Assembly (NCBI GenBank): GCA_003153375.1
Contig: PLYM01000146.1
Location: 807-38,484 of the forward strand
Direction of reading: 5' to 3'
Length of the DNA: 37,678 bases
DNA from: Planctomycetaceae bacterium
Lineage (GTDB): Bacteria > Planctomycetota > Planctomycetia > Pirellulales > PALSA-1355
Shown piece after piece: positions 1 to 37,678 of the stretch (position 1 is the stretch's first letter; every line of letters starts with the position of its first letter). The position numbers were made by a program, and so were the translations under genes. The notes below the pieces were generated by a model. That model was not told the origin of the DNA and searched no databases. It saw only the letters and a list, made by a program, of their open reading frames with translations.

Positions 1-394
1 CGCGATCGCGGCGATAGGGGCTGATAAAAGCCGTCAGCGTCACTAGGCCGGCGTCGCAGAACAACTTGGCAACGGCGCCAATGCGGCGAATGTTTTCTTC
101 GCGGTCTTGGGCCGAAAAGCCCAGGCCAAATCGCTTGGAGAACTCCTCGCCATGGCGTTCCTTGAGCATGCCGGGGCCGGCATTGAGGCCCATGCGCACG
201 TTGTCGCCGTCGAGGACGAAGCTGTGCTGGCCCTTCTTGTGCAGTTTGTGGTCCACGAGATTGGCCACGGTGCTCTTGCCGCAGGCGCTCAGCCCAGTGA
301 ACCAAATGACGCAGCCCTTGTGGCGGTTCAATTGTTCGCGCTCTTCGCGAGAAACGCTGTGCTCATGCCAGGTCACGTTGGTATCGTTGGCCAT
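1..394 (-). CDS. cysC: Adenylyl-sulfate kinase (APS kinase), C-terminus cut by window edge
   Basis: This enzyme phosphorylates adenylyl sulfate at the 3'-OH to make PAPS, the second step of sulfate activation in the cytoplasm. Reverse-strand translation from the ATG at 394 begins [14 protein letters not shown] and carries the Walker A loop GLSACGKST near residue 34, then [12 protein letters not shown], the APS-kinase DGDN region. Further on are [13 protein letters not shown] and [12 protein letters not shown], both family hallmarks. About 131 residues are visible of a usual ~200. The start is supported by AAGGAG 13 nt upstream. The gene diverges from the nitrilase-family gene across a 230-bp gap. 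A fusion or operon with cysN/cysD cannot be judged because the gene runs off the window. Family assignment is secure from the motifs. Confidence 0.93.
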
Positions 395-624
395 CGGTTC
401 GCCTGTGCTCCTTGTTAACGAAAACGCCCGTGCGTTGCTTCAACCAAATTACCGAAAAGGCAAATCTTACCGCAGGTCCGCCGCGACGAAAAGGGGCCGC
501 CAGCCTCGGTGACACTCACCCGCTGGCCTTCCACGTTCGATTCGCCGTCGCCCGGTCAGTACAATCACCGACATGGCGACGGCCCGTTGGCTGCCAGCAT
601 GTAACCGAGAGGAGGTTCTCGTTG

Positions 625-1467
625 ATGACCATCGCGAAGGTTAAAATCGGCATGGCCCAGATGCTGGTCGAGGGGGCCCAGCCAGAGAAGAATCTCAATC
701 GGGCCGTCCAAGCGATCGCCGCGGCCGCCGCCCAAGGGTGCCGCCTGGTCGTGCTGCCCGAGTGCCTGGACCTGGGCTGGACCGACCCCAGCGCACGACG
801 GCTGGCCGAGCCGATTCCCGGGCCGCACTCCGACCGACTGGTGGAAGCGGCGCGGCAACATCGCATCTATGTGGTCGCCGGCCTGGTCGAACGCTCGGGC
901 GAACGGATCTATAACGCGGCCGTGTTGATCGATCCCAGCGGGAAGATTCTGCTCGTGCATCGCAAAATCAACGAGCTCGACATCGCGCACGACTTGTATT
1001 CGATCGGCGATCGCCTGGCCGTGGCCGAGACCGAATTGGGCACGCTGGCCATCAACATCTGCGCCGACAACTTTCCCAACTCGCTGGCCATCGGCCACGT
1101 GCTGGCCCGGATGGGAGCGCAACTGCTCCTTTCGCCCTCGGCTTGGGCCGTCGACGGCGACCACGACAACGTGGCCCGACCCTACGGCGATCGTTGGCGC
1201 ACCGCGTACACCGAGCTGGGTCGACTCTATGACCTGCCCGTCATCGGCGTCAGCGCCGTCGGCTGGTTGGATGATGGACCCTGGAAAGGCCGCAAGACGA
1301 TCGGCTGCTCCTTGGCCACGAATCGCCGCGGCGAGATCATCGCCGAGGGCCCCTTCGGCGAAGCCTCCGAGACGTTGATGGTGGTCGAGGTCGAGCCACG
1401 GCAATATCCGGCCACCGGCACGCGCATCGCCGACGAGTTAACGGCACGCGGCTATGTGGGACCGTGA
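625..1467 (+). CDS. Carbon-nitrogen hydrolase (nitrilase superfamily)
   Basis: Predicted cytoplasmic amidase/nitrilase-superfamily enzyme of 280 residues that cleaves a non-peptide C-N bond; the substrate is unknown. The Glu-Lys-Cys triad is visible: E46 in VVLPECLDL, K114 in VHRKINELD and C146 in INICADNFPN. The Cys context (CADNFPN) differs from the CYDxRFPE of omega-amidases such as the one at 22940, so the two are unlikely to share a substrate. The open frame extends upstream to 412, but the ATG at 625 sits 8 nt after GAGAGGAGGT and matches where the family fold begins (VKIGMAQM). The 3' end overlaps the convergent GNAT gene by 16 nt. It could be a carbamoyl-amine amidohydrolase or a simple amidase; the sequence alone does not decide. 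Confidence 0.85.
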   Translation: MTIAKVKIGMAQMLVEGAQPEKNLNRAVQAIAAAAAQGCRLVVLPECLDLGWTDPSARRLAEPIPGPHSDRLVEAARQHRIYVVAGLVERSGERIYNAAVLIDPSGKILLVHRKINELDIAHDLYSIGDRLAVAETELGTLAINICADNFPNSLAIGHVLARMGAQLLLSPSAWAVDGDHDNVARPYGDRWRTAYTELGRLYDLPVIGVSAVGWLDDGPWKGRKTIGCSLATNRRGEIIAEGPFGEASETLMVVEVEPRQYPATGTRIADELTARGYVGP

Positions 1468-1946
1468 TCCAGCGGCTTGCTCAAGAACCGCGTCGGCCCA
1501 GAGTCGCCATACGTAACCTCGGCGAAGCCGAACGTCTTGTAGAGCCCCAGGGCTCGGTGGTTATCGTCTTGCACTTCGAGCGTGAGCTTGCAGCAGCCCT
1601 GTGCTTGGGCGGCGGCTTCGGCGGCCGCGAGCAACTGACGGCCGATCCCCTGCCCGCGACATTCGGGGATGATGGCCAGGTCGTGGATGTTGAGCAGCGG
1701 GCGAGCCTGAAACGTCGAGAAGCCAAAGAAGCCGACCAGCACGCCGACCGCGCGACCGTCGGAAAGGGCCAGCAGAATGAACGTCGTGGGATGATCGCGC
1801 AGTCCCGAGACGAGCCGCTGGCGGACGTCGGCACCTAGCGACCTGCCGCCGCCAACAGGGTCGCTGGCGTACGAGTCGAGCACGTCGACCACTCCAGCGC
1901 AATGCGCGGGGTCGCCCAGATCAGCCGGAAGGATTTCGATTGGCAA
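1452..1946 (-). CDS. GNAT-family N-acetyltransferase
   Basis: A 164-residue GCN5-related acetyltransferase that should transfer an acetyl group from acetyl-CoA to an amine; the acceptor is unknown. The acetyl-CoA motif A is visible as LAIIPECRGQGIGRQLL (RGQGIG at residues 97-102). It is followed by the motif B region LEVQDDNHRALGLYKTFGF, typical of RimI-like small-molecule or protein acetyltransferases. The start is a TTG at 1946. An in-frame stop lies shortly upstream and no ATG is available, and a GGGTG stretch just before it may serve as ribosome binding site. It lies 64 bp downstream of the acyl-CoA dehydrogenase-like gene on the same strand and may be co-transcribed with it. Its tail overlaps the convergent amidase gene. 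Confidence 0.82.
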   Translation of the reverse strand: MPIEILPADLGDPAHCAGVVDVLDSYASDPVGGGRSLGADVRQRLVSGLRDHPTTFILLALSDGRAVGVLVGFFGFSTFQARPLLNIHDLAIIPECRGQGIGRQLLAAAEAAAQAQGCCKLTLEVQDDNHRALGLYKTFGFAEVTYGDSGPTRFLSKPLDHGPT

Positions 1947-2010
1947 GGTGTCACCCGCTGGACCAGACGTTCAAGCTGCGGTTTCGAGCAGCGTCACGCA
2001 CGCCGTCGCA

Positions 2011-3090
2011 TCAATCGAGGCCGGCCAGTTCGCAAAGGTTCGCGGCCATGACTCCCTGCGGGCAGCTCCAGACGAGAAAGAACAGGGCCTCCCGGCACCA
2101 GCGGCCGGCCGGATGGCCGACGACATAGCCAGTGCCTTTGGCGGCGGCCAGCGCGGCCTGGCTGGCACGCAGCGCCAAGCTGTTGGCTCGGGCGCGTAGC
2201 TCGTCGTTCGTGCAAACCGCGTTGCCACTGGCCAGCGCCAACAGCGTGTCGGTCAAGTCGAGTTGCTCGCGGCGCAGCTCGGCCCCAGGGGTTCCCAAAT
2301 CGGGTCGGGCGATGGCTTCGTGTTCCAGAAAATCGATCGCTGCCGAAGCCAGGGCAATCGCCAGCGTCGAGGTTTGCAGCCCCCCGGTTCCGGCGCCAAC
2401 GCCGATCTTCATCACGTTCTCGGCCGGACCAGCCAGCAGGCACTCGTGCGGGAGCTTGACGTTGCTCAAGCGAACTTCGCCCGTGTGGCTGGCCGACAGT
2501 CCCACCAACCGCGGAGGTTCAGGAATGGCGACGCCGGGCAAATCGGTTGGCAGCGCGACCAGAATCTGCTGGCCATTCTCCAGCACGGCACCGGTGACGA
2601 TCGTGCTGGCATGGTCGGCGCCAGTGACCCACGGGGAGTAGCCGTCAAGGACGAAGCCCTCAGTGGTTTCGTGGGCGGCCAGCACGGGCCGGCTGAGATG
2701 GCGGCGGCTGGTCGTCAGGTGCGAGATGCCGACCGTGGCAAATGACTCGCCCGTGACTAGCGGCCCCAGCAGCTGCTCCTTGAGGGGTTCATTTTCGCTG
2801 CCGACGATCCGCTGGCAGGCACCGGTGCGCTGCGTGATCACAAAGGCCGTGGTCAGACAGGCGGCGCCCAATCGCAAGTATCCGCGTGTGATGTCGGCGT
2901 CGCTCCATTCGAGCCCGCCCCAGCGGCGCGGCACGAACCAGCGAAATACTCCTGCTTCGCCGCAGAGCCGCAATTGTTCGCTCGGCCAGGCGTCCGTCCG
3001 ATCGAGCTCGGGCCCCAGCGCGACCAGCGCCTCGCACAACTGATCGAGCGCCGAATCGTCGGGCGAGGTGATGTCAGAATGCTGGCTCAT
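2011..3090 (-). CDS. Acyl-CoA dehydrogenase-like flavoprotein
   Basis: A 359-residue protein of the acyl-CoA dehydrogenase / flavin-dependent monooxygenase superfamily. The N-terminal helical part contains FVPRRWGGLEWSDADI (residues ~52-67). The middle beta domain shows FATVGISHLT and LDGYSPWVTGADHAS (~148-162), the usual FAD-contacting stretch, followed by VRLSNVKLPHECLL. The C-terminal helical domain is shorter than in full-length members (about 380-400 residues), and the usual C-terminal catalytic Glu context is not recognisable. It may therefore be a monooxygenase-type or catalytically altered member rather than a beta-oxidation enzyme. The frame is open to 3213, but the ATG at 3090 (MSQHSDITSPDD) is where homology should begin; no strong Shine-Dalgarno is seen. 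It diverges from the phosphorylase gene. Confidence 0.78.
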   Translation of the reverse strand: MSQHSDITSPDDSALDQLCEALVALGPELDRTDAWPSEQLRLCGEAGVFRWFVPRRWGGLEWSDADITRGYLRLGAACLTTAFVITQRTGACQRIVGSENEPLKEQLLGPLVTGESFATVGISHLTTSRRHLSRPVLAAHETTEGFVLDGYSPWVTGADHASTIVTGAVLENGQQILVALPTDLPGVAIPEPPRLVGLSASHTGEVRLSNVKLPHECLLAGPAENVMKIGVGAGTGGLQTSTLAIALASAAIDFLEHEAIARPDLGTPGAELRREQLDLTDTLLALASGNAVCTNDELRARANSLALRASQAALAAAKGTGYVVGHPAGRWCREALFFLVWSCPQGVMAANLCELAGLD

Positions 3091-3134
3091 GGTGACTGTT
3101 CTGGGAAAGTCAGCGGCGAATCGTGCGCCACCAT

Positions 3135-3164
3135 TCGACAAAACGGCGGTTGGAGCGCTATAAT
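3135..3164 (+). promoter_or_regulatory. Candidate sigma-70 promoter for the glucan phosphorylase gene
   Basis: TCGACA (3135-3140) and a perfect TATAAT (3159-3164) are separated by 18 bp in the divergent intergenic region. Five of six -35 positions match consensus. A second TATAAT lies at 3277-3282, about 35 nt before the start codon, but without a good -35. Either could drive the gene at 3317. This is a pattern match only. Confidence 0.35.
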
Positions 3165-3316
3165 GCGGCAGCAGGCAAAAGTTAAATCTAGTGAAGCGGG
3201 TAAGATCGGGCAACTTCCAAGGCGGCGCGGAGCCCGGTGGTCAATTTGTGGGGTCGCTCCCATTTTGCCACCTCGATATAATCCGGAGCTTTCCTGTCGT
3301 TTTGGAGGGGGACTGA

Positions 3317-5515
3317 ATGAGTCAGATCGAAACCGCGCCCACCGAAGCATTGCAAAAAACCTCGCACCACGAACAGTGGCCGCAGACCATCTACGACAAG
3401 TGCAACGCACTGGCCCGCAATCTTTGGTGGACCTGGCACCCTGAAGTCATCAACCTCTTCCGCGACCTCGATCCGATTCGTTGGCGCCAGCTGGACCATA
3501 ACCCGATCGCGCTGCTGGCCGAATTCACGCCCGAGCGATTGGAGATGCGGGCCTCGGAGTTGGTGCTCTACAGCCGTATCAACTATGCCTATCGCCGGCT
3601 GAAGGAATATATGGCCAACACGCAGACGTGGGGTCGCACCCATGCCGGCGTGTTGGGCTCGAAGCCCGTCGCCTACTTTTCGGCTGAATTCGGCATCCAC
3701 GAATCGGTGCCGATCTACTCGGGCGGCCTGGGCGTGCTCTCGGGCGACCACATCAAAAGCGCCAGTGGGCTGGGAATTCCGCTGGTGGCGATCGGCCTGT
3801 TCTACGATCAGGGCTATTTCAAGCAGCACCTGGATCTCGACGGCTATCAGCGCGAGGAGTATCTCGATACCAAGGTCGAAAACGTGCCGATGGAGCCGGC
3901 CCTGGCGGCCAACGGCCGGCAGATCACGGTAACGATCGACACCCGCACGGGCCAACTGCTGGCCAAGGTCTGGCTGATGCGCGTGGGTCGCGTGAATCTG
4001 TACCTGCTCGATTGCGACGTCGAGGGCAACAGCCCCGAAGACCGCGAGTTGACCAGCCGGCTGTATGGCGGCGACCACCGCACCCGCATTCGCCAGGAGC
4101 TCGTGCTGGGCGTCGGCGGGGTCAAGGCGCTCGCGGCGCTGGGCATCACGCCGGGCGTCTATCATCTGAACGAAGGGCACAGCGTGTTTGCCACGCTGGA
4201 GGCCATTCGCGAGCGAATGCACAACGACGGCCAGAGCTTTGACACGGCGCTGCGTGAAGTGGCGCAGCACACGGTTTTTACCACGCACACGCCGGTGCCG
4301 GCCGGTCACGACCGCTTTGATGGCGGTTTGATCGAAGAGCACTTGGGCCCCTTACGCGATCAATTGCGAATCAGCTATGAGCAATTGATGGGCCTGGGCC
4401 GCGTCGAACCGCACAACGAAAGCGAAAGCTTTTGCATGACCGTGTTGGGACTCAAGCTTTCGCGGCGGGCGAACGCGGTGAGCTGCCTGCACGGCCACGT
4501 CTCGCGCAAGATGTGGGCCCACCTGTGGCCCTGGCGCGTTGAAGAGGAAATTCCGATCGGGCACATTACCAACGGCGTCCACGTGCCCAGCTGGCTGGCC
4601 TGGCAGATGCTGCAGCTCTATGACCGCAACTTCCAGGTCGGTTGGTTGGTGCGAATGGGCGAGCCGGACGCCTGGCAGAACATTCACCAGGTCGATCCGG
4701 GCGAACTGTGGGAAGTACACTACGCGCTCAAGAACTTGTTGCTGGCGTTCGTGCGCCGCCGTGTCAGCCGGCAGTGCCGCCGCCGAGGAGAGAGCGACGC
4801 CGTGGTCGAGGCCGCGCGCAATTTGCTCGACCCGAACGTGTTGACGATCGGCTTTGCCCGCCGCTTTGCCACTTACAAGCGGGCCGACCTGATCATGGCC
4901 GACATCGATCGGATGTATCGGTTGTTGAACGATCCGGACCGGCCGATTCAGATCATCTTTGCCGGCAAGGCCCACCCGGCCGACGAGCCCGGCAAGCAAC
5001 TGATCAAGAAGATCGCCAACTGCCGGCACGACGACCGCTGCGCCAGCCGCGTGGTGTTCATCGAAGACTACGACATCAATGTTTGCCGGCACATGATCCA
5101 GGGTGTCGACGTGTGGATGAACAATCCGCGCCGCCCGTTGGAGGCCTCGGGCACCAGCGGCCAGAAGGTGGTGCTCAATGGCGGCCTGAATCTGTCGGTG
5201 CTCGACGGTTGGTGGGCCGAAGCTTACGACGGCACGAACGGCTTTGCCATCGGCAACGGCAAGAGCCACATTTCCGACCAGATCAGCGACCAGCGCGACG
5301 GCCAGGCCCTGTACGACACGCTGGAAAATGAAGTGATTCCGCTGTTCTACGAGCGTGACGTCGACGGTTTGCCGCGGGGTTGGATCCAGCGGATGAAGAA
5401 CTCGATCGCCTCGCTGGCCTGGCGATTCAGCGCCCATCGCATGGTGATGGACTACTCGAAGAGCGCCTACCTGACCGCCGCCGGCGGCGTCAGCTGCGAT
5501 ATGAGCATCCGCTAG
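3317..5515 (+). CDS. glgP: Alpha-glucan phosphorylase
   Basis: PLP-dependent glycosyltransferase (GT35) that releases glucose-1-phosphate from alpha-1,4-glucan such as glycogen; cytoplasmic. The 732 residues begin with the bacterial N-terminal domain (DUF3417-like, LARNLWWTWHPEVINLF, ~33-110). The catalytic core includes AYFSAEFGIHESVPIYSGGLG, VYHLNEGHS and TTHTPVPAGHDRF. The PLP-lysine region EASGTSGQKVVLNGG places the Schiff-base Lys at K617, followed by LNLSVLDGWWAEAYDG. This is the shorter TIGR02094-type phosphorylase, not the classic ~830-residue GlgP/MalP. The ATG at 3317 follows GGAGGGGG. It stands alone, convergent with the PIN toxin gene. Its product, glucose-1-phosphate, is also the substrate of RfbF 8 kb away, but a link is only inference. 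Confidence 0.95.
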   Translation: MSQIETAPTEALQKTSHHEQWPQTIYDKCNALARNLWWTWHPEVINLFRDLDPIRWRQLDHNPIALLAEFTPERLEMRASELVLYSRINYAYRRLKEYMANTQTWGRTHAGVLGSKPVAYFSAEFGIHESVPIYSGGLGVLSGDHIKSASGLGIPLVAIGLFYDQGYFKQHLDLDGYQREEYLDTKVENVPMEPALAANGRQITVTIDTRTGQLLAKVWLMRVGRVNLYLLDCDVEGNSPEDRELTSRLYGGDHRTRIRQELVLGVGGVKALAALGITPGVYHLNEGHSVFATLEAIRERMHNDGQSFDTALREVAQHTVFTTHTPVPAGHDRFDGGLIEEHLGPLRDQLRISYEQLMGLGRVEPHNESESFCMTVLGLKLSRRANAVSCLHGHVSRKMWAHLWPWRVEEEIPIGHITNGVHVPSWLAWQMLQLYDRNFQVGWLVRMGEPDAWQNIHQVDPGELWEVHYALKNLLLAFVRRRVSRQCRRRGESDAVVEAARNLLDPNVLTIGFARRFATYKRADLIMADIDRMYRLLNDPDRPIQIIFAGKAHPADEPGKQLIKKIANCRHDDRCASRVVFIEDYDINVCRHMIQGVDVWMNNPRRPLEASGTSGQKVVLNGGLNLSVLDGWWAEAYDGTNGFAIGNGKSHISDQISDQRDGQALYDTLENEVIPLFYERDVDGLPRGWIQRMKNSIASLAWRFSAHRMVMDYSKSAYLTAAGGVSCDMSIR

Positions 5516-5552
5516 GCCCGCCAGCCAAACGCACGTTGTCCGGGTCTTTGTC

Positions 5553-6056
5553 TTATGCCGGCGCGAAACGCGTGATGCTGGGTACGCGGTCGAAATCGGC
5601 ATCGTTCGTGGCCACGCTCTTCACGTTGCTTTCCAGCATGGCCCCGACCAGCAGCGCATCATTCGTCAATAGTCCGTACTGCCGACTCAATCCCGCGGCA
5701 CGCGCCAAATGACCTTCGGTAACGGGTATTACTCGTAGCGCGAGCTTGTCGATTGCGCTGAGTGCTCGCTCGAATAGCGTCAGCTTCGCGATCTGCTCAG
5801 GATGCTTCGCCAGACGTGTCGCGATATTACGGGCAGGCCAGCCAAACATGATGCAGGCCTCGATCGTCATCAGCCGGTGTGAAACTTCGGCGAGTATGTG
5901 AGCGGACGTCAATCCGATGACGTCTGAGCGTTCGATTCTTTCCAAGAGGGCCGTGCAAGCCGAACCGTACAACGGCTGCGCGGTGAAATGATAGACAAAT
6001 GTGTTGGCATCAAGGAACAACGCGGCTCCCGAGGGAATTTCGGGAAACGTGCTCAT
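5553..6056 (-). CDS. vapC: PIN-domain toxin (VapC-like ribonuclease)
   Basis: A 167-residue PIN-domain protein, predicted Mg-dependent endoribonuclease and toxin partner of the small gene just upstream. The acidic residues expected of PIN domains are visible: D16 in ALFLDANTF, E57 in HILAEVSHR, D133 in LTNDALLVG, and D152/D154 in ATNDADFDRV. It overlaps the antitoxin gene by 4 nt (ATGA), the normal coupling for such pairs. RNA target and activity are unknown. It is convergent with the phosphorylase gene, 37 bp away. No mobile-element remnant is seen around the pair. Confidence 0.9.
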   Translation of the reverse strand: MSTFPEIPSGAALFLDANTFVYHFTAQPLYGSACTALLERIERSDVIGLTSAHILAEVSHRLMTIEACIMFGWPARNIATRLAKHPEQIAKLTLFERALSAIDKLALRVIPVTEGHLARAAGLSRQYGLLTNDALLVGAMLESNVKSVATNDADFDRVPSITRFAPA

Positions 6057-6259
6057 TTTTCCCCCGGTGCGTTCTCGCGACCGAGCAGGTAATCGAGATC
6101 CTCCGGACTGCCAGGCCAGCGGAGCAATCCGGCACTTTCGCCAATCGTGCCGCCACTTGCCGTAACGGTGACCGTGACACGCGCGTGCTCCTCAAGGGGC
6201 AACGGCTTGTCGAGCTTCAAAACACCGTCTTCGTAGGTTGCCTGAATCTCCAGCGACAT
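6053..6259 (-). CDS. DUF104-family antitoxin (VapB-like)
   Basis: A 68-residue protein beginning MSLEIQATYEDGVLKLDKPL, the recognisable N-terminus of the DUF104/AF2212-like antitoxin family. These form a small beta fold that precedes PIN toxins. The C-terminal half (SPEDLDYLLGRENAPGEK) is the likely toxin-wrapping segment. AGGTGA precedes the start codon. Toxin-antitoxin operons are usually autoregulated, so the 246-bp region upstream, shared with the divergent gene at 6506, may hold an operator; I could not pick one out. Confidence 0.85.
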   Translation of the reverse strand: MSLEIQATYEDGVLKLDKPLPLEEHARVTVTVTASGGTIGESAGLLRWPGSPEDLDYLLGRENAPGEK

Positions 6260-6505
6260 CGATCACCTATCGCAAGCGTCAAAAGTCGATTTCCACCAAA
6301 TTATACCCTACGGATTGAACGGGTAAAACCAACTGATCAAGGCACCGTGCGCCATTGCTATTCGACGGACGAGCGGGCATCCCTCGCGAGATATGGGCAG
6401 CCGATGGGTGGCAAACGCCCCGCGCGGCCACTTTCTGCCGACGCGTTTTTCGCCTAGAATTTTGGGTCGGTTTGCTTTTGCGCTTTTTCCACGAGGAACA
6501 CGGCC

Positions 6506-7558
6506 ATGTTGGATAAGAAGGAATTGTTCGCCAAAACGATCGAACACGTCGACATCACGCGCCACAATCCGGTGCCGCTGGTCGAGGCGATGAACCACAT
6601 GGCCTTCTCGGCACGCGATTTGGCGCGGGCCGCCGATGTCTACGATCGCATGCTGCGCGACAAGGACTGCGGCATCATCCTGTGCCTGGCCGGCTCGCTG
6701 GTTAGCGCCGGCTTGAAGAAGGTGTTTGTCGACCTGATCCGCAACCGCATGGTCGATTGCGTGGTCAGCACCGGCGCGAACATTGTCGACCAGGACTTCT
6801 TCGAGGGCCTGGGCTTTCGTCATTACATGGCTCCCGAGCGCGTCAAGGCGGGGCTGGATGACGATCGACTGCGCGATTTGCACATCGACCGCATCTATGA
6901 CACGCTGATCGACGAAGACGAACTGCGCATTTGCGACGAAACGACCAAGTTGATCGCCGACGGCTTGGCGCCGCGCCCTTACTCGTCGCGCGAGTTCATT
7001 CGCGAGATGGGAGCCTATCTGGCCGAAAACGGCAAGACGCGCGACTCGATCGTGCTGGCGGCCTATGAAGACGACGTGCCGATTTTCTGCCCCGCGTTTT
7101 CCGATTGCTCGGCCGGCTTCGGCCTCGTGGCCCATCAGCATGCTCGCGGCGATCAGCCGAAGGTGAGCATCGACAGCGTCAAGGATTTCTATGAGTTGAC
7201 GCAATTGAAGATTGCCAACCCGACGACCGGCATCTTCATGATCGGCGGCGGCGTGCCCAAGAACTTCACGCAGGACATCGTCGTGGCCGCCGAGATCCTG
7301 GGCGAGGACCCGCCGATGCACAAGTATGCCGTGCAGATCACCGTGGCCGACGTGCGCGACGGCGCCCTGTCAAGCTCCACGCTGAAGGAAGCCTCAAGCT
7401 GGGGCAAGGTCGATACGGCCTATGAACAGATGGTCTACAGCGAAGCCACGCTGGCCGTGCCGCTGATCGCCGGCTACGCCTATCACAAGGCCTCCTGGAA
7501 ACAGCGCACGGCCAAACGCTGGACGCGCGTGCTGGACGGGGCGGCGGCCACGGCCTGA
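6506..7558 (+). CDS. Deoxyhypusine synthase family protein
   Basis: A 350-residue member of the deoxyhypusine synthase (DHS) family, NAD-dependent enzymes that move the aminobutyl group of spermidine to an acceptor. Visible features are GIILCLAGSLVSAGLKKVFVD (NAD fold, ~56-76), CVVSTGANIVDQDF, PIFCPAFSDCSAG, GIFMIGGGVPKNF, and SSWGKVDTAYEQMVYSEAT. In the last, K301 lines up with the lysine that carries the covalent imine intermediate in eukaryotic DHS. Bacteria lack eIF5A, so the acceptor must be something else. Bacterial relatives have been linked to homospermidine formation, with putrescine as acceptor. No polyamine gene is adjacent. GAGGA precedes the ATG. TAGAAT at 6455-6460 is a possible -10. 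The family is sure, the reaction is not. Confidence 0.88.
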   Translation: MLDKKELFAKTIEHVDITRHNPVPLVEAMNHMAFSARDLARAADVYDRMLRDKDCGIILCLAGSLVSAGLKKVFVDLIRNRMVDCVVSTGANIVDQDFFEGLGFRHYMAPERVKAGLDDDRLRDLHIDRIYDTLIDEDELRICDETTKLIADGLAPRPYSSREFIREMGAYLAENGKTRDSIVLAAYEDDVPIFCPAFSDCSAGFGLVAHQHARGDQPKVSIDSVKDFYELTQLKIANPTTGIFMIGGGVPKNFTQDIVVAAEILGEDPPMHKYAVQITVADVRDGALSSSTLKEASSWGKVDTAYEQMVYSEATLAVPLIAGYAYHKASWKQRTAKRWTRVLDGAAATA

Positions 7559-7600
7559 GTCGGCTGACACGGTCGGCATGTCAGGCGGGGGTTTCAACCG

Positions 7601-10600
7601 TTACTTCGCAGCCGCCGCCGGCTTCAGCAGCAGGCCGCCGAGTTGCAGCAGGCTGCCTTTGATCGGTCCGGCCGAGCGGAAAACGATTTGTTGCGCGCCG
7701 GCGGGCAGGTCGATTTCGCCACCGCCGATCTCCTGGTAGCGATCGACACTGCCGGTACTGGCGACCTGCCCCTGGAGGTTCTTGTCGCCGGCTTCCAAGA
7801 GCCAGGTGTTGCCCGCGTTCTTCTCAAGGCAGGCATAGTTGAGCCGCACCGTGTAGCGGCCGGCCTTGGGTAGTTCGACGTTCCACACGACCCGATCGTT
7901 CTCGCTTTGCCAGTGGCCCAGGTTTTTGTACAGGCGTTCCATCACGATGGTGGGGCCGTAGATTTCGCAGTTCGTGGCATAGAGCTGCAGCGTGCCGTCG
8001 GTGGTCGGTTTGACCAGTTGCGGATGGTTGGCCCCGAACTTCTTGCGCGGAGCACCCGCCCCACGCAGATAAGCAATCACGTTGGCCAGATCCTGCGGCG
8101 CCAGATCTTTTTCCAAACCCTCGGGCATCAGCGATTTACCGGTCGAGCGCAGCGCTTCGAGCTCGGTGCGCAGGATTGTCTGCTGCTTGCCTTCCTGGCC
8201 GCGAAGGGTCACGCTGTTGCCGGTTTCGTCAGCTAACATGCCCGTGTAGGTCAGCCCGCTGGTGGTCACGGCCGCGTAGTCGAGATAGCGGGCTTCGACG
8301 CCGCGATTCGGATCGAGCATGGCCGTCAGCAGCGCCGGTGGCGAATAGTCGGTGAGCGCCGCCAGATTGGGTCCGACTTCGAAACCCACGCCACGCAGCC
8401 GGTGGCAGACCGCGCAGCGCTTGGCGAACACGGCCGCGCCGGCCTGGGCGTCGGCGGCCATGGTCAGCACCTCGCTGTGTCGCGCCAGCACCTGCTGGCG
8501 GTTCGATTCGATCGTGCCGGAGAACAGCTGGGCGGCGCGTTGTTTGAGGGCGTCATTTTGATAGCCCAGCAATCGCTGACGGCGGGCGGCGTCGATGTCG
8601 CTGGCCGGCACTTGCTGGCTTTCGATCGCGACCAGCAGCATTTCGACCCAGCGGTCGCGGCTCAATAGCGCATCCAGAATCTCGGACCGCAGACCCGGTC
8701 CATGACTCTTCCAATCGGTCAACAGCGCCGGCGGCACGGCTTCGGTGTCGATGCGCGCCAGCGCGTCGACAGCCGCGGTCTGCACGGCGCCGCTCGCCTG
8801 CGGAACCAGCAGGCCCACCAGCGACGCAATGTCGCGATCCCGATGCTCGGCGCTGCGTCCCAGCAGCCGCACCGCGCGCAGGCGGCCGTCGTCGCTGGCA
8901 TCGGCGCTAGCGACCGCGTGGCGGGCAAAGTCGAACATCTTGGCTAGGTCTTTCGAAGCGTCGTACTTCTCCCAACCGACGTTGCGACGGTCGAGCGAAT
9001 CGAGCAAACCGGCGAAGGCGGTCAACTGCCAGGGGGCATACCGGCCCTCGCGGGCCTTGCCGATTTTTTCCAGTGCGCCACCCAGGACGCTCTCGTCGTC
9101 GAACGCGCTGGCCAGCGCCACCAACGATTCGAGCAGCGCGGCCGGCGGCTCCTTGCCAGCTTCCCGATCAAGGACCGTCGCCAAGGTCGCGTGCAAATTT
9201 TTGGGATTCACGGAGCTCAGCACGGCCGCGGTCAGGAAGCGATCGCCGGCGAATCGCAACGCCAATTTGCCCAGCTCCGTGCCACAGCGAGCGTCATCCC
9301 ATTCGCCCAACGTATAAGCACGCTGCAGCTGCACCTGCATGTCGGCATCGGCCGCCAGCTTGACGACCTCGTCGCCCAGCGCGGGCGATTTGGCCAAATG
9401 CGGTTCGGCCAACCTTACGCCATGGCGACGCACGCCGGGGTGCTTGTCTTGCATGGCGGCCAGCACCAGTTCAGGCGTCAAGCCGCCCAGCAGTTGCAAA
9501 GTCCACAGCGCCTGCACGCGGCACTCGGCGCGCCCGGATTGGGTCGCCAGCTTTTTCAAGGGCTCGATCGCCGCGGCGTCGTTTCGCCAGACGAGCAACT
9601 GCTGCACCGTGTCGCGCTGCCAGCCGCTGGGGCTGTCCAGCGCGGCGACCAACTCGGCAAGGGACAACTTATCGAGCCGTGGAATCTTGCGCGGTTGGGT
9701 GCCAACGGGATAGACGCGATAGATGCGGCCCAAGTCGGCCCCGGCTCGTAGGTCCATCTTCTTTTGCACTTCCAGCGGAATCCACTCGGGATGCTCGATC
9801 GTTTGCCGATACATGTCGGCAATCCACAGCGCGCCGTCGGGTCCCGCGGCCAGCATCGTGGGACGGAACCAGTTGTCCTCCGAGGCCAGGAACTCGCTGG
9901 CCTGCTCGTCGTCAGCGCGGCGGCTGACGAAGGTCAAGCCCTCGGACCGCATGATCTCACGATGTACCAGGTTGTGTACCGGCTCGCTGACGAACGCGTT
10001 GCCCGCGAACGCGGGGCCGAACAGATCGTCGCGATAGACGATCGTGCTGTTGGCAGAGGTGAAGCGATTGGCGGCATACAGATCGTTGAAACGCGCGATC
10101 GTGCGGCTGCGCGGAAACACCTCGGCCGCGCCGGGCTGTTCGGAAACGTCGTGGCGGCCATTGGCGGCCGGCACGTGTTTGTTGCGACGCAGATAGTCGT
10201 CGTCCAAGACGAACTGATACATCGGTTCGCTGTTGGAGCAGCCGAACCAGTTGCCCCAGTCGTCGCGGTTGCGGCCAAACTGCGAAGGCCCCGACTGCGG
10301 ATCGAGCAAGCCCTGGTCGGGTTGGATGCGAAAATCGCGGCCGTTGGCGCTGGCCGTGCCACCGGCCCTGCGCAACTCGATCTTGCTGCCCAGCGAGTCG
10401 CCGTGAGCGCAATACAACCAACCGTCCAGTCCCCACTTTAAGCCGTTGACGCGATGCTGCGGATTGGCCTGCACGAAGCCATGATACAAAATCTCTCGCT
10501 TGTCGGCCTTGCCATCGCCGTCGGTGTCCTCGGCATACAGAATGTCGGGCGCGCCGGTGATCAGGATGCCGTTGCGCCACGGCGCGACGCCAGTCGGAAA

Positions 10601-12724
10601 ACCAAGCTGGTCGATGAACACGGTCGAACGGTCGTAGCGGCCGTCGCCGTCGACGTCTTCCAGACAGCGCACGACGCCCCCCTTCTTGCCCTTGCCATCC
10701 AGCCCGCGCGGATAATCGCCCATCTCGACAACCCACAACTTGCCGTCGGGTCCAAAAGCAAAGGCAATCGGATCGGTCACCAGCGGCTCGGCCGCCATCA
10801 GCTCGATCTGAAATCCGGGTCGGGCGTGGGTGACGGCCAGCGACTGTTTGGGCGTCTTGGGCCCCGGCAAATCCACATCCTTGAGCAGTTCGTCGAGCGG
10901 CTTGCGATCGACCACGTCGGGCAACTTGTCGGTGTCTTCGTTTTGCACGAACAGGGTGCGATCGTGCAGCCAGGCGCCGTTGTTCGTGCCCGCCCGGGCG
11001 ATCATCGGAATGGCACCGACGTCGCCGCGTTTGCCCGAGACGAACACTTGCGACCACCCCTTGTCGCCGGGCACGAAGAGGTGTGCCGAATAACCCATCT
11101 CGTTGGAGAACAGCACGTCGTCGTAGCCGTCCTGATCGATGTCGACGAACCGCAAGCCCACGTCGCGACCCTGGGCGTCGACAATCGAGGTACCTGGGGG
11201 AAGCGAGAACGGAAGCCGGGTCCAACCGTGGCCGGGCTGATATTTGAAAATCGCCTGTTGGCGAGGGTTGCTGACGATCAGCTCGCAAACACCGTCGCGG
11301 TCGATGTCGCGCAGACGAAGGCCGTGATCCACTCCCGCGCGGCTGACAACGATCTCCTGACCATCCACTTCGAGCCCCGTGACCAGATGCGGATCGGCAA
11401 CCCACTTGTCGCCATCAAAATGCCAACCGGCGCGTCGCTGGTCGTGCAGGACGATTTCGCTCGCCTGGCCCTTGGTGTTCATCACACCAAACTTCTCCCC
11501 GGCATCGAGCAATGCTGACGGGCCGGCGTTGGCCAGAGCAAGTGGCAGCTCGCTTTCGACCCACTTGCCGGTGGCGGGCGTCCATACACGAGTCTTCCGC
11601 ATGTTCGCGATGCCAATCGCGACGTCGACGTAACCGTCACCGTTCAAATCCGCGATGCGCACTCCGTTGTCGCCTCCGTCGGCGGTGCGCAGCGGCTGAT
11701 CGGCCAGCAGGTTGTGGTTGATTCGCTCGAGCGCCTCGCGGAAGTTCAAAAATTTGATCTTGTTGCCGTGCTTCGTCACGGCGTAATCGATCAGCTCGAT
11801 GATCTGGTCGCTGGTCACCCACTTGTGCGGGTGAAAGATCATCGCGAAAACACCCTGCTTGACGACCGTGGCGTCGAGCGCCCGCTTCCAGTCGGCCACC
11901 GTCTGAGGGTTGTTCGGTTTGTGCAGCTTTTGGGCGCTCCAGTCGCTGGGAACCACGAAGGGAAACTCCCAGCACAGCCGACCGATCACGTAGGGATAGG
12001 GATAATCTTCGATCGTGGTGACGAACGACTTGGAGGGCAAGTAGCGGCGAAAAATCTCCTGTCCTTTGTCGTCGACCACCAGCTCGCGAGGCAGCGAGGG
12101 ATCATTGGCCGTAATGATGTTCGCGACCGAGCTGTCGATCGAAAGAAAGTTGCCGCCGGGGGTGCGGCGATTGAAGATCTCGGCATAGAACCGCGGGCTG
12201 GGGCTATTCACCGAGTCACAACACGGCACGCGAAACGCCACGGCGCGATTGCCGGGCACCTGGTCCAACTGATCGACGCAGCGGTCGTAGGTGGCCTTCG
12301 CTTTGGCGAAATCGCTTTTGCCCAGCAGCGGACAGGGATGGTCGTAGGTATGCGCTTCGAGGCTCACTCCCTGCTTGAGCCAGGCCGCCAACTGCGGGTG
12401 CCGCGGATCGATGCGGCAGGTCATGATGCTCACCGGCGCGCGGCCGTCGATCTTTTGCAGCCGTTCGAGGATGGGCCGCAAGAAGACCTCCCACTTTTCG
12501 TGCTCTTTGGGCTTGTCCTCCTTGAGGTCGTCAATCGCCAGCACCACGACTGCTTGCACGCCGTCTTCGCCGACCCATTGCGGCGTCACAAGTTTGGGAA
12601 AGCTGCGCGAGACATAGAAAGGATCGCTCTCGTCCAGATATGTCAGGCGATTGCCATCGGCTGCCAGCAATGGCATGGCGACCCAAAGCAGCACAAGCAC
12701 GCAAACCCCCGTGACACTCCGCAT
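7601..12724 (-). CDS. Exported multidomain dehydrogenase-cytochrome c fusion with NodB-like and HEAT regions
   Basis: A 1707-residue predicted secreted protein. Order (approximate residues): signal peptide 1-22; NodB/polysaccharide-deacetylase-like domain 50-335 with VVVLAIDD and the metal-site-like HTYDH (125-129); FG-GAP/VCBS repeats 350-560 (LNGDGYVDV, IDRDGVCEL, IDQDGYDDV); Pirellula/Verrucomicrobium-type dehydrogenase propeller (TIGR02604-like) 620-1010; HEAT-like helical region ~1015-1400; TIGR02603-type heme domain ~1420-1560 with CAVCH at 1437-1441; C-terminal CBM6/35-like sandwich ~1580-1700. Such proteins are thought to oxidise sugars or other polyols outside the cytoplasm and pass electrons to cytochrome. 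The ATG at 12724 follows GGGGAG and is preferred over the TTG at 12730. It is convergent with the DHS-family gene. A TATAAT on this strand (12768-12773) is a candidate -10. Domain calls are by motif reading only. Confidence 0.88.
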   Translation of the reverse strand: MRSVTGVCVLVLLWVAMPLLAADGNRLTYLDESDPFYVSRSFPKLVTPQWVGEDGVQAVVVLAIDDLKEDKPKEHEKWEVFLRPILERLQKIDGRAPVSIMTCRIDPRHPQLAAWLKQGVSLEAHTYDHPCPLLGKSDFAKAKATYDRCVDQLDQVPGNRAVAFRVPCCDSVNSPSPRFYAEIFNRRTPGGNFLSIDSSVANIITANDPSLPRELVVDDKGQEIFRRYLPSKSFVTTIEDYPYPYVIGRLCWEFPFVVPSDWSAQKLHKPNNPQTVADWKRALDATVVKQGVFAMIFHPHKWVTSDQIIELIDYAVTKHGNKIKFLNFREALERINHNLLADQPLRTADGGDNGVRIADLNGDGYVDVAIGIANMRKTRVWTPATGKWVESELPLALANAGPSALLDAGEKFGVMNTKGQASEIVLHDQRRAGWHFDGDKWVADPHLVTGLEVDGQEIVVSRAGVDHGLRLRDIDRDGVCELIVSNPRQQAIFKYQPGHGWTRLPFSLPPGTSIVDAQGRDVGLRFVDIDQDGYDDVLFSNEMGYSAHLFVPGDKGWSQVFVSGKRGDVGAIPMIARAGTNNGAWLHDRTLFVQNEDTDKLPDVVDRKPLDELLKDVDLPGPKTPKQSLAVTHARPGFQIELMAAEPLVTDPIAFAFGPDGKLWVVEMGDYPRGLDGKGKKGGVVRCLEDVDGDGRYDRSTVFIDQLGFPTGVAPWRNGILITGAPDILYAEDTDGDGKADKREILYHGFVQANPQHRVNGLKWGLDGWLYCAHGDSLGSKIELRRAGGTASANGRDFRIQPDQGLLDPQSGPSQFGRNRDDWGNWFGCSNSEPMYQFVLDDDYLRRNKHVPAANGRHDVSEQPGAAEVFPRSRTIARFNDLYAANRFTSANSTIVYRDDLFGPAFAGNAFVSEPVHNLVHREIMRSEGLTFVSRRADDEQASEFLASEDNWFRPTMLAAGPDGALWIADMYRQTIEHPEWIPLEVQKKMDLRAGADLGRIYRVYPVGTQPRKIPRLDKLSLAELVAALDSPSGWQRDTVQQLLVWRNDAAAIEPLKKLATQSGRAECRVQALWTLQLLGGLTPELVLAAMQDKHPGVRRHGVRLAEPHLAKSPALGDEVVKLAADADMQVQLQRAYTLGEWDDARCGTELGKLALRFAGDRFLTAAVLSSVNPKNLHATLATVLDREAGKEPPAALLESLVALASAFDDESVLGGALEKIGKAREGRYAPWQLTAFAGLLDSLDRRNVGWEKYDASKDLAKMFDFARHAVASADASDDGRLRAVRLLGRSAEHRDRDIASLVGLLVPQASGAVQTAAVDALARIDTEAVPPALLTDWKSHGPGLRSEILDALLSRDRWVEMLLVAIESQQVPASDIDAARRQRLLGYQNDALKQRAAQLFSGTIESNRQQVLARHSEVLTMAADAQAGAAVFAKRCAVCHRLRGVGFEVGPNLAALTDYSPPALLTAMLDPNRGVEARYLDYAAVTTSGLTYTGMLADETGNSVTLRGQEGKQQTILRTELEALRSTGKSLMPEGLEKDLAPQDLANVIAYLRGAGAPRKKFGANHPQLVKPTTDGTLQLYATNCEIYGPTIVMERLYKNLGHWQSENDRVVWNVELPKAGRYTVRLNYACLEKNAGNTWLLEAGDKNLQGQVASTGSVDRYQEIGGGEIDLPAGAQQIVFRSAGPIKGSLLQLGGLLLKPAAAAK

Positions 12725-12884
12725 CCTCAATCACTCCCCTGACACGGTTTGGCGTCGAAACAGGGCCATTATAGCTGCGGCGCGGCAGCGACGGGAGATT
12801 CCCCAAAGCACGCAATCCACGGCCGTGGGTCGGCGATTCGCTAGCTGGCGAGGTTCTAGGCGACTGAAGAGAAAGGAATTGCTG

Positions 12885-13020
12885 GCCACCGAGGACACAG
12901 AGAACACAGAGAGGGAAAGATAATGAATAGCAATCATCGGAGTGGATGCGCTGTTCTCTCCGCTGATCCTCTGTGATCTCTGTGCCCTCTGTGGCTAATC
13001 TGTGTCCTCTGTTATTCACA
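12885..13020. repeat. CTCTGTG-type short-period repeat forming an inverted pair
   Basis: The left arm (12885-12913) and right arm (12968-12995) are inverted copies agreeing at about 24 of 28 positions, with a 54-nt spacer. Each arm is built from units of CTCTGTG plus two variable bases, ending in CTCTGTGGC. A further partial copy (TCTGTGTCCTCTG) follows to about 13014. Repeats of this kind are scattered in intergenic DNA of many planctomycete and other environmental genomes. When translated they yield false LCVLCVL or TEGTEITE peptides. Confidence 0.75.
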
Positions 13021-13228
13021 ACTCAATTCGCGTTGATTTAACGCATGACCAGCGAGCTAGCGAGGCATCCGCGTTGACCCTTGGGGCGCGTTGAAGTAAT
13101 ATCCCCTCCGCCTTCGGTTCGACCCTCCGCCCGCCCTCTCACCCAGCCAGCACTCGTGGCTCGCCCGCGCGGCACGAGAGCGCCGGAAGTAACGACCTCG
13201 AAGGCCCCGACACGGAAGTTAGGCCGTT

Positions 13229-13262
13229 CGTTCGCCGCTGGACAACGTTCGCCGCTGGACAA
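13229..13262. repeat. Perfect 17-bp tandem duplication upstream of rfbF
   Basis: CGTTCGCCGCTGGACAA occurs twice head to tail (13229-13245 and 13246-13262). It ends directly before the AAGGAAG ribosome binding site of the gene at 13272. It could be a recent slippage duplication or a paired regulator site. Confidence 0.85.
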
Positions 13263-13271
13263 GGAAGTTCG

Positions 13272-14042
13272 ATGCGCGTCGCGATTCTCGCTGGTGGCTT
13301 GGGCACTCGGCTGCAGGAAGAGACCACGGTGAAACCAAAACCGATGGTCGAAATCGGCAACCGTCCCATCCTCTGGCACATCATGAAGCACTACGCCCAT
13401 CACGGCTTCCGTGAATTCCTGGTCGCGCTGGGGCACAAGGGCGACTGCATCAAGCGGCACTTTCTTGATGACAACGCGCTCAGCGGCAGCATCACGATCG
13501 ACCTGGCCACGGGACACGTCGAGCAGCACGCCAAGAAATCTGAAGACTGGCTGGTACACCTGATCGAAACCGGCGCCGAAACGAACACCGGCGGCCGCAT
13601 CAAGCGCCTGCAACGTTGGCTCGACGCCGGCACGTTCATGGTCACCTATGGCGATGGGGTGAGCGACGTCGATCTGCAAGACTTGCTGCGGTTTCACCAG
13701 GCCTCGGGCCGCGCGGCCACGGTTACTGCGGTGCGTCCCCCGGCCCGCTTCGGCGGGCTGGTGCTCGATGGCGACCGCGTGACCTGCTTCAGCGAAAAGC
13801 CGCAAGCCGGCGAAGGCTGGATCAACGGCGGCTTCATGGTCTGCGAGCCGCGCATCTTCGACTATCTCGACGGCGACGCCAGCAGCCTGGAAATCACGGC
13901 CTTGGAGCGCCTGGCAGACGAGGGACAACTGGCCGCCTATCGCCACGATCGTTTCTGGCAGTGCATGGACACGCTGCGCGACAAACGGCAGCTCGAAGCT
14001 CTGTGGGAACAAGGCACGGCACCCTGGAAGGTGTGGACATGA
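13272..14042 (+). CDS. rfbF: Glucose-1-phosphate cytidylyltransferase
   Basis: Makes CDP-glucose from CTP and glucose-1-phosphate, the entry step to CDP-6-deoxysugars; cytoplasmic. The 256 residues begin with the nucleotidyltransferase signature [18 protein letters not shown], then [18 protein letters not shown]. The family-typical [14 protein letters not shown] follows, carrying the metal-binding Asp, and later [18 protein letters not shown]. Length equals that of known RfbF/AscA enzymes. AAGGAAG lies just upstream. The last four bases overlap the rfbG start (ATGA), so translation is probably coupled. It is the first gene of the sugar operon. Confidence 0.95.
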
Positions 14043-15064
14043 ATCAATTCTGGCAAGATCGTCCGACACTGGTCACCGGTGGCACCGGCCTGGTTGGCGG
14101 CTGGCTCGTGGCGCGGCTGTTGGAGGCCGGCGCCGACGTCGTTTGCCTGGCCCGCGACTGGGTGCCGCAGGCCGAGCTTTGGCGCAACCCGGGCGCCGAG
14201 CGCGTGCGAATCGTCAGCGGCGACGTCTGCGACCAAACGCTCCTGGAGCGCGCGCTGGGCGAATATGAAATCGACACGGTGTTTCACCTGGCCGCCCAGG
14301 CGATCGTGGGCGTGGCCAATCGCAATCCGGTGTCGACGTTCGAGTCGAACATCCGCGGCACCTGGAGCTTGCTGGAAGCTTGCCGCCGCAGCCCGCGCGT
14401 GCGGCAGATCGTCACGGCATCGAGCGACAAGGCCTATGGCGAGCACGAGCAACTGCCCTATCGCGAGGATGCCCCGCTCGAGGGGCGTCATCCGTACGAC
14501 GTCAGCAAGTCGTGCGCCGATCTGATCGCCCGTAGCTATGCCGAGACGTACAACCTGCCGGTTGCGATCACGCGTTGCGGCAATTTCTTTGGCGGGGGCG
14601 ACCTGAATTGGAATCGGATCGTGCCGGGCACGATCCGCGCCGTGCTGCGCGACTTGCGGCCGATCATTCGATCGGACGGCCTGTTCGTGCGCGACTATTT
14701 TTATGTCGAGGACGGCGCGGCGGCCTACATGCTGCTGGCCGAGCAATTGGCCGAGCATCGAGAACTGGCCGGAGAGGCCTTCAACTTCTCGAATGAGGCG
14801 CAATTGACGGTCTTGGACCTGGTGAACGAAATCTTGCGATTGATGGACGCCGAGAGCGAACCACAAGTCTTGGGCGAGGCCCCGCACGAGATCCGCCATC
14901 AGTATCTGAGCGCCGCCAAGGCGCGGCGGATGCTCGACTGGCGGCCGCTCTTCAGCCTGGAACAAGGTTTGCAGCAGACAATCGATTGGTACAAGCACTT
15001 CATGGAGCAGGAATCATGTCCGATAAGCAAAATGTCTGCCGCTCTTGTGGCGAAGTCCGCCTGA
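14039..15064 (+). CDS. rfbG: CDP-glucose 4,6-dehydratase
   Basis: Short-chain dehydrogenase-type enzyme converting CDP-glucose to CDP-4-keto-6-deoxyglucose with tightly bound NAD. The 341 residues show the Rossmann motif TGGTGLVGG (13-21), [17 protein letters not shown], the SSDKAYG segment (128-134), the YxxxK pair Y153/K157 in [11 protein letters not shown], and [20 protein letters not shown], which is very characteristic of this dehydratase. The start overlaps rfbF by 4 nt. The frame is open further upstream, but that part lies inside rfbF. Its last 49 nt overlap the next gene in another frame, so the C-terminal residues after WYKHFMEQ are unlikely to be conserved. Confidence 0.95.
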
Positions 15065-16245
15065 AGCCGATCCTGGCCTTGGGCGAGATGCCGCTGGCCA
15101 ATCGGTTGCTGACGCACGATCAACTCGACGCGACCGAGCCCAGCTATCCGCTCGACCTGGTGCACTGCCCGCGCTGCTCGTTGGTGCAGATCACCGAGAC
15201 GGTGCCGCCCGAGGAACTGTTCGAAAACTACGTCTACTTTTCGTCATTTTCCGACGGCGTTCTGCGGCATGCTCGCACGCTGGCCCGGGAGATCATCACC
15301 GCGCAAAAGCTGCGGCCCTCGAGCCTGGTGATTGAAATTGCCAGCAACGACGGCTACCTGCTGCAAAATTATCAGGAAGCCGGCATTCCGGTGCTGGGCA
15401 TCGAGCCGGCGATCAACGTGGCCCGCGTGGCGCAAAGCGAACGGGGCGTGCCGACGTTGTGCCGGTTCTTCAATCAACCGCTCGGCGCGCAGTTGGCCGC
15501 TTGTGGCCAGCAGGCCGACGTGGTTCATGCCCACAACGTCTTGGCGCACGTCGCCGATCTGAACGGTTTCGTGGCCGGCTTGCGGACGGTGCTCAAGGAC
15601 AACGGCGTGGCCGTGATCGAAGTGCCCTATGTGAAGGATCTGATCGACAACGTCGAGTTCGACACGATCTATCACGAGCACCTGTGCTATTTCTCGCTGA
15701 CTTCCTTGACCCACCTGTTTGCCCGGCACGATCTGCTGGTACATGACGTCGAGAGGATCGTGATGCACGGCGGCTCGCTGCGATTGTTTGTCGGCAAGAA
15801 GGGGCAGTCATCCGACCGCGTGAAGACGATGCTCGCCGAGGAAGCCGGCTGGGGCGTATCGCGTTCCGATTTCTATCAGAGCTTCGGCCAGCGCGTCGAA
15901 CGGCTGCGGCACGAGTTGTTGGCGCTGCTCACCAAGCTCAAGTCCGAAGGACGCCGGATCGCGGTCTACGGCGCCTCGGCCAAGGGCAGCACGCTGCTGA
16001 ACTACTTCAAGATCGGCGGCGACATGGTCGATTTCGTGGTCGATCGCAACACGTTCAAGCAGGGCCGCTACACGCCCGGCACGCACCTGAAAATTCACAG
16101 CCCAAAAAAGCTGTTCGAGGACAAGCCCGACTACGTGCTGCTACTGAGCTGGAACTTTGCCGACGAAATCCTGGCCCAACAGGCCGCCTATCGTCAGCGC
16201 GGCGGGCAGTTCATCATTCCGATTCCCAGTATCAAAGTTGCCTAG
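15016..16245 (+). CDS. NDP-hexose C-methyltransferase (TylCIII/TcaB9-like)
   Basis: A 409-residue SAM-dependent methyltransferase of the deoxysugar C-methylating type, which adds a methyl group to carbon 3 of a nucleotide-linked 4-keto-6-deoxysugar. Three parts are visible: an N-terminal zinc-binding module (C8, C11, C51, C54), a SAM-binding core with [12 protein letters not shown] (~106-117), and a C-terminal domain with [29 protein letters not shown] (YHEH at 219-222) matches the segment that holds the catalytic His in TcaB9. Placement directly after rfbF-rfbG indicates a CDP-linked substrate. The ATG at 15016 follows GGAGCAGG and lies inside the end of rfbG. The exact methyl position is inferred from the family. 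Confidence 0.88.
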
Positions 16246-16279
16246 CGCATCGCGGGGCCGTGCGGGTTGCGGCGAAAGG

Positions 16280-16846
16280 ATGGGGCCGTTGCTGTTTACC
16301 GAGACGCGAATTGCCGGCGTGTGGATCCTCGAGTCCGAGCGACGGGGCGATGAGCGCGGGTTCTTCGCGCGCACCTGGTGTCAGCAGGAATTCGCGAAGC
16401 ATGGCCTCAACCCGCGGATCGAACAGTGCGGCACGTCGTTCAATCCACGTGCTGGCACGTTGCGAGGATTGCACTACCAGGCCGCGCCGCACCAGGAAGC
16501 CAAACTGGTGCGCTGCACGCGGGGGGCGATCTATGACGTGGTGGTCGACCTGCGCGACGATTCGCCCACGCGGCAGCATTGGCTGGCCGAGGAACTCTCG
16601 GCCGACAATCATCGCATGTTCTACGTGCCCGAGGGTTGCGCCCACGGGTTTTTGACGCTCGCCCCGAACAGCGAAGTGTTCTATCAGATGTCCATGGCCC
16701 ACAATCCCGAATCGTCGCGCGGGGTGCGGTGGGACGATCCGGCGCTGGCCATCCGTTGGCCAGCCGCGGTGCAAGTAATCTCTGAGCGCGATCGGCAATT
16801 GCCATGCTGTCCGTCGCGCGCGGCCCGGGAGCCCTCTCCATGCTGA
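16280..16846 (+). CDS. rfbC: dTDP-4-dehydrorhamnose 3,5-epimerase-like (RmlC/RfbC family)
   Basis: A 188-residue cupin-fold sugar epimerase acting on 4-keto-6-deoxysugar nucleotides. It shows RGFFARTWCQQEF, GTLRGLHYQ with catalytic His H65, YVPEGCAHGFLTL, VFYQMSMAHNP with the general-acid Tyr at Y135, and RGVRWDDPALAIRWP with D153. In this operon the substrate is probably a CDP-linked C-methyl 4-keto sugar rather than dTDP-4-keto-6-deoxyglucose. The YKxTDYY stretch usual in RmlC is changed to YQMSMAH, so it may epimerise only one carbon. The frame is open from 16157; the ATG at 16280 begins the conserved region, but its GAAAGG is very close, and TTG at 16289 is an alternative. It ends 7 nt inside the next gene. 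Confidence 0.86.
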   Translation: MGPLLFTETRIAGVWILESERRGDERGFFARTWCQQEFAKHGLNPRIEQCGTSFNPRAGTLRGLHYQAAPHQEAKLVRCTRGAIYDVVVDLRDDSPTRQHWLAEELSADNHRMFYVPEGCAHGFLTLAPNSEVFYQMSMAHNPESSRGVRWDDPALAIRWPAAVQVISERDRQLPCCPSRAAREPSPC

Positions 16847-17604
16847 CCATCGATTTCGAGTCCAAAAAAGTAAGCGTGTGCGAGGACGGCGGCACCCGCG
16901 AATTCTCGCTCTCCAGTCCCGAGGCCTTCGCCGCCGTGTCGCGAGCGTGGATCCGCTGTGGCTGGGAAACCAAATACAACTACAGCTTCACCTGGATGGG
17001 CCGACCGATCATTCAGTTGCCCGAGGACGTGCTGCGCGTGCAGGAGGTGATCCACACCTTGCAGCCCGATGTGATCATCGAGACGGGCGTGGCCCACGGG
17101 GGTTCGCTGATTTTCTATGCCAGTTTGTGCAAAGCCATGGACCGGGGCCGCGTGATCGGCATCGACATCGAAATCCGCCCGCACAACCGGGCGGCCATCG
17201 AAGCCCACCCGCTGTTCGACCGCATCGAGCTGATCGAAGGCAGTTCGACCGAGCCGGCGATTGTCGAGCAGGTGCGGTCGCTGGTCGGGCCAGACGAGAC
17301 GGTGCTGGTGCTTTTGGACTCGTGCCACACGAAGGCTCACGTGCTGGCCGAATTGGAAGCGTATGCGCCGCTGGTCACGCCGGGCTCGTATGTCGTGGCC
17401 ACTGATGGCATCATGCAGGACCTGGTCGGCGGGCGACAGGCGCAAGCCGATTGGAGTTGGAACAACCCGCAGCAGGCGGCTCGCGAGTTCGTGGCGCGGC
17501 ACCCCGAGTTCAAGATCGAGGAGCCGGCTTTCCTGTTCAACGAGGGTTCGATCACCGATCGCGTCACGCATTGGCCGGCGGCTTACGTCAAGCGCGTGGC
17601 CTAG
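16840..17604 (+). CDS. CmcI-family (cephalosporin hydroxylase/rhamnosyl O-methyltransferase) methyltransferase
   Basis: A 254-residue protein of the CmcI family (PF04989-like). Despite the name, members are SAM-dependent methyltransferases, and many O-methylate sugars in surface glycans. The SAM region VIIETGVAHGGSLIFYA (~78-94) and the acidic stretch VIGIDIEIRPHNR (~105-117) are visible, then LVLLDSCHTKAHV and YVVATDGIMQDL, the usual metal and substrate region. The ATG at 16840 is preferred over 16804 because GGGAG lies at the right distance and the family begins here; it overlaps the epimerase stop by 7 nt. Operon context suggests methylation of the finished deoxysugar or a glycan residue. 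The acceptor is unknown. Confidence 0.85.
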   Translation: MLTIDFESKKVSVCEDGGTREFSLSSPEAFAAVSRAWIRCGWETKYNYSFTWMGRPIIQLPEDVLRVQEVIHTLQPDVIIETGVAHGGSLIFYASLCKAMDRGRVIGIDIEIRPHNRAAIEAHPLFDRIELIEGSSTEPAIVEQVRSLVGPDETVLVLLDSCHTKAHVLAELEAYAPLVTPGSYVVATDGIMQDLVGGRQAQADWSWNNPQQAAREFVARHPEFKIEEPAFLFNEGSITDRVTHWPAAYVKRVA

Positions 17605-17699
17605 ATCTTTCGTTCGCCGCGCGTCGCGTCCGTTCGCGGTCCGAGCAATCGGCTGAAGCATTCGTGGGCGGCGCGATTTACGTTTGTCTGGAGAACGCA

Positions 17700-18650
17700 A
17701 TGGCCCCCCTACCCTTGGTCAGCGTCGGCTTGCCGGTCTACAACGGAATGCCGCACCTGCGCGTCGCCGTCGACGCCCTGCTCAAGCAGAACTATCCCAA
17801 CCTGGAGATCGTGATCAGCGACAACGCCTCGAGCGATGGCACGCTCGAATATTGCCGGGCGTTGGCCGAGGTACACCCGCACGTGCGCTATGTGCGCAAT
17901 CCGCAGAACGTGGGCCCGGCCGAGAATTTTCGGCTGGCGCTGGCCCGCTCGAGCGGCGAGTATTTCATGTGGGCGGCTCACGACGACCGCTGGTGCGACC
18001 GCTACGTGAGCGGATTGGTCGAAAGCCTGTCGGCGGCATCCGAGGCGGTGCTGGCCACACCGACCGTGCTGCACACTTGCGACGACGGCACGCTGTCGAA
18101 CGAACCGCCCGATCGTCCGGCCACGGCTAAAACCGATCTGGCCAACCTGCGGCTGATGTTCGACGACCATTCGGCCACATGGATTTATGGATTGTGGCGC
18201 ACGGCCTGGCTGCGCGAACACTTTGCCGAGTTCCTCCGCTATCCGATCTGGGGCAATGACGTGCTGTGGCTGACCGACGTTTGCCTGCGCTATCCGATCA
18301 CGGGCAACCAGGAGTCGATCATCTATAAGCGCCGGCGGGCCAGCGTCTATGCGCCGCGGAACGCCCTTCAGGCCGTGACGTTTTGGGCCTACATGTTCTG
18401 GCACATCACCGAGATCGTGAACCGCCGCGCCACCGGACGGCGGCGCTGGCAATTGCGGCTGATGTCGTGGCGCTATGTGTATCAACTTTGCATCCGCCGT
18501 CCGCACCTGCTGCGCACGGCGTGGCGCGTGGTCCGCATGCTGAGCGTGGCGGCGATCATTCTTGTCGTGCAGGGGCTGGCGCGAGCCGGGCGATGGCTGG
18601 CGCGGACGCTGCCGCCGGCGCTCGACTATGCCGTTGAGCGCAAGATGTAA
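17700..18650 (+). CDS. Family 2 glycosyltransferase
   Basis: A 316-residue GT-A fold inverting glycosyltransferase, predicted to add a sugar, perhaps the deoxysugar made by this operon, to a lipid-linked or surface glycan. The N-terminus PLVSVGLPVYNGMPHL and IVISDNASSDGTLEY are classic GT2. FMWAAHDDRW supplies the DxD-like metal site (HDD at 94-96). The C-terminal hydrophobic segment (~278-305) suggests membrane association. GGAG precedes the ATG at 17700; the frame is open upstream only because it overlaps the CmcI-like gene. It lies 95 bp after that gene and 24 bp before mscL. Confidence 0.9.
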   Translation: MAPLPLVSVGLPVYNGMPHLRVAVDALLKQNYPNLEIVISDNASSDGTLEYCRALAEVHPHVRYVRNPQNVGPAENFRLALARSSGEYFMWAAHDDRWCDRYVSGLVESLSAASEAVLATPTVLHTCDDGTLSNEPPDRPATAKTDLANLRLMFDDHSATWIYGLWRTAWLREHFAEFLRYPIWGNDVLWLTDVCLRYPITGNQESIIYKRRRASVYAPRNALQAVTFWAYMFWHITEIVNRRATGRRRWQLRLMSWRYVYQLCIRRPHLLRTAWRVVRMLSVAAIILVVQGLARAGRWLARTLPPALDYAVERKM

Positions 18651-18674
18651 GTTCCCGGCCAGAGGAAACCGGCG

Positions 18675-19133
18675 ATGCTCCAGGAATTCAAGAAGTTCGC
18701 CCTGCGGGGCAACGTAATCGAACTGGCGATCGGCGTCATCATCGGCGGGGCCTTCGGCAAGATCGTCAATTCGCTTGTCGAAGACATCATCATGCCGCCG
18801 ATCGGCGTGCTGCTGAGCGTCAGCCACGTGCAGAACTTCTCCGATTGGTTCTTTCCGCTCGTGCCGATGACCAAGGCCCAGCGCGAGCAGATCGTTTCGG
18901 TCGCCGACGCGAAACACGCAGCCATTCCCACGATCAACTATGGTCTGTTCATCAACAACGTGCTGACGTTCACGATCGTGGCGTTCGCGATCTTTCTCCT
19001 GGTCAAGCAAATCAACCGGTTGGCGCCGCCGGTGGTCAAGACCCGCGAATGCCCGGAGTGCTGCTCCACGATATCGGTCAAGGCCAAGCGCTGCCCCAAC
19101 TGCACGTCCGAGATCGTGCCGCTGGCCGCCTGA
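18675..19133 (+). CDS. mscL: Large-conductance mechanosensitive channel with C-terminal zinc ribbon
   Basis: A 152-residue inner-membrane channel that opens under membrane tension to release solutes during hypo-osmotic shock. The N-terminus [20 protein letters not shown] and [23 protein letters not shown] are diagnostic (TM1 ~15-45). TM2 covers ~90-112. After TM2 the usual C-terminal helix is replaced by a four-cysteine ribbon, CPECC (126-130) and CPNCTSEI (140-147). AGAGGA precedes the start. It is 24 bp downstream of the glycosyltransferase and may be read from the sugar operon as its last gene. Confidence 0.95.
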
Positions 19134-19283
19134 CGCGTTCGAGCCCTAACCCTTCTCGAGTGCCGGCAATGCCCCGCTGCCGCGCGCCGGTCTGCCCGCT
19201 GTTCGCCGATCGCGAGAAAAACTAGAATCCGGGCACGGACCGGATTGTAGAAGACTCGCACCCTATCCATTGGAAACGATCTC

Positions 19284-20288
19284 ATGAGCGGCCCCCAGGC
19301 TCCCCCGTTGGTTTCAATGATCACCGGCTATTGGATTTCGCAGGCGGTCTATGTCGCTGCCGAACTCGGCCTGGCCGATTTGATCAAGAAGGGTCCACAG
19401 ACTCCGGAACAACTCGCCGCCGCGACCAAGACCCAGCCCGAGGCGCTCTATCGCCTGCTGCGGGCGTTGGCCAGCCTGGGCGTTTTTCGCGAGGACGAAC
19501 AACAGCGCTTTGGCATGACCCCCGCCGCCGAATCGTTGGCTAGCGACTCACCCCATTCGCAGCGTGCCGTGGCGATCATGATGGGCGAGCAGCACTATGC
19601 CTGCTGGGGCGAACTGCTCTACAGCGTGCGGACCGGCAAGAACGCGTTTGACAAAATCTATGGCGAGCCAGTCTTCAATTGGCTGTCGAAACATCCGCCA
19701 GAGGCCAAGACGTTTGATGACGCCATGGTGGCCATCCACGGCCGCGAAACCGCGGCCATGCTCGACGGCTTCGACTTCGCGGGCATTGGCACCCTGGCCG
19801 ACGTCGGCGGCGGCAACGGCAGCGTGTTGCGGGGCGTGTTGGAGCGCTACCCGGCGATGCGCGGCATGTTGTGCGACTTGCCCGGCGTTGTCGAGCGGGC
19901 CAATCCGCAAATCGCCGCAGCAGGATTGGCCGGGCGACTGCAAACGATTCCCACGAACTTTTTCGAAGCGATTCCGCCCGGCGCCGACGCCTATCTGATG
20001 CGACATATCATCCATGACTGGAATGACGAACAGTCGCTGCAAATTCTGCGCAACGCGCGGGCCGCGATGGGCGACTCGGGACGGCTGTTGATCGTCGAGA
20101 ACGTGATCCCCGCGGGCAACGATCCGAGCTTTGCCAAGCTGCTCGACCTGAATATGCTCGTGATTCCCGGCGGCAAGGAGCGCACCGAGACGGAATATCG
20201 CGAATTGTTTGCCGCGGCCGGTTTCCAACTGACGCAAATCACGCCGACCCGAGCCGACGTGAGCGTGATCGAAGGGCGTCCGGCCTAG
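19284..20288 (+). CDS. SAM-dependent O-methyltransferase (family 2, plant COMT/acetylserotonin type)
   Basis: A 334-residue methyltransferase. The N-terminal winged-helix dimerisation domain contains AVYVAAELGLADLI and PEALYRLLRALASLGVF (~21-68). The catalytic domain shows SAM motif I LADVGGGNG (171-179) and HIIHDWNDE (241-249), whose HDW corresponds to the catalytic His region in COMT-like enzymes, then LLIVENVIP. Bacterial members methylate hydroxyls of quinones, polyketides or small aromatics. No biosynthetic partners lie beside it, so the substrate is unknown. TAGAAT at 19223-19228 may be its -10. It converges with the isoaspartate methyltransferase gene (25 bp apart). Confidence 0.88.
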   Translation: MSGPQAPPLVSMITGYWISQAVYVAAELGLADLIKKGPQTPEQLAAATKTQPEALYRLLRALASLGVFREDEQQRFGMTPAAESLASDSPHSQRAVAIMMGEQHYACWGELLYSVRTGKNAFDKIYGEPVFNWLSKHPPEAKTFDDAMVAIHGRETAAMLDGFDFAGIGTLADVGGGNGSVLRGVLERYPAMRGMLCDLPGVVERANPQIAAAGLAGRLQTIPTNFFEAIPPGADAYLMRHIIHDWNDEQSLQILRNARAAMGDSGRLLIVENVIPAGNDPSFAKLLDLNMLVIPGGKERTETEYRELFAAAGFQLTQITPTRADVSVIEGRPA

Positions 20289-20313
20289 CGCGTGACGGCG
20301 AGCGCCCAGGCGA

Positions 20314-21534
20314 CTACTTGGAGGCCGAGCGCGGATTGGCCATGCGGACCGAGATTTGGTCGCACGACAGATCGCCCGTCGCGCCCAGCAGGCCCAGCGC
20401 GACGATGCCTACGCGAGCGTTCGGCGGAACCTTGAGATGGGCGCTGCGGCGCTGCCAGTCGAACGTGCCGGTCCACGGGCCCATGACCTGCATGCCCACC
20501 GGAGCGCGGTCCTCGTCGAAGAAACTGACCGAGACTTTGGCGCCGAACTCATCCGAAGCCCCGGCTTCAACGTTCGTTGGCTTCAGCCACAAATCGACGA
20601 CCAGCTCGCTGACTTTGCGACCGTCGACGCCAATCGGCTGCAAAGCCTGGGCGTTGCGGCCGGGCACGCGATTGCGAAAGGCGATGCACTGGGGCGAGCC
20701 CTCGCGGCCCCCTTCCTGGATCGAAGCCTGGCGCAGGTAGTACCAGGCGACCGGCTTGCCCGGCTCGAGCATTTGTTCGAAGTCGCCATTGATGATCGGC
20801 GACAGCGGCTCGCCCGACTGCACGGCCCGCAAGGTTTCGGCCTTGCCGGTCATGGGCACGAAGAACGTCGGTTCGCGCGATTCGGTGACCAGCTTGCCGT
20901 CTTCCTTGCGCATCACGAACAGCGTTTGCTGATAGCGTTCGCCCAACGGAATGATCAGCCGTCCCCCTTCGCGCAACTGATCGACCAGCGGCTTGGGAAC
21001 CTTTTCGGGCGAGCAGGTGACGATGATCTTGTCGAACGGGGCGTGCTCGGCCCAGCCCTGGTAGCCGTCACCGACTTTCGACTGGATGTTCTGATACTTC
21101 AGCCGCTTGAAAGTCTTGGCGGCCCGCTCGGCCAGCACTTCAACGATTTCGATCGTGTAGACTTCTTTCACCAGGCCGGCGAGGATGGCCGCTTGATAGC
21201 CGCTGCCGGTGCCGACTTCGAGCACGCGTTCGTTCGGTTGCGGATCGAGCTGCTGAGTCATCCAGGCCACGATAAACGGCGTCGTGATCGTCTGGTGCTC
21301 GCCAATTGGCAACGCCATGTCGACGTAGGCATACGGACGCACGTCGGGAGGCATGAATTCATGTCGCGGCGTCGAGCGCATCACGGCCAGCACGGCCGGA
21401 TTCTTGATGCCGGCCGATGCCACGTCCGTTTCGACCATCAATGCCCGAGCCGCGGTCCATTGCTTGGCCGTCTGAGCCGTCGAGGTCGCGGTGAACAGTC
21501 CCAAAAGGGTCGCGCAGAGGACGAGAATTCGCAT
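20314..21534 (-). CDS. pcm: Exported protein-L-isoaspartate O-methyltransferase with extra C-terminal domain
   Basis: Methylates L-isoaspartyl residues in aged proteins so they can be repaired. Visible PCMT features: RHEFMPPDVRPYAYVDMALPIG (~57-78), QTITTPFIVAWM, SAM motif VLEVGTGSGYQAAILAG (104-120), and GRLIIPLG. At 406 residues it is about twice the usual ~210. The N-terminus has a signal peptide (~20 residues ending near TSTAQT), and residues ~245-406 form an added region beginning INGDFEQ...AWYYLRQ, which looks like a carbohydrate-binding-type beta sandwich (inference). SAM is not normally outside the cytoplasm, so exported action is puzzling. The gene is single and convergent with the O-methyltransferase. 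Confidence 0.88.
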   Translation of the reverse strand: MRILVLCATLLGLFTATSTAQTAKQWTAARALMVETDVASAGIKNPAVLAVMRSTPRHEFMPPDVRPYAYVDMALPIGEHQTITTPFIVAWMTQQLDPQPNERVLEVGTGSGYQAAILAGLVKEVYTIEIVEVLAERAAKTFKRLKYQNIQSKVGDGYQGWAEHAPFDKIIVTCSPEKVPKPLVDQLREGGRLIIPLGERYQQTLFVMRKEDGKLVTESREPTFFVPMTGKAETLRAVQSGEPLSPIINGDFEQMLEPGKPVAWYYLRQASIQEGGREGSPQCIAFRNRVPGRNAQALQPIGVDGRKVSELVVDLWLKPTNVEAGASDEFGAKVSVSFFDEDRAPVGMQVMGPWTGTFDWQRRSAHLKVPPNARVGIVALGLLGATGDLSCDQISVRMANPRSASK

Positions 21535-21747
21535 TGCCGGGGCCCCGTGAGCAGATGTGTAAGGTTTGGCCGGGCATGCTTTTAGTCGATCCTCGCACGG
21601 CCGGGAAGGCGAATCTCGGCGGCGTCATTCCCAACCGATGACGGGCACAAACTCGAGACACCAGCGGCATGCTGACTCCCCCGGCTCACCGTGGCATGCT
21701 AGCACGGGCCGATTTATGGCCGACGGCCAAGACGCTATCATTCGTCC

Positions 21748-22914
21748 ATGGTTCAATCCAACCGCATGCAGGCCGTCCAGCGGCCCATTATTCCGGTCGT
21801 CGGCGAGTTGATTCGCCGCCATCCGGGCACGATTTCACTGGGCCAGGGGGTGGTTCACTATGGCCCGCCGCCAGAAGCGGCCGCCGGCGTGGCGCAGTTC
21901 CAGGCCGATCCGCAGAACCACAAATACAAAGCCGTCGAAGGCATTGTGGAGCTGGTCGAGGCCCTGCGGCAAAAGCTGGCGGCCGAAAACGGCATTCAGG
22001 TGGGCCCCGAGAGCCAGATCGTGGTCACGGCCGGCGGCAACATGGCGTTCTTCAACGCCCTGTTGGCCATCGCCGATCCGGGCGACGAGATCATCCTGCT
22101 GACGCCCTACTACTTCAACCACGAAATGGCCGTGGCGATGCTCAATTGCCAGGCCGTGCTGGTTAACCTCGACGAGAATTACCAGATTGATCTCGATCGG
22201 CTGCGGGCCGCCATCACCAAGCGGACGCGGGCGATCGTCACGATCTCGCCAAACAATCCCAGCGGCGCGGTCTATTCGCGGGCCGCGCTGACGGCTGTCA
22301 ACGAGCTGTGCCGCGACGCGGGCATCTATCACATCAGCGACGAAGCGTATGAGTATTTCGTCTACGAAGAAGCCCACCACTTTTCGCCCGGCTCGCTGCC
22401 CGGCGCGGCGCGGCACACGATCTCGCTCTACTCGCTGTCCAAGGCCTACGGCATGGCCAGTTGGCGCGTGGGCTACATGGTCCTTCCCGAGGCGCTGATC
22501 ACGTCGGTGCGCAAAGCGCAGGACACGATCCTGATCTGTCCGCCAGTGATCTCGCAGCAAGCCGCCGTCGGTGCTCTGCGCGCGGGGCGAGAGTATTGCC
22601 GGCGGAAAATCGACGCCGTGGCCCGAGTGCGGCAGATGGTGCTCGACGAGCTGGCCGAAGTGCGCGGCTTCTGCACGATTCCACCGGCCTTGGGAGCCTT
22701 CTATTTGTTGATGCGGCTCGACACGCCGCACGATTCGATGACCGTCGTCGAACGGTTGATCCGCGATTTTGGCGTCGCGGTAATTCCGGGCGTCACCTTC
22801 GGCTTGGAACAGGGTTGCTACCTGCGCGTCGCCTACGGCGCGCTCGATGCGGATACAATTGCTGAAGGCACCGGCCGCCTCGTCCGCGGTTTAACCTCGA
22901 TCGTCCAGGCTTGA
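21748..22914 (+). CDS. Class I/II aminotransferase (PLP-dependent)
   Basis: A 388-residue fold-type I aminotransferase. Visible landmarks are SLGQGVVHYGPP (substrate region), VTAGGNMAFFNAL, TISPNNPSGAVYSR with the PLP-contacting Asn, HISDEAYEYFVY, and SLSKAYGMASWRVGY, where K232 is the PLP Schiff-base lysine. The C-terminus CYLRVAYGA supplies the carboxylate-binding Arg. Specificity is open (aromatic, methionine or glutamine transaminase type). The next gene, 25 bp downstream, is an omega-amidase-like nitrilase. Glutamine transaminase plus omega-amidase is a known functional pair, so a glutamine-using transaminase is a reasonable inference. The start has no clear Shine-Dalgarno. Confidence 0.9.
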   Translation: MVQSNRMQAVQRPIIPVVGELIRRHPGTISLGQGVVHYGPPPEAAAGVAQFQADPQNHKYKAVEGIVELVEALRQKLAAENGIQVGPESQIVVTAGGNMAFFNALLAIADPGDEIILLTPYYFNHEMAVAMLNCQAVLVNLDENYQIDLDRLRAAITKRTRAIVTISPNNPSGAVYSRAALTAVNELCRDAGIYHISDEAYEYFVYEEAHHFSPGSLPGAARHTISLYSLSKAYGMASWRVGYMVLPEALITSVRKAQDTILICPPVISQQAAVGALRAGREYCRRKIDAVARVRQMVLDELAEVRGFCTIPPALGAFYLLMRLDTPHDSMTVVERLIRDFGVAVIPGVTFGLEQGCYLRVAYGALDADTIAEGTGRLVRGLTSIVQA

Positions 22915-22939
22915 ACCCGTCACCACGCGGATTGTCGCC

Positions 22940-23719
22940 ATGCAAATCGTCGCCTGCCAAATGGACATCGCTTGGGAGAACAAGCCTGCCAACTACGAGC
23001 GGGCGCGGGCGATGCTGGGCGGTGCGCAGGTCGAGCCGGGCGCGCTGGTCGTGCTGCCCGAGATGTTCGCCACCGGGTTTAGCATGAACGTGGCGGCGAC
23101 CGCCGAACCGGAGGGCGGCCCGACGGAGCGATTCCTGGCGACGCTGGCCAAGGAATATCAATGCTTCGTCATGGGGGGCGTGACGACACAAGCCTTGCAC
23201 GGTCGGGGCCGCAACGAAGCCATCATCCACGGCCCCGAGGGAATCCTGCTGGCTCGCTATGCCAAGCTGCACCCGTTTTCGTTTGCCGGCGAGGATAAAT
23301 ACTTCGAACCGGGCCGCGGGATCGAACTGTTCGAGTGGCACGACTTCCGTGTCTCGCCGCTGGTCTGCTACGACCTGCGTTTTCCCGAAGCCTTTCGTCA
23401 GGCCGCGCGTCAGGGAGCCGAACTGCTGACCGTGATCGCCAACTGGCCGCAGCCGCGCGAGTCGCACTGGCTGGCTTTGCTGCGCGCCCGGGCGATCGAA
23501 AACCAGGCCTACGTCGTGGGAGTGAACCGCGTGGGGGACGACCCTCACGTGCACTACGGCGGACACAGCCTGATTTTGGGTCCGCGCGGCGAAACCCTCG
23601 CCGAGGGGGGGACGGACCCGCAGGTGCTGGTGGCCGACGTCCAGTTGCAGACGCTGGTCGATTACCGGCAGAAATTCCCGGCCCTAAGCGACATCCGGCC
23701 CGACTTTTTCCCCACTTAA
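22940..23719 (+). CDS. Omega-amidase-like carbon-nitrogen hydrolase (Nit2/YafV type)
   Basis: A 259-residue nitrilase-superfamily amidase, expected to hydrolyse alpha-ketoglutaramate or alpha-ketosuccinamate to the keto-dicarboxylate and ammonia. The triad is visible: E41 in VVLPEMFATGFSM, K109 in YAKLHPFSF, and C143 in PLVCYDLRFPEAFR. The MFxTGFSM and KLHPFxxAGE phrases are typical of the YafV/omega-amidase branch. It lies 25 bp after the aminotransferase and is presumably co-transcribed. Together they would remove the amide nitrogen from the keto acid left by glutamine transamination, making transamination irreversible. A GCGGCC/GGCCGC hairpin just after the stop may assist termination. Confidence 0.88.
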   Translation: MQIVACQMDIAWENKPANYERARAMLGGAQVEPGALVVLPEMFATGFSMNVAATAEPEGGPTERFLATLAKEYQCFVMGGVTTQALHGRGRNEAIIHGPEGILLARYAKLHPFSFAGEDKYFEPGRGIELFEWHDFRVSPLVCYDLRFPEAFRQAARQGAELLTVIANWPQPRESHWLALLRARAIENQAYVVGVNRVGDDPHVHYGGHSLILGPRGETLAEGGTDPQVLVADVQLQTLVDYRQKFPALSDIRPDFFPT

Positions 23720-23947
23720 GCGGCCTCGGCCGCCTCTTTCAGGCCGCCGGCTGGCGCGATCCTCCTGCCCCTCGACCTCGCGAAGTTTGAGCCAGGAGAA
23801 AACTGCCAGGCACTTTTGCCGCCGGCGCCGGCGTTCATTAGACTAGGGAGGTCGACTTCGTCCCGCTCTCGTGAATTAGAGCCAACTTCGCTGCGCGCCC
23901 CCGTCGCACGCGATCCCTCCGTTTCCCCCGCACAAGGACCTCTTACG

Positions 23948-24883
23948 ATGAAATTGCTCAATGGGCTCAGCGCGGCGTGTTTGCTGCTGACGTTGGTCGC
24001 CTCGACCAGCGCGGCCGAATACACGCGGCGCGAAGATGTGATCTATGGCCGCAAGTTCGGCACCGCGCTGACGATGGACGTCTTCACCCCGAACAAGAAC
24101 GCGAACGGCGCCGCCCTCGTGTTGTGCATGAGCGGTGGTTGGGTTTCGAGTCACGATCAAATCCAGCCAGTGTTCGTCAACGAGTTCATCAAGCGCGGCT
24201 ACACCGTGTTCGCGGTCGTGCACGGCAGCCAGCCCAAGTTCACCGTGCCCGAGTGCATTGCCGACATCAATCGCTCGGTGCGGTACATTCGCACGCATGC
24301 CGAGGATTTCAAGATTGATCCGAACCGAATTGGCATCAGCGGCGCGTCGGCAGGCGGCCATCTGTCGCTGATGCTGGGTTGTGCCGGCGACGCGGGCGAT
24401 CCGAAGGCCAAGGACCCGGTCGATCGGGCCAGCAGCCGGGTACAGGCCGTGGCTTGCTTCTTCCCGCCCACCGACTTCTTGAACTACGGCAAGCCGGGCT
24501 TCAAGGCGCTGGGCGTCGAAGACGGCCACAAATTCAAAGCGCCGTTCGACTTCCACGAGCAGGATCCGGAAACGAAGCTGTTCAAGCCCGTCGATCAGGC
24601 CACGCGCGAACGCATCGTCAAGGAAGTCTCGCCGATTTACCACGTCTCGAAGGATGACGCGCCGACCTTGCTCATCCACGGCGATGCCGATGAGCTCGTA
24701 CCCTTGCAGCAATCGGAGATCATGATCGAAAAGCTGAAGGAAGCCGGCGTGCCGGCCGAACTGGTCGTGAAGAAAGGCGTGGGACACGGCTGGCCATCGA
24801 TCCTGTTTGACGACAGCCGCACGATCGCCAACTGGTTTGACAAGTATCTGAAGTCGCCGCAAACGGCGCAGGCCTCGCCGTAG
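23948..24883 (+). CDS. Secreted alpha/beta hydrolase (BD-FAE/esterase-like)
   Basis: A 311-residue exported hydrolase with a signal peptide (~22 residues, ending STSAAEY). The nucleophile elbow is GISGASAGG (S134), the acid is in LIHGDADELVPL (D248) and the base is in GVGHGWP (H280). The fold and the LTMDVFTP start resemble carbohydrate esterases and dipeptidyl-peptidase-like small hydrolases. AAGGA precedes the ATG at 23948, which begins the signal peptide. It has a clear paralogue at 36666 (shared PTDFLNY, IHGDxDxLVPL, AGVPAELxVKKG). A strong terminator follows. Confidence 0.88.
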   Translation: MKLLNGLSAACLLLTLVASTSAAEYTRREDVIYGRKFGTALTMDVFTPNKNANGAALVLCMSGGWVSSHDQIQPVFVNEFIKRGYTVFAVVHGSQPKFTVPECIADINRSVRYIRTHAEDFKIDPNRIGISGASAGGHLSLMLGCAGDAGDPKAKDPVDRASSRVQAVACFFPPTDFLNYGKPGFKALGVEDGHKFKAPFDFHEQDPETKLFKPVDQATRERIVKEVSPIYHVSKDDAPTLLIHGDADELVPLQQSEIMIEKLKEAGVPAELVVKKGVGHGWPSILFDDSRTIANWFDKYLKSPQTAQASP

Positions 24884-24914
24884 TACGGCTCACATTCTCT
24901 ATCGCGCAACAATC

Positions 24915-24947
24915 AACGCCGGATCGAGCAATCGATCCGGCGTTTTC
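24915..24947 (+). terminator. Rho-independent terminator
   Basis: A perfect 12-bp stem (24915-24926 with 24933-24944) with the 6-nt loop AGCAAT is followed by a TTTT run. It lies 31 nt after the hydrolase stop codon at 24883 and is the clearest intrinsic terminator in the window. Confidence 0.9.
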
Positions 24948-25009
24948 GTTGGCCGAGCGGTGCCGTTGGCCGGTTCCGCCAGGTCCTGTTCGTTTCGAGC
25001 CAGCGGGTG

Positions 25010-25429
25010 TTATTTGCCCGTGCTGGCCGGCTTGACCGGCACCGTGGCGGGGGTTGTCGGGGCGGCGGCCTTGGCCGGCGTTGTGGCCGGCGTCACGACC
25101 TTGGCCGCGGTGGTGGCCTTGGCGGCGACTGTGGAGATCGCCGTCACGGCGCCACTGGCGTTGGTCGTGACGCTGACGGCCATGCCCTTCTTCAGCCCGG
25201 CGAGCGAGCCGCTCTTGCCGTCGATCGTCACCTTGCAATCTTTCGCCACGCTGTGCGAATGCTCCTTGCCGTTGCGGCCGGTCATCACCATCTTGCCGGC
25301 GGCGGCCGAGACAAAGGTCCCGCTGTGCGGATGATTGGGCCTGGCAGTTTTGGCTTCGGCCGAGGTAACGAACATCGTCACGGCCAAAAGTGCGGCGGCC
25401 ACGGACAAACTCTGGGTTGCGAACTTCAT
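25010..25429 (-). CDS. Small secreted Ala/Thr/Pro-tailed protein of unknown function
   Basis: A 139-residue protein with a signal peptide (cleavage near AEA-K, residue 26). It has a small folded part with HPHSGTFVSAAAGKMVMTG and KEHSHSVAKDCKVTIDGK (~35-75), then a low-complexity tail rich in Ala, Thr, Pro and Lys. The middle resembles small OB-like or copper-site-like periplasmic domains with several His and one Cys, but no family is recognised with confidence. GAGGAG precedes the ATG. It is followed on the same strand, across the terminator, by nothing. A secreted or envelope role is inferred only from the signal peptide. Confidence 0.8.
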   Translation of the reverse strand: MKFATQSLSVAAALLAVTMFVTSAEAKTARPNHPHSGTFVSAAAGKMVMTGRNGKEHSHSVAKDCKVTIDGKSGSLAGLKKGMAVSVTTNASGAVTAISTVAAKATTAAKVVTPATTPAKAAAPTTPATVPVKPASTGK

Positions 25430-25536
25430 GACATCCTCTCCTCTACGTAAGGTACACGGTTCGCATCGAGCTCAGCCGAGGGCACACGCGGTCCTCGTCG
25501 CTGGCGGCACGATGCGGTGCGTGCCAGTGGAATTGC

Positions 25537-25839
25537 TTAGCGAACAAACAACGAGAAGCCAGGGGTCGACACGCCAAATCCGGCTTGTGGATAGGCATAG
25601 CCCGCGCCATAACCGACGCCATAGCCGACTCCGCAGCCCGGGGCCGCATAGCCCGGGGCATAGCCCGCAAAAACCGGCGGAGCGTAGGCGAAACCGCCTC
25701 GAGGATACGGCCGATAGTAACCGCGGTAAGCCGCGGGATGCCGGTATCCGCCCCAATGATTCGGGCCGTGGGCCATGGCCACACTCGAACCACCAAACAA
25801 CATCGCCAAACCAACCAAACTCAACAAGATGCGTCGCAT
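25537..25839 (-). CDS. Small secreted Gly/Tyr/Pro-rich protein
   Basis: A 100-residue protein with a signal peptide (ending VAMAHG, ~residue 23), then a sequence dominated by Tyr, Gly, Pro and Ala with short repeats (YRGYYRP, GYAPGYAAPG, GVGYGVGYGAGYAYP). Such low-complexity secreted proteins are common in planctomycetes and may be structural envelope components; the function is unknown. AAAGGAGC is a good ribosome binding site. Codon-level support is weaker than for a folded protein, but the signal peptide and ribosome site argue that it is real. It lies 107 bp upstream of the Ala/Thr-rich protein on the same strand. Confidence 0.75.
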   Translation of the reverse strand: MRRILLSLVGLAMLFGGSSVAMAHGPNHWGGYRHPAAYRGYYRPYPRGGFAYAPPVFAGYAPGYAAPGCGVGYGVGYGAGYAYPQAGFGVSTPGFSLFVR

Positions 25840-25867
25840 GGCAAGCTCCTTTGCCTCTGAGAAACCC

Positions 25868-25886
25868 GAGCCGCACCGGACGGCTC
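25868..25886 (-). promoter_or_regulatory. Hairpin in the likely 5' leader of the Gly/Tyr-rich protein gene
   Basis: GAGCCG (25868-25873) pairs with CGGCTC (25881-25886) around a 7-nt loop, about 15 bp upstream of the ribosome binding site of the gene starting at 25839. It may be a leader structure or chance. Confidence 0.3.
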
Positions 25887-26130
25887 ATTGTGTTTTGTTT
25901 CCGACTCACACCTAACGCAGTCGCCGTGCCAAAACTCGGGGCACCGCGAGAACGCCTTGCTTTTGCGGCAGATCGGGCCGGAAGCAGTGCGGTGCGCGCA
26001 GACCGACGGCGCGGAAGCGCACTCGAACTGATGTCACCCGGATTCAAACGGATGAGCCGGCGCGCGGCAGATTGCCGCTGGGGAGAGAAAGGACGGCTGC
26101 GATGACTTTGCGGCCGCTAGCGGCTTGCTA

Positions 26131-26889
26131 TCACTTCAGTTGCTTGACGCGAATGTTGCGATAGCGGACGTATTGCTTTGTCAGGTCGCCGCCACCCCCG
26201 TGTACTTGCAAGGCAATGCCGCCCGTGTCGCCCAGGCGCTTTTCGGTGTCTTCATATTCCATGAACCGCACGCCATTGATCCAGGTGGTGATCTTCGGCG
26301 GGTTGCTGACGATCCTCGCCCGCAGCTCGTTCCACTGTCCGTGGTGCCAGAACAGGGGCCAGTCGGCCGGCTTGATCGGCAGCTTGAACGGCGTTTCGCG
26401 CTCCTTGATCTCGGTCACCTTGTCCGTGAAATCGAAGTTGCGCAGGTTCGGCCCGCCGGGCAGCCCTTCGCCATACACGCCGGCCAGGTTGCCCGCCGCG
26501 TGATAGTCGATCATGTACTGATAGGCCTGCCCCTTTTCGGTGCTGCGCAGGAACAGCCCGCTATCGGGCACGAAGTCGTTGTTCATCTCGAGCACGATTT
26601 CGAAGTCACCGTATTGTTTGTCGGTGATCACGATGCCACCGTTGCCCGGGATGTCCTGGCTGCCGACGATCGCGCCATCCTCGGCCACCCAGCGTCCACC
26701 GCTGGCGTGCTTGCTCGCTCCGCTGTGCCCGGTCTGCGCGCTGACGTGCCAACCCTTCAGCGTGCGACCGTCGAAGATCGACTCGAAGCCCGTGTCGTCG
26801 AACTTCTCGCGCTTGAACTCATCGGCCGGGGCCACCACGGCCAGCGAGAAACAGGCAACGATCGACAGCAACGAGACGGCAATTCTCAT
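26131..26889 (-). CDS. DUF1080 / 3-keto-disaccharide hydrolase family protein
   Basis: A 252-residue exported protein with a signal peptide (~22 residues). The DUF1080 beta-sandwich is shown by FESIFDGRTLKGWHV (family start), WVAEDGAIVGSQDIPGNGGIVITDKQYGDFEIVLEMN, DSGLFLRSTEKGQAYQYMIDYHAAG, WNELRARIVSNPPKITTWINGVRF and GGIALQVHGGG. Members act as 3-keto-glycoside hydrolases or bind glycans, and are strongly expanded in planctomycetes. The ATG at 26889 starts the signal peptide; the open frame reaches 26970, but that part is the repeat region. AGGAATT precedes it. No other 3-ketosugar gene is adjacent. Confidence 0.92.
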   Translation of the reverse strand: MRIAVSLLSIVACFSLAVVAPADEFKREKFDDTGFESIFDGRTLKGWHVSAQTGHSGASKHASGGRWVAEDGAIVGSQDIPGNGGIVITDKQYGDFEIVLEMNNDFVPDSGLFLRSTEKGQAYQYMIDYHAAGNLAGVYGEGLPGGPNLRNFDFTDKVTEIKERETPFKLPIKPADWPLFWHHGQWNELRARIVSNPPKITTWINGVRFMEYEDTEKRLGDTGGIALQVHGGGGDLTKQYVRYRNIRVKQLK

Positions 26890-26910
26890 GGCGGCAAATT
26901 CCTGGGGCAA

Positions 26911-27090
26911 ATAGGCGGGAGGTTGGAGACCGTAGGCTGGAGGTAGGAAGGCAAGTCGCAATCGCAGCACGCTCGCGCGGACTTTTATACCACAAACGAA
27001 TGCCCCGGGGCAGCAGCCACAACCAGAGCGGAATTTCTCGGCGTTTTGACCCTTCAGCCTACAGCCTTCGGTCTTCAGCCTATTCCTCCC
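26911..27090. repeat. Degenerate TTCAGCC-type repeats in inverted arrangement
   Basis: At 26911-26950 a run of TAGGCTGGAGG-like units occurs. At 27050-27088 the complementary type (CTTCAGCCTACAGCCTTCGGTCTTCAGCC) is present. The two blocks are imperfect inverted copies about 100 bp apart. They lie between the DUF1080 and hemerythrin-like genes and resemble short-period repeats often found between planctomycete genes. Confidence 0.5.
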
Positions 27091-27567
27091 TCAGTCGCCG
27101 CCGCCGAGGTCGTGGTGGAAGGCTTCCTGGATCAATTCGCTCTCACGAGATTCGTGGTCGTGAAAAACGGCCGCGAATTGCCGATAATCGTCGCCGATCT
27201 CGATCAGCACCGTGTCGTCGACAGGCCCATAGAGTAGGCCTTCGGCCCGTTCGGCCAGGCGGCACAGATCGGAGTAGAGTTGGAAGTGTTGCGAGCGCAG
27301 CGACTCAGCCCGTTTGCACAAATGGGGCGCGACGCTGACGGCGTCCTCGAAGTAGCCAAACGCCTCCTCGAGCGAAAAGTGCATGGCCAACTGGTCGCGC
27401 AGCTTGCCGAACAATTCGACCAGCCGATCCAGCTCGGGCCGCATCCAATCGGGTCGCTTGAGCATGGCGGCCGTGTGGTGCATCAACTGACGCAGCTCGT
27501 GATGATCGTCCTTGATCTCTTGCAAGAAGGCCGCGTTGATGGAGACGGTGTGCGTAACTAGGGCCAT
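27091..27567 (-). CDS. Hemerythrin-like HHE-domain protein
   Basis: A 158-residue cytoplasmic four-helix protein with a hemerythrin-like distribution of His and acidic residues: DHHELRQLMHH (H22, H23, H30, H31), HFSLEEAFGYF (H63, E67), HFQLYSDL (H94) and FHDHESRESELI (H136, H138). Such domains bind a di-iron centre and can carry oxygen, sense redox state or handle nitric oxide. The ligand pattern is not exactly the canonical one, so iron binding is inferred. GGAGG precedes the ATG. It is a single-gene unit divergent from the cupin gene. Confidence 0.82.
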   Translation of the reverse strand: MALVTHTVSINAAFLQEIKDDHHELRQLMHHTAAMLKRPDWMRPELDRLVELFGKLRDQLAMHFSLEEAFGYFEDAVSVAPHLCKRAESLRSQHFQLYSDLCRLAERAEGLLYGPVDDTVLIEIGDDYRQFAAVFHDHESRESELIQEAFHHDLGGGD

Positions 27568-27927
27568 GGCGTGTCCTCCGAAAAAGGCGGAAGTGCCTGT
27601 GGTTCCCCCGAGCCCTCCTGACCCGGATGAGCCGTGGTTTGCCCCTAGGAGCCGCCCTCAAGCGACTCGCGCAGCGCAGCCGTTCCAGCCGCTCTGCCTC
27701 AATGAACTTGCCGTGAATGGAAACTCGTCAGCAAGAAAACATCACAAGAAACTGCGTCGAAGTGATCGCCTTGATTTTAATGTAATTGTTTGCCTTGTCA
27801 AACACCGCTGACGGGTGGGGACTGCCGGAAGGGCATTCGGAGCGATCGTCTTGCCGGCGCGTGCATCGACCCGCGCGAGGCGTTATCATGATCCTCGGTT
27901 TTGATTGGATCACTGGGAGCAAAACGG
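27568..27927. other. Intergenic region of 360 bp between hemerythrin-like and cupin genes
   Basis: No gene is supported. An AT-richer patch (about 27730-27800), containing TGTTTG...CAAACA (6-bp inverted repeat around 27788-27805), probably contains the promoters of the two divergent genes. I see no RNA gene. Confidence 0.5.
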
Positions 27928-28278
27928 ATGACCACCAAGACGGCTTTTCTCCGGCGCGATCCGGCTGACGCCAAACCGTGGCCCGAAACTTGCGGCGAGA
28001 TTCGCTGCCTAGTCGAGGAGAAGGACGGCGCGGCGGCCGAAGTGCATCACGTCAAGATCGACAATGCCAAGCTGCACTATCACGCCCACACCGACGAGTT
28101 CTACTACGTCATCGACGGCCAAGGCACCATGGTGCTCGACGACGAGACGATCGAACTGCACAAGGGCGTCGTCGTCTATGTGCCGCGGGGCGTGAAACAC
28201 AAGGCCATCGGCGACCTGACCGTGCTCACCGTCTGCATCCCGCGGGGGGTGCTCTCCGACGTACACGAATTGGAATAG
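27928..28278 (+). CDS. Single-domain cupin protein
   Basis: A 116-residue cupin. Motif 1 is LHYHAHTDEFYYVIDGQG, with metal ligands H50/H52/H54/E57 as candidates, and motif 2 is GVVVYVPRGVKHKAIG with H91. Single-domain metal cupins include sugar isomerases, dioxygenases and ligand-binding regulators; the substrate is not deducible. GGGAG precedes the ATG at 27928, better placed than the TTG at 27901. It converges with the FHA-GAF-SpoIIE gene, 13 bp away. Confidence 0.88.
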   Translation: MTTKTAFLRRDPADAKPWPETCGEIRCLVEEKDGAAAEVHHVKIDNAKLHYHAHTDEFYYVIDGQGTMVLDDETIELHKGVVVYVPRGVKHKAIGDLTVLTVCIPRGVLSDVHELE

Positions 28279-28291
28279 CTCGGCAGGCCCG

Positions 28292-29980
28292 CTAACTCTC
28301 GCGGGCGATGCACACCAGGCAGATGTCGTCGCTCTGCATGCGGCCCCGCACAAAGCGGCGGACGTCGTCGAGCAGCGCCTGGCCGACCGGCTCGACGCCC
28401 TGCGGCGCTCGCGCGATGACCTCTCGGATGCGCTTCGAGCCATAGACGTCGCCTTGGGCGTTCATGGCCTCGCTGATGCCATCGGTGTAGAGCACGATCG
28501 CGTCGCCTGGATCGAGCGAGATTTCGAACTGTTCGTACGCGCGTTTCAGATCGCACCCCAGCGGCAGCCCACTTTGAATGCTGCCCAATTCCTCGACGGT
28601 GCGGCCCCGGCGGCGCAAGGGGGGCAAATGACCGGCGTTGACCAGCGTCAGCCGGTGTTTGATGGGGTCGAGCACGCACAGCGCGAACGTGACAAAGTGG
28701 TAGTTCAGCAATTCGGACGACAGATCCTGGTTGAGCTGCTGCACGGCCTCGGCCGGGGTGGCTGACGTGGTCAGGCAATAGCGGACTTCGGAACAGAAGT
28801 GGGCCATCAACAGAGCGGCCGAAACGCCCTTGCCAGCCACGTCGCCGATGGCCAGCGCCAATCGCCCGTCGTTCAAGGGGATGTAACCAAAATAGTCGCC
28901 CCCCACTTCGTCGGCCGGTTGGTAGTAGTCGTAAAACTCGTAGCCGGCCACTTGCGGACGCCGCTGCGGCAGAAACTGCAGCTGCACTTGCTTGGCCGTG
29001 CCCATGGCGCGCTGCGAGGTGCCGACGTCCCAGGTGGTCTGACGTCCGGAGGCCACCTCGACTTCCTGCCCAGCGATCGTGGCCACGGCCACCAGCACGT
29101 CGAGGTCGACCTGGCCGAAGCGCCGCTGGGGATCGGTCGTGTCGAGATAGACGATGCCCAGCGGACGTCGCGAGGGACCCATCAGCGGCGCGCAGATCAT
29201 CGACAGGCTTTGGAACTCGAAGATCGACTGGTTCATCTCGCCGGTGTCGACCGCGCCGTCGTCCATCAGCAGCGCCTCGGCGGTCGACATCACGTGCAGC
29301 GCCGTTTTGCGGCTGATCGGCCCAAACGTCATGCTGTGGCCGGTTTCGCTTTTGCGATGCTTGATGGCCCGCGGCACCAGGTGGCCGTCGGCCCCCTCGG
29401 CCAGCAGAATGTAGCCGCGAGCCGCCTGCGGAAAGATCTCGAACAGGCTGTCGATGATCTTGGGCAGGATGACGTCGACGTCGAGGCCGCCTTCCAGTTG
29501 CAGCGAGATTTTCAGTGCCGCGCGAAAACGGGCTTGCGACCCCTCGTCGGCCGGATCGGGCAGCACCGAGCCCGCGGGCAGAACCATCCGCGAAGCCGAC
29601 GGGGCCGGTTCGGCCTTCTCCTCGGGCAGCGGCTCGGCCTCGAGCGCGGCGGGCCGCTCGCGGGTCGATTCGTCCATGGCCACGGTCGGCGAGCCGGCGT
29701 GAAAGACCGTCACCACCTCATAAATGTGGATCCGATCCTTGTCCTTGATCAGCGTGCGGCCTTCGATGCGGCGGCCGTTGAGATACGTTCCGTTGAGACT
29801 AGCCAGGTCCTCGATGTAGAAACCATCGGGGGCGCGGACAAACCGCGCGTGCTGCCTGGAGACGGTGTGCGTCGGCAGCATGATATCGCAAAATCGATCA
29901 CGCCCGACGACCGTCTCATCGGCAGTCAGCTCGAAATACTGTCTGCCGTTCGTTTCAGTGCAGACTTCCAACGTCGCCAT
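28292..29980 (-). CDS. FHA-GAF-SpoIIE (PP2C-type) serine/threonine phosphatase
   Basis: A 562-residue predicted cytoplasmic signalling protein. The N-terminal FHA domain (~1-97) has VVGRDRFCDI, SRQHARF and LNGTYLNG, the phosphothreonine-binding pattern. A Pro/Glu-rich linker (~100-150) leads to a GAF domain (~155-305). The C-terminal SpoIIE/RsbU-type phosphatase (~335-560) shows PADEVGGDYFGY, LALAIGDVAGKGVSAALLMAH and DAIVLYTDGISEAMN, with Asp metal ligands. RsbU-like phosphatases commonly act on anti-anti-sigma factors in partner-switching pathways; here the FHA module could dock to a kinase-phosphorylated partner. No STAS or RsbW gene is adjacent. Start choice is open: ATG 29980 fits the FHA start, while ATG 30013 has a weak ribosome site. 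Confidence 0.92.
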   Translation of the reverse strand: MATLEVCTETNGRQYFELTADETVVGRDRFCDIMLPTHTVSRQHARFVRAPDGFYIEDLASLNGTYLNGRRIEGRTLIKDKDRIHIYEVVTVFHAGSPTVAMDESTRERPAALEAEPLPEEKAEPAPSASRMVLPAGSVLPDPADEGSQARFRAALKISLQLEGGLDVDVILPKIIDSLFEIFPQAARGYILLAEGADGHLVPRAIKHRKSETGHSMTFGPISRKTALHVMSTAEALLMDDGAVDTGEMNQSIFEFQSLSMICAPLMGPSRRPLGIVYLDTTDPQRRFGQVDLDVLVAVATIAGQEVEVASGRQTTWDVGTSQRAMGTAKQVQLQFLPQRRPQVAGYEFYDYYQPADEVGGDYFGYIPLNDGRLALAIGDVAGKGVSAALLMAHFCSEVRYCLTTSATPAEAVQQLNQDLSSELLNYHFVTFALCVLDPIKHRLTLVNAGHLPPLRRRGRTVEELGSIQSGLPLGCDLKRAYEQFEISLDPGDAIVLYTDGISEAMNAQGDVYGSKRIREVIARAPQGVEPVGQALLDDVRRFVRGRMQSDDICLVCIARES

Positions 29981-30361
29981 CAAAGAACCCCGCACGCCGC
30001 GAGAACGTGCCATCGAAACACCTACCGCCCACTTTCCCATCCCCGCCCGGACGTGTCAATTGAAGGCACCGCGAGCCAGAATCGCGTCGCCGGCGCGATC
30101 TTTTGGCGGGGCTAATTGATCCACAGTCTCGATTCGCGCGGCTGGCAAATCGGCGGATACGACGGCGTGAACGCCAGCCTACTTCCAGGTTCGTCGGAAG
30201 CCGATGGAGATTTGGCCAGGGTCTCGGATACGGTATGTTCACTTAGCGAAAGATGAGTTCCGCGGCGAGGGCCCAGGACTACCTTGTTGTAGATACAACG
30301 AGACTTGCGGATTGATGGCGAAACAGCGGCAAGATCTTTGCCGTGTTCCGGAGCCGGTCAT
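29981..30361. other. Intergenic region of 381 bp between divergent genes
   Basis: No supported gene. GTTGTA-GA-TACAAC (30286-30299), a 14-bp near-palindrome, lies 63 bp before the SMI1/KNR4 start and could be an operator. Promoters for both divergent genes should be here; none stands out. Confidence 0.5.
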
Positions 30362-30826
30362 ATGACAACCATCGAATATGCCTACTCGCGGTTTGGCGCC
30401 GAGCGATTCCCCCTGCCCAGCGAAGCACAATTATCGGAGCTTGAAAGCCGCATCCGCATCCGGTTTCCCGAAGACTACCGCCAGTTCGTGCTGAACTTCA
30501 ACGGCGGCTATTTCAAATGCCCGGAGATTGCCCCGGTCGGCGAGGGCTGCCCTTTGGAAGGACTGGACTCGCTCTTCGGAATTGGAGCGTCACACCCGAC
30601 GTCCGAACTGGCGACCCCTCTTGATTTGGCCCTTTTCGATGACAACGACCCGCTGAAGATCCTACCCATCGGAAGAACTGGCATGGGTGGGTTGATCATC
30701 CTCGACACGGCGCCCGGAGAAGGGCAAGGCGCGATCTTCTTGAAGCAGGCTTGGGGTGAATTCTACCACCTCGTCGACGGAATTGAAGCTTTCTTCGCCC
30801 TGCTGCGCGAACCCACTTGGAAGTAA
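30362..30826 (+). CDS. SMI1/KNR4-family protein
   Basis: A 154-residue SUKH-superfamily protein. The signature LSELESRIRIRFPEDYRQFVLNFNGGYF (~24-51) and the later ILPIGRTGMGGLIILDT and FYHLVDGIEAFFALL are typical of bacterial SMI1/KNR4 proteins. Many of these serve as immunity proteins against polymorphic toxins, while others are stand-alone and unassigned. No toxin gene is seen nearby, so an immunity role is unproven. The ATG at 30362 follows a GGAG. The gene converges with the DUF1501 gene, 18 bp away. Confidence 0.9.
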   Translation: MTTIEYAYSRFGAERFPLPSEAQLSELESRIRIRFPEDYRQFVLNFNGGYFKCPEIAPVGEGCPLEGLDSLFGIGASHPTSELATPLDLALFDDNDPLKILPIGRTGMGGLIILDTAPGEGQGAIFLKQAWGEFYHLVDGIEAFFALLREPTWK

Positions 30827-30844
30827 TTCCGACGTTTGGGCTCG

Positions 30845-32281
30845 TCATCCCAAATCGCGAATCGCGTGGCCGGCGCTCAGCTTTTGCTGCACTTGCTGGA
30901 ACTCGTCCCAGTAGTTGCGAGCGGCGTCGATGCCCAGGTGGTGCAGGATCGTGGCCGAGAGGTCGGCGGGCGTGACGGGGCGATCCTTAACGAACGCGCC
31001 GATGGAGTTCGTCTCGCCATAGGCTTGTCCGCCGCGCACGCCCCCGCCGGCCAGCAGCACGGTGAAGGCGTGGGGCCAGTGATCGCGGCCGGTCTTCTCG
31101 GTCATGCCGTTCTGCACGATCTGCCCGATGCGCGGCGTGCGGCCGAACTCGCCGGTCACCACGATCAACGTCGTTTCCAACAGGCCCCGCTCGGCCAGGT
31201 CTTCGACCAGGGCCGCGAAGCTGGCGTCGAAGGCCGGTGCCAGGCGGTCCTTGAGTGCGGCGAAATTGTGGTTGTGCGTGTCCCAAAAGGGCGAGACCTT
31301 TTCGGCGCGGCTCTCATCGTCCCAGTTGACCGTGACCAGCGACACGCCGGCCTCGACCAGTCGCCGGGCCAACAGCAGGCTTTGGCCAAACTTGCCGCCG
31401 CCATAACGGGCCCGTGACTGGGGCGATTCGCGCTCGAGCCGAAAGGCCTCGTTGGCCCGCAGGTCGCCGAGCATGCCGAAGGCCGTGTCGACGTGATTGG
31501 AAAACGATTCCACAGACGGCACGCCGCCCAATGAGCGCGGCAGGGTGGCTTCGAGTTGCCGCAATAGTTCGCGGCGCGCGCGTACGCGATCGACCGGCAT
31601 GTCCGCGGCCAGCCGAATGCCCTGCACGTCGAACTTCTCGTCGCTCGGATCGCCTTGCACGAGGAAGGGATTGTTCAGCTCGCCCATCCGCCCACCCGTC
31701 TGGCCGGCGATGCGCTTGTCTTGTCCGGTGAATTGGATGTACCAGGGCAGCACGACCGCCGGCGGCAAGGCGGCGCGGCGCTCGGCGAAGCGCATCGTGA
31801 GCGAGGCGAGCGACGGCCAATCCTCGGACCGCGCTTGATCGGTGACCGGCGGGCCAAAGTAAGGCCGGCCCGAAAACATTTCGCTACACGCCGGACCGTG
31901 TACCGGCATGCGATGCTCCATCGATCGCAGCAAACAGAGTTTGTCCATCTGCGCTGCCATCCGCGGCAGGTGTTCGCAGATCTGAATGCCTGGCACGCGC
32001 GTGGCGATCGGCTTGAACTCGCCGCGAATCTCCACGGGAGCTTGCGGCTTCATGTCCCAGAGGTCGATGTGGCTGGGCCCGCCAAACAGAAAGATGAAGA
32101 TGCACGAGTTGCGACGTCGTGCCGTGCTCGCGGCATCGACCGACTCGGCCGCGCGCAGCCGCGCCAGATCAAAACTGCTCAAGCCAAGCAGGCTCAATCC
32201 GCCCACGCGCAACAACTCGCGCCGCGAGAAACTGCCCGCGCTCATCCGCGCACCTTCCGGCGAGTCGTAGATCGAAAACAT
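30845..32281 (-). CDS. DUF1501 protein with Tat signal
   Basis: A 478-residue DUF1501 protein (alkaline phosphatase/sulfatase-like fold), exported by the Tat system. The N-terminus MFSIYDSPEGAR followed by SRRELLRVGGLSLLGL is the usual planctomycete arrangement, with the twin-arginine motif. The core shows CIFIFLFGGPSHIDLWDMKP, HEHRMP-like MEHRMPVHGPACSEMFSGR, DTHNHNFAALK, VVTGEFGRTPRIG and GRDHWPHAFTVLLAGGG. In planctomycetes such genes usually sit beside DUF1553/DUF1549 cytochrome-like genes; here that partner is missing in the window. The function is unknown, though the metal-ligand pattern suggests hydrolysis. The start at 32281 matches family N-termini; ATG 32245 (after GAAGGTG) is an alternative. 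Confidence 0.92.
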   Translation of the reverse strand: MFSIYDSPEGARMSAGSFSRRELLRVGGLSLLGLSSFDLARLRAAESVDAASTARRRNSCIFIFLFGGPSHIDLWDMKPQAPVEIRGEFKPIATRVPGIQICEHLPRMAAQMDKLCLLRSMEHRMPVHGPACSEMFSGRPYFGPPVTDQARSEDWPSLASLTMRFAERRAALPPAVVLPWYIQFTGQDKRIAGQTGGRMGELNNPFLVQGDPSDEKFDVQGIRLAADMPVDRVRARRELLRQLEATLPRSLGGVPSVESFSNHVDTAFGMLGDLRANEAFRLERESPQSRARYGGGKFGQSLLLARRLVEAGVSLVTVNWDDESRAEKVSPFWDTHNHNFAALKDRLAPAFDASFAALVEDLAERGLLETTLIVVTGEFGRTPRIGQIVQNGMTEKTGRDHWPHAFTVLLAGGGVRGGQAYGETNSIGAFVKDRPVTPADLSATILHHLGIDAARNYWDEFQQVQQKLSAGHAIRDLG

Positions 32282-32496
32282 AGGTTAGCCGGAGCGTATG
32301 AGCCGCGAGTTCAACCGGGATTCAATTCGCGTGAGCGCACGGCGAAATCGTGCCGTAGTCTCGGATGGCGTGGATTGCATTGTCAATCATTTTCCCCAGC
32401 GGCGATCCGGTCCCCATGCTAGCACGGAAAGCCGGTTGTTCCTCGCGCTTTCGAGGGCTTTTCGAGACTCAAGGTCCTTTTCCTAAGACCCTAGAG

Positions 32497-32510
32497 GATA
32501 AGCGCTTATC
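32497..32510. promoter_or_regulatory. 14-bp perfect palindrome, possible regulator site
   Basis: GATAAGCGCTTATC is a perfect inverted repeat in the divergent gap, about 215 bp upstream of the DUF1501 start and 380 bp upstream of the ceramidase-like gene. It looks like a dimeric-regulator site; no function is known. Confidence 0.3.
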
Positions 32511-32646
32511 GATCCACTGCCGGCCGTCCTTATCTGTCTTGCCGTGACCGGCTACGTCGCCTCGGCAACTAACCTTGTGGAAATCCCGGCCCCTGCTATT
32601 CTTAACCGCCGCCGAGGGGCACTTGGCGTAACACGAAACTCATATT

Positions 32647-32754
32647 ATGAACCTTCTATTAGCCGTTTTTCTGTGCGCGACCGGACTGTTGGCGCTCGAC
32701 TTGTTGACCGCGCCCAAGCCCCTGGACCACGCGCCTCATGGGCGGCTGAAGTAA
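32647..32754 (+). CDS. Candidate 35-residue membrane mini-protein
   Basis: An ATG-initiated 35-codon frame encodes MNLLLAVFLCATGLLALDL, a single hydrophobic helix, then a short Pro/His/Arg tail (TAPKPLDHAPHGRLK). No ribosome binding site is seen. It could be a real small membrane protein, in the manner of KdpF-size peptides, or chance. It is 134 bp before the ceramidase-like gene on the same strand. Confidence 0.2.
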   Translation: MNLLLAVFLCATGLLALDLLTAPKPLDHAPHGRLK

Positions 32755-32888
32755 AGCCCGCGACCTGCCTGGTCCGGCACCACGCCCGCGGCACTTCTTG
32801 CAGCCAGACCGATCGGTTTGACTCGCCCCCGAGCGACGGACGACAATTGGGCTGATTCAACCCCTGCCCTGTTGCCGGAGCGTCCCTG

Positions 32889-34256
32889 ATGATTCGCCCC
32901 CTCGCCGCATGCGCCGCCGCGCTCACCCTGCTGCTGTTCATTCCCGCGGCGCTTGCCCAACCGCTTTCGATCTGCACGTTTCAATGTGACGTCACCCCGC
33001 CTCTTGGCAGCCCCCTGTGCGATGGGGCCGTGCCGCCGGCCAAGGAGATTGTCGATCGCCTGTCGGCCCGCGGCATCGTGTTGTTGGGCAGCGACGCACC
33101 GATCGTGCTGTGCGCGGTCGATTGGGTCGGCATCGGCAACGGCGGATACGACACCTGGCGCGACGCGCTGGCGCGGGCGGCCGGCACCTCGGTCGATCGC
33201 GTGGCGCTCCACACGCTGCACCAACATGACGCGCCGGGTTGCGACTTCGAAGCTGAAGAGCTGCTCGCTTCACGCGGCCTGAGTGGCACGATGTTCGACG
33301 TGGCCGATGCGCGAAAGTGCATCGAACGCTCGGCCGCGGCGCTCAAAGAGTCGCTGGCCAAACCGCGTGCGGTGACGCACCTGGGCGTGGGCGTAGCCAA
33401 GGTCGACAAGGTGGCCTCGAATCGTCGCGTGCTGGGGCCCGATGGCAAGGTGAAATATGTTCGCTACAGCTCCTGCAAGATTCCCGAGGCGATCGCGGCC
33501 CCCGAGGGCGTGATCGATCCGCAGGTGCGGCTGCTGAGTTTCTGGAACGGCGAACAGCCCGTGGCCGTGCTAAGTTACTACGCCACGCACCCACAGAGTT
33601 TCTATGGCCAAGGAGGAGTCAGCTTCGATTTTGTCGGCATGGCGCGAGCCCAGCGCGAAGCGGCCGTGCCGGGTGTGCCGCAAATTCACTTCAATGGCGC
33701 CAGCGGCAACGTTGCCGCCGGCAAGTACAACGACGGCGAGCCGGCAACGCGCCCCATTCTCGCCGGTCGACTGGCCGACGGCATGGCCGCTGCCTGGAAA
33801 GCGACCCAGCGGACGCCGATCACGGCCCGCGACATCGGCTGGCGCACGCTCGACGTGGGGCTGCCCCCGAGCGCGCTGGTGTCCGACGAGGGTCCACTCG
33901 AAAAGCTGCTCGAAAACGCTTCGGCCAGGCCGTCGGATCGCGTGCGGGCGGCGGCCGATCTGGCTTGGACCCATCGGGCCCAGCGCGGAAAGGCGATCCA
34001 ACTGAGCTGCTTGCGGCTCGGCGATGCCTACGTGTTGCACATGCCCGGCGAGCTGTTCATCGAGTATCAGTTGGCCGCGGCCCAGATGAAGCCGCGAGCG
34101 ACGGTGTGCATGGCGGCTTACGGCGACTACGGGCCGGGATATATCGGCACGGAAATCGCCTATTCGCAGGGTGGCTATGAGACCAGCCATGTCTCGCGCG
34201 TGGCCCCCAATGTCGAAAAGGTGCTGCTCGAAGCACTCGGCCAACTGCTGAAATAG
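32889..34256 (+). CDS. Secreted neutral/alkaline ceramidase-like hydrolase
   Basis: A 455-residue exported protein with a signal peptide (~23 residues). The neutral/alkaline non-lysosomal ceramidase N-terminal fold is indicated by CTFQCDVTPPLGSPL (family start). Metal-site candidates are HTLHQHDAPG (H108, H111, H113) and SYYATHPQSFYG, with later PGELFIEYQL (Glu) and YGPGYIGTEIAYSQGGYE (Tyr) corresponding to the other ligand positions. It is shorter than ~650-residue bacterial ceramidases. Planctomycete members of this length are common and their substrate is unknown. GGAG precedes the ATG. A terminator-like hairpin follows. Confidence 0.85.
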   Translation: MIRPLAACAAALTLLLFIPAALAQPLSICTFQCDVTPPLGSPLCDGAVPPAKEIVDRLSARGIVLLGSDAPIVLCAVDWVGIGNGGYDTWRDALARAAGTSVDRVALHTLHQHDAPGCDFEAEELLASRGLSGTMFDVADARKCIERSAAALKESLAKPRAVTHLGVGVAKVDKVASNRRVLGPDGKVKYVRYSSCKIPEAIAAPEGVIDPQVRLLSFWNGEQPVAVLSYYATHPQSFYGQGGVSFDFVGMARAQREAAVPGVPQIHFNGASGNVAAGKYNDGEPATRPILAGRLADGMAAAWKATQRTPITARDIGWRTLDVGLPPSALVSDEGPLEKLLENASARPSDRVRAAADLAWTHRAQRGKAIQLSCLRLGDAYVLHMPGELFIEYQLAAAQMKPRATVCMAAYGDYGPGYIGTEIAYSQGGYETSHVSRVAPNVEKVLLEALGQLLK

Positions 34257-34281
34257 GCGGGGTGCGGCTCCGCCGATTTTT
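34256..34281 (+). terminator. Probable rho-independent terminator
   Basis: GGCGGGG pairs with CTCCGCC (one G-U pair) around the loop TGCGG, followed by GA and TTTTT at 34277-34281. It overlaps the last base of the ceramidase-like stop codon. It should limit read-through into the penicillin-acylase-like gene. Confidence 0.65.
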
Positions 34282-34444
34282 CATGGCGTAAGTGCCGCGC
34301 GACAATTACAATTCTGCCTGGGGCCGCCGGCGACCCATTGCGGGGTCTGTTGGCCGGGCCCCGTGCATTTGTTGCCGCGATTGCCTCCCCCCAGAAAGAA
34401 TCGCGCTAGCCCCAGGGCGCGTTGCTCGTCCCCGAAGGATTGAT

Positions 34445-36583
34445 ATGGCTCTGCGATCGTTGATTGCTTGTGCGTTGGCGACCTGTGCCGTGATCCTGCC
34501 TTTGGCACGCTGGGCGCGCGCACAGAGCAGCGAAGAGATCACGATCTTGCGCGATGACTTCGGCACGCCGCACGTCTTTGCCCGCACGGCCGAAGACGCC
34601 TGCTTTGGCAATGGCTACGCTCAGGCGGCCGATCGCCTGGAAGAGTTGCTGATGCAGTATCGCCGTGCCAGCGGCACGATGAGCGAGGCGTTTGGCAAAG
34701 AGTCTTTTCACGACGACTATCGCCAGCGCATCTGGCGGCATGCCGCGATTGCCAAGGCCCGCTACGGCGACCTCAGCTCCAAATCGCGCGGCCTGATCGA
34801 GGCCTATCAGGCCGGCGTCAAGCGCTACATGGACGAACATCCCTCCGAGGTGCCCGCCTGGGCGCCCGAGATTCAGCCTTGGATGTGCGTGGCCCTGTCG
34901 CGCTACATCATCTGGGGCTGGCCGGAGGGCGAAGCCGGCGACGATTTGAGCCGCATCGGCATTACGCCCGACCCCGTCGATTACCATGGCTCGAACGAAT
35001 GGCTCGTCGCGCCCTCGCGAACGGCTTACAACGCGCCGATCGCGCTGATCGACCCGCACCTGACGTGGTACGGAGCGTTTCGCTTCTATGAGGTGCGGCT
35101 TTACGGCGGCGAGATCGAGTTCTCCGGCATGTGCATTCTGGGCATGCCGCTGCCGGCCATGGGGCACAACCGCCATTGTTCGATCGCCATGACGACCGGC
35201 GGACCTGATACGTCGGACGTTTTCGAGGAAGAAATCAATCCAGCCAATCCGCGGCAGTATCGACAAGACGGCAAGTGGCTCGACATGAAGGTCGAAACCG
35301 AGACGATCCAGGTCAAGGACGGCGACGGCCTCAAGGCGCAAAAGGTCGAGATCGAGTACACGAAACACGGCCCCGTCATGGCGCGCAAGAACGGCAAGGC
35401 CTATGTGTTTGCCATCCCCTATTTCAACGAGGTGCTGCTGGCCGACCAGACGTACAAGATGGCGACGGCCCGCAACCTGGAAGAGATGAAGCAGGCGCTG
35501 TCGATGCTGCAATTGATGATGCAGAACGTGATGATCGGCACCGTCGACGGCGACATTTATTACGTGCGCAACGGCCGCGTGCCGATCCGGCCCGAGGGTT
35601 TGGATTGCAAACGCCCGCTGCCGGGCAACACCTCGAAGTCGGAATGGAAGGGAATTCACAAATTCGACGAGCTGGTGCAGTTGCACAACCCGCCGCAAGG
35701 TTACATGCAAAACTGCAACGTCAGTCCGCAGTTCCTCACCAAGAATTGCCAGTTGCAGCCCGCGAATCTGAAGGGGTACTTGTTCAACGGGTTTGTCGAT
35801 TTCGACCAGGCCTATGACAATCCCCTGCACCAGCGAGCGGCCTCGTGCCTCAATCTGCTGGAAGGCATCGAGAAGATGACGGTCGAGCAGGCAATCGAAG
35901 TGGCGAATAGCCCCCTCGTGCATGGCGCCGACGCCTGGCAGCAGCGGCTGCGGCAGGCCTGGAATCCCGCGAGTACCGATGTGAAGCAGAATAAGGATCT
36001 CGCCACGCTGGTGACGCTGATCACGAATTGGAACCGTCGCTGCGACGCCGAGGCCACCGGCGCCATCGCTTATCTGTATTGGAAGCGCGCGATGGGCGAC
36101 GAAATCAAACAGGCCGACCGGGCCGGCTTGCCGCCGCCGAAGGAAATGACCGACGCCATGCTGATCGCCAAACTCGAGGAAGCCGCCTCGAAGCTGAAGG
36201 CGGATTTTGGCCGCTATGACGTGCGCTATGGCGACGTCTATCGCGTCGGCCGCAAGGGAAGCGAGAAGAACTGGCCGGTCAGTGGCGGTTCGGTCGACCA
36301 CATCGCCACGCCGCGGGCGATCAGTTTCGATCCGATTCCCGGCACCAAGAAATTCCTGGGTCGCGGTGGGCAAACATCGACGCAGGTCGTGCTGCTGACC
36401 AAGCCGCCCCGCTCCTGGACCGTGCTACCGCTGGGCGAAAGCGATCACGCCGACAGCTCCAATTATCAAGACCAGGCCGAAAAACTGTTCAGCAAAAGCC
36501 ACATGAAGCCTACGTATTTCCTCGATCGCGAGGAACTGCTCAAACACGTCGAATCGAAAACGGTCCTGTCGCGCGGAAATTAA
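34445..36583 (+). CDS. Penicillin acylase family N-terminal-nucleophile amidohydrolase
   Basis: A 712-residue exported Ntn-hydrolase. The signal peptide covers ~1-27 (ARAQSSEE). The alpha chain begins ITILRDDFGTPHVFARTAEDACFGNGYAQAADRLEELL. Autocleavage is predicted before S183 in HGSNEWLVAPSRTA, making Ser the nucleophile of the beta chain; only ~155 residues lie between signal peptide and Ser. Later segments YTKHGPVMARKNGKAYVF and PVSGGSVDHIATPRAISFDP are family-typical. Family members cleave amides such as penicillin G, acyl-homoserine lactones and cyclic lipopeptides. GAAGGA precedes the ATG at 34445; the frame is open to 34292 but has no signal peptide there. The next gene begins 82 bp downstream. 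Confidence 0.93.
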   Translation: MALRSLIACALATCAVILPLARWARAQSSEEITILRDDFGTPHVFARTAEDACFGNGYAQAADRLEELLMQYRRASGTMSEAFGKESFHDDYRQRIWRHAAIAKARYGDLSSKSRGLIEAYQAGVKRYMDEHPSEVPAWAPEIQPWMCVALSRYIIWGWPEGEAGDDLSRIGITPDPVDYHGSNEWLVAPSRTAYNAPIALIDPHLTWYGAFRFYEVRLYGGEIEFSGMCILGMPLPAMGHNRHCSIAMTTGGPDTSDVFEEEINPANPRQYRQDGKWLDMKVETETIQVKDGDGLKAQKVEIEYTKHGPVMARKNGKAYVFAIPYFNEVLLADQTYKMATARNLEEMKQALSMLQLMMQNVMIGTVDGDIYYVRNGRVPIRPEGLDCKRPLPGNTSKSEWKGIHKFDELVQLHNPPQGYMQNCNVSPQFLTKNCQLQPANLKGYLFNGFVDFDQAYDNPLHQRAASCLNLLEGIEKMTVEQAIEVANSPLVHGADAWQQRLRQAWNPASTDVKQNKDLATLVTLITNWNRRCDAEATGAIAYLYWKRAMGDEIKQADRAGLPPPKEMTDAMLIAKLEEAASKLKADFGRYDVRYGDVYRVGRKGSEKNWPVSGGSVDHIATPRAISFDPIPGTKKFLGRGGQTSTQVVLLTKPPRSWTVLPLGESDHADSSNYQDQAEKLFSKSHMKPTYFLDREELLKHVESKTVLSRGN

Positions 36584-36665
36584 ATTCGTCGCGCGCCAGC
36601 GAACCCAGGCATCGAACGAAACCAAACCGCCCATTCCTCCCGCCAAATTCCAGGAGTCGATCGTG

Positions 36666-37544
36666 ATGAACCGCCGAACTCTGTTGCTGCTGCCGCTGTT
36701 GCTCATGGGTGCCACGCTGGCCCATGCCGACGATGCCGAGCCCCCCTACACGCAAACCAAGGACATCATCTTCGGCGAAACTGACGGCGTCGGCCTGCTG
36801 ATGGACGTCTTTGCGCCCAAAGGCATGAGCAACGGCCTGGCCATCGTCGACGTTGCCAGCGGCGCGTTCTATTCGGACCGCGGCAAGATCAACGATCACA
36901 AGAAGGCCCAGGTTTACGACATCATGTGCGGCAAGGGCTACACGGTGTTCGCCGTCCGCCCGGGCTCGATCACCAAGTTCAGCCTGGCCGACATGGCGGC
37001 CAACGTGAAGACCGGCGTTGCGTATGTCAAAGAGCACGCCGCCGAGTACAAGATCGATCCGAATCGCATCGGGCTCACCGGCGGTTCGGCGGGCGGTCAT
37101 CTGGCGTCGTTGGTGGCGCTGACGGCCGACGACAAGTCGTCGGTCAAGGCGGCCGGCGTGTTTTTTCCGCCCACTGACTTTCTGAACTATCGCGGCATCA
37201 AGATCGACGAAAACTCGTCGCCGGGGCAACTGCAATTCGTCACTAGGTTCGTGTTTCCCAATGGCGTCAAGACTTCGAGCACTTCGGAGTTGATCGAGAA
37301 GCTCAAAAAGATCAGTCCGGCCCACAACGTGCACGATAAGGCGCCGCCGTTTCTGATCATTCACGGCGACAAAGACCCGCTGGTGCCCTTGAGCCAGTCG
37401 GAGCTGCTGCTGGCCAATCTGAAGAGCGCTGGCGTGCCGGCCGAGTTGATCGTCAAGAAAGGCGGCGGCCATCCATGGCTGACGATCCACGAGGAAGTGC
37501 AGGTCATGGCCGATTGGTTCGACAAGCAGTTGGTCAATAAGTAA
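36666..37544 (+). CDS. Secreted alpha/beta hydrolase, paralogue of the one at 23948
   Basis: A 292-residue exported hydrolase with a signal peptide (~21 residues, ending LAHADD). The nucleophile elbow is GLTGGSAGG (S141), the acid is in IIHGDKDPLVPL (D237) and the base is in GGGHPWL (H269). It shares DVFxP, PTDFLNY, IHGDxDxLVPL and AGVPAELxVKKG with the protein at 23948, so the two are paralogues in the BD-FAE/esterase-like group. AGGAG lies 9 nt before the ATG at 36666 (a GTG at 36663 is also in frame). It is 82 bp after the acylase gene and likely in the same transcript. Confidence 0.9.
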   Translation: MNRRTLLLLPLLLMGATLAHADDAEPPYTQTKDIIFGETDGVGLLMDVFAPKGMSNGLAIVDVASGAFYSDRGKINDHKKAQVYDIMCGKGYTVFAVRPGSITKFSLADMAANVKTGVAYVKEHAAEYKIDPNRIGLTGGSAGGHLASLVALTADDKSSVKAAGVFFPPTDFLNYRGIKIDENSSPGQLQFVTRFVFPNGVKTSSTSELIEKLKKISPAHNVHDKAPPFLIIHGDKDPLVPLSQSELLLANLKSAGVPAELIVKKGGGHPWLTIHEEVQVMADWFDKQLVNK

Positions 37545-37545
37545 G

Positions 37546-37592
37546 CGACGTTGGCGCACGCGTAGCACGACTCGCGAGCCACGCCAACGTCG
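37546..37592 (+). terminator. Inverted repeat after the final hydrolase gene, possible terminator
   Basis: CGACGTTGGCG and CGCCAACGTCG form an 11-bp inverted repeat separated by about 25 nt, directly after the stop codon at 37544. There is no T-run, so it may be a protein-binding or processing site or a poor terminator. Confidence 0.4.
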
Positions 37593-37678
37593 ATCAGCAC
37601 GCGCCGCTGCCCCTCACGCGGGGCGGTGGCGCAACGACTCGGGATGTGGCGCCCGCCCGCCCGTCCAATTACCGGAGT

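Follow-up and report, generated by a model that had tools for sequence, protein, structure and literature searches.

A conserved planctomycete fusion gene joins a NodB-type deacetylase domain to a PQQ-dehydrogenase-like propeller and a cytochrome c domain

Introduction

Bacteria of the PVC group encode PVC-type heme-binding CxxCH proteins, or planctomycete-specific cytochromes (PSCyt), in which a DUF7133 propeller, HEAT repeats, and cytochrome c are united in one exported protein, and some PSCyt genes also have carbohydrate-binding modules (PMC5615132). He et al. 2017 describe the functions of PSCyt genes as entirely obscure, while the linked CBMs are taken to suggest a role in carbohydrate metabolism. 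In fungi, the PQQ dehydrogenase CcPDH of Coprinopsis cinerea (AA8-AA12-CBM1) likewise combines a propeller, a tethered cytochrome, and a carbohydrate-binding module, and its catalytic histidine is His363, equivalent to His144 in sGDH (PMC6881789). The CE4 deacetylases, including PdaC, PgdA, H. pylori HP0310, and insect chitin deacetylases, are characterized by a NodB fold and Asp-Asp, HxxxH, RxP, and His motifs.

Here, we describe a gene that brings elements of these systems together. Its product has the PSCyt arrangement of DUF7133 propeller, HEAT repeats, and cytochrome c, but adds an N-terminal NodB/CE4 domain and an FG-GAP propeller, a form not mentioned in the keyword-matched passages of PMC5615132. 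Unlike CcPDH, which has a cytochrome b (AA8) and a CBM1 and lacks both deacetylase and HEAT repeats, the fusion carries a cytochrome c and a CBM35-like domain. It shares the fold and motifs of CE4 deacetylases at less than 20% identity, with the NodB domain joined to propeller and redox modules, and differs from Kustd1711 of Kuenenia (7zs0; PMC11791136), a stand-alone diheme cytochrome c. A literature search, largely without subscription papers, returned no study of the NodB-FG-GAP-dehydrogenase-cytochrome architecture or its role, and a single paper that names the TIGR02604, DUF7133, or TIGR02603 families.

Results

The window, a 37,678-nucleotide stretch of contig PLYM01000146.1 from a Planctomycetaceae bacterium, encodes the fusion on its minus strand. 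From an ATG at 12724 to position 7601 the ORF yields 1707 residues, exactly the length given for this interval in an earlier note that did not name the strand, whereas the plus strand at 7601-12724 contains several stops. A TTG two codons upstream, at 12730, extends the ORF to 7601..12730 (minus strand, 1709 aa). Residues are numbered here from the TTG, adding two to the ATG numbering of the earlier note, whose HTYDH (125-129) and CAVCH (1437-1441) were correctly placed and become 127-131 and 1439-1443. A hydrophobic, signal-peptide-like stretch, MRSVTGVCVLVLLWVAMPLLAAD, read directly from the sequence, opens the protein (12656..12724, minus strand, end approximate). Full-length homologues at 44-74% identity occur in many genomes, hence the fusion ORF is not a chance product. 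The fusion of NodB, FG-GAP, dehydrogenase-like, HEAT, cytochrome c, and CBM35-like parts is real, and each part named in the earlier note was recovered by Pfam/NCBIfam and AlphaFold models.

The same fusion recurs in dozens of independent assemblies, among them those of Singulisphaera sp. GP187 and Aquisphaera insulae, both in culture, which leaves the chance of an assembly or gene-calling artefact close to nil. Convergent with the fusion gene, across a gap of about 40 bases, window positions 6506-7558 (plus strand) matched the deoxyhypusine synthase family strongly (315 bits), here in a bacterial host.

The NodB/CE4 deacetylase domain covers residues 38-340 (11711..12619, minus strand). Pfam Polysacc_deac_1 matched residues 61-170 at 22.1 bits in a single-sequence scan, just below the 23.1 cut-off, and scored 27.4 bits, above it, in the genome scan. 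A NodB profile built from 28 homologues reached the peptidoglycan deacetylases PdaC (E 2e-6) and PgdA (E 0.001), its best sequence matches. AlphaFold was applied as two models, one for each terminal part; the N-terminal model (pLDDT 90, pTM 0.91) comprised the NodB barrel followed by a propeller. Using VIA-align, the modeled domain was closest to 3rxz, a putative polysaccharide deacetylase (Z 21.6, rmsd 3.6, 253 residues), followed by PuuE allantoinase (Z 20.3; 20.3 to 20.6 with its relatives), H. pylori HP0310 (Z 20.2), and insect chitin deacetylase (Z 18.8), with many CE4 rows scoring Z > 14. These comparisons point to the distorted barrel of CE4 enzymes and agree with the polysaccharide-deacetylase-like N terminus proposed earlier, a NodB match in residues 50-335 being found by both profile and structure. 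Given that PuuE is among the nearest NodB folds, a non-glycan substrate is conceivable.

The key residues Asp67-Asp68, His127-xxx-His131, Arg167-x-Pro169, and His300 were identical in 100 of 100 rows of the homologue alignment, in which some genomes were counted twice owing to two overlapping collections. CE4 motifs 1, 2, 3, and 5 (xDD, H(S/T)xxH, RxP, and (I/L)xH) were represented by invariant IDD, HTxxH, RxP, and FHP across these rows; for motif 4 (Asp/Trp), conserved IDSS and YPYP...W segments lie nearby, with a correspondence that is not clear-cut. Loci from the motif-pattern search were found with IDD or HTx[DT]HPCP patterns and are biased at those sites, whereas R167, P169, H300, and the rows from the search of 57 genomes of the order are free of pattern bias. 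Judged by the secondary structure of the model, Asp67-Asp68 stand at the close of strand 1, with His127/His131 after a later strand and His300 after a late one, a predicted placement matching that in CE4; on motif and strand position, it is compatible with the metal site that the earlier note foresaw for HTYDH. By alignment, the putative metal and catalytic residue set, whose completeness the earlier note had left to be checked, is full and invariant.

The FG-GAP beta-propeller follows at approximately residues 343-620 (10871..11705, minus strand), with Asp-rich FG-GAP loops and Pfam repeats (FG-GAP/FG-GAP_3) at residues 359-540. Foldseek placed it with the GlcNAc-binding Psathyrella lectins (E 4e-6), a likeness of predicted propeller fold from which common binding does not follow. 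HEAT-like alpha-alpha repeats at approximately residues 1020-1407 (8510..9673, minus strand) were supported by Pfam HEAT_2, with a match at residues 1274-1354, by helical hairpins in the model, and by alphaRep matches. At the C terminus, approximately residues 1586-1706 (7613..7975, minus strand) form a modeled beta-sandwich. Pfam CBM_35 matched residues 1603-1646 weakly (17 bits against a cut-off of 28), and Foldseek aligned the tail with CBM35 folds (TMt 0.79, rmsd ~2.7 over 130 columns), in line with the carbohydrate-binding-like sandwich of the earlier note; hence the tail may work like a CBM35, though not filed as one.

The dehydrogenase-like propeller occupies approximately residues 622-1013 (9692..10867, minus strand), with matches to Pfam DUF7133 (residues 627-1008, 516 bits) and NCBIfam TIGR02604 (residues 639-1008, 287.7 bits, cut-off 122.2). 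The cytochrome c domain lies at residues 1426-1556 (8063..8455, minus strand; TIGR02603, 111.6 bits, cut-off 68.15), such that the signature of PVC heme-dehydrogenases, TIGR02604 then TIGR02603, both above cut-off, was found in the expected order. The C-terminal AlphaFold model reached pLDDT 81 and pTM 0.68; its pLDDT fell below 60 in the heme region and in portions of the propeller loops. The closest solved matches of the DUF7133 model included the PQQ sugar dehydrogenase 3a9g (Z 23.5), fungal AA12 (22.8), CcPDH (22.0), and sGDH (20.6). DFPase-like propellers also scored Z 20-21, hence the lead of PQQ dehydrogenases over other propellers is modest.

His759, the candidate catalytic residue, aligned with the catalytic His of GSDH in a local profile alignment (E 3e-8) spanning only the middle part of the propeller, and was identical in 77 of 77 rows covering the site. 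The modeled propeller thus pairs the sGDH/Asd/AA12 fold (Z 20-23.5) with a catalytic-type His. In a partial alignment to the PQQ/Ca residues of sGDH (such as Arg228-Asn229, Lys377, and Arg406/Arg408), motif comparison accommodated an invariant Arg956 and a Thr, while Lys377 and one Arg had no clear counterpart in the fusion; read by motif, Arg956 may correspond to an sGDH PQQ arginine. In the cytochrome part, whose closest solved relative is the second heme domain of Kustd1711 (7zs0), C1439, C1442, and H1443 of the CxxCH motif (CAVCH, 1439-1443) and the likely axial Met1535 were identical in 70 of 70 rows covering the sites.

The same domain order, which the earlier note proposed seeking in other planctomycetes, proved to define a conserved family not peculiar to the source genome. 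Of the order's 57 genomes, 28 carried the NodB/N-terminal half, mostly within ORFs 1580-2010 aa long that hold the complete series of domains, some lacking the CBM35-like tail; in the phylum sample it was detected in 16 of 294 genomes. It was usually present as one copy per genome. Named carriers included members of the Pirellulales, Gemmatales, Isosphaeraceae, Planctomycetaceae, and several Verrucomicrobiota. The motif-pattern search confirmed 335 stretches, of which the best 80 were read: 46 reach the C-terminal domain, 7 have the cytochrome as their last part, and about ten encode NodB+FG-GAP alone, with no contig end to account for the shorter gene. Since at least ten homologues among these best 80 of 335 carry NodB and FG-GAP in an ORF that lacks the dehydrogenase, the two halves can work apart. 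Across the neighborhoods of 90 loci, no conserved neighbor pointing to a substrate was found; PSCyt1-type genes (11 of 90) and sulfatases (6 of 90) occurred nearby, both being abundant families.

In a quick-method tree of the dehydrogenase-cytochrome part (72 rows), all 61 fused rows fell in one clade of 64 (SH-aLRT 100) that also held three unfused members (L075, L093, and L155). This grouping fits a single origin of the fusion, the simplest reading being one fusion event with later splits or losses. L075 has the halves as two separate neighboring genes, 0.77 kb apart on the same strand. L155 (2866-6303, minus strand, contig C246 of the source genome) is a second gene without NodB, encoding 1146 aa with 53% identity to the dehydrogenase half; its position beside a Gemmataceae fused protein may reflect transfer or a contaminating contig. 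The DUF7133-cytochrome protein of L093 (11792-15859, minus strand) has an N-terminal stretch with a weak likeness to ceramidase, below cut-off, and a stand-alone NodB+FG-GAP gene lies some 4 kb away on the opposite strand, an arrangement that suggests swapping of N-terminal hydrolases in the DUF7133-cytochrome family. In a paralogue, L150 (1575-5687, minus strand), a single ORF unites DUF7133 and cytochrome with a 3-keto-disaccharide hydrolase domain.

The genomes were also searched for PQQ synthesis. Across the 57 from the order, there was no PqqC, and PqqE gave no match above cut-off. PqqC exceeded cut-off in 2 of 392 phylum genomes, so the search was able to detect it; in these same 392 genomes, TIGR02604 was above cut-off in 141, often with tens of candidate places each, and the source genome alone has 33 stretches matching the fusion protein. 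PQQ synthesis is thus nearly absent from the phylum sample despite an abundance of heme proteins with the PQQ-dehydrogenase fold. Without PQQ biosynthesis in the order, the dehydrogenase either scavenges PQQ, uses another cofactor, or is not a PQQ enzyme. E. coli uses PQQ from outside without making it and fungi carry CcPDH (PMC6881789), hence PQQ use is compatible with absent synthesis.

Discussion

We give an even chance to the fusion being an exported bifunctional enzyme, at once a glycan deacetylase and a quinohemoprotein sugar dehydrogenase. The protein would be exported via Sec, its FG-GAP propeller and CBM35-like domain would grip a glycan, and the CE4-type metal site would remove N- or O-acetyl groups. 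In a plausible oxidising step, the AA12/sGDH-like propeller, with PQQ drawn from the surroundings, would act on one of that glycan's sugars, the reducing-end C1 being the likeliest position, and would pass electrons through the tethered His/Met cytochrome c to the respiratory chain. The earlier note saw here a "complete polysaccharide-oxidising machine"; its domain anatomy and NodB component stand, but with PqqC absent from all 57 genomes of the order the oxidising half may rely on scavenged PQQ, another cofactor, or none. Its further idea of a single glycan deacetylated and oxidised at the two sites goes beyond the data.

The same scarcity of PqqC, set against the abundance of TIGR02604 and the existence of sGDH-fold proteins such as hedgehog-interacting protein that are not dehydrogenases, lends some weight to a tentative alternative, in which an active CE4-type deacetylase is coupled to a redox module that keeps the sGDH fold with a different cofactor or substrate and a cytochrome reduced otherwise. 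We regard this, the runner-up to the bifunctional glycan enzyme, as possible though rather unlikely, since the catalytic-type His and the heme with its Met ligand are invariant and E. coli employs PQQ without synthesis (PMC6881789). An envelope function, in which the substrate of the NodB half is acetylated glycan of the cell's own wall or surface, trimmed to release sugars on which the redox half acts instead of dietary polysaccharide, would agree with PdaC and PgdA being the best sequence matches, the usual single copy per genome, and the stand-alone NodB+FG-GAP genes; the CBM35-like domain and the patchy occurrence (28 of the order's 57 genomes) better suit an accessory catabolic role, making the envelope role quite improbable.

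Hydrolysis of a non-glycan amide by the NodB domain is very unlikely. PuuE and its relatives outrank chitin deacetylases in the structural comparison, but the full CE4 set of Asp-Asp, HxxxH, RxP, and His motifs never varies, and a glycan is favored by the CBM35-like and lectin-like parts to which the domain is linked. PuuE is not known to have this metal set, which also counts against such a role.

Returning to the bifunctional glycan enzyme, the intact deacetylase motif set strengthens the suggestion, made by He et al. 2017, that PSCyt proteins act in carbohydrate metabolism (PMC5615132). In its boldest form, which we consider unlikely, one exported quinohemoprotein would deacetylate and then oxidise an amino-sugar glycan, respiring through its own heme, and hosts without PQQ synthesis would take PQQ from neighbors or use an undescribed cofactor across dozens of paralogous propellers. 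PVC genomes each hold dozens of heme-dehydrogenase fusions, and a fusion with an intact deacetylase and sugar-binding parts narrows the guess at what the family acts on to something concrete. With PQQ synthesis all but missing from a phylum where PQQ-fold proteins abound, an old puzzle becomes a testable choice between scavenged PQQ and something else.

What the first reader, a model, noticed from the sequence alone, without database searches (positions are those of the whole stretch)
20314..21534. Isoaspartate methyltransferase with signal peptide and extra ~160-residue domain
PCMT is normally a ~210-residue cytosolic repair enzyme that needs SAM. This version starts with a clear signal peptide and carries a C-terminal region resembling a carbohydrate-binding sandwich. 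Either SAM is available outside the cytoplasm, the protein has another role, or it stays anchored facing an unusual planctomycete compartment.
Basis: partly seen in the sequence, partly recalled or inferred. Interest (0 to 1): 0.52.

Follow-up and report, generated by a model that had tools for sequence, protein, structure and literature searches.

The report
Exported protein-repair methyltransferase with sugar-binding-type module
A planctomycete makes a version of the common protein-repair enzyme PCMT that carries an export signal and an extra sugar-binding-like module, and related exported versions with intact active sites occur in several other bacterial phyla, which raises the question of where they get their methyl donor outside the cytoplasm.

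Summary
The 406-residue protein at 20314-21534 (minus strand) is a signal-peptide-like segment (1-20), a full PCMT domain (about 25-232) and a C-terminal beta-sandwich (about 242-401; modelled alone pLDDT 95; like CBM16, CBM4 and hyaluronan-binding modules, Z 13-16). It is no oddity of one genome: the long form occurs in 104 of 118 genomes of the window's order and 81 of 393 of the phylum (0 of 294 outside the class). By a home-made rule 59 of 66 distinct long forms have an export signal; 0 of 20 short PCMTs of the same class do. A tree of 148 PCMT cores, N-terminus left out, puts every signal-bearing form in one clade (57 of 79 rows inside, 0 of 69 outside) with signals in seven phyla. On 96 unseen loci the core alone predicted export (30 of 44 against 1 of 52). 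SAM- and isoaspartate-binding residues are kept in 70 of 73 long forms; the window protein has one Ser-to-Thr change. Best reading: an extracytoplasmic isoaspartate methyltransferase, in Planctomycetia fused to a glycan-binding-type module. Export is well supported; activity, SAM supply and ligand are inferred.

The parts
20314..21534 (-). whole gene, 406 aa: exported PCMT with C-terminal module
21475..21534 (-). residues 1-20, Sec-type signal peptide, predicted cleavage A20|Q21
   Evidence: rule-based; A at -1 in 39 and Q at +1 in 38 of 65 long forms, motif plus Q in 48 of 65
20839..21414 (-). residues 41-232, PCMT domain (structural match from about residue 25)
   Evidence: PF01135 E 6.1e-59; 3lbf_A Z 31.2, rmsd 1.8, 205 aligned
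21283..21289 (-). codons 82-84 (Thr-Ile-Thr; in part for 82): isoaspartate-binding Thr and Ser positions, Ser replaced by Thr84 in this protein only among 73 long forms
   Evidence: role of the residues from PMC11522691 section 11
20809..20838 (-). residues 233-242, part of a linker of low model confidence that starts with the conserved FVPMTG motif (225-230)
20332..20811 (-). residues 242-401, CBM-type beta-sandwich module
   Evidence: models; matches; profile hit to 8ag9

Best explanation
The gene makes a protein L-isoaspartate O-methyltransferase that leaves the cytoplasm through Sec and is cleaved after residue 20. In the periplasm or on the envelope it methylates isoaspartyl residues of ageing envelope or secreted proteins, the first step of their repair, using SAM that leaks or is moved out of the cytoplasm. 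Its C-terminal CBM-type sandwich would hold it to a glycan of the envelope or matrix, near its substrates. Shown by computation: the domain layout, the export-signal pattern, descent from a PCMT clade marked by export signals in several phyla, kept catalytic residues, and a folded CBM-type module. Inferred: that the protein is exported in the cell, is active there, finds SAM, and binds glycan.
For: Signal by rule in 59 of 66 distinct long forms and 0 of 20 short PCMTs of the same order and class. All 57 signal-bearing rows of a 148-row core tree fall in one clade of 79 (SH-aLRT 95); 0 of 69 outside. On 96 unseen loci, core-only profiles separate 30 of 44 signal-bearing from 1 of 52 (Fisher 4e-13, too small because sequences are related). 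Many short relatives match a (permissive) lipobox, 11 of the 30 strict positives. SAM- and isoaspartate-binding residues kept in 70 of 73 long and 50 of 51 short exported-clade rows. Core and module both under purifying selection, dN 0.16 / dS 0.84 and 0.26 / 1.62 against L319. The syntenic gene of a related genus, L320, has a signal. Module: pLDDT 95, CBM16 Z 14.9.
Against: No SignalP and no experiment. The syntenic gene in the same genus (L007 = L319) has no signal by rule or by eye. The window protein has Thr84 where 71 of 73 long forms have Ser. 9 of 44 unseen 'exported' calls show no signal, and neither of the 2 Pseudomonadota ones does. No known route for SAM to the periplasm turned up. 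The CBM-type fold is common (toxin, phage and meprin domains score 13-15) and no binding site was mapped. No short cytosolic PCMT was found in the own assembly, so this gene might also have to serve the cytoplasm.
Confidence: 0.58

Rival explanations
1. Exported and methylating, but not for general repair: it modifies one particular envelope protein, peptide or glycan-bound substrate recognised through the C-terminal module.
For: The module is confined to one clade of PCMTs in this class and is under purifying selection; PCMT relatives with special substrates exist (NCBIfam peptide-maturation models TIGR04364 and TIGR04188 match the core below cut-off).
Against: The core passes the cut-off of the general repair equivalogs NF001453 and TIGR00080 and not those of the special ones; no conserved neighbour gene points to a fixed substrate; f8 relatives are exported without the module.
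Confidence: 0.2
2. Exported but catalytically silent: a PCMT fold reused as a structural or binding protein.
For: A published precedent: an inactive PCMT relative is a subunit of Paracoccus complex I (PMC11522691 section 11) and is among the best structural matches here (8qby_t, Z 31.2). A lack of periplasmic SAM would favour it.
Against: The residues lost in that precedent are kept here, apart from Ser-to-Thr in the window protein.
Confidence: 0.1
3. Not exported, or only in part: the N-terminus is an uncleaved anchor with the enzyme facing the cytoplasm, or translation from the internal Met33 gives a cytosolic enzyme.
For: Met33 lies in frame at the start of the core and a Met is common there; the own assembly has no other cytosolic PCMT; L319 lacks the signal.
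Against: The Met is also common in short PCMTs, so it need not be a start; motif plus Gln in 48 of 65 long forms; lipobox forms elsewhere in the clade; relatives G304 and G316 hold a separate short PCMT.
Confidence: 0.1

Closest known systems
Protein-L-isoaspartate O-methyltransferase, PCMT/PIMT (PF01135, NF001453; E. coli structure 3lbf)
   Same: Whole catalytic domain, 40% identity over 205 aligned residues, SAM motif and Thr/Asp/Gly positions
   Different: Export signal, about 165-residue C-terminal module, Thr84 for Ser in this member; E. coli PCMT is a cytosolic single-domain protein (recalled)
Carbohydrate-binding modules of families 4 and 16 and the hyaluronan-binding module of 4d0q
   Same: Fold of the C-terminal module (Z 16.1 to 13.2); weak CBM_4_9 hits in 7 of 66 members
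   Different: Under 20% identity, the window's own module has no Pfam hit; here it is attached to a methyltransferase, not a glycosidase; ligand unknown
CI-PIMT of Paracoccus complex I (8qby_t)
   Same: PCMT fold, Z 31.2, rmsd 2.5, 215 aligned
   Different: That one has lost catalytic residues and sits on the hydrophilic domain of complex I; here they are kept and the protein has an export signal
PCMT-erythromycin esterase fusions of planctomycetes (L062)
   Same: PCMT with a large C-terminal addition
   Different: The addition is PF05139 and no export signal is found by the rule

Membership tests
PCMT (protein-L-isoaspartate O-methyltransferase) | Sequence match above the curated cut-off | tested here: met
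   PF01135 199.8 bits over 20.3; NF001453 228.8 over 188 and TIGR00080 206.9 over 159.05
PCMT (protein-L-isoaspartate O-methyltransferase) | SAM-binding motif (E106, G108, G110, G112; D156-G157) | tested here: met
   Present in the window protein; the glycines and D156-G157 in 73 of 73 long forms
PCMT (protein-L-isoaspartate O-methyltransferase) | Isoaspartate-binding Thr and Ser (roles from PMC11522691) | tested here: inconclusive
   Thr82 kept; Ser replaced by Thr84 in the window protein, Ser in 71 of 73 long forms
PCMT (protein-L-isoaspartate O-methyltransferase) | Methyl transfer to isoaspartyl peptides | not testable with these tools
   needs an enzyme assay
Sec-exported protein | Charged start, hydrophobic stretch, small residues at -3 and -1 | tested here: met
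   Home-made rule; 59 of 66 distinct long forms; no SignalP run
Sec-exported protein | Processed protein found outside the cytoplasm | not testable with these tools
   needs fractionation and N-terminal mass spectrometry
CBM families 4/9/16 (C-terminal module) | Beta-sandwich fold of these modules | tested here: met
   CBM16 3oea_A Z 14.9, rmsd 2.6, 137 aligned; CBM4-2 4bj0_A Z 13.2, rmsd 2.9, 143 aligned
CBM families 4/9/16 (C-terminal module) | Sequence match to the family profile | tested here: inconclusive
   CBM_4_9 in 7 of 66 members, best E 0.0016; none in the window's own module; 66-row profile finds 8ag9 endoglucanase at E 3.3e-4
CBM families 4/9/16 (C-terminal module) | Sugar-binding residues and binding | not tested
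   no residue-level structural alignment was made and binding needs an experiment

The most novel reading that the evidence does not exclude
Bacteria have an old, separate branch of isoaspartate-repair methyltransferases that works outside the cytoplasm in many phyla, as soluble periplasmic enzymes, as lipoproteins and, in Planctomycetia, as glycan-tethered enzymes; so a usable SAM pool exists outside the cytoplasm, and envelope proteins are repaired chemically there and not only degraded.
Probability: 0.45. Interest if true: 0.78.

Novelty: new variant of a known kind. Interest (0 to 1): 0.6.

Why it matters
PCMT is taken as a cytosolic repair enzyme that needs SAM (recalled). A clade of it that carries export signals in seven phyla while keeping its SAM- and isoaspartate-binding residues implies SAM-dependent chemistry outside the cytoplasm; the ten searches showed no paper on it. 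It offers a clean handle: a cytosolic and an exported enzyme in the same genome, a measurable substrate (isoaspartate in envelope proteins) and a measurable need (periplasmic SAM).

Tried and rejected
Conserved gene neighbourhood: window neighbours keep their order around the gene only in L007/L319 and L320; among 37 long-form loci with flanks no neighbour family recurred in more than 5. No operon link.

Tat export: a twin-arginine-like motif in 1 of 65 long forms. The module elsewhere in the own genome: only the two PCMT genes, with a weak extra piece inside the second one (E 0.0016) and a weak partial hit at C150 (E 0.0043). Sigma-70-type promoter scan of 20200-21800: none found.

Genomes of the class without the long form: G108 (f7) has a short PCMT without signal (L144); three f8 genomes have an exported-type core ending in FVPMTG but no module, and two of the three pass the export rule (L335, L336; L334 does not), so export probably came before the fusion (inference); three f9 genomes seen have only weak PCMT matches (E 7e-6 to 2e-7).

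Not settled: why L319 lacks a signal. Families missing from the structural lists were not used as evidence.

Full report
What is there. The minus-strand ORF 20314-21534 encodes 406 residues. Residues 1-20 look like a Sec signal peptide ending STA|Q. Residues 41-232 match PCMT (PF01135, E 6.1e-59; NF001453 228.8 bits over a cut-off of 188), and the model matches E. coli PCMT 3lbf_A with Z 31.2, rmsd 1.8 over 205 residues. After a poorly ordered linker (226-242 and 252-261 below pLDDT 50 in the full model) comes a beta-sandwich. Folded alone with 66 aligned rows it reaches pLDDT 95 and pTM 0.89.

What the C-terminal module resembles. Best structural matches: hyaluronan-binding module 4d0q (Z 16.1, rmsd 2.9, 143 aligned), CBM16 3oea_A (Z 14.9, rmsd 2.6, 137), CBM4-2 4bj0_A (Z 13.2, rmsd 2.9, 143). 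Phage tail-spike, toxin and meprin domains score 13 to 15.4, so the fold is common. By sequence a 66-row profile finds an endoglucanase domain (8ag9, E 3.3e-4), and Pfam CBM_4_9 hits 7 of 66 members weakly, the window's own module not at all. It is CBM-like in fold; family membership and sugar binding are not shown.

How widespread. In the window's order 108 of 118 genomes match the long-form alignment at E 1e-60; by my count of the listing the matches of 104 reach the end of the profile (not G310, G321, G332, G379). Across the phylum 87 of 393 genomes match at 1e-95; 81 reach the end: 37 of 40 in the order, 44 of 59 in the rest of the class, 0 of 294 outside it (my count). All 44 are of family code f7. 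One of its genomes (L122) has the same protein as L017, named Planctomycetaceae. Names of higher groups are otherwise inferred from record titles such as Pirellulales (L009) and Pirellulaceae (L019).

Export signals. I had no SignalP. I used a rule: net positive charge, then 9-12 residues free of D, E, K, R, H, N, Q with mean hydropathy of at least 1.9, then a cleavage or lipobox motif; every in-frame start is tried. Of 50 long-form loci (L090-L139) 46 pass; of 20 short PCMTs of the order and class (L140-L159) 0 pass. Nine genomes gave both forms (G065, G124, G156, G168, G172, G180, G202, G214, G226). The short form fails in all nine; the long form passes in seven, and in G124 and G172 it fails the strict rule although it looks like a signal by eye. 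Among 66 distinct long forms 59 pass; those that fail are L007, L021 (cut by its contig end), L022, L094, L121, L134, L135. A cleavage motif followed by Gln lies just before the core in 48 of 65 (L021 left out). One more long form fetched later, L326, also fails.

A clade, not a set of accidents. A tree of 148 PCMT cores without the N-terminus (quick method, SH-aLRT only). Its 28 long forms are a sample of the 66 distinct ones; L054, L058, L182, L021, the two fusion proteins and duplicates were left out. All 57 rule-positive rows lie in one clade of 79 (SH-aLRT 95); 0 of 69 outside are positive. The long forms are one clade (99), with a signal-bearing Armatimonadota protein (L025) as sister. 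Positive rows come from Planctomycetota, Armatimonadota, Verrucomicrobiota, Bacteroidota, Acidobacteriota, Cyanobacteriota and Pseudomonadota. The loci were found with the window protein and so are enriched for this clade. A fairer draw of 31 Bacteroidota genomes gave 29 new loci, of which 1 passes the rule; L194 (passes) and L196 (fails the rule, signal-like by eye) are the two that fall in the clade. So the exported form is a minority among PCMTs at large. All 61 inner branches under 80 are drawn open, so relations inside the clade are unsure.

A test on unseen data. Profiles of the clade and of the rest, from core sequence only, were applied to 96 loci not in the tree: 28 from Pseudomonadota, 28 from Acidobacteriota, 40 Planctomycetota that I picked from the list. 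Of 44 called 'exported' 30 pass the strict rule, 5 more a relaxed one, 9 neither (L306 cut at its end; L226, L230, L268, L271, L289, L299, L302, L303). Of 52 called 'cytosolic' 1 passes (L244, through a start far upstream). Fisher p 4e-13; relatedness makes this too small. In Pseudomonadota only 2 of 28 were called 'exported', and neither has a signal.

Is it an active enzyme? PMC11522691 (section 11) names isoaspartate-binding Thr and Ser and a SAM-binding Asp-Gly as lost in inactive PCMT relatives. Thr, Ser, Asp and Gly/Ala together are kept in 70 of 73 distinct long forms, 50 of 51 short exported-clade rows and 68 of 69 others (the 73 are the 66 plus later loci). The window protein is one of the three long exceptions: Thr84 where 71 of 73 have Ser. 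This keeps a hydroxyl, its effect is unknown. Its syntenic relatives L007 and L320 have Ser. Core and module are under purifying selection against L319 (dN 0.16, dS 0.84; dN 0.26, dS 1.62).

Own genome and nearest relatives. Two complete PCMT genes, both long and signal-bearing, and no short one (completeness 96.37). G316 (same genus) and G304 (same family) each hold two long forms and one short form without signal.

How it most likely works. Sec export, cleavage, folding in the periplasm, methylation of isoaspartyl residues of envelope proteins with SAM from outside the cytoplasm, tethering by the module. The first two steps rest on sequence patterns, catalysis on kept residues, the tether on fold alone; the SAM supply is unexplained.

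Literature. Ten searches listed no paper on an exported PCMT. Passages only were seen of PMC5442454 (R. sphaeroides PCMT predicted without signal peptide), PMC4287336 (a Bradyrhizobium PCMT listed as cytoplasmic), PMC3430611, PMC5705917, PMC8130349; section 11 and passages of PMC11522691. Yin and Harwood 2019 on divergent PCMTs of R. palustris, which may bear on this, is not held. Most subscription papers are not in the library.

Noticed in passing
L062:136-2166 (minus strand); L075, probably L287: Planctomycete proteins that fuse a signal-free PCMT to an erythromycin esterase domain (PF05139, E 8.5e-132 in L062; the other two judged by tail length only).
   Followed up: partly
L334, L335, L336: Exported-type PCMTs of family code f8 that end in FVPMTG plus a short tail, without the C-terminal module: a likely stage before the fusion.
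   Followed up: partly
L251, L253, L255, L256, L270, L272: Acidobacteriota PCMTs whose N-termini match a (permissive) lipobox, so they may be membrane-anchored lipoproteins.
   Followed up: no
window 18675-23719: The block channel-like gene, O-methyltransferase (PF00891), PCMT, aminotransferase (NF004621), nitrilase (PF00795) keeps its order in L319 and L320 but not in more distant long-form loci.
   Followed up: partly
window 20314-21534, residue 84: Only this protein among 73 long forms has Thr in place of the isoaspartate-binding Ser.
   Followed up: partly
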